A stretch of 64,000 bases of DNA from Oceaniglobus indicus (GTDB lineage: Bacteria; Pseudomonadota; Alphaproteobacteria; Rhodobacterales; Rhodobacteraceae): the NCBI RefSeq assembly GCF_002751875.1, contig NZ_NMZM01000002.1, positions 372,001 to 436,000 on the forward strand, given 5' to 3'. The translations under genes were made by a program, and so were the position numbers. The notes below the pieces were generated by a model. It worked only from the letters and a program-made list of their open reading frames with translations, was not told the origin of the DNA and did no database searches. Below are positions 1-64,000 of this stretch, piece by piece. Numbering within the stretch: position 1 is the first letter of the stretch; every line of letters starts with the position of its first letter.

Positions 1-87
1 TTTATTTCGGATATTTGCCGATTTTATTCATGGTTTGAAAACGACTCTCCGTTAGTCTGATGGGACAAGTATAGGGGAGTAACACTT

Positions 88-237
88 GTGGCACAGACAA
101 TCACGATCGGAAGCTGCGTTTCAGTTCATGGAATGACCGTTCGCGCACTCGACGACGGGCGGGTCGTCGTGCGGGTTGGCGAAGCGCTTTATGCCGGGCA
201 TCCGGTGGCACCATCGGTCGCTGCCGATCACGTCTGA
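88..237 (+). CDS. Short hypothetical protein (49 aa)
   Basis: A GTG-started 49-codon frame with a good ribosome binding site (AGGGGAG at 73-79, 8 nt before the GTG) and a TGA stop 25 bp before the shared terminator. The product begins VAQTITIG and is rich in Val, Gly and Ala, with one Cys at residue 10. It has no signal peptide and no membrane segment. I do not recognise a family. It converges on infB and shares its terminator, which fits a real transcript ending there. The alternative is a chance frame; codon use looks like that of the neighbouring genes (GC-rich third positions), so I lean towards a real gene. Confidence 0.5.
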   Translation: MAQTITIGSCVSVHGMTVRALDDGRVVVRVGEALYAGHPVAPSVAADHV

Positions 238-262
238 TACGATACGCCTTCAGCAAAAAAAG

Positions 263-288
263 GGGACCGCATCGGATGATGCGGTCCC
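263..288. terminator. Bidirectional intrinsic terminator
   Basis: A perfect 11-bp stem (GGGACCGCATC / GATGCGGTCCC) with a 4-nt GGAT loop, A-rich on the left and T-rich on the right. It can therefore stop the short plus-strand ORF and the minus-strand infB operon. It lies 26 bp past the infB stop codon. Confidence 0.85.
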
Positions 289-314
289 TTTCATTTTTTG
301 CGATCAGACGCCAA

Positions 315-2813
315 TCACGTCAGATTGCGTTCGACTTCCTCACGGGTGAAGATCTCGATCACATCCTTCGGCCGGATGTCGTCATAGTTCTCGAACGCCA
401 TGCCGCATTCCTGGCCAGACTGCACCTCGGTCACTTCATCCTTGAAGCGCTTCAGCGTTTTCAGCGTGCCCTCGTGGATCACCACGTTGTCGCGCAGCAG
501 ACGCACGCCAGCGGACCGGCGGGCGACGCCTTCGGTAACCAGACAACCGGCAACCGTTCCGACATTGGAAACCTTGAAGACTTCCTTGATCTCGGCATAG
601 CCAATGAACGTCTCGCGGACTTCCGCGCTCAGCAGACCGGAAGCCGCCGCTTTCACGTCATCCACCAGATCGTAGATGACCGAGTAATAGCGGATCTCGA
701 CACCTTTCTGGTTGGCGGTGTTGCGGGCCGATGCGTTGGCACGGACGTTGAAGCCCATGATCGGCGCGCCGCTGGCTTCGGCCAGACCGACATCGGTTTC
801 GGTGATCGCGCCCACACCATAGTGCAGGACGCGCACGCGCACCTCGTCGTTGCCGATCTTTTCCATCGCCTGCACGATCGCTTCGGCCGAGCCCTGAACG
901 TCGGCTTTGAGCAGGATCGGCAGTTCGGCGACGGTCTGATCCGCCTTCGCCTTGGCCATCATCTGTTCCAGCGTCGTCGCGGCACCGGCGGTGGCGCGCT
1001 TCTCCTTGGCGGCGTTCTCGCGATATTCCGCGATTTCGCGGGCCTGTGCCTCGGTTTCGACCACGTTCAGCGTATCGCCCGCTTCGGGCGTGCCGTTCAG
1101 GCCCAGAACCTCGACCGGGACCGACGGTCCGGCCTCGTCCACACGCTCGCCCTTGTCGTTGACCAGCGCGCGGACCTTGCCCCATTGTTCGCCGACGACA
1201 AAGATATCGCCTTTGCGCAGCGTGCCGTTCTGAACCAGGACCGTCGCAACCGGTCCGCGACCGACGTCAAGCTGCGCCTCGATCACGGCGCCCTGGGCGG
1301 CGCGGTCGGGGTTTGCCGTCAGGTCCAGAAGTTCCGCCTGAAGCCCGATGGCCTCGAGCAGGTTATCCAGACCCTGACCGTTGATCGCCGACACTTCGAC
1401 ATCCAGAACATCGCCCGACATCTGTTCGACGACGACTTCATGCTGCAACAGGTCAGTCCGCACCTTGGTCGGGTTCGCGGCGGGGCGGTCGATCTTGTTG
1501 ATCGCGACGATCATCGGAACACCGGCCGCCTTGGCGTGATTGATCGCCTCGACGGTCTGCGGCATCACGGCATCGTCAGCCGCAACCACCAGGATCACGA
1601 TATCCGTCACCTGTGCACCGCGCGACCGCATGGAGGTGAACGCCGCGTGACCGGGGGTGTCGAGGAAGGTCAGCAACTGCCCGGCTTCCGTCGTCACCTG
1701 ATAGGCGCCAATATGTTGGGTGATGCCACCGGCTTCGCCCGCGACGACCTTGGCCTTGCGGATCGCATCCAGAAGCGACGTCTTGCCGTGGTCCACGTGG
1801 CCCATGACGGTGATGATCGGCGCCCGCGGCTTGAGATCTTCGGGCGCATCTTCCACCTGGTCGATCACGTCCTCGACGTCCGAATCCGAAACGCGCACCA
1901 CCTTGTGACCGAATTCCTCGATCACCAGTTCGGCGGTATCGGCGTCGATTGCCTGATTCTGGGTCGCCATAACGCCCTCTTTCATCAGAAATTTGACGAC
2001 ATCGGCCACACGTTCGGCCATCCGCACCGCCAATTCCTGGACGGTGATGACCTCCGGCAGGTTGACGTTGCGCACGATCTTTTCGCGCTCGACCTGTTGG
2101 CCCATCGCCTTCTGACGCGCCCGCTCCTGCTTGCGCTTCATGGCGGCCATCGACCGCTGCCGTCCGCCTTCGCCACCGGTCAACGCCTGGTTCAGCGTCA
2201 GCTTTCCCGAGCGACGCGAATCGACGCGGCCCTTGTTGGCCTTGGCGTTGCGGTCCTGGCTGTCGCGGTCGTCCTTGCGCGGCGTGGGCTTGCCGCCGCC
2301 ACGGGTCGGCTCGGGCGCACCGGCGGCCATGTCGGCGGGGCTGGGCGCGGCCGGCGCGGGGGCGTTCGCACGCGCCTTGGCCTCGGCCTCTTCCTTGAGC
2401 CGCCGCGCGTCTTCCTCGGCCTTGGCCTTGGCGCGCTCTTCGCGCTCGCGTTCCTCGGCTTCCTTCGCCTCGATCTCTGCACGACGACGCTCACGCTCTT
2501 CGGCGCGGGCCTTTTCCTCGGCTTCGCGCTTGGCGGCCTCCTCGGCCTCGTTCGCGCGGGCGGCGGCAAGCGCCTTCATCCGGCGTTCGAGTTCGGCGTC
2601 GGTTATGCCTGCGGGACGCTTGGACGGGTCACCGCCCGCCGGGCGCCGCTGGCCCGTAGGTTTTTCTGCCGTCGGTTTCGGGACCACGACACGCTTGCGC
2701 TTGGTCTCGACCACGACACTCTTGGTCCGGCCATGGCTGAAGCTTTGCTTCACCTGCCCGGAGCGCGGTCCGCTCCGGAGGCCCAGAGTCTTTTTGCCGT
2801 CATTGTCGCTCAT
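315..2813 (-). CDS. infB: Translation initiation factor IF-2
   Basis: GTPase that places initiator fMet-tRNA on the 30S subunit and promotes 50S joining. The 832-aa product has an N-terminal basic/Pro region, a long Glu/Arg/Ala-rich coiled coil (about residues 75-147), an IF2_N domain (about 245-305), then the G domain. G1 is GHVDHGKT at 338-345, followed by DTPGHAAF (G3) and NKID (G4) and the usual domains II-IV. The ATG overlaps the stop of the upstream RNA-binding gene by 4 nt (ATGA), so the two are translationally coupled. It is the last gene of rimP-nusA-ylxR-infB. The length is typical for alphaproteobacteria. Confidence 0.98.
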
Positions 2814-3442
2814 GTGGTCTTCTTTACCTTTCCGGTGGCGTCTCCACCGACATCTTCCCGAACGCCTGAAAGCCGCACGGCGTCCTCTCTGAATCGATCA
2901 GCCAGGCCGCCTGCGGAAAGCGCCGCATGTATCACATGTTCCCGACCGAATGCCAAACCCAATTCTGGCGCGGTCAGAATGTCGAAAAACGACCCCCGTC
3001 CGCCGGGTGGCCGCAACTTGGATTTTCCCCGCGCCGACCCATCCGAGGCCTGAACGAGAATGGCCACCTGATCCTTGAGCAGCCAGTCCTTCACCTTTTC
3101 GTACCCGGCAATCGCACGACCCGCCTTGCGGGCCATCGCCAGCCTGTCGATCACCCGGCGCAACAGCGCGGCCTCGACATCGCCCACCAGATCGTCGGGC
3201 AGCTTCACCTGCTTTTTCGCACCGCGGGAAAACAGGTTCTTCTTCACCGCCAGGGCCAGCGCGTCACGCTCGGCGCTGACCCAGATGCCCCGGCCCGGCA
3301 GTTTCTCTGCCACGTCAGGATAGATCAAATCGTCCGGCCCGACAACAAATCGGATCAGACCCCGTTTCGGGTGCACGTCCCCCGTCGCGATGCACTTGCG
3401 CTCGGGGTCCGTGTAATCCTTTTCCTTGCCGCCGCGGGACAT
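2810..3442 (-). CDS. YlxR-family RNA-binding protein
   Basis: A 210-aa protein encoded between nusA and infB, the standard place for this family. The N-terminal part (about residues 15-80) is the YlxR/DUF448 domain, with ERKCIATG and the LPGRGIWVS segment. The middle (about 95-150) resembles an L7Ae-like RNA-binding fold ([18 protein letters not shown]). A variable tail follows. The family is RNA-associated and the exact role is not settled; a part in nusA-infB region RNA metabolism is inferred from position. It starts 7 nt after the nusA stop and its own stop overlaps the infB start. Confidence 0.92.
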
Positions 3443-3449
3443 ATCGTTC

Positions 3450-5063
3450 CTATTCCCCGGCCTCGTCTTCGGTGATCGCTTCGTCTTCCTCGTCGCCGGT
3501 CAACTCGTCCGGGTCGACCCAGCCCAACTGGATCCGGGCGGTCATCACCATGTTCTGCGCTTCTTCCAGGGACACTTCGAACTTTTCGAGAACGCCGTCG
3601 TCCTTGTGGCGTTCGCCATCGACCGTCGTCCAGCCGCCGGCCAATTCCCAATCAGCGCAGGTGGCAAAGTCCTCGAGGGTTTTCACCCCGTCTTCGGCCA
3701 ATGCCTCGATCATCTGGGGTGTCAGACCCTCAAAGTCAACCAGGCTGTCCTCGACACCCAGTTCGCGGGCATGATCCAGCGCCTTCTTGTTCAGCGCATC
3801 CAGGTAATCCTTGGCGCGCGCCTGAAGCTCGGCGGCGGTGTCGTCGTCCACGCCGTCGATCACCATCAGTTCGTTCGCGTCGACATAGGCGACCTCCTCG
3901 AGCGAGGTGAAGCCTTCCGAAACCAGAAGCTGGGCAAAGAATTCGTCCAGGTCCAGCGTGTCCATGAACAGCTTGGTGCGCTCTTCGAACTCGGCCTGAC
4001 GGCGCGCGCTTTCCTGTTCCTCGGTCATGATGTCGATGTCCAGCCCGGTCAGCTGCGACGCCAGACGCACGTTCTGGCCGCGACGGCCGATGGCCAGCGA
4101 AAGCTGTTCGTCGGGCACCACGACCTCGACCCGCTCGGCCTCTTCGTCGAACACGACCTTGCTGACCTCGGCGGGTTGCAGCGCGTTGACGAGGAACGTC
4201 GGGATATCCTCGTTCCACGGGATGATGTCGATCTTTTCGCCCTGAAGCTCGTTCACGACGGCCTGAACGCGGCTGCCGCGCATACCGACGCAGGCGCCCA
4301 CCGGGTCGATCGAATTGTCATAGGAGATGACGGCGATCTTGGCGCGCGATCCGGGGTCGCGGGCGACCGCCTTGATTTCGATGATGCCGTCATAGATTTC
4401 CGGCACTTCCATCTTGAACAGTTCCGCCATGAACTGCGGATCGGTCCGGCTCAGGAAGATCTGCGGGCCGCGCACCTCGCGGCGCACCTCGCGGATGTAG
4501 CACCGCACGCGGTCATTCGGGCGATAGCTTTCGCGCCCGATCTTGTCGTTGCGGCGCAGGATGCCTTCGCCACGGCCGATATCGACGATGACGTTGCCGT
4601 ATTCCTCGCGCTTGACGACACCGTTGATGATGGTGCCGGCGCGGTCCTTGAATTCTTCGTACTGGCGGTCACGCTCGGCTTCGCGGACCTTCTGCAGGAT
4701 CACCTGCTTGGCGGACTGGGCGGCGATCCGGCCCATTTCCACCGGCGGCACCTCGTCGGTCAGCTCATCGCCGACCTTGGGATCGGCCATGTGTTCCCTG
4801 GCCTGCTCGACCGTCATCTCGGCCTGGTAATTTTCCAGCGCGTCATCCTCGACCACCGTGCGCACACGGGTGAACGTCGCGCGACCCGTCTTGCGGTCGA
4901 TGTGGACGCGGATGTCCATTTCGGACCCGTAGCGCGACTTGGCCGCCCGGGCGAGCGATTCTTCCATCGCCTCGACCACCAGTCCGGGGTCGATCATCTT
5001 TTCGCGGGCCACGGCCTCTGCGGTCTGCAAAAGCTCAAGCTGGTTGGCGGATGTGATGGCCAT
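3450..5063 (-). CDS. nusA: Transcription termination/antitermination protein NusA
   Basis: RNA polymerase-associated factor controlling pausing, intrinsic and Rho termination, and rRNA antitermination. In 537 aa one sees the N-terminal RNAP-binding domain (residues 1-125), an S1 domain (about 130-200), and two KH domains containing [13 protein letters not shown] and [14 protein letters not shown]-terminal helix-hairpin-helix repeats follow, then a very acidic tail. It starts 3 nt after the rimP stop. NusA is known in other bacteria to affect expression of its own operon, which matters for the leader terminator at 5714-5737. Confidence 0.98.
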
Positions 5064-5066
5064 CGC

Positions 5067-5669
5067 TCAATTCTCCCTGGGTGTCTTGTTGCGCGTTTCG
5101 TCTTCGTCGTCGTCCAGCACGGTTTCCACCGCGTCGAACTGTGATTCATCAATTTGTCCGTTGTCCTTGCGGGTGCGCAGGACATCGCGGATCAGGTCTT
5201 CGGTCAGGACCAGCTTGGCGTCCGACAGCCAGTCGAACTGCAACCCGATGGTGCCTTCCTCGATCTCGATCAGAACTTCCGAGCCGTCGATCCCGGCCAG
5301 GATGCCCTTGAACCGCTTGCGGCCCTCGATCATCTCCGACGTCTCGATCTTGGCCTCGTACCCTTCCCAGTCGGAAAAATCCTTGAGCCGGGTCAGCGGG
5401 CGGTCGATGCCGGGGCTGGACACTTCCAGCGAATACGCCTCTTCGATGGGATCCTCGACGTCCAGATGCGCCGAGACGGCGGTGGAAATCGTCGCGCAAT
5501 CATCGACCTCGATGCCGCCGTTCGGACGGTCGGCCATGATCTGGACCGTCGGTGTCTTGCCGCCCATGTAACGGACGCGCACCAACTCGAACCCCAGATC
5601 CTCGATCACGGGGGTGATGACGTCGGCCAGACGCCGGTCGATGCTGGCCTTGGCGATCATGTCGGACAT
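5067..5669 (-). CDS. rimP: Ribosome maturation factor RimP
   Basis: A 200-aa protein needed for 30S subunit maturation. It has the RimP N-terminal domain with ELVRVRYMG and a C-terminal SH3-like domain; the segment [12 protein letters not shown] at about residue 90 is the family hallmark. The frame stays open upstream to 6032, but the ATG at 5669 is preceded by AGGTGA at good spacing and gives the usual family length. It is the first gene of the nusA-infB operon. Confidence 0.96.
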
Positions 5670-5713
5670 GGCTTCACCTGTTGGGTTGATGGGGTTCCGC
5701 CCTGCGGCGAACA

Positions 5714-5737
5714 CAAAAAAACGGGCGCGCGGCCCGT
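5714..5737 (-). terminator. Intrinsic terminator in the rimP leader (candidate attenuator)
   Basis: Read on the minus strand, ACGGGC - CGCGC - GCCCGT is followed directly by seven T residues: a compact, textbook Rho-independent terminator. It lies 45-70 nt upstream of the rimP start codon. No gene that it could terminate is visible upstream on this strand, because the next gene (5938 onward) is divergent. It therefore sits within the rimP mRNA leader. Confidence 0.7.
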
Positions 5738-5792
5738 CACAAGATCCGGTGGAACGATCAGGTTTGGACCCCGACGCGCCGCTATTGATCGG

Positions 5793-5821
5793 CTGATACG
5801 ATGAAAAAACGGCATTTGCAA
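5793..5821 (-). promoter_or_regulatory. Candidate sigma70 promoter for rimP-nusA-infB
   Basis: On the minus strand: TTGCAA (5821-5816), 17 bp, TATCAG (5798-5793). A start near 5786 would give a leader of about 117 nt that contains the terminator at 5714-5737. This rests on motif match only. Confidence 0.4.
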
Positions 5822-5937
5822 GGATCAGTTTCCGCCCGTGGTTCACGCCCCCGTGAAAATAACCCGACCACGCGGGAACCGGAAGGCAACGGCAAGGCTT
5901 GTTCCCGATAATCCTTCCTTGAAAGCGATGCATCCCC

Positions 5938-7038
5938 TTGTCGGAATCCGAGCCCAGCACCTCTGCGGTCGAACTCAGAAAGATCCGGATCGCCTTGTCG
6001 TGGCTGCTGGTCTTCGTGGCGTTGACCAGCATCTATTTCGCGCGCGAGCTGATGTTGCCGATCTTCATGGGGCTTGTCATCGCCCTGACCTTCACACCGG
6101 TGGTTCGCAGCTTCCGGCGCATCGGCGTGCCGCCGCCGGTCAGCGCGGTCCTGCTCATGGTGGTTCTCGGCACCACCGGCTTTGTCGTCGCCTATTTCTC
6201 CAGCGGTCCGATCTCGGAATGGGTCGAGGAACTGCCCGAGCTGGGGGATGAGCTGAAGCGCAAGCTGGCGCGGCTGTCGGCCTCGGTCGAAAAGATCCGG
6301 GATGTGTCGGAGGACGTCGAGAAGATCACCGAAGGCGACGGCGCGAACAAGCCACGCGAGGTCGCCGTCGATCGTCCCGGTTTCCTGAGTTCGGCCGCCA
6401 GCAGCGCGGTGACCGTCGTGACGACGTTGGTGGTGGCGCTGGTGCTGGCGACGTTCCTGTTGGCCTCGGGCACCATGTTTCACGAAAAGCTGGTGCAATC
6501 CTTCAGCCGCTTCCAGGACAAGAAGAAGGCGCTTCAGGTCGTCAAGGACGTGGAAAAGCGCATTTCGCGGTATCTGTTCAGCATCACCGTCATCAATGCC
6601 GGCCTGGGCCTGTGCATCGCCGGGGCCATGTGGGCCGTGGGTTTGCCGAATCCGCTGATCTGGGGCCTGCTGGCGTTTCTTCTGAACTTCCTGCCGTTCA
6701 TCGGCGCGGTGGTCGGCACGGTCCTGGTCGGCGGGATCGCGATCCTGTCGTTCGATTCCATCGGATACGCACTTGTGGCGCCGGCGTCGTATTACCTGCT
6801 CACGGCGATCGAGGGCCAGTTCGTCACACCGCTTCTGCTGGGCCGGCGTCTGGAGCTGAACACGGTTTCCGTCTTTCTTGCCGTCGTGCTGTGGGGATGG
6901 CTTTGGGGGGTGCCGGGGGCCGTTATGGCGGTGCCGTTCCTCGTGACGTTCAAGGTGATCTGTGACAGCGTGCCCGGCCTTCGGATCGTCGGGCACTTCC
7001 TGGGCGCGGAAGGATTGCGCATCCCGGACCCGGAATGA
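5938..7038 (+). CDS. AI-2E family (PerM/YdiK-type) membrane transporter
   Basis: A 366-aa polytopic inner-membrane protein. There are hydrophobic helices near residues 18-60 and 65-90, a charged hydrophilic stretch (about 95-150), and a further group of five or so helices with the conserved segment [19 protein letters not shown]. This layout is that of the AI-2E exporter/PerM family. Substrates differ widely in the family, so none is assigned here. The reading frame starts with TTG at 5938 with only a weak upstream purine stretch, so the start is uncertain. It diverges from rimP and ends just before a strong hairpin. Confidence 0.9.
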
Positions 7039-7041
7039 AAC

Positions 7042-7067
7042 ACGCCCCGCCGAAACCGGCGGGGCGT
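7042..7067. terminator. GC-rich hairpin between convergent genes
   Basis: An 11-bp perfect stem ACGCCCCGCCG / CGGCGGGGCGT with an AAAC loop, 3 bp past the transporter stop and 25 bp from the end of the convergent binding-protein gene. There is no long T tract, so it may act as an mRNA 3'-end stabiliser as well as a terminator. Confidence 0.65.
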
Positions 7068-7091
7068 CCTGTCATGACCTCACAAGGTCGA

Positions 7092-8636
7092 TCAGGCGAA
7101 CCACCACCGTTCGATCAGGCGCGAGCCGTCCATCTGGAACGTGTTGCCGATGGTACCTGAATTGGTCAGCTTGGTCGAATGGGCGTCGACAAAGTTGGCG
7201 TACATCGGGATGACCGAACCACCTTCTTTCGAACACAGCATCTGCATTTCGGTATACATGTCACGACGCTTGCTTGAATCCAGCTCGGTCCGGGCCTGGA
7301 TCAGAAGCGACTGGAACCGCTCGTTCTCCCACTTGGTATCGTTCCACGGCACGCCGGTTTCATAGGCCGACGAGAACATCCAATCCTCGGTCGCGCGGCC
7401 CGACCAATACGACGCGCACCACGGCTTCTTGATCCAGACGTTCGACCAGTATCCATCGGCCGGTTCCTGCACCACGTTGATGTCGATGCCCGCCGCCTTG
7501 GCCGATGCCTGATACAACTGCGCGGCGTCCACGGCCCCGGCATAGGCGGCGCTGGAGGCCGACAGATCGACCGCCAGGCCGTCCATCCCCGCCTCTTTCA
7601 GCAGGGCCTTCGCCTTGTCGGGATCATAGCTGTTCTGCTCGAGGTCCGCGGCGTAATACTGGTTCGCCGGCCCGATGGGATGGTCGTTGGCCACGGCACC
7701 ATGCCCCATCAGGATCTTGTCCACCAGTTCCTGACGGTTCACGGCATGTTTCAGCGCCTGACGCACCTTCAGGTTGGTGAACGGATCGACGTTGGTCAGC
7801 ATCGGGAAGGTGAAATGCTGGTTGCCGGTCACCTCGAAGATATTGACCATCGGGTTCGCCTTGATCAGCGATTCGGTCTTGAAATCGACGCGGTTGGCGG
7901 CGTCGATCTGGTTGGTCAGCAGCGCCGACATCCGGGCCGAACTGTCGTTGATGGCGATCACCTCGACCTCATCGAACCAACCGGCCTTGCCGTCCTTGTA
8001 ATGGCTGTCGACGCGCTTGCCGACAAAGCGCACGCCGGGATCGAAGGCTTCGACACGGTACATGCCGGTGCCGATGCCCTTGGCGATCGCCTCTTCGATC
8101 TGGCCCGCCGGATACATCAGCAGGTGATAATCCGACAACAGGAACGGGAAGTCGGCGTTGCCGTTCTTCAGCGTGATCTGGATCTGCAGATCGCCGGTCT
8201 TCTTCATCTCGGCGATATTGTCGACGATGGGCTGCGCCGCCGACTTCGACCCTTCGGCCACGTGCATGTTCAGCGATTCGATCACGTCGTCTGCACCGAA
8301 CGCCTTGCCGTTGTGGAAGGTCACACCGGGGCGCAGATCGAAGGTCCAGGTCTTGGCCTCGGCGCCCGCTTCCCAATTGGTGGCCAGTTCGCCGACCAGT
8401 TCGCCCTTGGCGTTGATCTCGGTCAGGCAGTCGAAGACACAGCCGAATCCGCACATCACCATGAAGGTGTCGGAATGGGTGCGCCCGTCCCAGCTGTCCG
8501 AGGTGTTCGCGCCGGCCAGGCCCAGCCGCAGCTTGCCGCCCCGCTTGCCCTGGGCCATCAAGGGAAATCCGGTCGCCGCCAGCACGCCGGCGGCGGTGCC
8601 GGTGCGCAGAAGTCCGCGTCTTGAGATGTTGGTCAT
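7092..8636 (-). CDS. Peptide/nickel-type ABC transporter, substrate-binding protein (SBP family 5)
   Basis: A 514-aa periplasmic binding protein that captures the ligand for the import system encoded upstream. The N-terminus has a twin-arginine signal (SRRGLLRTG from residue 5), then the family-5 pattern GGKLRLGL, a WTFDLRPGVTFHNGK segment near residue 90, and a C-terminal Trp-rich region. The start at 8636 has AGGGAG at proper spacing; the open frame upstream lacks an RBS. It is the last gene of the operon, 59 bp after the ATPase; in most such operons the binding protein comes first. Oligopeptides are the commonest substrate in this family, but the ligand cannot be told from sequence. Confidence 0.93.
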   Translation of the reverse strand: MTNISRRGLLRTGTAAGVLAATGFPLMAQGKRGGKLRLGLAGANTSDSWDGRTHSDTFMVMCGFGCVFDCLTEINAKGELVGELATNWEAGAEAKTWTFDLRPGVTFHNGKAFGADDVIESLNMHVAEGSKSAAQPIVDNIAEMKKTGDLQIQITLKNGNADFPFLLSDYHLLMYPAGQIEEAIAKGIGTGMYRVEAFDPGVRFVGKRVDSHYKDGKAGWFDEVEVIAINDSSARMSALLTNQIDAANRVDFKTESLIKANPMVNIFEVTGNQHFTFPMLTNVDPFTNLKVRQALKHAVNRQELVDKILMGHGAVANDHPIGPANQYYAADLEQNSYDPDKAKALLKEAGMDGLAVDLSASSAAYAGAVDAAQLYQASAKAAGIDINVVQEPADGYWSNVWIKKPWCASYWSGRATEDWMFSSAYETGVPWNDTKWENERFQSLLIQARTELDSSKRRDMYTEMQMLCSKEGGSVIPMYANFVDAHSTKLTNSGTIGNTFQMDGSRLIERWWFA

Positions 8637-8695
8637 GGTGTTCTCCCTGTTGTGTTCTGTTCTCTGTGTTTCAGACGTATCGGCCCCGCGCACGG

Positions 8696-10348
8696 TCACA
8701 TCTTGTCGATGGCCGCATCGCCGAGGTTGTCGGCCCCGCGTTCGGCCAGCAGATCGGTCAGCCAATCGGGGTCCATCTCGGGCACCGAGGACAGCAGAAG
8801 GTCGGTATAGGGGTGATGCGGCGGGCGGAACATTTCGGCCTTGCCCCCCTGTTCGACAACCTTGCCATCCTTCATCACGACGACCTCGTCCGCGATGGCC
8901 TTTACCGTCGCCAGATCGTGGGTGATGAACATATAGGTCAGGCCCAGTTCATCCTGCAACCGCGCCAGCAGTTTCAGGATCCCTTCGGCCACCAGCTGAT
9001 CCAGCGCCGATGTCACCTCGTCGCAGATGATGAACCGCGGCTCGGCGGCCAGCGCGCGGGCGATGCCGACGCGCTGTTTCTGGCCGCCCGACAATTCCGA
9101 CGGCAGGCGGTGGTAATACTGGTCGGGGTCCAGTTCGATCTGGTTCAACAGGTCGTTGACGCGGGCCCGTTTCGCCCGGCCCTTCAGACCCATGTAGAAT
9201 TCGACCGGCCGCCCGATGATGTCACCGATCCGCGTCTTCGGATTCAGGGCGGTGTCGGCCATCTGATAGATCATCTGGATCTGGCGCAGCTGGTCTTTGG
9301 TCCGCTTGCGGTAATCGGCGGGCAGGGGCGTGCCGTCGAACTCCACCATCCCCGAACGCGGCGGCAACAATCCGGTGATGCACCGCGCGACGGTCGACTT
9401 TCCGCTGCCCGATTCGCCCACCACGGCCACCGTCCGTCCGGTGTGCATGTCGAAGCTGACGTCGCGCAGCACGTCCACCTTGCCATAGGCGGCGGTGATC
9501 CCGCGCACCGAAACCAGCGGCACGGATCCCTCCGCCACAGCCGGTTTCACCGGCCGCGCAAAGCTGCGCACGGCCCACAGCGACTTGGTATAATCCTCGG
9601 TCGGGTGTGCCAGCATCGTTCGGGTATCGGCGGTTTCGACCTCATCCCCCTTCAGCAGCACCTTGATGCGGTCGGCCATCTGCGCGACCACGGCCAGATC
9701 GTGGGTGATATAGATCGCCGCGGTGTCGAATTCGTCAACGATGCGCCGGATCGCGGCCAGAACCTCGATCTGGGTGGTCACGTCCAGCGCAGTGGTCGGT
9801 TCGTCGAACACGATCAGATCTGGGCGGCACGACATCGCCATGGCCGTCATCGCGCGCTGCAACTGCCCACCCGACACCTGATGCGGATACCGAAACCCGA
9901 TTTCATCGGGGTTCGGCAGGCGCAGCTTGGCGTAAAGCTCCATGGCGTCGGCCTGGCTTTCGGCTTTGTCCATCACGTCATGGGTCACCGGAGCTTCGGT
10001 GTGCTGGTCGATGATCTTGTGCGCCGGGTTGAACGACGCCGCCGCCGATTGCGCGACATAGGCGATCCGCTTGCCCAAAAGCGCGCGTTTCGCATCAGCC
10101 GAGGCGGACACCAGGTCCTGCCCGTCGAACACCACCGAACCGCCCGAAATCCGGCATCCGTCACGGGTGAATCCCATGGCGGCCAGACCCACGGTCGACT
10201 TGCCGGCCCCCGATTCGCCGATCAGGCCCAGAACCTCGCCCCGGTGCAGGTCCAGATCGATGCCGTTGACGATGGGCAACCACGTCTCGTCGCTGCGCCC
10301 CTCGATCCGGAGGTCGCGAATCTTCAGCAGGGGTGCATTATCGTTCAT
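8696..10348 (-). CDS. Peptide-type ABC transporter, fused double ATPase (DppD-DppF type)
   Basis: A 550-aa protein with two complete nucleotide-binding domains in one chain. Domain 1 has Walker A GESGAGKST at 44-52, signature VSGGQLQR and Walker B LIVFDEPT. Domain 2 (from about residue 280) has GESGSGKST, LSGGQKQR and FIICDEVT. It powers import through the two permeases encoded just upstream. The ATG overlaps the stop of the preceding permease by 4 nt (ATGA); the longer open frame upstream is only the shadow of that gene. Both catalytic sites look intact. Confidence 0.95.
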   Translation of the reverse strand: MNDNAPLLKIRDLRIEGRSDETWLPIVNGIDLDLHRGEVLGLIGESGAGKSTVGLAAMGFTRDGCRISGGSVVFDGQDLVSASADAKRALLGKRIAYVAQSAAASFNPAHKIIDQHTEAPVTHDVMDKAESQADAMELYAKLRLPNPDEIGFRYPHQVSGGQLQRAMTAMAMSCRPDLIVFDEPTTALDVTTQIEVLAAIRRIVDEFDTAAIYITHDLAVVAQMADRIKVLLKGDEVETADTRTMLAHPTEDYTKSLWAVRSFARPVKPAVAEGSVPLVSVRGITAAYGKVDVLRDVSFDMHTGRTVAVVGESGSGKSTVARCITGLLPPRSGMVEFDGTPLPADYRKRTKDQLRQIQMIYQMADTALNPKTRIGDIIGRPVEFYMGLKGRAKRARVNDLLNQIELDPDQYYHRLPSELSGGQKQRVGIARALAAEPRFIICDEVTSALDQLVAEGILKLLARLQDELGLTYMFITHDLATVKAIADEVVVMKDGKVVEQGGKAEMFRPPHHPYTDLLLSSVPEMDPDWLTDLLAERGADNLGDAAIDKM

Positions 10349-11511
10349 CCCTTCAACCCCGACGATCTGTGCAGCATCCAGTCGACCACGAAATTCACCG
10401 CCACCGTCAGCAGGGCAATGGCCCCCGCCGCCATCAGCGGCAAGGCCGCCGTCAACGGAGAGAACGCGGCAAAGTTGATGAACTGCGACAGGTCGCGCAC
10501 CATGGTGCCCCAATCGGCCAGCGGCGGCTGGATCCCGACGCCAAGGAAAGACAATGATGCGATGGTCAGGAACACGAAACAGAACCGCAGACCGAATTCC
10601 GCCAGCAGGGGCGCCGTGGCATTGGGCAGGATTTCGCGGAAGATCAGGTATCCCATGCCCTCGCCGCGCAGTTTTGCCGCCTCGATATAATCCATCACGA
10701 CAATGCTGGAGCCGACCGCCCGCGCCAGGCGATAGACGCGGGTGGAATCGATCACGGCGATGATGACGACCATGTAAACGGTCAAAAGCCACTTTTCAGA
10801 CCCCGCCCAGGCCGACGCGATGGTCATCAGCAACAGCGCAAAGATCAGCGACGGGATTGCCATCAGGACGTCGACCATCCGGCTCAGCAGATTGTCCAGC
10901 CAACCACCGACCGTCGCCGCCAGAAAGCCCAGCGTGCCGCCCAGAAGGAACGCCAGAACCGTGGTGGCAAAGGCGATGCCCACCGTATTCTGCGCGCCAT
11001 AGATCAGGCGGCTCAGCAGATCACGACCGATCTGGTCGGTGCCCAGCGGAAATGCCGGATCGCCGCCCAGCGCCGGGTCGCCCCCGGGCAGGACGTTGAC
11101 GTTGGCGAACACCTCGGCCTGTCCGTGGGGCGCAAGAACACCGGCGAAGATGGCAACGATGGCGTAGATCAGGATCGTCAGGATGCCGAAGCTGGCGGTC
11201 AACGGCATGGCGCGAAACTGACGCCGCACGCTGTCCGGTCCGACATGGCGACCGATGAACCGGAAGATCCACGCGGCAATGGCGAATCCGATGATTCCCT
11301 GCACCGCCCAGCGAAAGAACACCGCCGCCTCGACGAAGAAAAATGCGTAGATCCCCCAGACCACAACGACCGCGCCCAGCGCATAGCCAAAGGCGGTCGA
11401 CAGATCCATGTCGCGGAAAGCTGGCCGACCTGTGGCGCGGCCCGCCGCGCGAAACACCCATCCGGCCGCGATCAGCGCAACCACCCCGACGATGATGTAG
11501 ACGACGATCAT
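10345..11511 (-). CDS. Peptide-type ABC transporter permease (DppC-like) with N-terminal membrane extension
   Basis: A 388-aa inner-membrane permease. Residues from about 97 onward match a normal DppC-type subunit: first helix at 106-126, periplasmic loop with HPLGTDQ-like FPLGTDQIGRDLL, then five more helices and the EAA loop EAAKLRGEGMGYLIFREILPN that docks on the ATPase. The first 95 residues are extra and hold about three hydrophobic helices (2-19, 40-60, 68-86). DppC proteins usually have 280-310 aa, so this is a real extension rather than a wrong start: the ATG at 11511 overlaps the upstream stop by 4 nt. Confidence 0.93.
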   Translation of the reverse strand: MIVVYIIVGVVALIAAGWVFRAAGRATGRPAFRDMDLSTAFGYALGAVVVVWGIYAFFFVEAAVFFRWAVQGIIGFAIAAWIFRFIGRHVGPDSVRRQFRAMPLTASFGILTILIYAIVAIFAGVLAPHGQAEVFANVNVLPGGDPALGGDPAFPLGTDQIGRDLLSRLIYGAQNTVGIAFATTVLAFLLGGTLGFLAATVGGWLDNLLSRMVDVLMAIPSLIFALLLMTIASAWAGSEKWLLTVYMVVIIAVIDSTRVYRLARAVGSSIVVMDYIEAAKLRGEGMGYLIFREILPNATAPLLAEFGLRFCFVFLTIASLSFLGVGIQPPLADWGTMVRDLSQFINFAAFSPLTAALPLMAAGAIALLTVAVNFVVDWMLHRSSGLKG

Positions 11512-12506
11512 TTCGGGTGCCTCAGCCGGGGATTGGACAGGATCGACAGAATGTCGGCCAGCAGGTTCAACAGGATATAGGCCGACGCGAAAATCAGACA
11601 GCACGCCTGAACCACGGGAATGTCGCGAATCTTGACCGAATCCACGAACAACTGCCCGATGCCGGGATAGACGAACACCACCTCGACCACGACGACGCCG
11701 GTGATCAGATAGGCCAGGTTCAGCGCGACCACGTTGATGATCGGCGCCAGGGCGTTGGGCAGCGCATGGCGCACGATCACCCGCATGGGCGACAGCCCCT
11801 TCAGGCGCGCCATTTCGATATAGGGCGACGCCAGCAGGTTGATGATCGCCGCCCGCGTCATGCGCATCATGTGCGCCGTCACCACAAGCGTCAGCGTCAG
11901 CGCGGGCAGCATCGTCTTCTCCAACCGCTCGCCAAAGCCCATGCCGTCATAGATGTTGGACAGCGACGGCAGCCATGGGTTCAGCACCGCCAGAAACAGG
12001 ATCAGAATATACGCCAGAAAGAACTCGGGCGACGAGATCGACGTGAGCGTCGCCATGTTGGCAACCTTGTCGAACACCGAATTGCGGTAGAGCGCGGCCA
12101 GAACTCCGATGATCAGCGACACGGGAACCGCGATCGCCGCCGTCACGCCAGCCAGGAACATGGTATTGCGAAACCGCGGGACAAGGGTGTCGGCGACCGA
12201 TGCCATGCCGGCCCCGGCATCCGATCCCACGAAGCTGGCGAAATTCGCCTGGGCGAAACTGGTGCCCAGATCGCCGCGCACCGCATCGGCCAGCCATTCC
12301 AGATAGCGGCTGACAGGTGGCTGATCCAGTCCCAGGTCATGCCGGATCGCCGCCACCGCCTGTGGCGTCGCGCCCTGGCCCAGGATCGCCTCGGCAAAAT
12401 CGCCGGGCAGCATGTTCACAGCGGTGAAAATGACGATGGAAACAATGAAAAGCGTCAGCAAGCCAAGGCCAAGCCGTTGCAAGACGATGCGCGTCACGCT
12501 TCCCAA
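11508..12506 (-). CDS. Peptide-type ABC transporter permease (DppB-like)
   Basis: A 332-aa inner-membrane permease, first gene of the import operon. It shows the DppB pattern: an N-terminal helix right after RIVLQRLGLGLL, the MLPGDFAEAILG periplasmic segment, a large loop, then five helices and the EAA motif EMARLKGLSPMRVIVRHALPN. The start is uncertain: TTG at 12506 has GGGGA 7 nt upstream, while GTG at 12497 would give the more usual MTRIVLQR beginning. No promoter can be named with confidence; an AT-rich stretch lies at about 12525-12550. Confidence 0.92.
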   Translation of the reverse strand: MGSVTRIVLQRLGLGLLTLFIVSIVIFTAVNMLPGDFAEAILGQGATPQAVAAIRHDLGLDQPPVSRYLEWLADAVRGDLGTSFAQANFASFVGSDAGAGMASVADTLVPRFRNTMFLAGVTAAIAVPVSLIIGVLAALYRNSVFDKVANMATLTSISSPEFFLAYILILFLAVLNPWLPSLSNIYDGMGFGERLEKTMLPALTLTLVVTAHMMRMTRAAIINLLASPYIEMARLKGLSPMRVIVRHALPNALAPIINVVALNLAYLITGVVVVEVVFVYPGIGQLFVDSVKIRDIPVVQACCLIFASAYILLNLLADILSILSNPRLRHPK

Positions 12507-12603
12507 GTATCCATCCCCGATTTATTATTGACTGACAAGTTAATGAAAACAGCCGCCCTGTAAACCCGTCATGCCGAGGGCCGTGGGAAAAACCCGGGTG
12601 ACG

Positions 12604-13575
12604 TCAGGACAGCCGCAGGTCGTCCATACATCGCACCAGGGCACGGCTGATCCCCGGTTCGGAAAGCGCATGACCGGCCTTCGGCACCATGACCAGCCGC
12701 GATTTCGGCCAGGCCTCGTGCAGCCTGTGGGCCGATACGGGTGGACAGATCATGTCGTATCGTCCCTGCACGATGGTGCCGGGCACATCGCCCAGCCGCC
12801 CGATATCGCGCAGGATCTGGCCGTCCTCGTCCAGGAAACCGGCATTGCTGAAATAATGGTTCTCCAGCCGGGCGAATGCGCGGGCGTATTCGGCCGGCCC
12901 CTCGCCGCCCGGTCCTTCGTTCTCGATGCTGGCCAGCGCGTTTTCCCAGCTTGCCCATGCCCTAGCATGTCGAATCTCGGTCGGGATATCGCCGGAAAAC
13001 AAACGCCTGTGATAGGCGGCGATCAGGTCGTCATGCTCGGCAACCGGAATCGGCCCGGTGAAGCGCGACCATATCTCGGGCCAGAACCTGCCGGCGCCGC
13101 CGCCATAGAACCAGTCCAGCTCGGCGCGGGTCATCAGGAACACGCCCCGCAGAACCAGATGGCGCACCGCTTCGGGATGGGTTTCGGCATAGATCAACCC
13201 CAGGGTGGCACCCCAGCTTCCGCCGAACACGATCCACCGATCGACCGCCATGGCGGCGCGGATCCGTTCAATGTCGGCCACCAGGTGCCAGGTCGTGTTT
13301 GCTTCGACCGACGCATGGGGCCGCGAGCGTCCGCAACCGCGCTGATCGAACAGGATGATCCGATAGACGGAGGGGTCGAAATAGCGCCGCATCGATGGCG
13401 AACATCCCCCACCCGGCCCGCCATGCAGCACGATCACCGGGATCCCGTCGGGCTTGCCGCACTGCTCGACATAGATGCGATGGCCGTCGCCAACCTCCAT
13501 CATCCGCTGATCGAAAGGATCCAGCGGCGGATAAAGATAGTGGGCTGCGCTTTTTTGACCTGAAGTTCTGTCCAT
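12604..13575 (-). CDS. pip: Prolyl aminopeptidase (proline iminopeptidase)
   Basis: Cytosolic serine peptidase of the alpha/beta-hydrolase fold that removes N-terminal Pro from peptides. In 323 aa one sees the oxyanion motif HGGPGGG (51-57), the nucleophile elbow GGSWGAT with Ser120, the acid in GRYDMICPP and the His in [10 protein letters not shown]. The chosen ATG has AGGACGG upstream and gives the family length; the longer frame upstream would run into the divergent ubiG promoter. It lies upstream of and in line with the peptide importer, 97 bp away, so a shared role in peptide use is plausible but inferred. Confidence 0.95.
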
Positions 13576-13651
13576 TTCCGTCCTATATATCCCCGAAGTC
13601 GATGCTGCCACGCTCATCGCGTCAAAAGTTCGCCAGAAAAGGGATCTCGTC

Positions 13652-14404
13652 ATGTCCGACACCACATCAGGTTCGACCGTCGATACCGCCGAAGTCGACA
13701 AGTTCGAAGCCATGGCGACCGAATGGTGGGATCCGCAGGGCAAGTTCAAACCGCTTCACATGCTGAATCCCTGCCGTCTCGACTATATCGCATCACAGAT
13801 CGCAGCCGAATTCGACCGCGACACGACCCAGCCGAAACCGTTCCGCGGCCTGCGCCTTCTGGACATCGGCTGTGGCGGCGGGCTGTTGTCGGAACCCATG
13901 GCGCGGCTGGGGGCCGACGTCGTGGGCGCAGACGCGGCACCCGGCAACATCCCGGTCGCACAGGTCCACGCGGCCCGCTCGGGCCTGACCATCGATTACC
14001 GCCACACCACCGCCGAAGCCTTGGCCGACGCAAACGAACGCTTCGACGTGGTGTTGAACATGGAGGTGATCGAACACGTCGCCGATCCGCTGGCCTTCCT
14101 GACCGCCTGCAAATCCATGCTCAAACCCGGCGGCCTGATGATCTGCTCGACCCTGAACCGCAATCCCAAGAGCTTTCTGCAAGCCATCGTCGGCGCCGAA
14201 GTGGTGATGGGCTGGCTGCCCAAGGGAACCCACGACTGGAAGAAATTCATCACCCCCGATGAACTCTTTGTCCTTCTCGGCCGGGCCGGCCTCACGCCGG
14301 TCGACAAGACCGGTTTCGTCTTCAATCCGCTGACCTGGGAATGGTCGCTCTCCGACAGGGATCTCTCGTGCAACTACGTCACGACCAGCATCAACGAGGG
14401 GTGA
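13652..14404 (+). CDS. ubiG: Ubiquinone biosynthesis O-methyltransferase
   Basis: Performs both O-methylation steps of ubiquinone synthesis using S-adenosylmethionine. The 250-aa product has the UbiG start region ([20 protein letters not shown]), SAM motif [15 protein letters not shown] at about residues 69-82, [13 protein letters not shown] (motif II region) and the typical [11 protein letters not shown] segment. The RBS GGGAT sits 7 nt before the ATG. It diverges from pip and converges on grxC. Confidence 0.97.
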
Positions 14405-14418
14405 TCGCCCTTCTCATC

Positions 14419-14447
14419 GATCCAAATACTCCCGCGCGGAGCGCTCC
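14419..14447 (-). repeat. Intergenic repeat, copy 1 (GGGAGTATTTGGATC type)
   Basis: On the minus strand this reads a GC-rich imperfect palindrome (GCGCTCCGCGCGGGAG) followed by TATTTGGATC. It lies 7 bp past the grxC stop in the gap between convergent ubiG and grxC. It matches the copies at 17505 and 19260. Confidence 0.7.
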
Positions 14448-14453
14448 CGACCT

Positions 14454-14711
14454 TTAGGCGGCAAGCATCGGGTCCAGCTTGCCGGCACGCTCCAGCGCAT
14501 AAAGCTCGTCACAACCGCCGACATGGGTGCCGTCGATGAAGATCTGCGGCACGGTCCGCCGCCCGTTCGCCCGCTGCATCATCGCCTTTTTCTGGTCCGG
14601 ATCGCGCGAAACGTCGATTTCGGCGTAACTCGCCCCCTTTTCGGTCAACAGGCGCTTGGCGGCGTGGCAGAAACCGCAAAGCGGCGAGGTATAGATTTCG
14701 ATGCTGGCCAT
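14454..14711 (-). CDS. grxC: Glutaredoxin 3
   Basis: An 85-aa dithiol glutaredoxin that uses glutathione to reduce protein and mixed disulfides in the cytosol. The active site is CGFC at residues 12-15 in place of the commoner CPYC. The GSH-binding RTVPQIFIDG (cis-Pro) and GGCDELYALE segments are present. The ATG at 14711 has GGAGAG upstream and gives the exact family length. It is 29 bp downstream of comF in the same direction, so the two probably share a transcript. Confidence 0.95.
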   Translation of the reverse strand: MASIEIYTSPLCGFCHAAKRLLTEKGASYAEIDVSRDPDQKKAMMQRANGRRTVPQIFIDGTHVGGCDELYALERAGKLDPMLAA

Positions 14712-14740
14712 GAAACTCTCCATTTCGGAACCCGTCACAT

Positions 14741-15469
14741 CTAGGTCTCCTTCATGACTCGCGCCAGTGCCAGAACCCGCACATCCTGTGCGCCGGCGGC
14801 CAGACAGGCGTCGGTCGCGGCGGCCAGGGTGGCGCCGGTGGTCATGACATCGTCAACCAGGACCACCGATCGCCGCCGCAGCAAGGCGCCGTAAACCGGA
14901 TGGGGCCGAATGGCGCCTGCAACATTCGCATAGCGTGCATCGATCGACTTGCCATCCTGAACCGGGGTGCGCCGGATCCGCGTCAGGGCACGCGGCGCAA
15001 CCTGCATGCCACCCGCCTTCGCCAATCCCAGCGCAAGCACCGCGGCCTGGTTGTATCGTCGCTTCAGAAGTCGCAGCCAATGCACCGGCACCGGCACGAT
15101 CAGGGGCGCCGCAGGCAGCATCGGCGTCGCCACGCCCAGCATCCAGCGTGCGGCCGGTGCCGCGATATCCAGCCGATCGCCATGCTTGAGCGCCAGAACC
15201 AGTTTGCGGCCACCATCGCGATACACCAGCGCCGCGCGCCCCTGCTGCCAGCGCCGCGGCGTTGTCAGGCAATCGTCGCAATGGGCGCTCCAGCTGTCGG
15301 CATCGCCCATCAGCGGGATGCCGCACAGATCACAGGTCAGCCCGGTGATGAACGGCGTATCGCGCCAGCACGCCCCGCAAAGCGCATTGCGCTGTTCGAC
15401 CAGCGTGTCGCACAAGACACATTGATGCGGATAGATCATGTTCAATGCGGATTGCATTCCGCCCATCAA
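14741..15469 (-). CDS. comF: ComF family phosphoribosyltransferase-like protein
   Basis: A 242-aa protein with the ComF double-zinc-ribbon N-terminus (Cys pairs CVLC, CGAC, CDLC and CDDC within about residues 17-67) and a C-terminal phosphoribosyltransferase fold ending in VVLVDDVMTTGATL, the PRPP-binding loop. Relatives take part in DNA uptake during natural competence and in recombination; the reaction is unknown. No other competence genes are nearby. The 5' end lies close to the divergent methyltransferase gene. Confidence 0.92.
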   Translation of the reverse strand: MMGGMQSALNMIYPHQCVLCDTLVEQRNALCGACWRDTPFITGLTCDLCGIPLMGDADSWSAHCDDCLTTPRRWQQGRAALVYRDGGRKLVLALKHGDRLDIAAPAARWMLGVATPMLPAAPLIVPVPVHWLRLLKRRYNQAAVLALGLAKAGGMQVAPRALTRIRRTPVQDGKSIDARYANVAGAIRPHPVYGALLRRRSVVLVDDVMTTGATLAAATDACLAAGAQDVRVLALARVMKET

Positions 15470-15486
15470 TCGTTACCTCCGATACC

Positions 15487-16317
15487 ATGTCCAGACCACC
15501 GCCCCTTACCGACCGATCCGCCCTTGCGCTGCACCGCACCCGCGCCGACATCGCCGGGGCCCGGTTCCTGCACGATGAAGCCATTGCCGAGGTTCAGGAA
15601 AGACTGACAGAGATTAACAGGACGTTTACCGATCCGGCGATCGTGACCGGTCATCCGGATATCTGGCGAAATGTCTGTCCCGGTGCCCGGATCGTTCCGG
15701 ACCATGAAACGTTGGAGCTGGACCCCGGCGCACACGACCTGGTGATTCATGCCATGGCGATGCATTGGGCGGACGACCCCATCGGTCAACTGGTGCAGGC
15801 GCGTCGGGCCTTGCGACCGGACGGTTTGTTTCTCGGCGTCTTTCCGGCCGGCCAGACCCTGCACGAACTGCGGGCCGCCCTTGCCCAGGCCGAATCACAA
15901 CTGACCGGCGGGCTTTCGCCACGCATCGCACCCACCGGTGAAATCCGCGATCTGGGCGGGCTTTTGCAACGGGCCGGCTTTGCCCTGCCCGTGGCGGATA
16001 CGATCGCGCTGCGGGCGACATACGACTCGGCGCTTGCCCTGATGCATGATCTGCGCACCATGGGAGAGACCAACGCCCTTGCCGCGCGGCGCCGCGTTTT
16101 CGCACCCCGCCAGTTGTTCGCCCTCGCCAACGCGATCTATGCCGACAGCTTTGCCACCGAAGATGGGCGGATCGCGGCGACCTTCGATCTGGTGTTTCTG
16201 ACCGGCTGGGCGCCGGCGGACAACCAACAGAAGCCGCTGCGCCCCGGTTCGGCAAAGGCACGGCTGGCTGACGCGCTGGGCGTGCCCGAAGGCCGCATGC
16301 CACCCAAACACGATTGA
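15487..16317 (+). CDS. SAM-dependent methyltransferase-like protein (BioC/NDUFAF5-type)
   Basis: A 276-aa protein that resembles the NDUFAF5/BioC class in its middle and C-terminal parts: HDLVIHAMAMHWADDPIGQL, LRPDGLFLGVFPAG and the GETNAL segment. The glycine-rich SAM motif I expected before these blocks is not recognisable (the region reads DPAIVTGHPDIW), so substrate binding may be altered. The ATG at 15487 is preferred because the longer frame would overlap comF; the RBS is weak. The gene is divergent from comF and followed by hemH. The function is not assigned. Confidence 0.8.
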   Translation: MSRPPPLTDRSALALHRTRADIAGARFLHDEAIAEVQERLTEINRTFTDPAIVTGHPDIWRNVCPGARIVPDHETLELDPGAHDLVIHAMAMHWADDPIGQLVQARRALRPDGLFLGVFPAGQTLHELRAALAQAESQLTGGLSPRIAPTGEIRDLGGLLQRAGFALPVADTIALRATYDSALALMHDLRTMGETNALAARRRVFAPRQLFALANAIYADSFATEDGRIAATFDLVFLTGWAPADNQQKPLRPGSAKARLADALGVPEGRMPPKHD

Positions 16318-16384
16318 CCATGCAGGTAATCCGCTTATGTCCACAGGACACCATCAAACCTACAGACACGATCGGGATCAAACC

Positions 16385-17476
16385 ATGCTGGATTCGAAAA
16401 CTCCGGACGGAACAGCCATGTTCACATCGGACAGGGCCGTCTGCCCGGCCCATGCCCCGGCGGACCATCCGCGGATTCCACCTCAGAAGGTGGGTGTGCT
16501 GCTGGCCAATCTCGGCACGCCGGACGGGTATGATTACTGGTCCATGCGTCGGTATCTGAACGAATTTCTGTCGGATCGTCGCGTGATCGATTATTCTCCC
16601 TGGCTGTGGCAGCCGCTTTTGCAGCTGGTGATCCTGACCAAGCGTCCCTTCACATCGGGTGCGAACTACAAGACGATCTGGAACCACGCGAAGGGCGAAA
16701 GCCCCCTGGCCACGATCACCAAGGACCAGACCGCAAAGATCGCCGAAACGATGAAAGCGCGGCACGGCGACGATGTGATGGTCGACTACTGCATGCGCTA
16801 CGGCAATCCGTCGACCGCGTCGAAAGTGCGCCGGATGATCCAGGAGGGATGTCAGAAGATCCTGTTCTTCCCGCTTTACCCGCAATACGCTGGGGCGACC
16901 TCGGCCACCGCAAACGACGAATTCTTCCGCTCGCTGCGGTCGGAGAAATGGCAGCCCGCGGTGCGGACGGTTCCAGCTTACTTCGACGATCCGGCCTATA
17001 TCGAGGCTTTGGCACAGTCGGTCGAACGGACCTGGGAGGCGATGGATGACAAGCCGGACCTGTTGGTCACCTCATATCACGGCGTGCCGCAACGCTATCT
17101 GACGGAGGGCGATCCGTACCACTGCCAGTGCCAGAAGACGACGCGCCTGCTGAAAGAGCGTCTGGGCTGGGCGGATGATCAGATCATCACGACGTTCCAG
17201 TCGCTGTTCGGCCCGGAAGAATGGCTGCGGCCCTATACCGTCGAGGAGGTTGCCAGACAGGCCAAGGCCGGAAAGAAGAAAATCGCCGTGATCGCACCGG
17301 CCTTTTCCGCCGACTGCATCGAAACGCTTGAGGAGATCAACGAGGAGATCCGCGAGAGTTTTGAGGAGGCTGGCGGCGAACAGTTCACCTATATTTCCTG
17401 CCTGAACGACGACGACGCCCATATCGCGGCGCTGACGAAGGTGATCGACGAGAACCTGAAGGGCTGGCTTGACTGA
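16385..17476 (+). CDS. hemH: Ferrochelatase
   Basis: Inserts Fe2+ into protoporphyrin IX, the last step of heme synthesis; a soluble or membrane-associated cytosolic enzyme. The 363-aa frame has VGVLLANLGTP, the catalytic His segment VTSYHGVPQRYL, the FQSLFGPEEWLRPYT block and the metal-side CIETLEEINEE. Three in-frame starts are possible (16337, 16385, 16418). ATG 16385 has GGGA 7 nt upstream; 16418 also has a fair RBS and would give 352 aa. Transcription probably ends at the hairpin 17582-17611. Confidence 0.95.
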   Translation: MLDSKTPDGTAMFTSDRAVCPAHAPADHPRIPPQKVGVLLANLGTPDGYDYWSMRRYLNEFLSDRRVIDYSPWLWQPLLQLVILTKRPFTSGANYKTIWNHAKGESPLATITKDQTAKIAETMKARHGDDVMVDYCMRYGNPSTASKVRRMIQEGCQKILFFPLYPQYAGATSATANDEFFRSLRSEKWQPAVRTVPAYFDDPAYIEALAQSVERTWEAMDDKPDLLVTSYHGVPQRYLTEGDPYHCQCQKTTRLLKERLGWADDQIITTFQSLFGPEEWLRPYTVEEVARQAKAGKKKIAVIAPAFSADCIETLEEINEEIRESFEEAGGEQFTYISCLNDDDAHIAALTKVIDENLKGWLD

Positions 17477-17504
17477 CGAGACGCCTGCGCGCGCGGCCGG
17501 GGGC

Positions 17505-17532
17505 GGATGCCTCCGGCGGGAGTATTTGGATC
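17505..17532 (+). repeat. Intergenic repeat, copy 2 (GGGAGTATTTGGATC type)
   Basis: GCCTCCGGCGGGAG then TATTTGGATC, placed 28 bp past the hemH stop on the hemH sense strand. The GC part is a different palindrome (CTCCGGCGGGAG) but the 15-nt tail is identical to copy 1. Confidence 0.7.
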
Positions 17533-17581
17533 GGTAAGAAATCAGGGCTTTTTTGCGGCGACATGGTCACGGCGCAAAGAT

Positions 17582-17611
17582 AAAGGCGGCAGGATTGCTC
17601 CAGCCGCCTTT
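17582..17611. terminator. Bidirectional intrinsic terminator
   Basis: A 9-bp perfect stem AAAGGCGGC / GCCGCCTTT around a 12-nt loop, with a T-rich right side (TTTGATTTTG). It is well placed to end both hemH and the convergent 60-aa gene. Confidence 0.75.
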
Positions 17612-17637
17612 GATTTTGACAACACGACGTGTTGTGA

Positions 17638-17820
17638 TCAGTCGGCTGCGATAGCGGCCACGACCAGCGCGAGCAGCACCAGCGGGATGATGATGCCACC
17701 GGACGAACCGCTGGTCTCTTCCACGATGACTGCCGGCTCCATGATGGGCTCGGCCAGGCCGCCTGCGAAAGCGCCGGTTGCTGCGACCGACAGAGCGGCT
17801 GCGAGTGCGAGTTTCTTCAT
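17638..17820 (-). CDS. Small secreted or membrane-anchored protein (60 aa)
   Basis: A strong RBS (GGAGGA, 5 nt before the ATG) and a clear signal peptide (MKKLALAAALSVAATGAFA) support this as a real gene. After cleavage a short acidic linker (EPIMEPAVIVEE) and a Ser/Gly turn lead into a C-terminal hydrophobic helix of about 16 residues (IIIPLVLLALVVAAI) ending AAD. The mature product would be a roughly 40-residue single-span peptide in the envelope. No catalytic residues are visible. I believe similar mini-proteins exist in related bacteria, but I cannot name a function. It lies between hemH and an L,D-transpeptidase gene. Confidence 0.8.
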   Translation of the reverse strand: MKKLALAAALSVAATGAFAGGLAEPIMEPAVIVEETSGSSGGIIIPLVLLALVVAAIAAD

Positions 17821-17968
17821 AATATCCTCCAGTATCGCCTGCCGCCGGGGGTTATTGAGGACGGCAACAGGCACCCAAGACTGTACCTCGTAAGTTTCTT
17901 TAAGCAGCAAAGAAGGCGCGATGCAAACGTGGTTTTGGGGTCTAAGGGGCCGATACCGTTCGATTTCG

Positions 17969-18565
17969 TCAAATAAGCAACACTTGTGTGCCCGGACCGG
18001 TCATCGCGTAGAGTTCGGCAATGTGCTGATTGTAAAGACCGATGCATCCGTTCGACGACCGGCGCCCGATCTTGCGCGTGTCGTGGGTGCCGTGGATGCG
18101 ATAATAGGTCCAGCTGAGGTAAAGAGCGTGGGTTCCCAAGGGATTGTCGGGCCCCGGCTCGACCACGTCGGGCCATTCGGGGTTGCGTTCCTTCATCGCG
18201 GGGGTCGGGCGCCACGTCGGGCCCTCGACCTTGCGAATCACTTCGGTCCGGCCGCGTTTGGTCAGATCTTCGGTCAGGGGCACCGATGTCGGATACAACC
18301 GGTACACCGATTCGTCGGCGTTCCAGAAATGCAGCGCACGGGTGTCCACGTCGACCAGAATCGCCCCGTTGTTCAGATTGTCGAAATAGGGCCGCCATTC
18401 CAGGGTGCGAAAGCTCGACGCGTTGCGCCGGAAGGTCGTGCCCGCGGTCGGGCGATATTCGGTATCGTTGGCCATCTGCGCCAACGCCGGAGCGGACAGG
18501 GCGCCGAGCGAGACAGCGGATGCGCCCGCCAGAAAACCGCGACGGTTCGTAATTTTCTTGGACAT
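17969..18565 (-). CDS. L,D-transpeptidase (YkuD domain), Tat-exported
   Basis: A 198-aa periplasmic enzyme of the class that forms meso-Dap cross-links or links proteins to peptidoglycan. The N-terminus is a Tat signal (NRRGFLAG, residues 7-14, then a hydrophobic stretch to ALA). The YkuD domain shows GTHALYLSWTYYRIHGTHD and the catalytic block SSNGCIGLYN with the nucleophilic Cys. The usual SHGCIR is here SNGCIG; the Asn form is frequent, the loss of Arg less so. The RBS region is weak but the ATG at 18565 sets a proper signal. It diverges from the CAP-domain lipoprotein gene. Confidence 0.93.
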   Translation of the reverse strand: MSKKITNRRGFLAGASAVSLGALSAPALAQMANDTEYRPTAGTTFRRNASSFRTLEWRPYFDNLNNGAILVDVDTRALHFWNADESVYRLYPTSVPLTEDLTKRGRTEVIRKVEGPTWRPTPAMKERNPEWPDVVEPGPDNPLGTHALYLSWTYYRIHGTHDTRKIGRRSSNGCIGLYNQHIAELYAMTGPGTQVLLI

Positions 18566-18737
18566 CGGAGAACCTCGATGGTTGCACATGCACAATAATC
18601 CAGACCAAATACGCCGATGGCGCCCGTTGCGCAAATCAAACCGACGCGATCCATCGCAAGGCGGTGCGAGTTTGGTTTGAATCATCCGGCCTTTGTCTTT
18701 ACGACTTGAAAATCCGAAGTCCTGTGGTGGTTATCCG

Positions 18738-19250
18738 ATGATCCGTCGTTTTGCTGTTCTTGTTCCGGCTCTTCTTGTTTTGACAGCCTGCGCCACGCCC
18801 GCTCCGCCGCAGCTGGGCGCAGACGGTCGCCCCCTGCCCCAGATCTACAGGATTTCCGAGGCTGATACCGCCGCGGTCCAGTTCAGAATGTTGGATGGGG
18901 TCAACGCCCTGCGCCAGGCCAGGGGTGTGGCGCCTCTCAGCTTCAGTGCCGAACTGAACGCCGCAGCAGCCACCCATTCGCGCGACATGGCGGTGCAGAA
19001 CCGGCCCTGGCATTTCGGCTCGGACGGATCGTCGCCGATCGATCGGGTGCGGCGCGTCGGCTATCGCGGCACCCTTCTGGGCGAGAACATTTCCGAAACC
19101 TTCGAAACCGAGCTTGAGACGCTTGCCGCCTGGTCCGCCGAAAAACGCACCCGCGATGTGCTGATCGACCCGCAGGCCCGGCAGATCGGCGTCGCCTGGT
19201 TCCAGGAACCGAACGGCAAACTCTGGTGGACCCTGATTACCGGCACCTGA
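18738..19250 (+). CDS. CAP-domain (SCP/PR1-like) lipoprotein
   Basis: A 170-aa secreted protein with a lipoprotein signal (lipobox LTAC, Cys18) followed by a CAP domain: LRQARGVAPLSFSAELNAAAATHSRDMA, NRPWHFGSDGSS, RRVGYRGTLLGENISE, and a C-terminal IGVAWFQ plus WTLI strand. The pairs of His and Glu found in this superfamily are present (THSRDM, HFGSDG, GENI). Bacterial CAP proteins are secreted and of unclear biochemistry. Its place between two peptidoglycan-active YkuD genes suggests an envelope role, which is inference. Confidence 0.9.
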   Translation: MIRRFAVLVPALLVLTACATPAPPQLGADGRPLPQIYRISEADTAAVQFRMLDGVNALRQARGVAPLSFSAELNAAAATHSRDMAVQNRPWHFGSDGSSPIDRVRRVGYRGTLLGENISETFETELETLAAWSAEKRTRDVLIDPQARQIGVAWFQEPNGKLWWTLITGT

Positions 19251-19259
19251 CGTCTCATT

Positions 19260-19290
19260 GATCCAAATACCCCCGCGCGGAGCGCATCCC
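19260..19290 (-). repeat. Intergenic repeat, copy 3 (variant GGGGTATTTGGATC)
   Basis: On the minus strand a GC-rich block GCTCCGCGCGGGGG is followed by TATTTGGATC. It sits 30 bp past the stop of the minus-strand gene at 19321 and 10 bp past the stop of the convergent CAP gene. Apart from one base in the tail (GGG for GAG), it matches copy 1 over the shared core. Confidence 0.65.
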
Positions 19291-19320
19291 ACGCGGGCCA
19301 CTTTTGCCGCGGGTGGCGGA

Positions 19321-19827
19321 TCAGGGCATGATCACGATGGTTGTTCCGGTCTGGATCATCGAATAGATCTCTTCCATTTCCTTGTCTGACACGGAAATGC
19401 AGCCCCAGGTCCAATCCTTCTTGCGATTCTTCTTCTTCTTGTAGAACGGACCACGCCCGTGGATGAAGATGTCGCCGCCCGGGCTCTTGCCCAGCGCCTT
19501 GGCGTTCGCCCGGTCCGCTTCGTTGGGATAGGACACGCCGATGGACAGGTGAAAGCGGCTTTTCGGATTGCGCCGGTCGATGAAATAGACGCCCTCGGGG
19601 GTGCGCCCGTCGCCTTCGACCTGCTTGTGGCCCACCGGGGCGAATCCCAGGTCGAACTTGTAGGATTCCAGCCGGCGATCGTTGTGCATCAGGTGCATGA
19701 CCCGCTGACCCTTGAAAACCTGGATCTGCGTCACTTCCGGCCCGTTGTAGGTGCGGAACTTCGAATCGCCACATGCGGTCAATGCGGCGAAGAGCGCCAG
19801 AGCGGCGAATATTTTCAGGAATCGCAT
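19321..19827 (-). CDS. YkuD-domain lipoprotein (YafK-like subfamily)
   Basis: A 168-aa lipoprotein (lipobox LTAC, Cys19) with a YkuD catalytic domain: GRTPEGVYFIDRRNPKS, SYPNEADR, IFIHGRGPFY and the catalytic block DWTWGCISVSDKEMEEIY. The DWTxGCI form is that of the YafK/DpaA-like branch. Members of that branch can act as amidases releasing proteins from peptidoglycan rather than as cross-linking transpeptidases. A basic lysine-rich run (KKKKNRKK) lies between the His and Cys motifs. It is the last gene of the minus-strand run that includes the Na+ channel, 81 bp downstream of it. Confidence 0.9.
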   Translation of the reverse strand: MRFLKIFAALALFAALTACGDSKFRTYNGPEVTQIQVFKGQRVMHLMHNDRRLESYKFDLGFAPVGHKQVEGDGRTPEGVYFIDRRNPKSRFHLSIGVSYPNEADRANAKALGKSPGGDIFIHGRGPFYKKKKNRKKDWTWGCISVSDKEMEEIYSMIQTGTTIVIMP

Positions 19828-19908
19828 GGTTGTTTCTGCTGCCTCGGTGTTTTCGATGGCTATACCCAAAAATCGCCGCTGCGAGAACCGCAATTCACGG
19901 AACCGCGA

Positions 19909-20724
19909 TCACGGTTTGTTGGGGTCGTGGCCTGACGGCGGCACCGCAGGATGGTCCTGCTGCGCCAGACGCGCTTCGATCGCGATCAGGCGGGCCAGAA
20001 CCTCGTCACGATAGGTATCTGTTCGCTCGACGTTTTCCATCTGGTGCGCGTCTTGCATCGCGTTGACGATCAGGCCCACCAGCAGGTTTACCACGGCGAA
20101 CGTCGTGACGATGATGAAGGGCACGAAGAACGTCCAGGCATAGGGATAAACCTCCATCACCGGGCGCACGATGCCCATGGACCATGATTCCAGCGTCATG
20201 ATCTGGAAAAGCGAATAGGCCGACAGGCCAAGGTTGCCGAACCATTCGGGAAAGCTCTGGCCGAACAGCTTGGTGGCCATGACCGACCCGATATAGAAGA
20301 TCAACGCCATCAGCAGGAACACCGACGTCATGCCCGGCAGGGCCGAGACGAACCCCTCGACGACCCGGCGCAGCGACGGGGCCACCGAAATCACCCGCAG
20401 CAATCGCAGAATGCGCAGCGCCCGCAGCACGCTCAGGTATTGCGACCCCGGCACCAGCGACAATGCGACGATGGTGAAGTCGAAGATGTTCCAGCCCTTG
20501 CGCCAGAAGCGCAGGCCCTTGGCAAACAGTTTGGCCGCGATTTCGATCACGAAGATCAGCAAACACAGCGAATCGAGTGTCGGCAGCAACGGTCCGGTGG
20601 CGCCCATCACCGCGTCCGACGTCTCGAGCCCCAGGATCACCGCATTCAGCAGGATCACCCCGAGGATGAAGTTGACCACGAACCGGGATTCGACCCAGTC
20701 GTTCACCTTGTCGCGTATGGTCAT
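19909..20724 (-). CDS. Voltage-gated sodium channel (NaChBac/NavAb-type)
   Basis: A 271-aa single-domain ion channel; four copies form the pore. S1-S3 span about residues 14-34, 48-68 and 80-92. S4 carries gating arginines at every third place (R101, R104, R107, R110). S5 is at about 133-152. The selectivity filter is TLESWSM at 177-183, the Na+-selective sequence of NavAb/NavMs-type channels, and S6 is at about 200-222. The C-terminal tail from 230 is helical and may form the four-helix bundle known in this family. The ATG overlaps the upstream methyltransferase stop by 4 nt. Marine alphaproteobacteria commonly encode such channels. Confidence 0.95.
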   Translation of the reverse strand: MTIRDKVNDWVESRFVVNFILGVILLNAVILGLETSDAVMGATGPLLPTLDSLCLLIFVIEIAAKLFAKGLRFWRKGWNIFDFTIVALSLVPGSQYLSVLRALRILRLLRVISVAPSLRRVVEGFVSALPGMTSVFLLMALIFYIGSVMATKLFGQSFPEWFGNLGLSAYSLFQIMTLESWSMGIVRPVMEVYPYAWTFFVPFIIVTTFAVVNLLVGLIVNAMQDAHQMENVERTDTYRDEVLARLIAIEARLAQQDHPAVPPSGHDPNKP

Positions 20725-21968
20725 GCGTTTTTTCCGTGCTGTCGGTTCGTGACATGTTTACGGCTGAACCTCGCCGCCACCTCGACATGGGGCGACCAGC
20801 GGAACTGGTCCACGACCGCGACCCAGTCCAGCGTGAATCCCGCATCGCACAGCAGTTTGGCATCGCGCGCGAAGGTGGTCGGGTTGCACGACACGGCCGC
20901 AACGACAGGCACGGTTGAGCGCGCGATTTCCGCCGTCTGCGCCTCGGCCCCGGCGCGGGGCGGGTCGATGACGATCGCAGCGTATCGGTTCAATTCATCC
21001 GGCAGCATCGGGCGGCGGAACAGGTCACGCGTCTCGCAACTGACGCGCTTCAGGCCCGTCGCCCCGCGCCATCCCTGGTCCAGCGCGTCCATCATCGCGC
21101 GTTCGCCTTCCACCGCGTGCACTTCTGCCGTTCGCGCCAGGGGCAGGGCGAAGGTGCCGGACCCGGCGAACAGGTCGATCACCTGTTTGGCCGGTCCGAC
21201 AGCGCGAATCACTGCCTCGGTCAACGCCTGTTGCCCGTGGGCCGTGGCTTGCAGGAACGCACCGGGAGGCGGTGCGACCTTTGCGGCGCCGAAGCTCTGC
21301 ACTGGCGGACGGGCGCCGGCGATCAGCTCGTCCTCCCAGGTCAGGCGGGCCAGGTCATGCCGGTCGGCAATGCCGGCCAGCGTGGTTCGCAGTGGCTGGT
21401 CCAGGTCTTTCCCGCCGAGCGCGGCGATATCGAGACCGGATTCCGATGCGGTCACGGTCAATGCCAGCTCGCCCTTGCGGGACGCCCCGGCGACGGTCAA
21501 CGCCTCGCAGGCGGGCAAACCGGCCATGATCGCCGGGTGCAGAAGATGACAGTCATCGATCGCGCTGATCGTGTCCGACGCGCGGCCGTGAAACCCGACC
21601 ATGGCGCCTTTTTTCGTGCGGCGCGCCGACAGGGTTGCGCGGCGGCGGCTGTTCGGGGGCGATGTGGCCGGGCCGTTGATGGGTGCCGTGATTCCCTGGG
21701 CGGCCAGGGCCGATACCACGACGCCGACCTTCCAGTCGGCGACGAACGCATCGGACGCGTGCTGTAACGCACATCCGCCGCAGGTGTTGTAATGGCGGCA
21801 CGGTGGGGTGACCCGGTTCGCGGACGGTGTGACAATGCGCGGTGCGGTGATCCGGTTTCCCGTCACCTCGCCCGTGATCACTTCGCCCGGAAGCGTCCGT
21901 GCGACAAAGATCGGGCCGGCCGCAATACCGTCGCCGTGATGGCCGAGACGTTCGATTGTGTGTGTCAT
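20721..21968 (-). CDS. 23S rRNA (uracil-C5)-methyltransferase, RlmD/RumA family
   Basis: A 415-aa enzyme that methylates C5 of a uracil in 23S rRNA. A short TRAM-like N-terminus (IERLGHHGDGIAAGPIFVARTLPGE) is followed by the 4Fe-4S ligands C57, C63 and C66, with a fourth Cys in the later DDCHLLHP. The SAM site is VIDLFAGSGTFALPLA, then DPPRAGAEAQ and the catalytic Cys in VSCNPTTFARD. Whether the target is U1939 or another uracil cannot be read here. The open frame upstream overlaps the ABC gene; ATG 21968 gives the family length. The stop overlaps the Na+ channel start. Confidence 0.94.
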   Translation of the reverse strand: MTHTIERLGHHGDGIAAGPIFVARTLPGEVITGEVTGNRITAPRIVTPSANRVTPPCRHYNTCGGCALQHASDAFVADWKVGVVVSALAAQGITAPINGPATSPPNSRRRATLSARRTKKGAMVGFHGRASDTISAIDDCHLLHPAIMAGLPACEALTVAGASRKGELALTVTASESGLDIAALGGKDLDQPLRTTLAGIADRHDLARLTWEDELIAGARPPVQSFGAAKVAPPPGAFLQATAHGQQALTEAVIRAVGPAKQVIDLFAGSGTFALPLARTAEVHAVEGERAMMDALDQGWRGATGLKRVSCETRDLFRRPMLPDELNRYAAIVIDPPRAGAEAQTAEIARSTVPVVAAVSCNPTTFARDAKLLCDAGFTLDWVAVVDQFRWSPHVEVAARFSRKHVTNRQHGKNA

Positions 21969-22041
21969 GCCCCGCGCAATAGGGTGCCGGCGCAACTCGG
22001 GCAAGGGGTCACATCCCGGGCCGGTCCGCAATCCGTCCCGC

Positions 22042-23874
22042 TTATTCGGCGGCCTGTCGGACGTCGATGAAGCCGCCGGACTGACGTCGCCAATATTGCG
22101 CATAGATCCCGTCACGTGCCAGCAAGTCTTCGTGGGTGCCCTGTTCGGCAATGCGCCCACGATCCATGACCACGATCCGGTCCATCTGTGCGATGGTCGA
22201 AAGGCGGTGCGCAATGGCCAGCACCGTCTTGCCCTCCATCACGTTGTCCAGCGCCGTCTGGATCGACGCCTCGACCTCGGAATCCAGCGCGCTTGTGGCC
22301 TCATCCAGGATCAGGATCGGCGCATCCTTCAGGATGGCGCGGGCCAGCGCGATGCGCTGCCGCTGACCGCCGGACAGTTTCACGCCCCGTTCGCCCAGGT
22401 GCGCGTCGTAGCCGCGCCGCCCCCTGTGATCCTGAAGATCCAGGATGAAGTCGTGCGCTTCGGCACGTTTCGCCGCGGCGATCATCTGATCCTCGGTCGC
22501 ATCGGGCCGCCCATAGCACAGGTTGTCGCGCGCCGACCGGTTGAACATCGCGGTTTCCTGGGTGACCATCCCGATCTTGCGGCGCAGGCTTTCCTGGGTG
22601 ACGTGGCGCAGATCCTGATCGCCGATGGTCACGCTGCCCTTTTCGGGATCGTAAAGCCGCAACAACAGCGCGACCAGCGTCGACTTGCCGGCCCCCGACG
22701 CCCCCACGATGCCCAGCTTTTCGCCGCGCGCGATCGTCAGATCCACGCCATCGATCCCGCCGACATCGCGGCCATAGGAAAAAGCGACGTTGTCGAAGTG
22801 AATCGGGCCGTCGGCCGTCAGCGCCGTGGCATCGGTGGCGTCGGTCAATGTGTGAGCCGGCGTCAGGGTGTTCATGCCATCCTCGACCTCGCCCACGTTG
22901 GCATAGATCGCCATCAGCGTGAACGACACCCAGCCGGTCATCTGCGCGATGCGGATCGCGATGGCGCCTGCGGCGGCGATATCGCCCGGCGTCGCGTTGC
23001 CCTCGGACCACAGATACAGGGTGCCGCCGACCAGAAGCACGGGCAAGATCCCCGCCAGCGTCATCAGCGACACCCGGAACCCCGACGCCATGACACCGAA
23101 CCGGATCACCTTGTCGCGGAACGTGCGGATCGCGCCGATGGCAGCCTTGTCCTCGTGATCGGCATGGGCGAACAGCTTGACCGTCTTGATGTTGGTGATC
23201 GTGTCCACGACCTGGCCCGACACCATGGCGCGTGACGCCGCACGAGCCATTGAACGTGACCGGATGCGCGGCATGAACCAGCGAATCAACCACAGATAGG
23301 CCACGACCCAGACCGCCAGCGCGGCCCCGACCCACAGGTTGATCGACCCCAGCAAGATCGCCGATCCGACCAGCGACGCCAGGGCAAAGAACACCACGTT
23401 GATGATTTCGGTCGCGACATCGGTGATGGCGCGGCTGACCTGCATCTGTTTCTGCGCGATCCGACCGGCGAAATCATCGTCGAAGAACGTCACCGACTGG
23501 CCCAGCGTCCAACGGTGCAGCCGGGTCAGGACCAGCGGGTTCACGTTCGGGGCAACGATGATCGCGTTGGATGCCGCCGACAGGCCGAACAATGCGGGGC
23601 GCACCACCATGAAGAACGCCGCGACGCCGACCAGCATCCACAGGTTTTCGGCAAAGAAGGTCGAAACGCCGGTGGCCAGCGCCGCGTCGATCACATGACC
23701 CAACAGGATCGCGGTGACCACTTCGGCCGTTCCTGCAAGGGCCGAAAAGACCCCGGCGATCCACAGCCATTTCCAGGCCCCTTCCAGGTTCCAGCCGAAG
23801 AACGCCATCAACGTCCGCGGCGGCGGGCCGTCGGCGGGCCGGAACGCATCTATCAGGTTGGCAAAACGCTCCAT
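22042..23874 (-). CDS. ABC exporter half-transporter (TMD-NBD), second of a pair
   Basis: A 610-aa protein with a six-helix exporter domain (about residues 25-325) fused to an ATPase domain: Walker A GASGAGKST, Q-loop MVTQETAMF, signature LSGGQRQR, Walker B ILILDEATSALDSE and H-loop AHRL. All catalytic residues are intact. It resembles MsbA/MDR-type exporters; substrates could be lipids, peptides or drugs. It follows a paralogous gene by 110 bp, so the two may form a heterodimer, although both have complete ATP sites and homodimers are possible. Confidence 0.93.
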   Translation of the reverse strand: MERFANLIDAFRPADGPPPRTLMAFFGWNLEGAWKWLWIAGVFSALAGTAEVVTAILLGHVIDAALATGVSTFFAENLWMLVGVAAFFMVVRPALFGLSAASNAIIVAPNVNPLVLTRLHRWTLGQSVTFFDDDFAGRIAQKQMQVSRAITDVATEIINVVFFALASLVGSAILLGSINLWVGAALAVWVVAYLWLIRWFMPRIRSRSMARAASRAMVSGQVVDTITNIKTVKLFAHADHEDKAAIGAIRTFRDKVIRFGVMASGFRVSLMTLAGILPVLLVGGTLYLWSEGNATPGDIAAAGAIAIRIAQMTGWVSFTLMAIYANVGEVEDGMNTLTPAHTLTDATDATALTADGPIHFDNVAFSYGRDVGGIDGVDLTIARGEKLGIVGASGAGKSTLVALLLRLYDPEKGSVTIGDQDLRHVTQESLRRKIGMVTQETAMFNRSARDNLCYGRPDATEDQMIAAAKRAEAHDFILDLQDHRGRRGYDAHLGERGVKLSGGQRQRIALARAILKDAPILILDEATSALDSEVEASIQTALDNVMEGKTVLAIAHRLSTIAQMDRIVVMDRGRIAEQGTHEDLLARDGIYAQYWRRQSGGFIDVRQAAE

Positions 23875-23984
23875 CGCGCGGGTTCCATCGGGTTTGGGTC
23901 AGGGGCGCGGGCTGGCGCGGGACCGCACCGTGGCGGTCACTCCCCAACGTAAGCGGTCTTTGGCGAAGGGCAACCTCGGGCGCG

Positions 23985-25844
23985 TTACTCGGCCGCTTCG
24001 GTGTCGATGAAACCGCCCGATTGGCGCGACCAGAAGCCGGCATAAAGGCCCTGCTTCGCCAGCAATTCATCGTGGCTGCCGATTTCAACGATCCGCCCAT
24101 CGTCGATCACCAGGATACGATCCATATGGGCGATGGTGGACAGGCGGTGGGCGATGGCGATCACGGTTTTACCCTCCATCATGCCATAAAGCGTGTCCTG
24201 AATCGCGGCCTCGACCTCGGAATCCAAGGCACTTGTCGCTTCGTCCAGGACCAGGATCGGCGCATTCTTCAGGATCACGCGGGCCAGCGCGACACGTTGC
24301 CGTTGCCCGCCCGACAGCTTCACCCCCCGTTCACCGACCTCGGCATCATAACCGGATCGGCCTTCGGGATCCTGAAGGTCCAGGATGAAATCATGGGCCT
24401 GCGCCTTGCGGGCGGCGGCCAGCATCTGATCCTCGGTCGCGTGGGGCGCGCCATAGGTGATGTTCTCGCGCACCGAGCGATGCAAAAGCGAGCTGTCCTG
24501 TTGCACCATCCCGATGGCCAGGCGCAGCGAATCCTGCCGCACCTTGGTGATGTCCTGCCCGTCGATCAGGATCTGCCCGCCGTCGGGATCATAGAACCGC
24601 AGCAACAGCTTGACCAACGTGGACTTCCCGGCGCCCGACCGCCCGACGATGCCGACCTTTTCGCCCGGTGCGATGGTCAGCGACAGGTTTTCCAATCCGC
24701 CCGACTCGCGACCATAGTGATGCGTCAGCCCCTTCAGTTCGATCCGCCCCTCGGTCAGCTTCAGATCCGGCGCGCCGGGATCGTCGGTGATGGCGATCGG
24801 CTGGGCGATGGTCTGCATCCCTTCGGCCACGACACCAAGGTTGCGGAAGAACGTGGTCAGCGCCCACATGATCCAGCCGGTCATCGCGTTCAGCCGCAGG
24901 GCCAGCGCGGTCGCGGCGGCAACGACCCCCACGGTCGCGCTGCCGCTGGACCACAGCCACATCGCCCAGCCGACCACACCGATGATCAGCAGCCCGTTCA
25001 ACGCGACCAGGGACACGTCCATGACAGTGAAAATCCGCATTTCCACATTGAACGTCTGGCGCGCGTGTTCGATGGCGGACTTGGCATAGCGCACCTCGGT
25101 ATCGTCCTGCGCGAACAGCTTGACGGAATGGATGTTGGTATAGCTGTCGACCACGCGGCCCGTGACTGCGCTGCGCGCGTCCGATGCCGCCTGGCTGGCC
25201 GGGCCGACCCGCCGGATCGTCCAGCGCATCAGGATGCCATAAAGCAACAGCCATCCTGCCAGCGGGATCAACAGGCGCGGGTCGGCATCGGTCAGCAGGA
25301 TCGCCGCGCCGACGATATAGGCCAGCGAAAACGTGATGGCATCGAACGCCTGGAACACGACCTCGCCCGCCGCTGGCGGCGTCTGCATGATGCGGTTGGC
25401 GATACGGCCGGCGAAATCGTTCTCGAACCAGCCGACCGACTGGCGCAGCACGTGGCGATGGGCCCGCCACCGATAAAGGGTGCCATAGTTCGGCAGGATC
25501 GCATTGTTCAGAAGACCGACGTTCAATGCCTGGAGAACCGGGCGGATGAACAGGATGAACAGCGCCACGATGATGAATTCGGTGCCATGATTGGCCCACA
25601 CTTGCGCCGGCGGCCCGGTCAGCAGGTCCACCACCCGTCCCATATATGCGATCAGCCCGACCTCGACCGCGGCCACGACCACGGACGTGGCCGCGGTGAG
25701 GGCGAAAACCTTGCGAAACGGCACGGAATAGTCGCGGATGAACGGCCATAGCCGCGTCGGCGGCACATCGGTTTCGGGATACGATCCGTAGGGATCGACC
25801 ATGTCTTCCAGCAGGCGGAACATCGGATGGCTTCTGGTGCGCAT
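23985..25844 (-). CDS. ABC exporter half-transporter (TMD-NBD), first of a pair
   Basis: A 619-aa TMD-NBD protein, paralogous to the next gene. The membrane domain covers about residues 35-340. The NBD shows GRSGAGKSTLVKLL, MVQQDSSLLHRSV, LSGGQRQRVALARVIL, LVLDEATSALDSE and AHRLST. Two in-frame ATGs compete, 25844 and 25823 (giving MFRLLEDMVDPYG); neither has a strong RBS. The N-terminal soluble stretch (DPYGSYPETDVPPTRLWPFI) is an elbow helix lead-in. It lies 40 bp after cca and probably shares its transcript. Confidence 0.93.
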   Translation of the reverse strand: MRTRSHPMFRLLEDMVDPYGSYPETDVPPTRLWPFIRDYSVPFRKVFALTAATSVVVAAVEVGLIAYMGRVVDLLTGPPAQVWANHGTEFIIVALFILFIRPVLQALNVGLLNNAILPNYGTLYRWRAHRHVLRQSVGWFENDFAGRIANRIMQTPPAAGEVVFQAFDAITFSLAYIVGAAILLTDADPRLLIPLAGWLLLYGILMRWTIRRVGPASQAASDARSAVTGRVVDSYTNIHSVKLFAQDDTEVRYAKSAIEHARQTFNVEMRIFTVMDVSLVALNGLLIIGVVGWAMWLWSSGSATVGVVAAATALALRLNAMTGWIMWALTTFFRNLGVVAEGMQTIAQPIAITDDPGAPDLKLTEGRIELKGLTHHYGRESGGLENLSLTIAPGEKVGIVGRSGAGKSTLVKLLLRFYDPDGGQILIDGQDITKVRQDSLRLAIGMVQQDSSLLHRSVRENITYGAPHATEDQMLAAARKAQAHDFILDLQDPEGRSGYDAEVGERGVKLSGGQRQRVALARVILKNAPILVLDEATSALDSEVEAAIQDTLYGMMEGKTVIAIAHRLSTIAHMDRILVIDDGRIVEIGSHDELLAKQGLYAGFWSRQSGGFIDTEAAE

Positions 25845-25884
25845 CGCTAGACGCTGCCCCGGGCCACACGGCAATCGGACCCGA

Positions 25885-27030
25885 TCATGACAGCAGGCGG
25901 TCGCGGGTCAGGCGAAAATCCGAATCGATCCACTCCTGTTCCAGCGCACGAAGTTTCTGACCCAGCGCGATGCCCTGCAAATCCGGCATCAGATCGGCGG
26001 CCGCCACGGGAAATTGCGCCGTCGCGCCGCGTTCGGCCTGTTGGACCAGATCGTCCTGCAGCGGCGTTTCGAACATCGCGGCGGCCAGGATGGCCGTATC
26101 GATCGCCATATCCGCACCATAGCGATAGGCGATTCCGGCGGGCCGCTCGGTCCCCGCAACCAGGGCCCGCAACAGCGCAAGCCGGTTCGCGTCCTGACGC
26201 GAAAGACGTAGACGATCGGCCGCATCCTCACCACCCAGCAGGGCAAGTCGGCGGATCGGATCGGGCGTCCTGCCGTCTTCGACGTGCAGCAAAAGCGCCA
26301 TATGTTGCGGATCCGCACCGGGCAGCACCCGCGCCAGAATACCGCTCTGGTGCATCGCGGACAGGGCCGGCGCGGGGTCGGGGGACGCCAGAAGCCGCAG
26401 CATTTCGTGGCCGATGCGCTCGCGCGACAGGTTTTCGATCCCCTCGGCTGCGGCGGCACAGGCGGCCAGGCCATCGCGGTCCAGACCTTGATCGGGGTTC
26501 GCAAACCAGGCATGGAACCGGAAGAACCGCAGGATGCGCAAGTGATCCTCGGCGATCCGGCGCGCCGCATCCCCGATGAACCGAACCCGGCGCGCACGCA
26601 GATCGGGCAAGCCGCCCAACGGGTCGTGCACTCTGCCGTGGCGATCGACATAGAGTGCGTTCATCGTGAAATCGCGCCGTGCCGCATCTTCGGCCATCAC
26701 GTCGGTAAAGGCGACCGTCGCGTGTCGACCGTCGGTTTCGACGTCATGGCGGAATGTCGTCACCTCATGGGGGTGACCTCCGACAACCACGGTGACGGTG
26801 CCGTGGTCGATGCCTGTGGGCACCACCTTCAAACCGACCGCTTCGCAAATCGTCGTGACCCGGTTCGGGGGCGCCGCGGTCGCAATATCAAGATCGCCGG
26901 TCGGACGCTCCATCAGGACGTCCCGCACATACCCGCCGACAAGGTACGCCGCGAAACCTTGATCCTCCAACGCATCCAGGATCGTCCGCGCGTCCGAGGG
27001 AACAGAACACTGATTTTCAACCAGGGTCAT
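25885..27030 (-). CDS. cca: CCA tRNA nucleotidyltransferase
   Basis: Adds or repairs the 3' CCA of tRNAs. A 381-aa class II polymerase-beta-type enzyme: LVGGYVRDVLMERPTGDLDIAT (about residues 31-52) with the catalytic DxD, then RRDFTMNALYVD and the basic LRILRFFRFHAWF segment that binds the tRNA acceptor arm. No HD domain is visible, so it is the short form. The ATG overlaps the upstream Nudix stop by 4 nt (27027-27030). Confidence 0.95.
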   Translation of the reverse strand: MTLVENQCSVPSDARTILDALEDQGFAAYLVGGYVRDVLMERPTGDLDIATAAPPNRVTTICEAVGLKVVPTGIDHGTVTVVVGGHPHEVTTFRHDVETDGRHATVAFTDVMAEDAARRDFTMNALYVDRHGRVHDPLGGLPDLRARRVRFIGDAARRIAEDHLRILRFFRFHAWFANPDQGLDRDGLAACAAAAEGIENLSRERIGHEMLRLLASPDPAPALSAMHQSGILARVLPGADPQHMALLLHVEDGRTPDPIRRLALLGGEDAADRLRLSRQDANRLALLRALVAGTERPAGIAYRYGADMAIDTAILAAAMFETPLQDDLVQQAERGATAQFPVAAADLMPDLQGIALGQKLRALEQEWIDSDFRLTRDRLLS

Positions 27031-27629
27031 TTATGCATCCTTTCAGCCAGTCCGTGCAGAATCCGCGCAGTCGCACCCCAGATGTAATAGGGCCCGAACG
27101 GCACCGCGAAGTAATGCCGCCGCCCGCCACGCCAGGCCCGCGACTGGACCGAAAAGCGCGCCGGATCGGTGACATGCGACAGCGGCACACGAAACACCTC
27201 GGCCACTTCTCCGGGTTCGGCACGCGGCGTGAAATCGGCGCGTATCAACGCCAGCACCGGCCGCATGGTGAACCCCGTGACCGTTTCATGCGAGTCCAGT
27301 GCACCAAGAACCTCGACGTTGGCGGGGTCAAGCCCGATCTCTTCTTTCGCCTCGCGCAGGGCCGCGCCCATCGCACCCTGATCCGTCGGCTCGACCTTGC
27401 CACCCGGAAACGAAATCTGGCCGGGATGATGCTTGAGCGCCGAAGACCGCTTGGTCAGGACCAGATCGGGACCGGCGTCCGTTTCGAGAACACCGACAAG
27501 AACGCCGGCCTCGCGCAGGGGACGGCCCGGGGTCATGGCGACCCCGTGATCCAGATCGAAATCCGACGACGCGGCACCGGACCGCGCCAACGCCGCCTTC
27601 AGCTCGTGGCGTAAGTCACGATACCGCAT
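27027..27629 (-). CDS. CoA pyrophosphatase-type Nudix hydrolase
   Basis: A 200-aa Nudix enzyme. The UPF0035 signature LTKRSSALKHHPGQISFPGG, which marks the CoA-hydrolysing branch (NudL/NUDT7-8), runs directly into the Nudix box GGKVEPTDQGAMGAALREA with KEEIGL after it. The predicted reaction is cleavage of CoA or acyl-CoA to phosphopantetheine and adenosine 3',5'-bisphosphate. It overlaps hslO upstream by 14 nt and cca downstream by 4 nt, so the three genes are translationally linked. Confidence 0.93.
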   Translation of the reverse strand: MRYRDLRHELKAALARSGAASSDFDLDHGVAMTPGRPLREAGVLVGVLETDAGPDLVLTKRSSALKHHPGQISFPGGKVEPTDQGAMGAALREAKEEIGLDPANVEVLGALDSHETVTGFTMRPVLALIRADFTPRAEPGEVAEVFRVPLSHVTDPARFSVQSRAWRGGRRHYFAVPFGPYYIWGATARILHGLAERMHK

Positions 27630-28617
27630 CGTCTGGACCGGTTTCCGCCTCGAATCCCAGGGTTTTGGGATCGAATTCGTAATGCGCGCCGCAGAACTGA
27701 CAGTCGGCGGTCACAATTCCGTCGTCGGTGGTCATATGCGCGATGTCCTTCGCGGAATAGATCGACAGGCTCTGACGCACCTTGTCGGCGGAACAGCCGC
27801 AGCCGAACTTGACGGGTTGCGGGGTGAACACGCGCGGCTGTTCCTCGTGAAACAGGCGCACCAGAAGCTCGGTCGGCTGAACGCTCGGGCCGACAAGCTC
27901 AAGATCATCGACCGTATCCAGAAGGGTATTGGCGCGCAGCCAGTTTTCGGCTTCATCCTCATCCAGAATGTCGTCGGCTTCCAGCAACCCCTGTTCGCCC
28001 GACCCGCCTTCCGAAATGGCCGGCGACGCCTTGGGCATATGTTGCAGCATGATCCCGCCCGCGCGCCAGCTTTCGTCGCCGCCCGGCACCGAATTGCGCC
28101 CGAAGGTCAGCGCGAACCGCGTCGGAAGCTGTTCGGACTGGGCGAAATACGTCTGCGCACAGGCCGTCACGGAATCACCGGCAATGGGCGTGATCCCCTG
28201 GTAAGGCGTGGTGCCCTGCCCCTGGTCCAGCAGAACGGCGAAATATCCCTTGCCGATCATGTCGAACGCCGACTGGTCAGGGTCCAGCCGATCGGCGTCG
28301 AAACTGGCCCACGCACGGATCCGCGCCGGCTTGCCATCATCGCTTGGCGCGTAATAATCGGTGGCGATCAGGCGCACGGGTCCGTCGCCGCGCACCTGCA
28401 ACGACAGCTTCCAGCGCAGCTTGACCGTCTGGCCGATCATTGCGGTCAGAACCGCCATCTCGGCGACCAGTGCTTCGACCTGTGGCGGGTAATCGTGCTG
28501 GCCGAGCACGTGGTCAAGCACGCCGTCAAGACGCGCAATCCGCCCGCGGATGTCACTTCGGTCAAGCTGAAACGGCAGGACGGTATCGTCCCAGGCGATG
28601 GTAGAGCCAATAGTCAT
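27616..28617 (-). CDS. hslO: Redox-regulated chaperone Hsp33
   Basis: A 333-aa holdase chaperone switched on by oxidative unfolding. The C-terminal zinc site is GCGCSADKV and DCQFCGAHYEF (CxC ... CxxC), with the linker between them. The N-terminal substrate-binding domain contains TVKLRWKLSLQVRGDGPVR. It is the first gene of the hslO-nudL-cca run and diverges from the Nudix gene at 28701 across an 83-bp gap that should hold both promoters. Confidence 0.96.
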   Translation of the reverse strand: MTIGSTIAWDDTVLPFQLDRSDIRGRIARLDGVLDHVLGQHDYPPQVEALVAEMAVLTAMIGQTVKLRWKLSLQVRGDGPVRLIATDYYAPSDDGKPARIRAWASFDADRLDPDQSAFDMIGKGYFAVLLDQGQGTTPYQGITPIAGDSVTACAQTYFAQSEQLPTRFALTFGRNSVPGGDESWRAGGIMLQHMPKASPAISEGGSGEQGLLEADDILDEDEAENWLRANTLLDTVDDLELVGPSVQPTELLVRLFHEEQPRVFTPQPVKFGCGCSADKVRQSLSIYSAKDIAHMTTDDGIVTADCQFCGAHYEFDPKTLGFEAETGPDDAVS

Positions 28618-28700
28618 GGGGTTTCCTTACGCAACTCGCGTTGGCATACCGTGTCCATATAGGTGGAACAAGCAATCTACCAACCCGGCGGGAGGCAGCC

Positions 28701-29144
28701 ATGATCAGACGGTATGGCGATGCGGCACAGAAAGGGCGGCGCTATGTCTTGCGACCCGGAGTCTATGCGATCCTGCCGCGCGATGGCATGCTGTTGCTGA
28801 CACATCAGACCGCACCGACCCCCGAAGTCCAGCTGCCCGGTGGCGGCGTCGATGGGGGCGAGCAGCCGTTGGCGGCCCTGCATCGCGAAGTCCTGGAAGA
28901 AACCGGATGGCGCATTGCGTCGCCGCGTCGCCTGGGGGCATTCCGGCGCTTCACCTTCATGCCGGAATACGATCTCTGGGCCGAGAAGATCTGCACGGTT
29001 TTTCTGGCCCGGCCGGTTCACAACATCGAACCCCCACGTGAATTGCACCATTCCGCGCTCTGGGTCACGGCAGGGGCAGCGGTGAGAGCCCTTGGCAACG
29101 ACGGCGATGCGGCCTTCGTCGCCCGTCATATCGGGTTGTCCTGA
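28701..29144 (+). CDS. Nudix hydrolase
   Basis: A 147-aa Nudix protein with the box GGGVDGGEQPLAALHREV followed by LEETGW, all metal-binding Glu residues intact. The start at 28701 has a strong RBS (GGGAGG, 5 nt before the ATG). Nothing outside the box identifies the substrate. It could be a nucleotide-sugar, NDP or oxidised nucleotide hydrolase. The last 19 bp overlap the 3' end of the convergent phosphatase gene. Confidence 0.9.
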   Translation: MIRRYGDAAQKGRRYVLRPGVYAILPRDGMLLLTHQTAPTPEVQLPGGGVDGGEQPLAALHREVLEETGWRIASPRRLGAFRRFTFMPEYDLWAEKICTVFLARPVHNIEPPRELHHSALWVTAGAAVRALGNDGDAAFVARHIGLS

Positions 29145-30436
29145 GGCACCCCGTCGTATTCCAGCAGGACGCCGGACACGTCATCCTCCATCTCCTCGCG
29201 GTCCGAGAACGCGGCGAGATCCCATAGAAGAGCCTGGAAAAAGGTCTCTCCCCTGAGATGCGCGTTGTTGTGAAGGATGTCGCCCAAACCCTCTTCGCCC
29301 AGGAACGCGCCGGACGTGTCGGCACATTCGGTGATGCCATCCGACGCCACCAGAAACCGGTCACCGGGGCGAAGTTGAACCATCGAAACGTCGAACACCG
29401 GATCCGCGATCAGACCGACCGGCATGCCGCCAGCGCCGATCAGTTCGATGTCGCCGTTCACCCGCTGAACCATGGGATGGGGGTGCCCCGCCTGCAGGAT
29501 GTCGATCCGACCCGACGACAGATCGACATACGCCAGGATCATCGTGAAATAATGTTCGGTTTCAACATCCTCCAACATCATTCGGTTGAACAGATGCGCG
29601 ACATCCGCCAGGGGTCGCGCGATAAAGGCGCCGGTTGCGTCCTTGCGCAGGGCGATGTTCTGATCCGGCGTGCCGTTCGACAGATAGCCGGCCAGACGCG
29701 CCGTCAGAAGCGCCGATGCGATCCCGTGGCCCGACACATCCAGCGCGAACAGACCGACCGCCGAATCGCCAATATGGAAATGCCCGACCAGATCACCACC
29801 GACATGCCCGCACGAGCGCAGGATCAGCGAGGCCCGGGCCGACCCCAGATCCAGATTTCGTTCGCGAAGAAGTGAATGTTGCAGCTTGCGCGCTTCGCCA
29901 AGGTCGCGGTCGACGGCCGCATACAGCGTTTTTATTTCAGCGTAAGCCGCCGAAATTTCGGCATTGCGCTGTGAGAGGGTTCGTTCGTTGCCAAGAATTC
30001 TGGCGGCCGCATTGATCCGGGCGCGCAGTTCTTCGCCGCTGACCGGCTTGGTGATGAAATCGTCCGCCCCGCTTTCCAGACCCGTGGCAATCTCGCCTTT
30101 CTCGGATTTCGACGTCAGGATGATCACATAGACGTATCGACCGCACCCTTCCTGTCGGAACAGGCGACAGAATTCGGGACCGGTCATGCCGGGCATCATC
30201 CAGTCACAGATGATCAGATCGAAATCGCCATCCCGGCTCAGTTCCAGCCCTTCTTCACCGGACGCCGCCGTTTCGACGTGAAACCCCCATTTGGCCAGCG
30301 AAAACGCCAGGAGCCGCCGTTGCAGACGGCTGTCGTCGATGATGAGAACGCGCCTGATGACATCTTCGCGCAGCGCGACGGCATGTGCCCTGCCCATGGC
30401 GTTTCCATCATCTGTGAAATCGGCATCAATGTTCAT
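29126..30436 (-). CDS. Response regulator with PP2C-type (SpoIIE) phosphatase output
   Basis: A 436-aa cytosolic protein. The receiver domain (about 28-145) has D34/D35, phosphoacceptor D78 (CDWMMPG), T108 and K130. A linker of about 60 residues with coiled-coil character (AEISAAYAEIKTLYAAVDRDL) follows, then a SpoIIE/RsbU-like PP2C domain with GGDLVG, LDVSGHG, ASDGITE and EDDVSG metal-binding Asp residues. Proteins of this build, such as RsbU-type phosphatases and RbaY of Rhodobacter capsulatus, dephosphorylate an anti-sigma antagonist in partner-switching systems. No such partner gene is in this window. A second start at 30397 (MGRAHAV) has a better RBS and fits the CtrA site position better. 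Confidence 0.93.
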   Translation of the reverse strand: MNIDADFTDDGNAMGRAHAVALREDVIRRVLIIDDSRLQRRLLAFSLAKWGFHVETAASGEEGLELSRDGDFDLIICDWMMPGMTGPEFCRLFRQEGCGRYVYVIILTSKSEKGEIATGLESGADDFITKPVSGEELRARINAAARILGNERTLSQRNAEISAAYAEIKTLYAAVDRDLGEARKLQHSLLRERNLDLGSARASLILRSCGHVGGDLVGHFHIGDSAVGLFALDVSGHGIASALLTARLAGYLSNGTPDQNIALRKDATGAFIARPLADVAHLFNRMMLEDVETEHYFTMILAYVDLSSGRIDILQAGHPHPMVQRVNGDIELIGAGGMPVGLIADPVFDVSMVQLRPGDRFLVASDGITECADTSGAFLGEEGLGDILHNNAHLRGETFFQALLWDLAAFSDREEMEDDVSGVLLEYDGVPQDNPI

Positions 30437-30459
30437 CCAGCCATCTACACACGCCGCCC

Positions 30460-30474
30460 TTAAGGCTGGGTTAA
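30460..30474. promoter_or_regulatory. CtrA binding site (TTAA-N7-TTAA)
   Basis: A perfect full CtrA site, TTAAGGCTGGGTTAA, in the 114-bp gap between the divergent phosphatase regulator and the Hpt gene. It is 23 bp from the annotated regulator start and 76 bp from the Hpt start. CtrA is the master cell-cycle and motility regulator of alphaproteobacteria and recognises exactly this spacing. Confidence 0.7.
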
Positions 30475-30550
30475 GCGGCGAAGGCCACCGATCGTCATGA
30501 ATTATTAGGACGTTGGGGTGAAAGTGGCCTTCGGAAAGAGGAGGTGCAAG

Positions 30551-30886
30551 ATGATCGCCTGGGACCACGTGCAAACATTGCGTGACGACATCGGCGAGGA
30601 TGATTTTCACGAGATCGTCGTCGTGTTCCTGGACGAGGTGGAAGAAGCCATGGCGCGGATCAGCGCCTGCTCCGGCGGCGAAGGGGTGGCGGAAACGCTG
30701 CATTTCCTGAAAGGAAGCGCGCTGAACCTTGGATTCAGAACATTCGCCAAACTTTGCGAAACCGAGGAGACCGCATTGAAAACAAACACCGGCCCGGTGA
30801 ACCTGGAGCGGTTGACCGACACCTATGCGCAATCACGCCGGGTTTTTCTGCACGGCCTGCAGTTGCGCTTGGGCGATGTCGGTTAG
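30551..30886 (+). CDS. Free-standing histidine phosphotransfer (Hpt) protein
   Basis: A 111-aa all-helical protein with the Hpt phosphorylation motif LHFLKGSALNLGF; His51 is the phosphate carrier. The RBS is near perfect (AGGAGGT, 6 nt before the ATG). The protein has no kinase or receiver domain, so it would relay phosphate between a hybrid kinase encoded elsewhere and a receiver. The adjacent divergent receiver-PP2C protein is the obvious candidate partner. It converges on ilvA with a 24-bp gap. Confidence 0.92.
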   Translation: MIAWDHVQTLRDDIGEDDFHEIVVVFLDEVEEAMARISACSGGEGVAETLHFLKGSALNLGFRTFAKLCETEETALKTNTGPVNLERLTDTYAQSRRVFLHGLQLRLGDVG

Positions 30887-30910
30887 CCTGCGACGTTGGT
30901 GGCGCCGTCG

Positions 30911-32158
30911 TCAGATCAGGAATTGTGCCAGCGTCTCATCCGTCGTGATGTCCTGATAGACAAAGTCGGCCGCGTCGAGCCGTTTGAACAAACCAACGAA
31001 ATTGGCGGCATCACTGGTTTCGATACCGATCAGGACCGATCCGAAATTGCGTGCCGATTTCTTCAGGTATTCAAACCGCGAAATGTCGTCGTCAGGCCCG
31101 AGAAGGTCAAGAAAGCCACGCAGGGCGCCCGGGCGCTGGGGCAGGCGCAGGATGAAGTATTTCTTGACGCCCGAATATCGCTGGGCGCGCTCCTTCACCT
31201 CGGGCAGCCGTTCGAAATCGAAGTTGCCGCCGGAAGTGACACAGACGACCGTCTTGCCGCGCACCCGCTCGGCCAGATCGTCCAGAACGTTGATCGACAA
31301 AGCGCCCGCAGGTTCCAGAACGATGCCTTCGATGTTCAACATCTCGAGGATGGTCAGGCAAATCCGGTCTTCCGGCGCGCTCAGCACATCGGCGGGGTCA
31401 ACGTCCTTCAGGACGGCGAATGTCTTCTGACCGATCCGCGCGACGGCAGCGCCATCCACGAACGAATCGATCTTCGGCAGGGTGACGGGTTGCCCCGCCC
31501 GCAACGCGGCGGCAAGGCTGGTGCCGCCGGCCGGTTCGACATAGATGATTTCGGTCTGGGGCGACATTTCGCGGAAATAGTCGGTCATCCCGGCCGACAA
31601 TCCACCGCCGCCCACCGGCAGGACCAGAATGTCGGGCGGTGTTTCAAGGTCTTCCAGAATTTCGACCGCGACACTGGCCTGGCCTTCGATCACGTGATCG
31701 TCGTCGAACGGCGACAGGAAATGTCCCCCCGCCTCGGCGCAGAACGCCTGGGCCGAGGCCAGCGTATCGTCGAAGTAGTCGCCGATCAGCCGGATCTCGA
31801 CGTTGTCTCCGCCGAATGTACGGGTCTTGCCGATCTTCTGTTGCGGCGTGGTCACGGGCATGAAAATCACCCCCTGCACCCCGAAATGGCGACAGACGAA
31901 CGCCACGCCCTGCGCGTGATTGCCCGCGCTGGCGCAGACGAACAGGGATTGATCGGGCGCCTCGGCGCGCACCTTGCGCATGGCGTTGAACGCACCGCGG
32001 ATCTTGTAGGATCTGACCGGGCTCAGGTCTTCGCGTTTCAGCCAGATATCCGCGCCAAAGCGATCCGACAGGAAATCGTTGCGCTGAAGCGGCGTCGCGG
32101 GGAACAATCCCCGCATGCGGGCGGTGGTGGCCAAGGCGGTATCTGCAAAATCTTCCAT
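30911..32158 (-). CDS. ilvA: Threonine ammonia-lyase (threonine dehydratase)
   Basis: PLP enzyme converting threonine to 2-oxobutanoate, first step to isoleucine. In 415 aa: the PLP lysine K52 in [22 protein letters not shown], the glycine-rich phosphate loop [11 protein letters not shown], and a C-terminal ACT-like regulatory domain (about residues 330-415: [19 protein letters not shown]). A single regulatory domain marks the shorter bacterial form. The ATG at 32158 gives the family length. It diverges from argG. Confidence 0.95.
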
Positions 32159-32262
32159 GGGTCCGATTTGAAGCACGAATGCCCGCCACGCAAGGCACGA
32201 CCTTGCCCTTGGGTCGGATTCCCGCTATCGCCGCGACGGTTTGCCATAGGATGGAGACAGTG

Positions 32263-33483
32263 ATGGACGCGCCGAAGAAAGTGGTTCTTGCCTATTCCGG
32301 GGGGCTGGACACCTCGATCATCCTGAAATGGCTGCAAACGGAATACGGCTGTGAGGTCGTGACCTTCACCGCCGATCTGGGCCAGGGCGAGGAACTGGAA
32401 CCGGCCCGCGCCAAGGCCGAGATGATGGGCGCCACGTCGATCCATATCGAGGATCTGCGTGAGGAATTCGTGCGCGACTTCGTTTTCCCGATGTTCCGCG
32501 CCAACGCGATTTACGAGGGGCTGTATTTGCTGGGCACCTCCATCGCGCGGCCGCTGATCTCCAAGCGCCTGGTCGAGATCGCCAGAGCCGAAGGGGCCGA
32601 TGCCGTCGCCCACGGCGCGACCGGCAAGGGCAACGATCAGGTTCGTTTCGAACTGGCCTGCTATGCGCTGGATCCCGATATCAAGGTGATCGCGCCTTGG
32701 CGCGAATGGACGCTGCAAAGCCGCACCAAACTTCTGGATTTTGCCGAAAAGAACCAGATCCCGATCGCCAAGGACAAACGCGGCGAGGCGCCGTTCTCGG
32801 TCGACGCCAACCTGCTGCACACCTCGTCCGAGGGCAAGGTTCTGGAAGATCCGGGCCAGGAAGCGCCCGATTACGTCTATCAGCGCACGGTCGATCCGGT
32901 GGATGCGCCCGACACGCCTGAAATGGTCGAAATCACGTTCGAACGTGGCGATGCCGTCGCCATCAACGGCGAGACGATGTCGCCCGCGACCATCCTGACC
33001 CGGTTGAACGAACTGGGCGGCAAGCATGGTGTCGGACGACTGGACATGGTGGAAAACCGGTTTGTCGGGATGAAGTCACGCGGCGTCTATGAAACACCCG
33101 GCGGCACGGTTCTTCTGGAAGCGCACCGCGGGATCGAACAAATCACGCTGGATTCCGGCGCCGGGCACCTCAAGGATTCGATCATGCCGCGCTATGCCGA
33201 ACTGATCTACAACGGCTTCTGGTTCAGCCCCGAGCGCGAGATGCTTCAAGCCCTGATCGACAAGAGCCAGGAGCATGTCACCGGCACGGTGCGGGTCCAG
33301 CTTTACAAGGGATCGGTGCGCACCGTTGCCCGCTGGTCGGACCATTCGCTGTATTCCGAGGCCCACGTCACGTTCGAGGACGACGCCGGCGCCTATGACC
33401 AAAAGGATGCGGCGGGGTTCATCCACCTGAACGCGCTGCGCCTGAAATTGCTGGCCAACCGGAACAAGCGCAGCGGCGGCTGA
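32263..33483 (+). CDS. argG: Argininosuccinate synthase
   Basis: Joins citrulline and aspartate with ATP in arginine synthesis. The 406-aa product starts [19 protein letters not shown], containing the PP-loop SGGLDTS, and continues with [12 protein letters not shown] and the C-terminal tetramer helix ending in the basic NRNKRSGG. The RBS GGAG lies 6 nt before the ATG. It appears monocistronic: a hairpin follows and the next gene has its own RBS after 135 bp. Confidence 0.98.
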
Positions 33484-33492
33484 TTTGCCGTT

Positions 33493-33525
33493 GGGGCCGA
33501 CCCGTTTATCCGGCGGTTCGGCCCC
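33493..33525. terminator. Hairpin downstream of argG
   Basis: An 8-bp stem GGGGCCGA / TCGGCCCC, 10 bp after the argG stop. No T run follows, so it is either a weak or Rho-assisted terminator or an mRNA end structure. Confidence 0.4.
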
Positions 33526-33618
33526 TGAAACATCGGACACCTGTGTGTGACATCACGAGGGGGTGAATTGCTCTGTGGGGCGGCACCCAACAGGATGGCA
33601 CCAAACAAGGAGTTCACG

Positions 33619-34281
33619 ATGTATCTGACCCTGCAGACCCTGAAACCGCTGGTGCTGGGCGCCAGCATCGTCGTTGGCCTTGCCGTGAATAGCACCCCGG
33701 CCAAAGCGGCGCCGATCGAAACCGCCGTTGTTGCCGGCGGCTGTTTCTGGTGCGTCGAGGCCGATTTCGAAAAAGTCAAAGGCGTGAAAGAGGTCGTGTC
33801 GGGCTATGCCGGCGGGACCGTGGCAAACCCGACCTATAAACAGGTCGTTCGCGGCGGCACCGGGCATTACGAGGTGGTCCAGATCACTTATGACGCGGCG
33901 CAGATCAGCTATGCCAAGATATTGGACATGTTCCTGCGCTCGGTCGATCCCACCGATGCGGGCGGGCAATTCTGCGACCGCGGCGACAGCTATCGCACCG
34001 CGATCTTCGCAGCCAACGACGATCAGGCCAAAGTCGCCCGGCAGGAGATCGCGGAGGCCGAGAAAGACCTGGGCCAAACCATCGTCACACCTGTTCTGGG
34101 ATCGGTGCCGTTTTATCCCGCCGAAGATTATCATCAGGATTATTACAAGAAATCCGACATCATCCTGACCCGTTTCGGCCCACGCCAGAAATCTGTCGCC
34201 TATGCGAAATACCGCGATGCCTGTGGCCGCGATCAGCGGGTGCGCCAGCTTTGGGGAACGGCCGCGCCCTTCGCATCGTGA
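33619..34281 (+). CDS. msrA: Peptide-methionine (S)-S-oxide reductase, exported form
   Basis: A 220-aa enzyme reducing methionine-S-sulfoxide in proteins. The catalytic motif is GGCFWC (Cys42), followed by [35 protein letters not shown] and a C-terminal resolving Cys in DACGRD. Residues 1-30 form a Sec signal peptide (hydrophobic [13 protein letters not shown], then STPAKA), so this copy works in the periplasm, where it would need a thiol donor. The RBS AAGGAG precedes the ATG. No msrB lies nearby. Confidence 0.95.
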
Positions 34282-34349
34282 AGGGTTTTCGCCTTTCGCC
34301 CACCCCCCACGATTTGTAAGCTGTCCCCTGACTTTTACCCGGGGGCAGT

Positions 34350-36998
34350 ATGACCATCGCAGGCGCGGCCGTCACACCGATGATGGCCCAATACCTTGAG
34401 ATCAAAAAGGAATATCCCCAAGCGCTCCTGTTCTACCGGATGGGCGATTTTTACGAGATGTTCTTTGACGATGCCGTCGCGGCGGCCAATGCACTGGACA
34501 TCGCGCTGACCAAGCGGGGCAAGCATCAGGATCGCGATATCCCGATGTGTGGCGTTCCGGTCCATTCCGCCGAAGGCTATCTGCTGAACCTGATCCGCAA
34601 AGGGTTTCGCGTTGCCGTCTGTGAACAGATGGAAGACCCCGCCGAGGCGAAGAAACGCGGATACAAGTCGGTGGTGCGCCGCGAGGTCGTTCGCCTTGTC
34701 ACCCCCGGCACCCTGACCGAAGACAGCCTGCTGAGCGCGCGCCAGCACAATTTCCTGTCCGCCTATGTCGATATCCGGGGTGAAGGGGCGCTGGCGTGGT
34801 GCGATATTTCGACCGGCGCGTTTCACGTCACTCCCTGCCCGATGGTGCGCCTTGGTCCCGAGCTGGCCCGTCTGGCGCCGCGCGAGGTGGTCGTTCTGGA
34901 CACCCAGGAATTGGACCTTGCCGACCTGGTGACCGAATCCGGCGCGGCGATCACACCCCTGTCGCGCGGCAGTTTCGACAGCGCCGGCGGCGAACGGCGG
35001 CTGTGCGCCATATATGGCACCGAATCGCTGGACCCGTTCGGCAAGTTCGGGCGCGCCGAAATTTCGGCCATGGCCGCCTTGGCCGATTACCTGGACATGA
35101 CGCAGAAGGGCAAACTGCCACTGCTGCGACCGCCGGTGCGTGAATCCGCCGATGGCCTGATGCAGATCGACGCGGCCACCCGGCGCAACCTGGAACTGAC
35201 CCACAGCCTTTCAGGGGGGCGCGCCGGATCGCTTCTGGCGGCCATCGACCGCACGATGACCGCCGGCGGTGGGCGCCTTCTTGAACGCCGGTTGAGCAGT
35301 CCGTCACGCAGGCACGACGTGATCGGCGCACGGCAGGACGCGGTGGGCTGGCTGTTTTCCGAAGCACGAATTGGCGACGATCTGCGCCGTGATCTGCGAA
35401 GTGTGCCGGACATGGACCGTGCCCTGTCGCGTCTGTCGCTCGATCGCAGCGGCCCGCGCGACCTGACTGCGATCCGTGACGGTCTGGAACGTGCGGCAGC
35501 GATTGCGACAACCCTCAGGGGCGGGGATTGCCCCGATCTTGTCGCGCGGGCCCTGGCCGACCTTGGAGGACACGAGGAGCTGACGGCCCTGCTGGACCGG
35601 GCGCTGATCGCGGAACCGCCGCTGCTGGTGCGTGACGGCGGCTTCATCGCCGAAGGTCACGACGCCGAGCTGGACGAGGCACGCAGTCTGCGCGACGAAG
35701 GCCGCAGCGTGATCGCCCGGATGCAGGCCGATTATGCCGAAAAGGCCGCAATCCCGACGCTGAAGGTCAAGCATAACAACGTGCTAGGCTATTTCATCGA
35801 AACGACGGCGACCCATGCGGAGAAGATGCTGTCACCGCCGTTGAACGATGTCTTCATCCATCGTCAGACCACCGCCAACGCCGTGCGGTTTACCACGGTG
35901 CCGCTGAGCGAGCTGGAGACGAAGATCCTGAACGCCGGCTCACGCGCCCTTGAGATCGAAAAACGGCTGTTCCTTACCCTGCGGGACGCCATCCTGTCCC
36001 GGTCTGCGGAAATCAGCGCCACCGCCGATGCACTGGCCGAACTGGACCTGACTGCCGCGCTGGCCGATCTGGCCCGTGGCGAAGACTGGTGCCGCCCCGT
36101 CGTCGACGACAGCCGGGCGTTCCAGATCGTCGGCGGGCGGCATCCCGTGGTCGAACTGGCGTTGCGCAAACAGGGACAGGGGCCGTTCATCGCCAACGAT
36201 TGCGACCTGTCCGACCCTGACAGCCAGGCGGCGGTCTGGCTTCTGACAGGGCCGAACATGGCCGGCAAGTCGACGTTCCTGCGCCAGAATGCATTGATCG
36301 CGCTGTTGGCGCAAATGGGCAGCTTCGTTCCCGCAACCTCGGCCCGGATCGGCATGGTGTCGCAATTGTTCAGCCGCGTGGGCGCCGCTGATGATCTGGC
36401 GCGCGGGCGGTCGACCTTCATGGTGGAAATGGTCGAAACCGCCGCGATCCTGAATCAGGCCGACGACAGGTCGCTGGTGATCCTTGACGAGATCGGCCGC
36501 GGCACCGCCACTTATGACGGCCTGTCGATCGCCTGGGCCACGATGGAGCATCTGCACGACGCGAACCGCTGTCGCGCCCTGTTCGCCACCCATTACCACG
36601 AAATGACGCAGCTGGCGGACAAGCTGGACCATGCCCAGAACGCCACCGTGGCCGTCAAGGAATGGAAGGGCGACGTGGTATTCTTGCACGAGGTCCGCAA
36701 GGGATCGGCCGATCGGTCCTATGGCGTGCAGGTCGCGCGTCTGGCGGGGCTGCCCGAGGCGGTCGTTGCGCGTGCGCGGGTCGTGCTGGACGCGCTGGAG
36801 AAGGGCGAGCGTGAGGGTGGCGGGCGTCAGGCCGCGTTGATCGACGATCTGCCGCTGTTCGCCGCGACACCCCCCGCCCCGCAACCCGCAGCGCCCCGGA
36901 CCTCGGCGGTCGCCGAACGCCTTGAGGGCGTCCATCCCGACGAGTTGACGCCGATGGAAGCCCTCAAGCTGATCTATGAGTTGAAAGAGCTGACCTGA
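34350..36998 (+). CDS. mutS: DNA mismatch repair protein MutS
   Basis: An 882-aa mismatch-recognition ATPase. The mismatch-binding N-terminal domain has the Phe-x-Glu element in YRMGDFYEMF. The connector, lever and clamp domains follow, then Walker A TGPNMAGKST at about residue 632 and Walker B/signature LDEIGRGTATYDG. The C-terminus has the tetramerisation-type segment (LTPMEALKLIYEL). ATG 34350 is preceded by a GGGGG stretch; a later ATG at 34380 is also possible. It converges with grpE, with only 3 bp between the stops. Confidence 0.98.
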   Translation: MTIAGAAVTPMMAQYLEIKKEYPQALLFYRMGDFYEMFFDDAVAAANALDIALTKRGKHQDRDIPMCGVPVHSAEGYLLNLIRKGFRVAVCEQMEDPAEAKKRGYKSVVRREVVRLVTPGTLTEDSLLSARQHNFLSAYVDIRGEGALAWCDISTGAFHVTPCPMVRLGPELARLAPREVVVLDTQELDLADLVTESGAAITPLSRGSFDSAGGERRLCAIYGTESLDPFGKFGRAEISAMAALADYLDMTQKGKLPLLRPPVRESADGLMQIDAATRRNLELTHSLSGGRAGSLLAAIDRTMTAGGGRLLERRLSSPSRRHDVIGARQDAVGWLFSEARIGDDLRRDLRSVPDMDRALSRLSLDRSGPRDLTAIRDGLERAAAIATTLRGGDCPDLVARALADLGGHEELTALLDRALIAEPPLLVRDGGFIAEGHDAELDEARSLRDEGRSVIARMQADYAEKAAIPTLKVKHNNVLGYFIETTATHAEKMLSPPLNDVFIHRQTTANAVRFTTVPLSELETKILNAGSRALEIEKRLFLTLRDAILSRSAEISATADALAELDLTAALADLARGEDWCRPVVDDSRAFQIVGGRHPVVELALRKQGQGPFIANDCDLSDPDSQAAVWLLTGPNMAGKSTFLRQNALIALLAQMGSFVPATSARIGMVSQLFSRVGAADDLARGRSTFMVEMVETAAILNQADDRSLVILDEIGRGTATYDGLSIAWATMEHLHDANRCRALFATHYHEMTQLADKLDHAQNATVAVKEWKGDVVFLHEVRKGSADRSYGVQVARLAGLPEAVVARARVVLDALEKGEREGGGRQAALIDDLPLFAATPPAPQPAAPRTSAVAERLEGVHPDELTPMEALKLIYELKELT

Positions 36999-37005
36999 AG
37001 GTCAG
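36990..37005. terminator. Small hairpin over convergent mutS and grpE stops
   Basis: CTGACCT - GA - AGGTCAG, a 7-bp stem spanning both stop codons. There is no T tract; it may reduce read-through between the two genes. Weakly supported as a terminator. Confidence 0.3.
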
Positions 37006-37595
37006 GACTTCGGCGTCGAGCTGACCCCGACCTGTGCCGCACGCAGCAGCCGATCATGCAACATGAACCCGGGTGCCGTGACCTGGATGATGTCGCCCGC
37101 CTTGGTGCCGGGCAACGGTGCCTCGAACATCGCCTCGTGAACCTGGGGGTCGAAACGATCGCCCACTTCCGGCGAGATCAGCTGAATGCCGTGCTTGGAA
37201 AACACGCTCAGCAACTCGCGCATGGTCAGCTCGATCCCTTCCAGAAGCGATGCGTTCGCCGCACGCTGTTCGTCAGTTACCGATTCGATCGCGCGTTGCA
37301 GGTTGTCGAACACCGGCAGCATGTCGCGCGACAGCTTGGAGCCGCCATAGTTCTCGGCCTCCTTGCGGTCACGGTCGCTGCGCTTGCGGGCGTTTTCCGC
37401 ATCGGCCAGTGCCCGCATGAAACGGTCGCGATACTGGTCACGTTCGGCGCGCAACGCCTCGATCTCTTCCGCGACGTCGTCGGGCTGTCCTTCGGCCAGC
37501 TCGTCCAGCGTCTGATCGCTTTTGCCGGTGTCAAAATTTTCGCTCGCCAACAGCTCTTCGATTGCGCTGTCGATGTTTTCGTCCGATTTCGCCAT
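37002..37595 (-). CDS. grpE: Nucleotide exchange factor GrpE
   Basis: A 197-aa cochaperone that releases ADP from DnaK. An acidic N-terminus and long helix (AEEIEALRAERDQYRDRFMRAL) are followed by the family core SKLSRDMLPVFDNLQRAI and the beta-domain with GDRFDPQVHEAMF and a Gly-rich TAPGFMLHDRLLR. It starts 13 bp after the hrcA stop, so hrcA-grpE form an operon. dnaK and dnaJ are not in the window. Confidence 0.97.
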   Translation of the reverse strand: MAKSDENIDSAIEELLASENFDTGKSDQTLDELAEGQPDDVAEEIEALRAERDQYRDRFMRALADAENARKRSDRDRKEAENYGGSKLSRDMLPVFDNLQRAIESVTDEQRAANASLLEGIELTMRELLSVFSKHGIQLISPEVGDRFDPQVHEAMFEAPLPGTKAGDIIQVTAPGFMLHDRLLRAAQVGVSSTPKS

Positions 37596-37608
37596 GTCTT
37601 CTACCCAG

Positions 37609-38673
37609 TCAGCTTTGATCGGTCAGCAATTTGCCGACCATCTGCGCCGTGTAATCCACGATCGGCACGATCCGCCCATAGTTCAGGCGGGTCGGTCCGA
37701 TCACGCCCACGGCACCAATGATCTTACGATCCGCGTTCATATATGGGGAAACCACCAAAGAGGAACCCGAAAGTGAGAAAAGCTTGTTCTCCGAGCCAAT
37801 AAAAATGCGCACACCCTCGCCTTCGTCGGTCAATTCGAGAAACTCGGCGATATCCCGCTTGCGTTCCAGATCGTCGAACAGGGTGCGGATGCGATCCAGG
37901 TCGGCGGCGCCGGTCGTGCCCTCAAGCAGGTTCGCGCGTCCGCGCACGATCAGCCGCTCGTAACGTTCGCCTTCGTTCTCCCAGATGGCGATGCCGCTTT
38001 CGACCAATTCGGCCGCCAGGACGTCGAGTTCGCGCCGCCGCGATTTGATCTCGCTGGCGATCCTGCTACGCAATTCGCCCAGTGTTCTGCCTTCGGCCAG
38101 TGCATTCAGAAAATTCGCGGCTTCACGCATGGAGGACGGCGTCTGACCGGCCGGCGGTTGGAAAATCCGGTTTTCGACGTGTCCGTCGGCAAAAACCATG
38201 ACAACCAGCGCACGGTCGGGGGCAAGGCTGACGAACTCAAGATGCTTGATCGGCGCCTCGTGTTTGGGCGCCAGCACCACACCCGCCCCCAGCGTCGCCA
38301 TGGACAAGGCCGCGCCGACACGGTCGAACAGGCTTTCGGAGTCGTTGCCCGTGCGACTGAGCGTCGAGTCGATGCGCGTGCGATCATCGTTCGACAGGTC
38401 CGAGATTTCGAGAAGCCCATCGACGAACATCCGCAATCCCTGCTGCGTCGGGACACGGCCGGCCGAGATATGCGGGCTGTTCAGCAGACCCAGATATTCG
38501 AGATCCTGCATGACATTGCGGATGGTCGCCGCGCTGATTTTTTCGTTCAGCGTGCGGGTCAGGGTTCGCGATCCCACCGGATCGCCGGTCTCGAGATAGT
38601 TTTCGACCACGCGGCGAAACACTTCGCGCGACCGGTCGTTCATCTGGCTCAGGATCGTTGCACCATCGTTCAT
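37609..38673 (-). CDS. hrcA: Heat-inducible transcription repressor HrcA
   Basis: A 354-aa repressor that binds CIRCE elements and is kept active by GroEL. A winged-helix N-terminus ([26 protein letters not shown], then [22 protein letters not shown]) is followed by the GAF-like middle and C-terminal domain ending [16 protein letters not shown]. The chosen ATG follows GAAGG; ATG 38643 is a shorter option. The frame is open much further upstream, but that region belongs to rph on the other strand. No CIRCE element is seen near it. Confidence 0.96.
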
Positions 38674-38685
38674 CTTGCTTACCTT

Positions 38686-38700
38686 CGGGCCGAAGGCCCG
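38686..38700. promoter_or_regulatory. Hairpin beside the hrcA ribosome binding site
   Basis: CGGGCC - GAA - GGCCCG (plus strand), a 6-bp stem in the hrcA leader, directly before the GAAGG ribosome binding site. It also forms the inverted repeat CCTTCGG - G - CCGAAGG (38682-38696), in which the RBS itself is one arm. It could limit hrcA translation. Structure only; no functional evidence. Confidence 0.35.
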
Positions 38701-38776
38701 CTTATCTGCGATCAATCGGGGTTGCACGGGCGATACGGGGATGAGTATCACCAGCCCAAACAGCAAAGGAAAGCCC

Positions 38777-39487
38777 ATGCGCCCTTCAGGCCGTAAATTG
38801 GACGAAATACGCCCCATTTCAATTGAAACAGGTGTGATCAAGCACGCCGAAGGATCCTGTCTGATCAAATGCGGTGACACCCATGTCCTGTGCACGGCTT
38901 CGCTCGAGGAGCGGGTGCCGCCGTTTCTGAAGAACACCGGTCTCGGGTGGGTGACGGCCGAATACGGCATGTTGCCGCGTGCCACCCATACAAGGATGCG
39001 ACGCGAGGCGAAGAACGGACAATCCGGGCGCACGCAGGAAATCCAGCGGCTGATCGGTCGGTCATTGCGGGCCGGTGTCGACCGCGTTGCCCTGGGCGAA
39101 CGCCAGATCTCGATCGATTGCGACGTGATTCAGGCCGATGGCGGGACACGCTGTGCGTCGATCACCGGTGGCTGGGTCGCCCTGAAGCTGGCCGTCAACA
39201 AACTGATGAAGGCGGGCGATATCGTCAGCGACCCGATGGTCGATCATGTCGCCGCGGTATCCTGCGGGATCTATGCCGGTCAGCCGCTGCTGGATCTGGA
39301 TTATCCCGAAGACAGCGAAGCGGGTGTCGACGGAAACTTCGTGTTGACCGGATCGGGCCGGCTGATCGAAGTCCAGATGTCGGCCGAAGGCGCCACGTTC
39401 TCACGCGATGAGATGGGCCAACTGCTGGACCTCGCCCAGCTTGGCATGGCCGACCTGGTGGCGGCACAAAACGCAGCGATCGCATGA
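38777..39487 (+). CDS. rph: Ribonuclease PH
   Basis: A 236-aa phosphorolytic 3'-5' exoribonuclease that trims tRNA and other RNA 3' ends. Motifs are [14 protein letters not shown] at the start, [14 protein letters not shown], the conserved [27 protein letters not shown], and [14 protein letters not shown] with the metal-binding Asp residues. AAGGA precedes the ATG. It is the first of three coupled genes: the rdgB ATG overlaps its stop. Confidence 0.97.
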
Positions 39488-40095
39488 CGCGGCGTTTCAG
39501 CGGCGACCGCCTGGTCGTCGCCACCCATAACGCCGGCAAGCTGGAGGAGATCGCCGATCTTCTGTCGCCCTACAAGGTCGACGTGATTTCGGCGGCGGCG
39601 ATGAAGCTGCCCGAACCGGTCGAGGATGGCACGACATTCGTGGAAAACGCCCGCATCAAGGCCCACGCCGCCGCGCAGGCGACCGGGCTGGTCGCGCTGT
39701 CGGATGACTCGGGGATCGAGATCGACGCCCTCGACGGTGCCCCCGGTGTCTATACCGCCGATTGGGCCGAAACGCCCAATGGCCGCGACTTTGTCGCCGC
39801 CATGACAAAGACCCACGAGATGCTCGAACAGCGCAACGCCCCCCTGCCCCGCACCGCGCGGTTCTGTTGCACGCTGGTGATGGCCTGGCCCGATGGCCAT
39901 GACGAGGTTTTTCCCGGCGCCATGCCCGGTCAGGTCGTCTGGCCCATGCGCGGCGACGGTGGCCACGGTTATGACCCGATATTTCAACCGGATGGTTATA
40001 GCATAACATTTGGCGAGATGGACAGATGGGAAAAGAACCGGATCAGCCACCGCGCCGATGCATTCCGCAAGCTTCTGGCCGGCTGCTTTGACTGA
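39484..40095 (+). CDS. rdgB: dITP/XTP pyrophosphatase (RdgB/HAM1)
   Basis: A 203-aa house-cleaning enzyme hydrolysing dITP and XTP to monophosphates. Family motifs are [14 protein letters not shown] at the N-terminus, [41 protein letters not shown] and the C-terminal ISHRADAF. The gene overlaps rph by 4 nt and hemW by 8 nt, indicating tight translational coupling. Confidence 0.97.
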
Positions 40096-41245
40096 AGATT
40101 GGCGCAACGCCGGCTTTGGGCTGTATGTGCATTGGCCGTTCTGTCAGGCCAAGTGTCCCTATTGCGACTTCAACAGCCATGTCGCGGCGAAAGTCGATCA
40201 AAGCCAATGGCGCGACGCCTTCGTTTCCGAGATCGAGGCACACGCCCGCCTGGTTCCTGACCGCACCCTCAGCACGATCTTCTTTGGCGGCGGCACGCCC
40301 AGTCTGATGGACCCCGAGGTGGTGGCGTCGGTGATCGACGCCGCGCGCAAGGCATGGCCCACCGCGAACGACATGGAAATCTCGTTGGAGGCAAACCCTA
40401 CATCCGTCGAAGCGGGCCGGTTCGCCGGTTACAAGGCGGCCGGGGTCAATCGTATTTCAATGGGCATACAGGCCCTGAACGACGCCGATCTTCGGGCCCT
40501 TGGCCGTTTGCACACTGCGCAGGAAGCGCAGGCCGCCTTCGACGTGTCACGCGATATCTTTGATCGCGTAAGCTTTGATCTGATCTATGGCCGCCAGCAC
40601 CAGACCCTCGCGGACTGGGAGGCCGAACTGAACCAGGCCCTGTCGATGGCTGTCGACCACCTGTCGTTGTATCAGCTGACGATCGAGGCCGGAACGGCCT
40701 TCGGCGCCCGCCACGCCCGTGGTTTGTTGCACGGCTTGCCCGACGATGACACCGGCGCCGACTTCTATGCCCTGACGCAACAGCTGTGCGAAGATGCGGG
40801 CATGCCAGCCTATGAAATCTCGAACCACGCCCGCCCCGGATGTGAATCACGCCACAACCTGATTTACTGGCGCTATGGCGATTACGCCGGAATCGGCCCC
40901 GGTGCTCACGGACGTTTGACGCGTGACGGGGTGCGACAGGCCACGGAAAACATGGCCCAACCGACCGCATGGATCCAGGCACAGGCCCACAATCGCACCC
41001 ACATGACGTGGACGCCGCTGGACCAGGCCGAACAGGCGACCGAATATCTGTTGATGGGCTTGCGCGTGACAGACGGGATATCGTTGCGCCGCTATGCCGA
41101 ACTTGGACACGCGCCGCTGTCACCGGCGCGGATTGCGCCGCTTCTGGCTGACGGGTTTCTGACGCTGGACGGGGATCGCCTGTCTGCGACCGATCAGGGT
41201 CGCCCCCTTCTCAACGCCGTTCTGAGAACGCTTCTTGCCGATTGA
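40088..41245 (+). CDS. hemW: Radical SAM protein HemW
   Basis: A 385-aa protein of the heme-chaperone type, formerly called oxygen-independent coproporphyrinogen oxidase-like. The 4Fe-4S site is C19-x3-C23-x2-C26 in HWPFCQAKCPYCDFN, followed by FFGGGTPSLM, RISMGIQALND and the C-terminal HemW domain. It starts with TTG at 40088, overlapping the rdgB stop. No ATG is available without a long overlap, and the TTG gives the family length. Heme binding or delivery is the proposed role. Confidence 0.94.
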   Translation: MTEDWRNAGFGLYVHWPFCQAKCPYCDFNSHVAAKVDQSQWRDAFVSEIEAHARLVPDRTLSTIFFGGGTPSLMDPEVVASVIDAARKAWPTANDMEISLEANPTSVEAGRFAGYKAAGVNRISMGIQALNDADLRALGRLHTAQEAQAAFDVSRDIFDRVSFDLIYGRQHQTLADWEAELNQALSMAVDHLSLYQLTIEAGTAFGARHARGLLHGLPDDDTGADFYALTQQLCEDAGMPAYEISNHARPGCESRHNLIYWRYGDYAGIGPGAHGRLTRDGVRQATENMAQPTAWIQAQAHNRTHMTWTPLDQAEQATEYLLMGLRVTDGISLRRYAELGHAPLSPARIAPLLADGFLTLDGDRLSATDQGRPLLNAVLRTLLAD

Positions 41246-41250
41246 CCCCG

Positions 41251-42162
41251 TTACTCCCGGGTGAGCCGCGACGAAAGCAGCCGGCAAATTTCATCCAGAT
41301 CCTCAAGGGATCCATAGTTGATCGAGAGCTTGCCGTTCCCCGACTCTGACGCGTGATCAATCGAAACGGTCATGCCAAGGGTTTCAGACAGATCCAATTC
41401 CAGCGCCTTGGTATCGGCGTCCTTTTCAACCTTTGTCGGCGATGGTTTCTTTTTCGGCGCTTCCGTCTGCCCTTTGGCCAAAGCTTCGGTTTGCCGGACG
41501 GACAGACCTTTTTCAATCACGATCTGGGCCAGTTGCGACGGGTTTTCTGCGGTGATCAGGGCGCGGGCATGCCCGGCGGAAATCTTGCCCGACCGCAGGT
41601 GATCCAGAACGTCCTCGGGCAATGACAGAAGCCGCAAGAGGTTAGCGATATGGCTTCTGCTTTTGCCCAGGGCTTCGGCCAGTTTTTCCTGAGTGTGGCC
41701 GAAACGATCCATCAACTGGCGAAAGCCCGATGCCTCTTCCACGGGATTGAGATCGGCACGCTGAATGTTCTCGATGATCGCGATCTCGAGAACTTCGAGA
41801 TCGTTCATATCGCGGATGATCGCCGGCAGCTCGTGCAACTGCGCCATCTGCGCCGCCCGCCAGCGCCGTTCCCCGGCAACGATCTGGAACATCCCTTCGG
41901 CCGTCGGATCCCGGCGCAGGATCAAGGGCTGAATGACGCCCTTGGTTCGAATCGACGCGGCGAGTTCGTCCAGGTTCTCGTTCGAGAAGCGACGCCGAGG
42001 CTGATCAGGATTCGGCCTGATCTGTTCAATCGGAATAAACTGATCAGCCGGCCGATGCGCTTTCTCGGGATCGCGTCCGGGCCGATCATCGACGCCGACA
42101 TCTGCCATAAGCGCGGACAAGCCACGGCCCAGCCCGCGACGCTCGTGCTTTTTATCGACCAT
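41251..42162 (-). CDS. parB: Chromosome-partitioning protein ParB
   Basis: A 303-aa CTP-dependent clamp that loads at parS and spreads to segregate the origin. The N-terminal ParA-contact region is RRGLGRGLSALMADVG. The catalytic/CTP domain includes QPRRRFSNENLDELAASI and GERRWRAAQMA. The HTH is at ...FGHTQEKLAEALGKSRSHIANLLRLL, and the C-terminal dimer domain follows. ATG 42162 has AGGGA 6 nt upstream; ATG 42168 would overlap the parA stop by 4 nt. Two parS sites lie 1.4 and 3.3 kb upstream. Confidence 0.97.
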   Translation of the reverse strand: MVDKKHERRGLGRGLSALMADVGVDDRPGRDPEKAHRPADQFIPIEQIRPNPDQPRRRFSNENLDELAASIRTKGVIQPLILRRDPTAEGMFQIVAGERRWRAAQMAQLHELPAIIRDMNDLEVLEIAIIENIQRADLNPVEEASGFRQLMDRFGHTQEKLAEALGKSRSHIANLLRLLSLPEDVLDHLRSGKISAGHARALITAENPSQLAQIVIEKGLSVRQTEALAKGQTEAPKKKPSPTKVEKDADTKALELDLSETLGMTVSIDHASESGNGKLSINYGSLEDLDEICRLLSSRLTRE

Positions 42163-42164
42163 TT

Positions 42165-42983
42165 TCATTCCCTACTCTGTGCCACCACACCGTGGCGGGT
42201 TACCAATTCCTGTGCCAAGGCACGATAAGCATGACTTCCTTTTGACGTCTCGTCATAAGACAAGACGGACTGCGCATATGATGGCGCTTCACTTACCCGA
42301 ACATTTCGCGGAATCACCGTCTTGAACACCAGTTCACCAAGGGTTTCGCGCGCATCATTCTCAACCTGCTGCGCCAGACGGTTGCGACCATCATACATCG
42401 TCAGCACCACGCCTTCTATCCTGAGTTCCGGGTTGGCCGACTGGCGAACCTCGCGCACTGTCAGCATCAACTGCGACAACCCTTCCAACGCGAAGAACTC
42501 GCTCTGCAGCGGAACCAAGACCGAATGTGCCGCCACCATGGCGTTGACGGTCAGGAGACTGAGCGACGGCGGACAATCGATCAGGATATAATCGAAGGCA
42601 TACCGGTCGATGGCCGCGTGCCGCAGCGCATCGTGCAGAAGATAACTCCGCTTTTCGTTCGAGATCATCTCGATGTCCGCCGAACTCAGATCCGTAGTTG
42701 CCGGCGCGATCCACAGGCCGTCGGTCGCTGTGGGCGACAGAACATCGACTAAAAGCGCATCATCCAACAGCAGGTCATAGGTCGTCAGCGTTCGGTTGGA
42801 AACCTCGATACCCAGACCCGTCGACGCGTTACCCTGTGGATCCAGGTCGATGATCAGGACGTTGAAGCCGTCCTCGGACAAAGCTGCACCCAAATTGATC
42901 GCGGTCGTCGTCTTACCGACGCCCCCCTTCTGGTTCACGATCGCAATGATACGGGGGTCGGACGTTCTGGCAAGATCAACCAC
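42165..42983 (-). CDS. parA: Chromosome-partitioning ATPase ParA (Soj-type)
   Basis: A 272-aa Walker-type ATPase driving ParB-parS separation. The deviant Walker A KGGVGKTT is at 19-26, Walker A' is LIIDLDPQGNASTG, and Walker B is DYILIDCPPSL. There is no N-terminal DNA-binding extension, so this is the chromosomal (type Ib-like) form. It overlaps rsmG by 8 nt upstream and touches parB downstream, giving the conserved order rsmG-parA-parB. Confidence 0.97.
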   Translation of the reverse strand: MVDLARTSDPRIIAIVNQKGGVGKTTTAINLGAALSEDGFNVLIIDLDPQGNASTGLGIEVSNRTLTTYDLLLDDALLVDVLSPTATDGLWIAPATTDLSSADIEMISNEKRSYLLHDALRHAAIDRYAFDYILIDCPPSLSLLTVNAMVAAHSVLVPLQSEFFALEGLSQLMLTVREVRQSANPELRIEGVVLTMYDGRNRLAQQVENDARETLGELVFKTVIPRNVRVSEAPSYAQSVLSYDETSKGSHAYRALAQELVTRHGVVAQSRE

Positions 42984-43602
42984 GAGAAAGGTTCCTGATT
43001 ACGAGAATACGCGCATCGGCTTCGGTTGCGCTTGGATAGCTCTGAACCTCGAAGTTCCAGGCGTTCCGCGCGGCGTCAATTTCATTCTGGTACTCGGCAC
43101 CTTTCGGAAAGACCATGATCGTGTTCGCGTTCGTGAAGCCATGACACATGGAAAACAGCTTTTCCAAGCTTGCCAGCGCGCGCGCCGAGATGACATCAAA
43201 GACCTGCGCGGGAATGCGATCAACGCGCTCGGATACGATTTCGGGCGCAACATCACACAGCCGCGCCACTGAACGCAGGAAAGCGCACTTGCGTTGATCG
43301 CTTTCGACCAGGGTAAACGTCAGCTCCGGACGCATCTCGGCCGCCATCAACGCAAGCACCATACCGGGAAATCCCGCGCCGCTGCCCATATCCAGCCAGC
43401 GGGCGGGACCGCTGGGATAGAATCTCGCCAGTTGTGCCGAGTCTTTGAAATGCCGCTCCCAGATATCGACCTCACTGGCGCGAGAAATTAGGTTTATCGC
43501 AGAGTTCCACCGTAGAACTTCATCGCGATATCTTTCCAGATTATCCAATGTTTCACGTGAAACATTGGACAGCTGGCTGGATGCCGTATTTTGGTTATTC
43601 AT
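42976..43602 (-). CDS. rsmG: 16S rRNA (guanine-N7)-methyltransferase RsmG
   Basis: A 208-aa methyltransferase for N7 of G527 in 16S rRNA; loss gives low-level streptomycin resistance. Motifs are LDMGSGAGFPGMVLA (SAM), LVESDQRKCAFLR and VISARALASLEKL. Residues 14-18 (VSRET) are encoded by a perfect parS site, so the N-terminal sequence is partly fixed by DNA-level selection. It starts 1 bp after the mnmG stop. Confidence 0.96.
   Translation of the reverse strand: MNNQNTASSQLSNVSRETLDNLERYRDEVLRWNSAINLISRASEVDIWERHFKDSAQLARFYPSGPARWLDMGSGAGFPGMVLALMAAEMRPELTFTLVESDQRKCAFLRSVARLCDVAPEIVSERVDRIPAQVFDVISARALASLEKLFSMCHGFTNANTIMVFPKGAEYQNEIDAARNAWNFEVQSYPSATEADARILVIRNLSRG
43544..43569. other. parS site 1 (within rsmG)
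   Basis: The core TGTTTCACGTGAAACA (43549-43564) is a perfect ParB recognition sequence. Here it extends to a 26-bp perfect palindrome (outer arms TCCAA / TTGGA). It is located about 560 bp upstream of the parA start, inside the rsmG coding sequence. Confidence 0.95.
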
Positions 43603-43603
43603 T

Positions 43604-45481
43604 TCAGGCAGACTTGCTCATCGCGTGCTTGCGAACTGCGGCCAACACCAGGGACAGCGCTGATGGCGTCATTCCGTCGATCCGCCCTGCCTGCCCCAAG
43701 GACGTCGGTGCAACACGCTGCAGCTTTGCGCGAAGTTCGTTAGACAGGCCGCGCACCGCTTCATAGTCCAAGGTTGCCGGTATCTCGACTGCCTCATCCT
43801 TCCGCAGGTTCTCTACATCCCGCGCTTGACGCGCGGTGTAAACCGAATAGAGAGCATCGTTTGCGACTTGCGTGAAAACTTCCTCGTCGATATCCGCGCA
43901 TGCCGGATCCAAAGCAAAGATCTGTTCGCGTGAAATCGAGGAATTTGACAACAGATCATAGGTTGATTTACGTCGGCCGTCGGAAGAAGCAGAAAGCCCG
44001 GTGGCCGCCAAGTCCTTGGCGCCCCATGTATCTGCTCTCAACTTAGCTTCTACCTGATCCAACTGCTCCCGTTTCTCGGAAAAACGGGCATAGCGCCCCT
44101 CACCCACGCATCCCAACCGATGCCCGAAGGCTGTGAGTCTCTGATCCGCATTATCCGCCCTCAGCATCAACCGGAACTCGGCCCGCGATGTGAACATGCG
44201 ATAGGGTTCGATCACCCCCCTGGTCGTCAAATCATCGATCATGACACCGATATAGCTCTCCGACCGGTCAAATACGACGGGTTCCTGTTCCTTGCAGAGA
44301 GCGGCGGCGTTGATTCCAGCCACCAACCCCTGCGCCGCGGCTTCCTCATACCCCGTGGTGCCATTAATCTGACCAGCCAAGTACAACCCGTCAAACCCCC
44401 GAACCGATAGTGTTCGACCCAACGCGCGCGGGTCGACGAAGTCGTATTCGATTGCATAACCGGGCTGAAGGAAACGAGCGTTCTCAAGGCCTACGATCGA
44501 GTGAACATACTCAACCTGGCTGTCCACCGGCAAGGATGTGGAAATCCCGTTCGGATAAACCGTGTCGTCGTCCAATCCCTCGGGTTCCAAGAATATCTGG
44601 TGCGAAGTCTTATCAGCAAACCGCATCACCTTGTCTTCGATTGACGGGCAATACCGGGGACCAACCCCATCGATGTGCCCACCGTACATCGCCGACATTT
44701 GAAGATCCCGGCGAATGACCTCGTGGGTCTTCTCGTTGGTGTGCGTAATACCACAGCTAACCTGCCGCAACATTGGCGCCTTGTGCAGGAACGAAAACAT
44801 CGACGGCGTGTCGTCGCCCGGTTGCATTTCCAACGCCGCCCAATCAATCGTACGCCCGTCCAGGCGCGGTGGTGTTCCGGTTTTCAACCGTCCCAACGGT
44901 AGGTCCATATCGCTGAACCGTTTCGCCAGAAGGTTCGATGCCCCCTCACCCATCCGGCCGCCTTCATGGCGTTTGTCACCGATGTGAATCACACCCCGCA
45001 GGAACGTTCCGGTCGTCACAATCACGCAGCGCGATGTGATGTCCGACCCGTCCGCCAGCTTCACACCACCGGCATGGGTGCCACGAAAGATGAGGTCAGC
45101 CACTTCCGCTTCGACCAGGTCAAGGTTGTCCGACCCAGACACCGCGTCGAACACCGCCTGCTTGTAAACCTTGCGGTCCGCTTGCGCGCGCGGACCTTGC
45201 ACTGCTGGACCTTTGCGACGGTTGAGCAGTCGAAATTGAATTCCGGCCTTATCAGCCGCGACGCCCATGATGCCATCCAAGGCATCGACCTCACGGACCA
45301 GATGCCCCTTCCCCAGGCCACCAATCGCGGGGTTGCACGACATCGCGCCAATCTCATTAAGTTTCATTGTGACCAGCGCAGTGCGGACCCCCATACGTGC
45401 AGATGCATGGGCGGCTTCCACGCCGGCATGGCCACCGCCGATAACTACGACGTCGTAGTCAAATTGTTTCACGTGAAACAT
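43604..45481 (-). CDS. mnmG: tRNA uridine 5-carboxymethylaminomethyl modification enzyme MnmG (GidA)
   Basis: A 625-aa FAD protein that, with MnmE, modifies U34 of some tRNAs. The FAD site is [13 protein letters not shown] near residue 10. Other motifs are [34 protein letters not shown] and the catalytic Cys-containing CPSIEDK region. The first codons (MFHVK) are written by a parS site that begins at the start codon. It lies 3 bp after mnmE and 1 bp before rsmG. Confidence 0.98.
45465..45480. other. parS site 2 (mnmG start codon)
   Basis: TGTTTCACGTGAAACA, a perfect ParB site whose minus-strand reading overlaps the mnmG initiation region and encodes FHVKQ. It is 1.9 kb from parS site 1 and about 3.4 kb from the proposed origin. 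Confidence 0.95.
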
Positions 45482-45484
45482 CTC

Positions 45485-46774
45485 CTATTTACCGACGCAG
45501 AAACTCGAGAAAATGACGTCCAGCAGCGATTCAACATTAACATGTCCAGTAAGGGCTTCCAAATCACGAACCACCCTTCGCAGATCTTCGGCTGCGAATT
45601 CAACCGCGTCTTGGTCTGATTCGATCACGTCCTTGGCACGTTTCAGGGACTCTATCCCCTGCTCCAGTGCTTGCTGGTGACGCGCCCGGATGGCAACCCC
45701 GGCCGACGAAGAAAGGGCTTCTACCCGCGATCGAATACGTTCGATCAGGACATCAAACCCTGCCAGCGTCCTCCCGGAAACCGATTCCACGTCGGCATCG
45801 AAAAGATCACCCCGACCGAGGAACACCAGATCGTCAGCCGTTGCCGAAGCCGCTGCCACCGCTTCCGGCGTTTCCATCAGATGCACCCGGATATCGGCCA
45901 AGTTGGCGCGACTGCGCGCACGTTCGATTCCCAAGGCTTCGACGGTATCCTCGGTTTCCCTCAGTCCGGCAGTATCAAGCAGGGTCACGGCATAGCCCCC
46001 GATGTCCATCCGCACTTCGATCACGTCGCGCGTCGTGCCGGCAACTTCCGAGGTTATGGCAGCCTCGCGTCCCGCCAAGGCGTTAAGCAATGTCGATTTC
46101 CCGACGTTCGGCGCGCCGATGATCGCAACTTCGAACCCCTCGCGGATTCGTTCCGCTGCGCCGAACCCGCGGGATTCGGCCATGAGGCCGGTCAGCACCT
46201 GATCCACCAGCGACAGCACTTCGGGCTTCACGTCAATCGGAACATCCTCATCGGCGAAATCGATGGTTGCTTCCAAAAGTGCAGCCGCTCGTATCAGATC
46301 CCGTCGCCAAGCGTTGGTTTTCTCACCCAACTTGCCACTCAGCACACGTTGCGCCTGTTTTCGTTGCGCCTCGGTTTCCGCTTCGATCAGATCGGCCAAT
46401 CCTTCGACCTGGGTCAGATCCAGGCGGTCATTTTCCAACGCTCGGCGGGTGAATTCACCGGCTTCTGCAACCCGGAAATCGGGCAGCTTTGAAAGTTCAT
46501 CAAGGACGACCGAGACAACCGCCACGCTGCCATGAAGTTGAAATTCAACGACGGTTTCACCGGTAAAGCTGTGCCCGTCTTCGAAGACGAGGATCAGCGC
46601 TTGGTCCACCAGGCCACGGTCAGCTGTCGAGAGGTTTCGGACAGCAGCCTGTCGTGGCTTTGGCGGTATGACGTTGAAATGATCCAGCGCCATGAGCGCG
46701 CTGTCGCCCGACACGCGAACGATGGCTACGCCGGCTTTTCCCCGCGCCGAGGCAAGCGCAAATATGGTATCCAT
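45485..46774 (-). CDS. mnmE: tRNA modification GTPase MnmE (TrmE)
   Basis: A 429-aa partner of MnmG in wobble-uridine modification. The N-terminal folate-binding domain has SFTGETVVEFQLHGS and AEAGEFTRRALENDRLDLTQVEGLADLI. The G domain shows G1 GAPNVGKST (220-228), TTRD (G2) and DTAG (G3, 267-270). The C-terminus is the catalytic CVGK. The G4 motif, normally NKxD, reads GRGD (320-323), so the guanine-recognising Asn is missing. Length and all other motifs are normal. Confidence 0.96.
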   Translation of the reverse strand: MDTIFALASARGKAGVAIVRVSGDSALMALDHFNVIPPKPRQAAVRNLSTADRGLVDQALILVFEDGHSFTGETVVEFQLHGSVAVVSVVLDELSKLPDFRVAEAGEFTRRALENDRLDLTQVEGLADLIEAETEAQRKQAQRVLSGKLGEKTNAWRRDLIRAAALLEATIDFADEDVPIDVKPEVLSLVDQVLTGLMAESRGFGAAERIREGFEVAIIGAPNVGKSTLLNALAGREAAITSEVAGTTRDVIEVRMDIGGYAVTLLDTAGLRETEDTVEALGIERARSRANLADIRVHLMETPEAVAAASATADDLVFLGRGDLFDADVESVSGRTLAGFDVLIERIRSRVEALSSSAGVAIRARHQQALEQGIESLKRAKDVIESDQDAVEFAAEDLRRVVRDLEALTGHVNVESLLDVIFSSFCVGK

Positions 46775-46793
46775 AGCGACACCCTTGCGTAAC

Positions 46794-48065
46794 CTATTGA
46801 TTCATAGAGTCAAAAAACTCGGCGTTCGATTTTGTCTGCTTGAGTTTCGAGATCAGGAACTCGATCGCGTCGGTCGTGCCCATGGGGTTGAGAATGCGTC
46901 GCAACACATAGGTCTTTTGCAGATTCGCCCGATCGACCAAAAGCTCTTCCTTGCGGGTTCCCGATTTCAGCACGTCCATCGCCGGATACACCCGCTTGTC
47001 CGCAACCTTGCGGTCGAGCACGATTTCCGAGTTGCCAGTTCCCTTGAACTCTTCGAAGATGACCTCGTCCATCCGGCTGCCGGTGTCGATCAACGCCGTG
47101 GCGATGATGGTCAGCGACCCGCCTTCTTCGATGTTCCGTGCAGCGCCGAAGAAACGCTTGGGACGTTGCAACGCGTTGGCATCGACACCGCCGGTCAGAA
47201 CCTTGCCCGAAGATGGCACGACCGTATTGAACGCACGGCCAAGCCGCGTGATCGAATCCAGCAGGATCACCACATCACGCTTATGTTCGACCAGCCGCTT
47301 GGCCTTTTCGATGACCATCTCGGACACCGCAACGTGACGGGTGGCAGGTTCGTCAAAGGTCGACGATACGACCTCGCCTTTCACCGATCGCTGCATGTCG
47401 GTCACTTCTTCCGGCCGCTCATCGATAAGCAACACGATCAAATAGATCTCGGGGTGATTTTTCTCGATCGAATGGGCGATGTTCTGCAACAGAACGGTCT
47501 TGCCCGTCCGCGGCGGCGCCACGATCAGCGAACGTTGCCCTTTGCCGATGGGCGCGATCAGGTCGATGATCCTGGCTGAACGATCCTTGCGGGTCGGATC
47601 GTCAACTTCCATCGTCATCCGCTCGTCCGGGTACAGCGGCGTCAGGTTGTCGAACGCCACCTTGTGGCGCGCCTTCTCGGGGCTTTCGAAATTGATCGAT
47701 TCGACATCGGTCAGCGCGAAATAGCGTTCATTCTCATCTGGTCCGCGGATCACACCTTCGACGGTATCGCCAGTGCGCAGCGAATACTGCCGGATCATGT
47801 CCGGCGAGACATAGATATCGTCGGGTCCGGGCAGATAGTTCGCCTCGGGCGACCGCAGAAATCCGAATCCGTCCTGCAACACTTCCAGAACACCGTCGCC
47901 GCCGATGACCCATTCATCGTCCGCGCGCTCCTTGAGGATCGAGAACATCATCTCGCCCTTGCGCATGGTCGATGCGTTTTCGATCTCAAGTTCTTCCGCC
48001 AACGCCAGAAGATCCTTGGGGCTCTGTATCTTGAGATCGGCGAGGTTCAGACGGTCTTGGGTCAT
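46794..48065 (-). CDS. rho: Transcription termination factor Rho
   Basis: A 423-aa hexameric RNA helicase. An N-terminal Rho_N helix bundle and cold-shock-like RNA site ([23 protein letters not shown]) precede the ATPase core with Walker A PPRTGKT, Walker [19 protein letters not shown]-loop and R-loop segments. It is compact, without the long insert seen in some phyla. ATG 48065 gives the standard length. It lies between hemJ and mnmE, the usual order on the left of the alphaproteobacterial origin. Confidence 0.98.
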
Positions 48066-48180
48066 GGTGGCATAAATCCTTGCAGGTGCGCGCGCACCCA
48101 GGGGCATGTCGGTCTTGGGAAAGTTGTGATCGGACGATCAACGGGTCGTGTATTCGGCTTCGCTGGCCGAGTCAACGCTG

Positions 48181-48633
48181 TCAGAAAGGGCGCGCGATCA
48201 CCGAGACGACAATCAGGATCAACAGCAGTGTCGGCACCTCGTTCATTGCCCGAAAATACCGGCCCGAGCGTTGATTGACACCAGCGGCGATGTTCTTGCG
48301 CTGTCGGGCGCACCACATGTGAAACACGCTCATCCCGATGACGGAAAGCGCCTTGATCCAAGGCCAGCCCGCGCTCCAGTCGATCAGGCCCGGGATACTG
48401 ACAAGCATCAGACCGAAGATCCAGCTGGCGACCATGGCCGGGGTCATGATCACCTTCAACAGCTTGGTTTCCATCATCTGGAACAGCGCATCGGTTTCAC
48501 TGTCCGGCGCCACCTGTTCGACGTGATGCACAAAAAGCCGGGGAAGATAGAAGATCCCTGCCATCCAGGCGATGACCGAGATGACATGCAGGGATTTGAT
48601 CCAAAGATAGCTCGTGATCAAAATGTCGGTCAT
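48181..48633 (-). CDS. hemJ: Protoporphyrinogen IX oxidase HemJ
   Basis: A 150-aa membrane enzyme of heme synthesis, used in place of HemG/HemY. There are four hydrophobic helices. The conserved His is in LWIKSLHVISVIAWMAGIF, with LPRLFVHHVE and a late WCARQRKN basic loop, as in the family. It works just before ferrochelatase, which is encoded 31 kb away in this window. It is the first gene left of the origin gap, with its start codon at the gap edge. Confidence 0.93.
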   Translation of the reverse strand: MTDILITSYLWIKSLHVISVIAWMAGIFYLPRLFVHHVEQVAPDSETDALFQMMETKLLKVIMTPAMVASWIFGLMLVSIPGLIDWSAGWPWIKALSVIGMSVFHMWCARQRKNIAAGVNQRSGRYFRAMNEVPTLLLILIVVSVIARPF

Positions 48634-48654
48634 GGCGGTTCCTCGGGATCCCCT

Positions 48655-48700
48655 CTTACTCTCTTAAATAAAAGAGAAAGAAAAGATGATGATGTAAGTA
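48655..48700. other. AT-rich segment, candidate DNA unwinding element
   Basis: The lowest-GC stretch noticed in the region, including CTCTTAAATAAAAGAG followed by purine-rich AAAGAAAAGATGATGATG. It lies between the hemJ start and the DnaA-box group. Confidence 0.55.
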
Positions 48701-48738
48701 GGTCGGGGCATAACGTGGATCAAACGATGCACACAGGC

Positions 48739-48747
48739 TTGTCCACG
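48739..48747 (+). promoter_or_regulatory. DnaA-box-like 9-mer TTGTCCACG
   Basis: Matches TTATCCACA at 7 of 9 positions. The same 9-mer occurs on the opposite strand at 48916-48924, which argues against chance. Confidence 0.5.
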
Positions 48748-48759
48748 CTTTCGTCCGCC

Positions 48760-48768
48760 TGTGCATAA
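48760..48768 (-). promoter_or_regulatory. DnaA box TTATGCACA
   Basis: A perfect match to the general DnaA consensus TTWTNCACA, minus strand, 60-100 bp right of the AT-rich element. Confidence 0.7.
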
Positions 48769-48908
48769 CTTTGAGGGCAGGATGGGTCGAGATATGAAAA
48801 TCTCCGGCTATTCAGGGGTTTAAAGTATCCATTCCGTAGACAATCCTGTGCATGGTATGCTGGATATGTCGGGCGTCTCCGGTTCCTCCACCGCATCCAT
48901 CGGGATCA

Positions 48909-48924
48909 TGTCCACCGTGGACAA
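48909..48924. promoter_or_regulatory. Paired DnaA-like half sites TGTCCAC-C-GTGGACA
   Basis: Two inverted TGTCCAC arms with a single base between them; extended by one base on the right this also contains the second copy of TTGTCCACG (minus strand, 48916-48924). It could be a head-to-head DnaA site or the operator of another origin-binding protein. Confidence 0.5.
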
Positions 48925-49017
48925 AAGTGCGTGGAAGTCTGATCGAGAGTGTGAATACTGGCGTTTCGACCGAAAACCGCATGATCGCCCCGCTTGTGCC
49001 CACGGTCATGCCCCCAG

Positions 49018-49026
49018 TTATCCACC
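49018..49026 (+). promoter_or_regulatory. DnaA box TTATCCACC
   Basis: Eight of nine positions match TTATCCACA. It lies 11 bp upstream of the maf start codon at the right edge of the origin gap. Confidence 0.65.
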
Positions 49027-49037
49027 GAGGAATACCC

Positions 49038-49637
49038 ATGGCCCATGACCTTGTGCTGGCGTCCGGCTCTGCCATCCGGGCACAGCTGCTTCGCAATGTC
49101 GGTTTGAACATCGATGTGCGACCGGCCCGCATTGACGAAAACGCCCTGCGCCGCGCGTTGCAACAGGATGGCGCGACGCCGCGGGACGTCGCCGATGCGC
49201 TTGCCGAGCACAAGGCGCGAAAGATCGCTGGCAAGCTTGATGGCGGTCTGGTTCTGGGGTGTGATCAGATCCTGGTCGCAGATGGCCAGATCCTGTCCAA
49301 GCCGCAGGATCCCGATGATGCGTGTCAGCAACTGTCGCGCCTTTCCGGACAACGGCACAAACTGCTGTCGGCGGCCGTTCTGTATGATGATGCGCGTCCC
49401 GTGTGGCGCCATGTCGGCGTGGTCACGCTGACGATGCGGGATCTTTCGGATGCCTTCATTGCGGATTACGTTGCCCGCAATTGGGACAGCATCCGTCATG
49501 CGGTCGGTGCCTACAAGCTCGAAGAAGAAGGCGCGCGCCTGTTTACCGCCATTGATGGCGATCACTTCAACGTTCTTGGTTTGCCGCTGCTGGAACTCTT
49601 GTCCTATCTCACACTTAAGGGCATTTTGACGACATGA
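49038..49637 (+). CDS. maf: Maf-like nucleoside triphosphate pyrophosphatase
   Basis: A 199-aa protein of the Maf/Ham1-like superfamily that hydrolyses non-canonical or modified NTPs. It shows LVLASGSAIRAQLLRNVG at the start, LGCDQILV (catalytic Asp) and the C-terminal GAYKLEEEGARLF. The ATG at 49038 has GAGG 7 nt upstream; the longer open frame would run through the DnaA box. It is the first gene of maf-aroE-coaE-dnaQ; aroE overlaps its stop by 4 nt. Confidence 0.94.
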   Translation: MAHDLVLASGSAIRAQLLRNVGLNIDVRPARIDENALRRALQQDGATPRDVADALAEHKARKIAGKLDGGLVLGCDQILVADGQILSKPQDPDDACQQLSRLSGQRHKLLSAAVLYDDARPVWRHVGVVTLTMRDLSDAFIADYVARNWDSIRHAVGAYKLEEEGARLFTAIDGDHFNVLGLPLLELLSYLTLKGILTT

Positions 49638-50473
49638 CCGATACACTCAAGATTCCCCTCGCCGGCGTGATCGGCTCTCCGATCTCGCACAGCCGGTCGC
49701 CCGCGCTTCACCGTCACTGGCTGAAGACCATGAGCTTGCCCGGTTACTATATCCCCATGGATGTCAGCCAGGCGGATCTGGGCCAGGTGATCCGGTCCCT
49801 GCCGAAGATGGGGTTCGTGGGCTGCAACATCACGATTCCGCACAAGGAAAACGTGATCGAATATGCCGACCTGGTGACGGATCGGGCCGCGCTGATCGGC
49901 GCGGCAAACACGTTGATCTTTCGCCAGGATGGCAAGATCCATGCCGACAATACCGATGGCTACGGTTTTATCCAGAGTCTGCGCGCCTCGGCGCCACACT
50001 GGGAGCCGCGGTCTGGGCCGGCTGCGGTGTTCGGGGCCGGCGGGGCGGCGCGCGCGATCGTCACGTCATTGATCGACGCCGGCGCCCCCGAGATCCGCCT
50101 GACCAACCGCACCCGCGCCCGCAGCGATGCGTTGCGTGCGGAATTCGGCGCCAAGATCGTGGTGTATGATTGGGTCAAGGCCGGCAACACCCTGGACGAG
50201 GCGGTGACCGTGGTGAACACCAGTTCGCTGGGCATGGTGGGCAAGCCGGACTTTCGCGTGCCGCTGGACGGTCTGTCGGCCGGCGCCGTCGTGACCGACC
50301 TGGTTTATACACCGCTTGAGACGACATTCCTGAAGCGCGCCCGTGAATTCGGCTGTGTCACGGTCGATGGCCTCGGCATGCTGATCCACCAGGCCGCCCC
50401 GGCGTTCGAACGTTGGTTCGGCATGAAACCCGAAATCGATGACAAGACCCGCGCGGTCGTTCTGGGCCAATGA
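49634..50473 (+). CDS. aroE: Shikimate dehydrogenase (NADP+)
   Basis: A 279-aa enzyme reducing 3-dehydroshikimate in aromatic amino acid synthesis. The substrate side shows GVIGSPISHSRSPALHRHWL and GCNITIPHKENV with the catalytic Lys. The NADP-binding loop is AVFGAGGAARAIV followed by LTNRTRARSDAL. It overlaps maf and coaE by 4 nt on each side (ATGA), so it is translated as part of one operon. Confidence 0.97.
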   Translation: MTDTLKIPLAGVIGSPISHSRSPALHRHWLKTMSLPGYYIPMDVSQADLGQVIRSLPKMGFVGCNITIPHKENVIEYADLVTDRAALIGAANTLIFRQDGKIHADNTDGYGFIQSLRASAPHWEPRSGPAAVFGAGGAARAIVTSLIDAGAPEIRLTNRTRARSDALRAEFGAKIVVYDWVKAGNTLDEAVTVVNTSSLGMVGKPDFRVPLDGLSAGAVVTDLVYTPLETTFLKRAREFGCVTVDGLGMLIHQAAPAFERWFGMKPEIDDKTRAVVLGQ

Positions 50474-51069
50474 GCGCGCCGCTTCTTGTGGGGCTCACCG
50501 GTTCGATCGGGATGGGCAAGTCGACGACGGCTGCGATGTTCCGCGATCTCGGGATTCCGGTGTGGGATGCGGACGCGGCGGTTCATCGGCTCTATGACAC
50601 GGGGGGCGCTGCGGTCGGTCCGATTGGCGATCTGTGTCCGCAAGCCGTTTCGAACAACACGGTTGACCGGACCGCGCTGAAAGCCTGGATGATGCGCGAT
50701 CCGAGCGCGCTGCGCCAGATCGAAGGTATCGTGCATCCGCTGGTGGCGCAGGACCGGGCCGCGTTCATCGAAAGCACTGACAGTGATCTGGTCGTGCTGG
50801 ATGTGCCGCTCTTGTTTGAAACCGGCACGTCCGAGCAGGTGGATCTGGTCGTCGTCGTGGCCACGACCGCCGAACAGCAAAGACAGCGGGTTCTGGCGCG
50901 TCCCGGCATGACTGAAGCACTGTTCGCGACGCTGCTGGAAAAACAGATGCCGGATGCGGAAAAGCGCGCGCGTGCCGACCATGTCATCGACACGACAACG
51001 ATGGACTCGGCCCGCCGTGACGTTGCCGCACTGGTAGAAAAACTCCGAGAGGACCGCGCGGATGCGTGA
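50470..51069 (+). CDS. coaE: Dephospho-CoA kinase
   Basis: Last step of CoA synthesis, phosphorylating dephospho-CoA. The 199-aa product has the P-loop [14 protein letters not shown] (about residues 8-21), [14 protein letters not shown], the lid region with [15 protein letters not shown] and a short basic segment before DHVIDT. It overlaps aroE by 4 nt and dnaQ by 8 nt. Confidence 0.96.
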
Positions 51070-51757
51070 AATCGTTCTGGACACCGAAACCACGGGGTTC
51101 GAGCCCGAGGCAGGAGACCGCATCGTTGAAATCGGTGCGGTCGAGCTGTTGAACCACATGCCGACGGGGCGCACCTTTCACGAATACATCAACCCGCAAC
51201 GCGCAATGCCGGCCGAAGCGTTCGCCGTCCACGGGTTGGGCGATGATTTCCTGCGCGACAAGCCGGTGTTCAGCGCGATCGGTCAGAAATTCCTGGATTT
51301 CGTCGGAGACGCCAAGCTTGTGATCCACAATGCCGCGTTCGACATGAAATTCCTGAACGCGGAACTTGGATGGCTCGGCCTGCCACAGCTGCCTTGGGAA
51401 CAGGCGCTGGATACCCTGGCCATCGCGCGCAAGCGGTTTCCGGGCTCGCCCGCATCGCTGGATGCGCTGTGCCGCCGTTTCGGAATCGACAACTCATCGC
51501 GCACCCTTCATGGCGCGCTGCTCGACTCGGAAATACTGGCAGAGGTGTATCTTGAACTGATCGGGGGGCGTCAGCCCGACCTGGTGTTGTCGGGCTCGCC
51601 TCGAAACCAGGACAGCCAGGCGGGATCATCCGAGGCGTGGCGCCCGCGCCCGCGCGCCATCAAGCTGAAATCCCGCATCACCCCGGAAGAGGCCGCCGCC
51701 CACGCGGCCTTCGTGGCGGCCATGGGCGATGGGGCGGTCTGGCGACGGTCAAACTGA
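51062..51757 (+). CDS. dnaQ: DNA polymerase III epsilon subunit (3'-5' proofreading exonuclease)
   Basis: A 231-aa proofreading subunit. Exo I is LDTETTG with the Asp/Glu pair (residues 6-12), Exo II is [11 protein letters not shown], and Exo III is [15 protein letters not shown] with the catalytic His and Asp. The C-terminal tail beyond about residue 185 is basic and would bind the alpha subunit. It completes the operon to the right of the origin and converges on secB. Confidence 0.96.
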
Positions 51758-51785
51758 TCAGACCGCCGCCAGTTTGCGATCAGTT
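51752..51785. terminator. Inverted repeat over dnaQ and secB stops
   Basis: AACTGATC ... GATCAGTT, an 8-bp stem with an 18-nt loop covering both stop codons of the convergent genes. It is a possible weak bidirectional terminator; there is no long T run. Confidence 0.35.
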
Positions 51786-52304
51786 GGGTTTCGCACCCTC
51801 GGCCTGTGCGGCCGCGGCACGCTGTTGCAGGCTTTGACGATAGAGCGAGACGAAATCGATGTTGTCCAGGTTCAGCGGCGGGAAGCCACCGTCGTGGGTG
51901 ACATCGCTGACGATCCGGCGCACGAACGGGAACAACATCCGCGGACATTCGATCAGAAGGAACGGATGCAGCTGTTCGTCCGGCACATTTTCGATCTGGA
52001 ACACGCCGCCGTATTCAAGCTCGAGAACGAACATCGTCTTGTCGGTCTCTTTGTTCTTCGAGGTGATGTTGAACTTGGCCACGACCTCATATTGGTTTTC
52101 CTGGCGCTTCTTCGCATCCAGAGCCACCTGAACCTGAATGTCCGGCGTCACGTTTCCACCCGATCCATCGCGGATGACGATATTCTCGAACGACATGTCG
52201 CGGATGAACTGTGCCAGGATCCGCAGCTGCGGCGTCGCCGGCTGTTGCTGCGTCTCGGGGGCTTTCGGTGTGTCGGCTGGTTTCGGGTCTTCGTTCTCGG
52301 CCAT
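51780..52304 (-). CDS. secB: Protein-export chaperone SecB
   Basis: A 174-aa tetrameric chaperone that keeps preproteins unfolded and hands them to SecA. The core starts at residue 27 with LRILAQFIRDMSFEN and includes VLELEYGGVFQIENV and LLIECPRMLFPFVRRIVSDVT, the hallmark block. The first 25 residues are a Pro/Gln-rich lead typical of alphaproteobacteria. ATG 52304 has GGAGAG 7 nt upstream. Confidence 0.97.
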   Translation of the reverse strand: MAENEDPKPADTPKAPETQQQPATPQLRILAQFIRDMSFENIVIRDGSGGNVTPDIQVQVALDAKKRQENQYEVVAKFNITSKNKETDKTMFVLELEYGGVFQIENVPDEQLHPFLLIECPRMLFPFVRRIVSDVTHDGGFPPLNLDNIDFVSLYRQSLQQRAAAAQAEGAKPN

Positions 52305-52361
52305 GTCATGTCTCTCCAAAAGATAATTTTGTCCAAGTCCTAGCAGGTGCGCAACGCCTGC

Positions 52362-52856
52362 TCAATGGCGCGTCCATCCCGATGGGCCGTGGGTCGGTTT
52401 GCGCGGTGGATCGACCTCGTGAAATTCGCCGTCGATCACGTCACCGCCGTGGGGGTCGGGGCGTGTCGTGTCGTGTCGCATGCCGGACGGTCCGGCCTGA
52501 AAGGTCGTGACGGTGATGCGTTTTCGCAAGAACCTGAAGGCCGCCATGCGGACCGGCGGCAACAGCAGCGCAAAGCCGACCGCGTCGGTGAAAAATCCCG
52601 GCGTCAGCAGAAGAACCCCGGCGACAAGGATCATCGCACCATGGGCCAGCGCCTCGCTCGGGTCGCTCATCTGGTTGAAGGATTGGCGGATCTGACCCAT
52701 GGCCAAGGCCCCCTGCGCGCGCACCATGGCGGTGCCCAGAACCGCGGTCAGGATCACGATCCCGAGTGTCGGCCATAACCCGATCAACTCACCCGCCTGG
52801 ATGAACAGCGCGATTTCAACGATCGGGACGACAAGAAAGGCCAGAAACAGCCACAT
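52362..52856 (-). CDS. fxsA: FxsA family membrane protein
   Basis: A 164-aa inner-membrane protein. Helices are at about residues 2-20 and 25-45, and a re-entrant or third/fourth pair at 70-100 contains LLTPGFFTDAVGFALLLPP, the FxsA signature. A charged cytosolic tail with a His/Pro-rich end follows. In E. coli FxsA relieves exclusion of phage T7 by the F plasmid; the normal role is unknown. It shares direction with secB and diverges from the Tim44-domain gene. Confidence 0.9.
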   Translation of the reverse strand: MWLFLAFLVVPIVEIALFIQAGELIGLWPTLGIVILTAVLGTAMVRAQGALAMGQIRQSFNQMSDPSEALAHGAMILVAGVLLLTPGFFTDAVGFALLLPPVRMAAFRFLRKRITVTTFQAGPSGMRHDTTRPDPHGGDVIDGEFHEVDPPRKPTHGPSGWTRH

Positions 52857-52963
52857 GGAAAGCTCCTCATTGGGGGGCAGCGGTGGACTTGACCCTGCCT
52901 GTAACCTACATAAGAAACGTCGTCGCCCGTTACCAACCCCCGACACCCACGAAAGAGGTCCAG

Positions 52964-53629
52964 ATGAGTTCTGCAGTGATCCAGCTTCTTGTTTTGGCAG
53001 GGATCGCCGTGTTCCTGATCCTGCGCCTTCGCGGTGTTTTGGGAACGCGCGATGGCTTTGAAAAACCACCTGTTTCCGGACCTGCCCCGGCGCGGGATCG
53101 GCGCGGCCGGCCGGAATTCGAAGTCATCGAAGGTGGGCCCGATCGCGACATCACCGATCATGTCCCCGATGGATCGCCCAGTGCCAAGGCGCTGGCAGCG
53201 ATGAAACTGGCCGAGCCGGGCTTTGACGTCGGTGAATTCCTGCACGGTGCCAAGGGCGCCTACGAAATGATCCTGATGGCGTTCGAAAACGGCGACATGT
53301 CGGACGTGCGATCGTTCCTGTCCGACGATGTGGCCGAAGCTTTCGACAGCGTGATCGCGCAACGCCGGGAAAAGGGACTTCGCGTCGAGGCGAGCTTCGT
53401 TGGCGTCCGCGAGGTGGCTTTGGTCGAGGCGGAATATGCCCGCGACACCCAGGTGGGCGATGTGACCATCCGTTTCCTTGGTGAACTGACATCGGCCGTA
53501 TACGACGCCCAAGGCGAACTGGTCGAAGGCAGCACCACGCAGATCAAGCGGCAACGCGACGTCTGGACCTTCTCGCGCCAGATGGGCGCCGATGATCCGA
53601 ACTGGCAACTGACCGCAACCGGTGAATGA
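52964..53629 (+). CDS. Tim44-domain (TimA-like) inner-membrane protein
   Basis: A 221-aa protein with one N-terminal membrane helix (IQLLVLAGIAVFLILRL), a charged linker, and a Tim44/TimA domain from about residue 75 (EFLHGAKGAYEMILMAFENGDM, FLSDDVAEAFDSVI, IKRQRDVWTFSR). Alphaproteobacterial relatives of mitochondrial Tim44 are inner-membrane proteins exposed to the cytoplasm. The RBS is GAGGT. The mltA start overlaps its stop by 4 nt, and the pairing with secB/fxsA across the promoter region is conserved in relatives as far as I know. Confidence 0.88.
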   Translation: MSSAVIQLLVLAGIAVFLILRLRGVLGTRDGFEKPPVSGPAPARDRRGRPEFEVIEGGPDRDITDHVPDGSPSAKALAAMKLAEPGFDVGEFLHGAKGAYEMILMAFENGDMSDVRSFLSDDVAEAFDSVIAQRREKGLRVEASFVGVREVALVEAEYARDTQVGDVTIRFLGELTSAVYDAQGELVEGSTTQIKRQRDVWTFSRQMGADDPNWQLTATGE

Positions 53630-54660
53630 TGCGGCTGCTGCTTGCAGCATGCACTCTTGCGCTGACGATGGGCGCGGGCGCCGCGCAGGCACGCGAGTTG
53701 AGTTATCGTATTCTGCCGTTCGCGCAGCTTGAGGGGTGGGCCGAAGACGATCACGCCGCCGCGCTGTCGGCGTTTCGCGAAACCTGTGGCGATCTGCCTG
53801 ATGACGATTGGCAGGCGCTGTGCGCCGTGGCCGCCGATCAGACCAACGCGCGCACCTTCTTCGAGCTGTTCTTCAGGCCGGTCCTGATCGAAGACGGCGA
53901 TCCGATGCTGTTCACCGGGTATTACGAACCTGAACTTCGCGGATCGCGCAGCCGGAACGGCCGGTATCAATACCCGCTCTATCGCGTGCCCCCCGACCTT
54001 CAGCCGGGCCAGCCGTGGTATTCCCGCGCCGAGATCGAGGAAGACGGGGTGCTGGACGGTCGCGGGCTGGAAATCGCCTGGATAGATGATCCCGTTGACG
54101 TGTTCTTTCTGCAAATCCAGGGATCGGGGCGGGTAAAGCTGAACGATGGCGGCGGTCTGCGGGTCGGTTACGGCGGCAAGAACGGCCACGACTATCGCTC
54201 GATCGGGCGGGAACTGGTGCGGCGCGGGATCTACGAGGCGCACCAGGTGTCGGCCCAGGTGATCCGCAACTGGGTGCGGCGCCATCCGGTCGAAGGCCCG
54301 GAATTGCTGCGCCATAACCCGTCTTTCGTGTTTTTTCGCGAGGTGAACGAGGTGCCGGCCGACAAGGGCCCGCTGGGCGCGATGAACCGCTCGATCACGA
54401 CGCTGCGGTCGATTGCGGTGGATCCGTCCGCCACCCCCCTTGGGGCGCCGGTCTGGATCGAAAAGGACGGTGATGATCCGATGCGTCGCCTGATGATCGC
54501 GCAGGATACCGGCTCGGCCATCAAGGGGGCGCAACGGGCCGACATCTTCTATGGCACCGGCGCGCGGGCGGGCCAGCGGGCCGGCCGGGTGCGTGACCCG
54601 GGACGCATGGTCGTGCTGCTGCCGATCCAGCGGGCGTTCGCCCTTGTGCCGGGGTTCTGA
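53626..54660 (+). CDS. mltA: Membrane-bound lytic murein transglycosylase A
   Basis: A 344-aa peptidoglycan-cleaving enzyme with a signal peptide (LLLAACTLALTMGAGAAQA). The MltA domain shows FTGYYEPELRGSR, AWIDDPVDVFFLQIQGSGR and the C-terminal 3D domain with the catalytic Asp region (IAQDTGSAIKGAQRADIFYG). No clear lipobox follows the signal (AAC occurs within the hydrophobic core), so it may be soluble periplasmic. It overlaps the Tim44-domain gene by 4 nt and is 2 bp from the smr gene. Confidence 0.94.
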   Translation: MMRLLLAACTLALTMGAGAAQARELSYRILPFAQLEGWAEDDHAAALSAFRETCGDLPDDDWQALCAVAADQTNARTFFELFFRPVLIEDGDPMLFTGYYEPELRGSRSRNGRYQYPLYRVPPDLQPGQPWYSRAEIEEDGVLDGRGLEIAWIDDPVDVFFLQIQGSGRVKLNDGGGLRVGYGGKNGHDYRSIGRELVRRGIYEAHQVSAQVIRNWVRRHPVEGPELLRHNPSFVFFREVNEVPADKGPLGAMNRSITTLRSIAVDPSATPLGAPVWIEKDGDDPMRRLMIAQDTGSAIKGAQRADIFYGTGARAGQRAGRVRDPGRMVVLLPIQRAFALVPGF

Positions 54661-54662
54661 TC

Positions 54663-55256
54663 GTGGTGCGCCGCAAGGAACCCCGCCGTCTGAGCGCCGA
54701 GGAACAGGATCTGTGGTATCGTGTCGTCGGCAAGACGACGCGCCGCCCGACCCGGCCGGAAGCGGCCCCTCTTGCGGAAACCGTGCCGCCCAAGGCGGTT
54801 CAGCCCCGACCGCCGATCGCCCCGTTCCAGATCGGTGAACGCAACCGCGATGCACCATCGCCCGCCAGATCGGTGCCGGCGATGGTGCAACGTCCGGCGC
54901 AACAGCCGGTGGCGATGGACCACAAGGCGTTCACCCGAATGAAGCGTGGAAAGCTCTCGGTCGAGGGGCGCATCGATCTGCACGGGATGACGTTGGACCA
55001 GGCGCATCCGCGGCTGACGGGGTTCATCATGTCGGCCCATGCCGCGGGCAAGCGGCTGGTGCTGGTGATCACCGGCAAGGGCAAGCGGCGCGACGATTAC
55101 GGACCGATGCCGGTGCGCCAGGGGATCCTCAAGCATCAGGTGCCGATCTGGCTGCGTTCCCCGATGCTGGGGCCCATCGTCCTGCAGGTCAGCGAGGCGC
55201 ACCAGAGCCATGGCGGCTCAGGCGCCTTTTACGTCTACCTGCGGCGCAATCGGTAA
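54663..55256 (+). CDS. Smr-domain protein
   Basis: A 197-aa GTG-started protein. A basic, Pro-rich N-terminal half leads to an Smr domain (from about residue 95): RIDLHGMTLDQAHPRL, LVLVITGKGKR and the closing HGGSGAFYVYLRR. Smr domains are nicking or RNA-cleaving nucleases, best known at the MutS2 C-terminus; stand-alone forms have been linked to ribosome rescue. The gene is 2 bp after mltA. Its last 39 bp overlap the convergent MFS gene. Confidence 0.9.
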   Translation: MVRRKEPRRLSAEEQDLWYRVVGKTTRRPTRPEAAPLAETVPPKAVQPRPPIAPFQIGERNRDAPSPARSVPAMVQRPAQQPVAMDHKAFTRMKRGKLSVEGRIDLHGMTLDQAHPRLTGFIMSAHAAGKRLVLVITGKGKRRDDYGPMPVRQGILKHQVPIWLRSPMLGPIVLQVSEAHQSHGGSGAFYVYLRRNR

Positions 55257-56462
55257 CCCCGGCCTGGCCTTCTGAATGGCGAACGTCGCCACGGCCCCGC
55301 CGGCCAGAAAATAGACAGCGATGGCGATCATCTGCGAGGGAAAGTCATAACCGAAATCGATCAACGCCCCGGTGATGCCCGGCCCGACGGCGGAGCCGAA
55401 GACCATCACTGCCGCTGCCATCGCCTTGATCGCGCCGATGTGGCGGGTGCCATAGAACTCGGCCCAGAATGCCGCCGGAATCGTGACTTGGGCGCCGGTC
55501 GCGATCCCGAAGGTCATCATTCCCGCGGCGGCCCCCACCAGCGTTTCTGCGTTTGACAGGATCACGAAGGCGCAGGCGAATGGCAGCAGGTAAAGCTGCA
55601 TCAGGCGCGGTGTGCCGAACCGGTCGACCAGGACCCCCGATGCGAAGATCGTGAAAACCGATGTGGCCGTGAACAGCGGCAGCAACGCCACGAAATCCAC
55701 CAGTGCCCATCCCTTCAACTCGGTCAGGTGCACCTGGTGGAAAAACAGCGCCGTGCCCCAGGCGGGCGGCCCCAGAAGCAACGGGATCATCGCCCAGAAC
55801 AGCCAGTGATGCAGCATCTCGCGCCTGGTCCAGTGGTGATCGCCCATTCCCGTCGCATCGCTGGACTGGGCGATGGATTGTGGCGTGCGTTCGGCCCTGA
55901 GCAATCGGTAAAGCACGGGGATCGCCAACAGGACAAGCCCGGCCGCCAGAACCCAGAGCAGGCGCCAGTCGACCACTGACAGCAACGCCACAAAGATGAT
56001 CGGCAGGATTGCCTGCCCGGTGGCAAAGCCCATCGAAGACACGGAAAGCGCCCGACCCCGCGTCGCCTGGAACCACCGCGCCATGGCGACGATGCTAAGC
56101 TGGCTCAGCATTCCCTGGCCGGTAAACCGCAGCGCGAAGATGACGACGGCCAGAAGGGCCGCGCCTTGAACGCTGGCCATGGCCACACAGGACAACGCCA
56201 GCAGGCAACAGACGGCCACGCTCAGATGGCGCACCCGGAACCGATCGGTCAGCAGCCCGGCCCAGATCATCGCCACCGCCGACATCGTCGTGCCGACGGT
56301 ATAGATCAGGCCCCATTCGCCGTTTGAGATGCCGAATTCACCGCGGATTTCACCAGCAAACAGCGAGATGAAAAACGTCTGCCCATAGCTGGACGTGAAC
56401 GACAACAACACACCCGCCGCCAGAAACGGCGCGTTGTCGCGGATGAAACGCACAAACTCCAT
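55218..56462 (-). CDS. MFS transporter
   Basis: A 414-aa permease with 12 predicted helices. The first loop signature GLLTDRFRVRHLS (G-x3-D-R-x-R) follows helix 2, and a matching GVLVDRFGTPRL follows helix 8. It resembles the oxalate/formate- and monocarboxylate-type branch of the superfamily, but the substrate is not readable from sequence. The 3' end overlaps the smr gene by 39 bp on the opposite strand, so a terminator between them is absent. Confidence 0.9.
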   Translation of the reverse strand: MEFVRFIRDNAPFLAAGVLLSFTSSYGQTFFISLFAGEIRGEFGISNGEWGLIYTVGTTMSAVAMIWAGLLTDRFRVRHLSVAVCCLLALSCVAMASVQGAALLAVVIFALRFTGQGMLSQLSIVAMARWFQATRGRALSVSSMGFATGQAILPIIFVALLSVVDWRLLWVLAAGLVLLAIPVLYRLLRAERTPQSIAQSSDATGMGDHHWTRREMLHHWLFWAMIPLLLGPPAWGTALFFHQVHLTELKGWALVDFVALLPLFTATSVFTIFASGVLVDRFGTPRLMQLYLLPFACAFVILSNAETLVGAAAGMMTFGIATGAQVTIPAAFWAEFYGTRHIGAIKAMAAAVMVFGSAVGPGITGALIDFGYDFPSQMIAIAVYFLAGGAVATFAIQKARPGLPIAPQVDVKGA

Positions 56463-56520
56463 GCCCCTCTGTCCCGCGTTCCGCGGCGGAAGGAAAGACC
56501 GATTTCAGCGGGTTTCGGTG

Positions 56521-57831
56521 TCAGAGCACATAACGGCTCATGTCCACCGAACGCGACAGCTCGCCGAGGTTGGCTTCGACGAAATCGCCGTCGACGGTCA
56601 CTTCCTCGCCGCCCCTGTCCGGTGCGTTGAACGACAATTCCTCGAACACCCGTTCCATGATCGTGTAAAGGCGACGCGCGCCGATGTTCTCGACGCTTTC
56701 GTTCACCTCGAACGCGATCTTCGCCAGGGCGTGAATCCCGTCTTCGGTGAAGGTCACGGTGACTTCTTCGGTTTTCATCAGCGCGGTATATTGCAGCGTC
56801 AGCGCGTTGTCGGTTTCGGTCAGGATGCGCACGAAGTCGTCTTCGGTCAGCGGGCGCAATTCGACGCGGATCGGCAGACGCCCCTGCAATTCAGGCAACA
56901 GGTCGGACGGTTTGGCGATGTGGAACGCGCCGGACGCGATGAACAGGATGTGATCGGTTTTCACCGGTCCGTACTTTGTCGATACGGTTGTCCCTTCGAT
57001 CAGCGGCAACAGATCGCGCTGCACCCCTTCGCGCGACACATCGCCGCCGCGGGCGTCCTTCCTCGCGCAGACCTTGTCGATCTCGTCCAGGAAAACGATG
57101 CCGTTTTCCTGCACCGCTTCCAGCGCGGCCTTGTTGACGATCTCGTCATCCAGCAACTTGTCGGCCTCTTCGCCCAAAAGCACGTCATAGCTGTCGGCGA
57201 CGCGCAGCTTCTTCTTGACGGTGCGCCCCTTGAACGCCTTGCCGAACAGATCGCCCAGGTTCATCATCCCACCCGACTGACCCGGCGGCATCCCCGGAAT
57301 GTCCATCCCGCCCAGAGGGTTCGAGGTATCGGCGATTTCCAGTTCGATCACGGTATCGTCCAGCTCGCCCGCGCGCAGCTTCTTGCGGAACATCTCGCGC
57401 GTCTGTTCGCGCGCACCATCGCCGGCGATGGCTTCCAGCACCCGATTTTCGGCGTTCGCCTGCGCCCGCGCCTTCACGTCGTCGCGCATATGCTCGCGGG
57501 TCATGGTGATGGCGGATTCCACCAGATCGCGCACGATCTGTTCGACATCGCGCCCGACATAGCCGACTTCGGTGAACTTCGTCGCCTCGACCTTGAGGAA
57601 CGGCGCGCGGGCCAGTTTCGCCAGACGGCGCGAAATCTCGGTCTTGCCGACGCCGGTGGGGCCGATCATCAGGATGTTCTTGGGATAAACCTCCTCGCGC
57701 AGATCGGCGCCCAACTGCTTGCGCCGCCAGCGGTTGCGCAGGGCGACGGCGACGGCGCGCTTGGCGTCCTTCTGGCCGATGATGAAACGGTCCAGTTCGC
57801 TGACGATTTCACGCGGGGTCAGGTCGGTCAT
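56521..57831 (-). CDS. hslU: ATP-dependent protease ATPase subunit HslU
   Basis: A 436-aa AAA+ unfoldase that feeds HslV. Motifs are [20 protein letters not shown] at the start, Walker A GPTGVGKT (about residues 57-64), the pore motif GYVGRDVEQ, Walker [11 protein letters not shown] and the C-terminal RYVL that docks into HslV. The I-domain lies between the pore motif and Walker B. It starts 93 bp after the hslV stop in the same direction. Confidence 0.98.
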
Positions 57832-57924
57832 GTCGGTTCTTTCTGTATTCGGTCCGGAAACAGGTAGGCAATGTTGCGCCACGCGCAAGCCACGTGGCTG
57901 GCGGGCGCCGCCAATACGCCTGAT

Positions 57925-58482
57925 CTAGCGGGCGATGGTTTCCACGGTCAGGTTGCCGTTGGTATAGACGCAGATGTCGGATGCGATCGCCATGGCGCGG
58001 CGGGCGATCGCCTCGGCGTCCATGTCGCTGTCCATCAGGGCGCGCCCGGCGGCCAGGGCATAATTGCCGCCGGATCCGATGGCGGTGACGTCGTGTTCGG
58101 GTTCCAGAACATCGCCCGCGCCGGTGATCACATAGAGGTCGGCGCCGTCGCTGACGATCAGCATCGCTTCCAGCTTTTGCAGGTATTTGTCGGTGCGCCA
58201 GTCCTTGGCCAGTTCGACCGCCGCGCGCTGCAATTGTCCCGGCGACGCCTCAAGCTTGGCTTCCAGGCGTTCCAGCAGCGCGAAGGCATCGGCGGTCGAT
58301 CCGGCAAAGCCTGCGACGATCTCGTGACCGCCCGGGTTCAGGCGGCGCACTTTCCTGGCCGTGCCCTTGATCACTGTCTGTCCCAGCGACACCTGTCCGT
58401 CGCCGGCGATCACGACCTTGCCACCCTTGCGCACACCGATGATCGTTGTGCCGTGCCAGCCGGGAAAATCCTGCTTGTCCAT
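57925..58482 (-). CDS. hslV: ATP-dependent protease subunit HslV
   Basis: A 185-aa proteasome-like peptidase. Removal of an 11-residue propeptide ([11 protein letters not shown]) exposes Thr12 as the catalytic N-terminus of [12 protein letters not shown]. Motifs [11 protein letters not shown] and [15 protein letters not shown] are intact. It is heat-shock controlled in most proteobacteria. It forms the hslVU operon with the next gene and diverges from the hypothetical gene at 58584. Confidence 0.97.
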
Positions 58483-58507
58483 ATGCTCTCTCCATCATTC
58501 CGCACCG

Positions 58508-58535
58508 ATATGGCGGTGGGCGCGCCGATTGCCAA
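58508..58535 (-). promoter_or_regulatory. Candidate promoter of hslVU
   Basis: Minus strand: TTGGCA, 16 bp, CCATAT, 26 bp before the hslV start. The CCATAT element loosely fits a sigma32-type -10 region, but the -35 is not diagnostic. Low confidence. Confidence 0.25.
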
Positions 58536-58583
58536 CCGTTTCCCGTGGCATGAAACGCCGGATCGGGGTTAGATTGCGTCACC

Positions 58584-59501
58584 ATGGACCCCGCCCGCCT
58601 GCTTCGCCTGTATTACGACGACGCGCTTCTGGCCCGTGCCGAAGCGGGCGATCACAATTACACCAACCGGTTGCGCGCGGCGGTGGAAACGCGCGGGATG
58701 CAGGTGAAATTGTGCCGCAATACCGATGGCGCGCGGATGATGTCGGCGGGCCTTCCCGGCTATGCGCTGTTCCACATGGACGATCCGTTTCACGCGCGGT
58801 CGCTGACGACGCGGCTGGCGTATTTCTATCCGTTCTGGCGGATCGAAAGATCGGCAAAGCGGTGGGAGTGGGAGATTGCCGGACAGCCCTTCGATGCCGC
58901 CGCGATGGATGCGGACCATGCGATCCGGTTTCGCAACCGGCAACGTCACGGCCGCTTCGGAAAGGCGGGGAGGGGGGCCGTTCGGGGCGATTTCGTCTAT
59001 GTCCCGCTGCAGGGGCGGCTGCTGGAGCATCGCAGTTTCCAGACGATGTCGCCGCTGGACATGCTGGGCGAGACATTGGCCCACAGCGGCAACCGCTCGG
59101 TGATCGCCGCCCTTCACCCGAAAGAGATATATTCTTTGCCGGAACACGAGGCATTGGACGCCCTGGTGGCCGCCAACCCACGTCTGACATTGTCCGACGC
59201 GCCGATGCAGGACCTGCTGATCGGGTGCGATTGCGTCGTGACGCAGAATTCGTCGGTGGCGCTGGCGGGGTTCCTGTTGGACAAGCCCGCGGTGCTGTTC
59301 GCGCGGATCGATTTTCACCACGTCGCGTTGAACATCGCCGACCTGGGCGTGGCCGAGGCGTTCGCCCGTCTGCCCGATCACCGGCCCGATTACGCCGCCT
59401 ATCTTCTATGGTTCCTGAAGGAAACGACGATCAACGCGGGGGCCGAAGATGCCGAGACGCAGATCCTGGCCATGATGCGGCGACGCGGCTGGATGTTCTG
59501 A
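58584..59501 (+). CDS. Hypothetical protein, KpsC/KpsS-like fold suspected
   Basis: A 305-aa soluble protein without signal or membrane segments. The block CDCVVTQNSSVALAGFLLDKPAVLF near residues 210-235 and the LHPKE segment (about residue 180) resemble the C-terminal, nucleotide-sugar-binding half of capsule-synthesis proteins (KpsC/KpsS, GT-B-like). The N-terminal half is Arg-rich and not recognised. No capsule or LPS genes are near. It is divergent from hslV and converges on trxA. Function not assigned; sugar transfer is only a guess from the motif. Confidence 0.8.
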   Translation: MDPARLLRLYYDDALLARAEAGDHNYTNRLRAAVETRGMQVKLCRNTDGARMMSAGLPGYALFHMDDPFHARSLTTRLAYFYPFWRIERSAKRWEWEIAGQPFDAAAMDADHAIRFRNRQRHGRFGKAGRGAVRGDFVYVPLQGRLLEHRSFQTMSPLDMLGETLAHSGNRSVIAALHPKEIYSLPEHEALDALVAANPRLTLSDAPMQDLLIGCDCVVTQNSSVALAGFLLDKPAVLFARIDFHHVALNIADLGVAEAFARLPDHRPDYAAYLLWFLKETTINAGAEDAETQILAMMRRRGWMF

Positions 59502-59509
59502 AACGAAAA

Positions 59510-59530
59510 CGGGCGCCGCTTGGGCGCCCG
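59510..59530. terminator. Bidirectional intrinsic terminator
   Basis: An 8-bp stem CGGGCGCC / GGCGCCCG with a GCTTG loop, flanked by AAAA on the left and GTTTC on the right. It sits between the convergent hypothetical gene and trxA, 26 bp past the trxA stop. Confidence 0.75.
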
Positions 59531-59556
59531 GTTTCAGAATACGTGGTATCGGAAAA

Positions 59557-59877
59557 TCAGATCTCTTCCTTGATCCAGCTTTCCAGCGCCGATTTGGGGG
59601 CCGCGCCGACCTTGTTGGACACGACTTCGCCGTTCTTGAACATGAACAGGGCCGGAATGCCGCGCACGCCCATCTGGGCGGGGGAATTGGGGTTTTCATC
59701 GACGTTGACCTTCACGATCTTGACGCGACCGGCGTATTCCTCGCTCAGCTCTTCCAGGGCCGGGCCGATCTGCTTGCAGGGGCCGCACCATTCGGCCCAG
59801 AAGTCGACGATCACGGGGATGTCGGACTGTTTCACTTCGGTGTCGAAGGTATCGTCGGATACGGCAACGGTGGCCAT
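59557..59877 (-). CDS. trxA: Thioredoxin 1
   Basis: A 106-aa cytosolic dithiol carrier. The active site is WCGPC (C31, C34) in [16 protein letters not shown], with the cis-Pro loop at RGIPALFMF. Length and charge are typical. It lies 59 bp downstream of addA; addB-addA-trxA is a recurrent order in this family of bacteria, and an independent promoter in the gap is possible. Confidence 0.97.
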
Positions 59878-59936
59878 GGGTTTTCTCCTGGCGTTTGAAT
59901 GTCAGACAGCGAACCTAAGCAGCCGCCGATGGCCCG

Positions 59937-62900
59937 TCAAGGTGACGCGACCCTTTGCAGCGCGTCGCGCAGGATGTCGTCGGGCAGGGGCATGAAACGG
60001 GCGATCGCGGTCCACAGGATCGCTGTTTCGATGGTTTTTCCGGGGAAAACTTGGCCCAACGCCGCGTGATACAGCGCCATCTGGCGCAGCACCCCGTCGG
60101 GCACCGCGTCGGCGGTATCGGGAACGACCACGTTGGATTTGAAATCGACGGCAAGCACGCGGTCGTCACCGATCAGCAACCGGTCGATGGTGCCGAACAT
60201 GCGCGTTTCCGGCGATGCGGGCAGGGCGGCGGCGATGTCGACCTCGCTCAGCCCGTCGGGCTGGAACAGGAACGCCAGGTCCGGCGCCGCAAGGACGCGG
60301 GTAACCTCGGGCAGCAGGGCCGCGGCATCCGCACCGACAAGACCGGTGGCCAGATCGGGCCAGGTGTCGGGCGGATGGCCGGGCAGCTTTTCCAACAGCA
60401 GGTGCAGCGCCGTGCCGCGGGCCATTGCCTGATCTTCGGTCAGACCGCCGTTGTCACCCGGCAGGGCCTTGGCCCCGCCCAGATCCGATGGGCGCAGGAT
60501 GGGGCGCGGTTCGGCCGGCACGGGCGCGTGCCGTGCGATCCAGTCGGGAAGATCGGCCTTCACCGCCTGCGTGGGGGGGTGCGCCATCGCCTCTCCGCCC
60601 GCCCAATCACCATGGCTGAGCCGCAGGCCCGCACCCGTGGGAAATTCGACCGTCTCGCAGGGCAGCTGTGCCATCGCGTCTTCGACGTTGGCATACCACG
60701 TGTTCTTCATCGGCTTCCCGGCACCGCACACGATCAGCCAGGTTTCCGCCCGCGTCATCGCCACATACAGCAGTCGGGCGCGTTCGGCATCGTCGCGGGC
60801 GACCAGATCGGCCTTCACGCCTTCGATCAACGGCGGCGATTCGGTCTTGGCCGTGCGCCACAGCACGCCGATCCCGTCTTCGGGAAAAATCTGTTGGCGG
60901 ATGTCCTTTTTCGTGCGCAGCGTGTCGGGCAGGATCACGATGGGCGCTTCCAGGCCCTTGGCGCCATGCACTGTCATCACCCGAATGCGGTTTCCGGCGC
61001 TGTCGGATTGACGTTTCACCTCGACATCGCCGACATCCAGCCAGGTCAGGAAGCCGGTCAGCGACGGCACGTCCATGCGTTCATAGGCCAGCGCCTGATT
61101 CAGCAGTTCGTCCAGACCATCCTGCGCCTCGTCCCCCAGCCGCGCCAGCAGGCGGTTGCGCCCGCCGTGGCGCAACAGGATCCGGTCCAGAAGGTCATAG
61201 GGCCGCAGGAAATCCGCCTCGCGGCGCAGCGCGTCGATCATCGTCAGGGTTTCGGGGAAATCTCCGCGGCGGTTGCGCAGCGCGGTCCAGAGATAGGGCG
61301 TATCGCGCCCCGCGGCCAGATCGTAAAGCGCGCCCTCGCTCCAGCCGAACAGGGGCGATCGCAGGGCGCAGGCCAGCGACAGATCGTCTTCCGGCGTGGC
61401 AAGGAACGCCAGCAGCGCGCGCAGATCCCGGACGGCCAGTTCACCACCCAGTTTCAGCCGGTCTGCCCCCGCGATGGCAAGGCCGGCCTGCTTGCAGGCA
61501 CGGATGATTTCACTGAACAGCGCGGTCTTGCGTCCTTGCACGAGGATCAGGAAATCGCCCTCGGTCACGGGGCGGCGGGTGCCATCCTGGGCCGGAATAG
61601 TCTCTTTCTCATCGATCAGCCGCCTGATTTCACCGGCGATTCGCTGGGCCAGCACAACCGGCGCTGCGTTGGGCGATTGGCGATCCACCGGATCGAACCA
61701 TTCGGTGTCCTCGGGCGCGGGTTCGTTTTCCAGAACCGGCCACAGGTCCACCCGCCCGGGCAGGGCGTCGTGGAACGCGCGGTGGCTGGCCTCCATGTTC
61801 AGCGGCTCGGCTCCCGTGCCGCCGAACACGGTATCGACCGCGCGCAGGATCGCGGCGGAGGATCGGAACGAATACTGCAGCTCCAGCCGTTGCAGGGGGG
61901 CGGTATCGGCCAGGCGATCACGGAAATGGTTGAACATCCGCTCAAAGCTCTCGGGATCGGCGCCTTGGAACGAATAAATCGACTGTTTCAGATCGCCCAC
62001 GACGAACAGCGACCGGTCGGCGGCGGCGCGGATGCCATCGCCGGCGGCAAATTCCTGGGCCAGGCGTTCGACAACCTGCCATTGCGCGGGCGAGGTATCC
62101 TGCGCCTCGTCCACCAGGATATGGTCGATGCCGCCGTCCAGCCGGAACAGCACCCATTCCGCCACCGCCGGATCGGTCATCAGGTCGCGCGCTTTCAGGA
62201 TCAGATCCTCGAAATCCAGCCAACCCTTGGCCAGTTTCCGCGCTTCATACAGCGGCAGGAACACCGCGGCAAAGTCATGCAGCGCACAAGATTTTTCCAC
62301 CGCCTGCAGGGCCAGCCGGCGGGGCCGCGCGTCTTCGATCCGCAGCATCAGCGCATCCAGATGCGGCAGCATATCGGGGATGTTCTTTTGCGTGCCCTTG
62401 GTCGGAAACGTGCCGATCTTGGCCGAAAACGGCTGTTTCGCGCCGGCGCCGGTCAACAGGATGCCTTCCAGCGCGGCGAGCGTTTGCAGCGTCGGCTGGG
62501 TGATGTCGAGCGTTGCCAGGTTCTCGGCCGCGCCGATGTCCATCTTCGATCCGGCCCGCAGATGCGGTAGAAGTTTGGCGATCAGATCGGCTTCGTTGCC
62601 CAGAAGGGCCGATCCGATGATGTCTTGCGCACTCAGGTCCGGGGGAATGTCGAAGGCGGCACAGATCGTGTCGCGGTCGCGCGGCGGGAAGAACCGGTCG
62701 CGGTGGCTTGTCATTTCCTTGACCAGTGCGCCGAACGAGGCGTCGTCGCCGGTAAAGAACCGCGCGAGCGCATCGAATTTTTCCGGCGCCAGCGTCTCGG
62801 CCATCTCCTCGACGATTTCGGAGACCAGAAGGTCGGCGGCGCGGTCGTCCATCTCGGTGAATTGCGGCGATACCCCCGCCTCCAGCGGGAACCGCCGCAA

Positions 62901-63293
62901 CAGCGAGGCACAGAACGAATGGATCGTCTGGATTTTCAGACCGCCGGGGGTTTCAATGGCCCGCGCGAACAGCGTCCGCGCCAGGGTCAGGCGGCGCGCG
63001 TCGATGGTGCCGGTGACGCCCAGTTCAGCCAATTCGCCGCGCAGGATGTCGTCGGGGGTCATCGCCCAGGCGCCCAGCCGTTTGAACAGGCGGTTCTGCA
63101 TCTCGGATGCGGCCGCCTTGGTATAGGTCAGGCACAGGATGTTCTGCGGCGACGTGCCATCCAACAGCAAGCGCGCCACCCTGTCGGTCAGCACCCGCGT
63201 CTTGCCCGATCCGGCGTTGGCCGACAGCCAAGTGGATACACCGGGGGTCGCGGCCTGGATCTGGCGTGCGGTCGCCTCGTTTGGGGCGGTCAT
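59937..63293 (-). CDS. addA: Double-strand break repair helicase-nuclease AddA
   Basis: A 1118-aa UvrD-like helicase and nuclease that, with AddB, resects DNA ends for RecA. Walker A SANAGSGKT is at 24-32, Walker B is in ILVDEAQDTSPAQW, and later helicase motifs include FVVGDLKQSIYSFQGAD and MTVHGAKGLEAPIV. The C-terminal nuclease carries GTALHLLLE and AVDFKSN. The ATG overlaps the addB stop by 4 nt. The upstream extension of the frame lies inside addB. Confidence 0.97.
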   Translation of the reverse strand: MTAPNEATARQIQAATPGVSTWLSANAGSGKTRVLTDRVARLLLDGTSPQNILCLTYTKAAASEMQNRLFKRLGAWAMTPDDILRGELAELGVTGTIDARRLTLARTLFARAIETPGGLKIQTIHSFCASLLRRFPLEAGVSPQFTEMDDRAADLLVSEIVEEMAETLAPEKFDALARFFTGDDASFGALVKEMTSHRDRFFPPRDRDTICAAFDIPPDLSAQDIIGSALLGNEADLIAKLLPHLRAGSKMDIGAAENLATLDITQPTLQTLAALEGILLTGAGAKQPFSAKIGTFPTKGTQKNIPDMLPHLDALMLRIEDARPRRLALQAVEKSCALHDFAAVFLPLYEARKLAKGWLDFEDLILKARDLMTDPAVAEWVLFRLDGGIDHILVDEAQDTSPAQWQVVERLAQEFAAGDGIRAAADRSLFVVGDLKQSIYSFQGADPESFERMFNHFRDRLADTAPLQRLELQYSFRSSAAILRAVDTVFGGTGAEPLNMEASHRAFHDALPGRVDLWPVLENEPAPEDTEWFDPVDRQSPNAAPVVLAQRIAGEIRRLIDEKETIPAQDGTRRPVTEGDFLILVQGRKTALFSEIIRACKQAGLAIAGADRLKLGGELAVRDLRALLAFLATPEDDLSLACALRSPLFGWSEGALYDLAAGRDTPYLWTALRNRRGDFPETLTMIDALRREADFLRPYDLLDRILLRHGGRNRLLARLGDEAQDGLDELLNQALAYERMDVPSLTGFLTWLDVGDVEVKRQSDSAGNRIRVMTVHGAKGLEAPIVILPDTLRTKKDIRQQIFPEDGIGVLWRTAKTESPPLIEGVKADLVARDDAERARLLYVAMTRAETWLIVCGAGKPMKNTWYANVEDAMAQLPCETVEFPTGAGLRLSHGDWAGGEAMAHPPTQAVKADLPDWIARHAPVPAEPRPILRPSDLGGAKALPGDNGGLTEDQAMARGTALHLLLEKLPGHPPDTWPDLATGLVGADAAALLPEVTRVLAAPDLAFLFQPDGLSEVDIAAALPASPETRMFGTIDRLLIGDDRVLAVDFKSNVVVPDTADAVPDGVLRQMALYHAALGQVFPGKTIETAILWTAIARFMPLPDDILRDALQRVASP

Positions 63294-64000
63294 CCGACGT
63301 CCTCCGGGGTTATGGGATCGCTGTCGTCCCATTCGCCGAACCGCGCGAGGTGGTCATAATCGCCATCGTTCCACGTCTTGTGCATGGCCCGCCGGCTGGC
63401 ATAGCCCTGCGTGCGCCGGTCATAGCTGTCGAGCAGGCGGCGCAACTCAAGAATGGTCCGGTCGGGATCCAAAGGATGTTCGGCTTCGGCGTCGCGCAGC
63501 GCCAAGGGATCGAACACCGGCGTGCTGCCCAGTCCGATATAGGCGACTTCGGCAACCGTGGCGCGCGGAATCCGGGGGAAGGCGCCCGCTTCGGCCATGG
63601 CCGCTTCCAGCAGCAGTTGCTTGTCGAAATACGTCATCTCGGCGGCTTTCGGGGGGGTTCCGGTCTTGTAGTCATAGATCACCAGCCGCCCGTCAGTGCG
63701 CCGGTCGATCCGATCGGCCTTGCCGGTCAGGGTGAAGTCGGTGCCGGGAACGGGGAAGCGCGCGAAATCCTCCAGCGCCAGGGGGGTCGCCTCGCGCCGC
63801 CGGTCGCGTTCCGTGCTCAGGAACCAGTCGATCACGCGCGCCAGCTTGGCCGCCCAGATCCGCCGCGAGGCCGGCCAGGGCACGCCCTTGGCAAGGGTTT
63901 CGTCGGCGATGGCCAGCAGCCGCGCCCTGGCGTCGGGCGCGGCGGGGTCGGGCACGTCGCGCACGAAATGTTCGAACACCTCGTGCAACACGGTGCCGCG
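63290..64000 (-). CDS. addB: Double-strand break repair protein AddB (C-terminal part, runs off the window)
   Basis: The last 236 residues of AddB are visible; the gene continues past position 64000. The segment begins RGTVLHEVFEHF and contains the RecB-type nuclease core GKADRIDRRTDGRLVIYDYKTG, with the catalytic Asp and Lys. The C-terminal end EWDDSDPITPEDVG is followed directly by the overlapping addA start. The cut is due to the window edge, not a mutation. Confidence 0.95.
   Translation of the reverse strand, partial: RGTVLHEVFEHFVRDVPDPAAPDARARLLAIADETLAKGVPWPASRRIWAAKLARVIDWFLSTERDRRREATPLALEDFARFPVPGTDFTLTGKADRIDRRTDGRLVIYDYKTGTPPKAAEMTYFDKQLLLEAAMAEAGAFPRIPRATVAEVAYIGLGSTPVFDPLALRDAEAEHPLDPDRTILELRRLLDSYDRRTQGYASRRAMHKTWNDGDYDHLARFGEWDDSDPITPEDVG

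Follow-up and report, generated by a model that had tools for sequence, protein, structure and literature searches.

The gap between hemJ and maf in Oceaniglobus indicus as a probable chromosomal origin of replication with a conserved unwinding block

The gene-free gap between hemJ and maf (positions 48634–49037) is, judging from its sequence, almost certainly the chromosomal origin of replication (oriC) of Oceaniglobus indicus, and its mode of action is most likely that of a standard DnaA-type origin. Positions refer to the analyzed window of 64,000 nucleotides, which corresponds to bases 372001–436000 of contig C16 (538,585 bases, 15% of the genome) in a 3.67-Mb draft genome of 26 contigs. 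The location and anatomy of the origin are supported by computation, and the binding of DnaA and IHF, the order of unwinding, helicase loading and the action of ParB we infer by analogy with known origins. The first-pass annotation had named the gap as the likely oriC; this call was strengthened by the skew minimum, density of DnaA boxes, duplex instability, parS sites, synteny with a conserved block, and skew in relatives. Here we add that the gap contains a conserved unwinding block and that the boundary genes described for Caulobacter do not flank it. The assignment fixes the origin and the replichores of the genome and yields a 404-bp fragment for direct testing.

The gap and its neighbourhood

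The main features of the locus are as follows.

41251–42168, minus strand: parB (Pfam)
42165–42983, minus strand: parA (Pfam)
43549–43564: perfect parS site in rsmG (genome search)
45465–45480: perfect parS site at the start of mnmG (genome search)
48181–48633, minus strand: hemJ (UPF0093; Pfam), left flank, start at 48633
48634–49037: predicted oriC, gene-free gap of 404 bases between hemJ and maf (skew, box density, synteny)
49038–49637, plus strand: maf (Pfam), right flank, start at 49038

The boundaries and divergent flanks described earlier were reproduced, hemJ (minus strand) reaching to 48633 and maf (plus strand) beginning at 49038. According to the list of open reading frames, the seven genes to the left of the gap (hemJ, rho, mnmE, mnmG, rsmG, parA and parB) are all oriented leftwards, and maf, aroE, coaE and dnaQ, the four on its right, are oriented rightwards. 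All eleven are thus directed away from the gap, in agreement with the earlier statement that the genes beside the origin read with the fork. Pfam families agreed with the gene names for ten of these 11 flanking proteins, those that were submitted; the remaining gene we take to be mnmG.

The gap had also been described as the only gene-free one over 300 bp. This stands as far as checked, on the basis of a crude greedy layout of open reading frames and inspection. The layout left five other gaps of more than 300 bases in the window; the hemJ–maf gap itself was not among them, since an open maf frame extends upstream as far as 48852. Inspection found credible open reading frames inside four of the five, and the fifth (54859–55217) falls within an open reading frame at 54663–55256.

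The open upstream part of the maf frame (48852–49037) begins with an ATG at 48852 and gives an open reading frame of 261 aa, so automatic annotation could place the start of maf inside oriC. The closest in-frame stop of the window lies 198 bases from the maf start; in 66 of the 81 gaps compared below, such a stop is found within 186 bases.

The segment 40001–50000, which includes rho, mnmE, mnmG, rsmG and parAB, has a GC content of 0.57–0.585, compared with mostly 0.61–0.66 elsewhere in the window. Scans of the whole window for tRNA genes and Rfam families found nothing. No second copy of 48640–48760 was detected in the genome, where chance matches of 14–17 bases were the only ones. A DNA search with 48600–49100 gave matches in five of 41 genomes, its own included, and outside its own genome these were stretches of 37–65 bases only.

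As for the relatives, the best 80 of 344 HemJ-encoding stretches were compared, and all 80 were used; the nearest by HemJ are named as Rhodobacteraceae/Paracoccaceae. Each of these 80 has a gap bordered by hemJ on one side and a divergent maf on the other. Together with that of the window, the 81 gaps have a length of 373–458 bases and a mean G+C content of 48%.

DnaA boxes and the unwinding block

The following elements were located inside the gap.

48655–48702: AT-rich DNA unwinding element, DUE (computed duplex stability)
48685–48693, plus strand: candidate DnaA-trio repeat GATGATGAT, three 3'-TAG-5' units, with a fourth trio AAA at 48682–48684
48705–48713, minus strand: trio-proximal DnaA box TTATGCCCC, 7/9 to TTATNCACA, spacer of 11 bases
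48714–48722, minus strand: tandem DnaA box TGATCCACG, 7/9
48725–48733, plus strand: DnaA box CGATGCACA, 7/9
48739–48747, plus strand: DnaA box TTGTCCACG, 7/9
48760–48768, minus strand: perfect DnaA box TTATGCACA
48810–48822, plus strand: IHF-like site, two mismatches to WATCAANNNNTTR, in a column conserved in relatives
48847–48855, minus strand: DnaA box CCATGCACA, 7/9, close to ctgtggataa in the consensus of relatives
48916–48924, minus strand: DnaA box TTGTCCACG, 7/9
48950–48958, minus strand: DnaA box GTATTCACA, 8/9
48994–49002, plus strand: DnaA box TTGTGCCCA, 7/9
49018–49026, plus strand: right-end DnaA box TTATCCACC, 8/9

The perfect box on the minus strand and the 8/9 box adjoining maf on the plus strand were found where the first-pass annotation had placed them, its "several" 7/9 boxes amount to seven, and the 8/9 box at 48950–48958 had been overlooked. 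The gap thus contains one, three and ten boxes at zero, at most one and at most two mismatches, whereas 1000 dinucleotide shuffles of its sequence gave 0.02, 0.29 and 3.1 on average; the observed counts were reached in 16, one and none of the shuffles, respectively. Nowhere else in the contig does a 400-base stretch hold three boxes at one mismatch or fewer, or ten at two or fewer, and the cluster is therefore denser than chance by both the shuffles and the contig scan. Over the whole 64-kb window, no excess of boxes at one mismatch or fewer was detected (12 against 13.3 expected); the significant feature is the clustering in the gap, not the number over the window.

The 81 gaps together hold 30, 266 and 777 boxes at the same three thresholds, against shuffle means of 1.1, 26.4 and 292.9 (60 rounds). 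A perfect box is absent from 55 of them and a box with at most one mismatch from three. The 10-base bin of the right-end box (49018–49026) has the most boxes at this latter threshold across the 81 gaps, namely 49.

The AT-rich block reported at 48655–48700 was recovered in the calculation of duplex stability, which shows the easily unwound element of a DnaA-type origin. The least stable 40 bp begin at 48661 and the least stable 50 bp at 48652, and no stretch of either length in the 538,585 bases of the contig is less stable than this block; at 60 bp, one other contig region is. On the minus strand, the tandem DnaA boxes are followed by a spacer of 11 bases, three ATC triplets and one TTT triplet, and finally the AT-rich block. 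The conserved block at 48655–48722, overlooked earlier, resembles the published unwinding module of DnaA box and DnaA-trios.

In the alignment of the 81 gaps, the best conserved part is this block, with the consensus AAAGATGATGTT.TTGTAGGGCCTGTGGATAA.GGGGATTA. A profile of it was built from the 80 relatives with the row of the window excluded, although the window was in the alignment. This profile scored 47.4 bits at 48672–48723, rank 1 of 1,077,068 contig positions, compared with 3.4 bits at the best unrelated place. Among the gap parts profiled, only the DUE/trio block singles out its own site in the contig. The profiles of three other parts fail to do so, the own-site ranks among about 1.08 million being 102 for the IHF-like column, 19 for the right-end box block and 521 for 48843–48857. 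Across the 80 loci, the lead of the best block match over the second was at least 1.2 bits, with a median of 32.3. In deeper relatives the profile is weak: in 14 loci with COG1806 (L113–L126), its best scores range from -5.8 to 40.4 bits and reach at least 20 bits in five. As the unwinding block is the best conserved part of the gaps, the alignment opens the DnaA-trio model to testing in Alphaproteobacteria; the available text of the DnaA-trio study names no alphaproteobacterium among the further species assayed (PMC8287927).

According to the same text, the basal unwinding system (BUS) consists of a DnaA box, a spacer with a peak length of 10–13, and DnaA-trios, and the rule for its detection is a box with at most two mismatches within 16 bases of at least three 3'-NAN-5' trios (PMC8287927). 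With the box TTATNCACA, the rule picks out the window and 72 of the 81 gaps, and also 193 of 405 shuffles, so that the rule alone is loose. When at least two CTA or ATC triplets were added to it, 39 of the 81 gaps and eight of the 405 shuffles remained. With the published box TTATCCACA, the corresponding numbers were 65 of 81 and 89 of 405, and the window fails by one base: its proximal box has two or fewer mismatches against TTATNCACA only and three against TTATCCACA. The pattern GTAGGNCNGTGGA is one base short of the consensus, and its count was left out. No description of DnaA-trios in Rhodobacteraceae was found among the literature titles and abstracts searched.

Strand composition, parS sites and alternative explanations

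Cumulative skew, named earlier as a check, was computed on the contig carrying the gap (15% of the genome). The GC-skew minimum of the contig is at 48006, in rho, 628 bases to the left of the gap, and the keto-skew minimum is at 48684, inside the gap. Starting at the left contig end, the cumulative G−C curve drops until 48006 and then shows a weak and uneven rise; to the right of the gap, skew per 10 kb ranges from -0.016 to 0.062 and is negative at contig positions 470–490 and 530–538 kb. Within the 16-kb loci L064 and L065, skew was uninformative.

In addition, skew was sampled in stretches of two complete chromosomes of relatives. In CP023454.1, with the gap near 50 kb and the opposite point near 1.76 Mb, it was positive in 18 of 20 stretches from the gap to the opposite point, and 18 of the 20 remaining stretches were negative (36 of 40 as expected). 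In CP051232.1 (gap near 1.793 Mb, opposite point near 4.13 Mb), the expected sign was obtained in seven of nine and nine of 11 stretches, 16 of 20 in total. In both chromosomes, the sign is wrong in the stretch directly to the right of the predicted origin (85–105 kb and 1860–1880 kb, respectively), and in CP051232.1 also in the slightly positive one (0.0025) directly to the left of it. The switch in strand composition of a DnaA-type origin is thus seen at the site in the contig itself and in the two relatives sampled.

The parS sites and parAB of a DnaA-type origin lie nearby as well. The two perfect parS sites listed above are the only ones in the 3.67-Mb genome, 3.2 and 5.1 kb from the gap. 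CP023454.1 and CP051232.1 each have two parS sites at one mismatch or fewer, all perfect and 3–6 kb from the hemJ–maf gap. A parS-like site with two mismatches was also noted at 27839–27854 (C16:399839), about 21 kb to the left of the gap; by its sequence, it is possibly a third ParB site.

These data bear on two explanations that place the origin outside the gap. The gap could be only the divergent promoter region of hemJ and maf, with the origin elsewhere, for example at dnaA; its flanking genes are divergent, so that promoters are expected in it too, and dnaA lies on another contig, C4. However, a promoter region is not expected to mark the skew minimum of the contig or to be its densest cluster of DnaA boxes, conserved in relatives, and the segment C4:1–16000 around dnaA lacks perfect boxes and contains no more than five boxes at two or fewer mismatches per 400 bp. 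We regard this explanation as highly improbable. An origin near the gap and outside it, such as in the parAB–mnmG–rho region, would agree with the GC-skew minimum in rho and with the GC skew of the window, whose lowest values fall at 42–48 kb. The keto minimum inside the gap, the box count that no other 400-base contig stretch matches, and the conserved DUE block in the gap argue against such a location so strongly that it deserves next to no credence.

A further explanation accepts the origin and supposes that it is silenced by CtrA through TTAA-N7-TTAA sites, as in the Cori of Caulobacter. Perfect CtrA sites occur in ten of the 81 gaps, ten sites in all against a shuffle mean of 0.9, and five of these sites (in L028, L038, L068, L071 and L080) fall on the IHF-like column, at window position 48809. 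This column, with the sequence TCAA-N4-TTA, is that of the IHF-like site near 48810, a site overlooked earlier; the column lies about 100 bases to the right of the DUE/trio block, and its bases C, A, T and T are conserved in 75, 77, 69 and 76 of 81 gaps. The IHF consensus is matched there with at most two mismatches in 68 of 81 gaps and perfectly in seven; the window has exactly two, and its gap has no IHF site at one mismatch or fewer. The gap of the window likewise contains no CtrA site at one mismatch or fewer and one at two or fewer, equal to the shuffle mean of 0.99. At the IHF-like column, it has three mismatches to TTAA-N7-TTAA, though one to the loose TTWW-N7-TTWW. CtrA control of the Caulobacter style is not supported for the window by this search and is unlikely. 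That CtrA sites coincide with the IHF-like column in just a few of the relatives (the five named) suggests that CtrA control of the origin was gained or lost.

GANTC (the CcrM site) occurs 91 times in the 81 gaps against a shuffle mean of 145.6. Its density is 2.75 per kb in the gaps and, taken over all 80 loci, 1.92 per kb; ten of these loci have 1.61 per kb, compared with 5.07 after shuffling. A special depletion of the gaps was therefore rejected, since GANTC is under-represented across the loci too. The window has 1.84 GANTC per kb against 5.02 in one shuffle, and none in its own gap.

The origin between hemJ and maf is an ordinary, well-formed chromosomal origin. By analogy with known origins, DnaA would occupy the box cluster from 48705 to 49026, and a bend at the IHF-like site near 48810–48822 may bring the right-hand DnaA complex round towards the left. 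DnaA would then spread leftwards from the tandem boxes (48705–48722) along one strand over the GAT repeats and open the AT-rich block at 48655–48702, where the helicase would be loaded in both directions. ParB at the two parS sites, 3.2–5.1 kb to the left, would then segregate the new origin. Tentatively, the origins of Rhodobacteraceae may share a variant of the BUS whose trio track is a GAT repeat (3'-TAG-5'), with a conserved GTAGG spacer between this track and the DnaA box. In Oceaniglobus indicus, the box that begins the track may have become weak by decay. Unwinding would then rely on the second box of the tandem and on delivery, aided by IHF, from the boxes to the right, and control by CtrA may have been lost at this site but retained by some relatives at the IHF-like column.

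Comparison with known origins

The likeness to the BUS consists in the tandem boxes, the 11-base spacer and four consecutive 3'-NAN-5' trios towards the AT-rich block, and the difference is the degenerate box beside the GAT repeats, by which the strict published box rule is missed by one base (PMC8287927). As for the family, the oriCs of 101 Rhodobacteraceae strains have already been predicted with Ori-Finder, using DnaA boxes, the GC-disparity minimum, the local GC minimum and nearness to parAB, according to the available text (PMC6699656). The hemJ–maf gap fits these criteria. For strains that include Cereibacter sphaeroides 2.4.1 and Paracoccus species, a marker-frequency analysis has been reported (PMC13342612).

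The Cori of Caulobacter crescentus is described, in the text available, as bounded by hemE and COG1806 (RP001) and as containing DnaA boxes, an AT-rich region of ~40 bp, an IHF site and CtrA sites TTAA-N7-TTAA, with overlap of CtrA and IHF sites (PMC1914354). The gap shares with it the DnaA boxes and the AT-rich region of roughly 40 bp, and has a candidate IHF-like site; the CtrA/IHF overlap is echoed by the gaps of five relatives and not by the window (PMC1914354). Neither the boundary genes nor the CtrA sites of Cori (at one mismatch or fewer) were found at the gap. The earlier comparison with Caulobacter was thus borne out in part: hemE is at C16:118709–119725, some 301 kb away from the origin, and the search detected COG1806 (PF03618) neither in the genome itself nor in five others of its genus, one of them only 75% complete. 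On the COG1806 side of its origin, Caulobacter presumably carries maf, aroE, coaE and dnaQ, as the first-pass annotation had also held.

COG1806 is present in 14 of the 61 genomes searched, and 12 of these 14 loci also have a maf match, L114 and L125 being those without. In two genomes of the family of the window (L124 and L126), the order is hemJ, gap, COG1806, maf, which links the Caulobacter arrangement with the hemJ–gap–maf arrangement. Because of these two loci, the most economical explanation for the present position of maf next to the origin would be a loss of COG1806 there.
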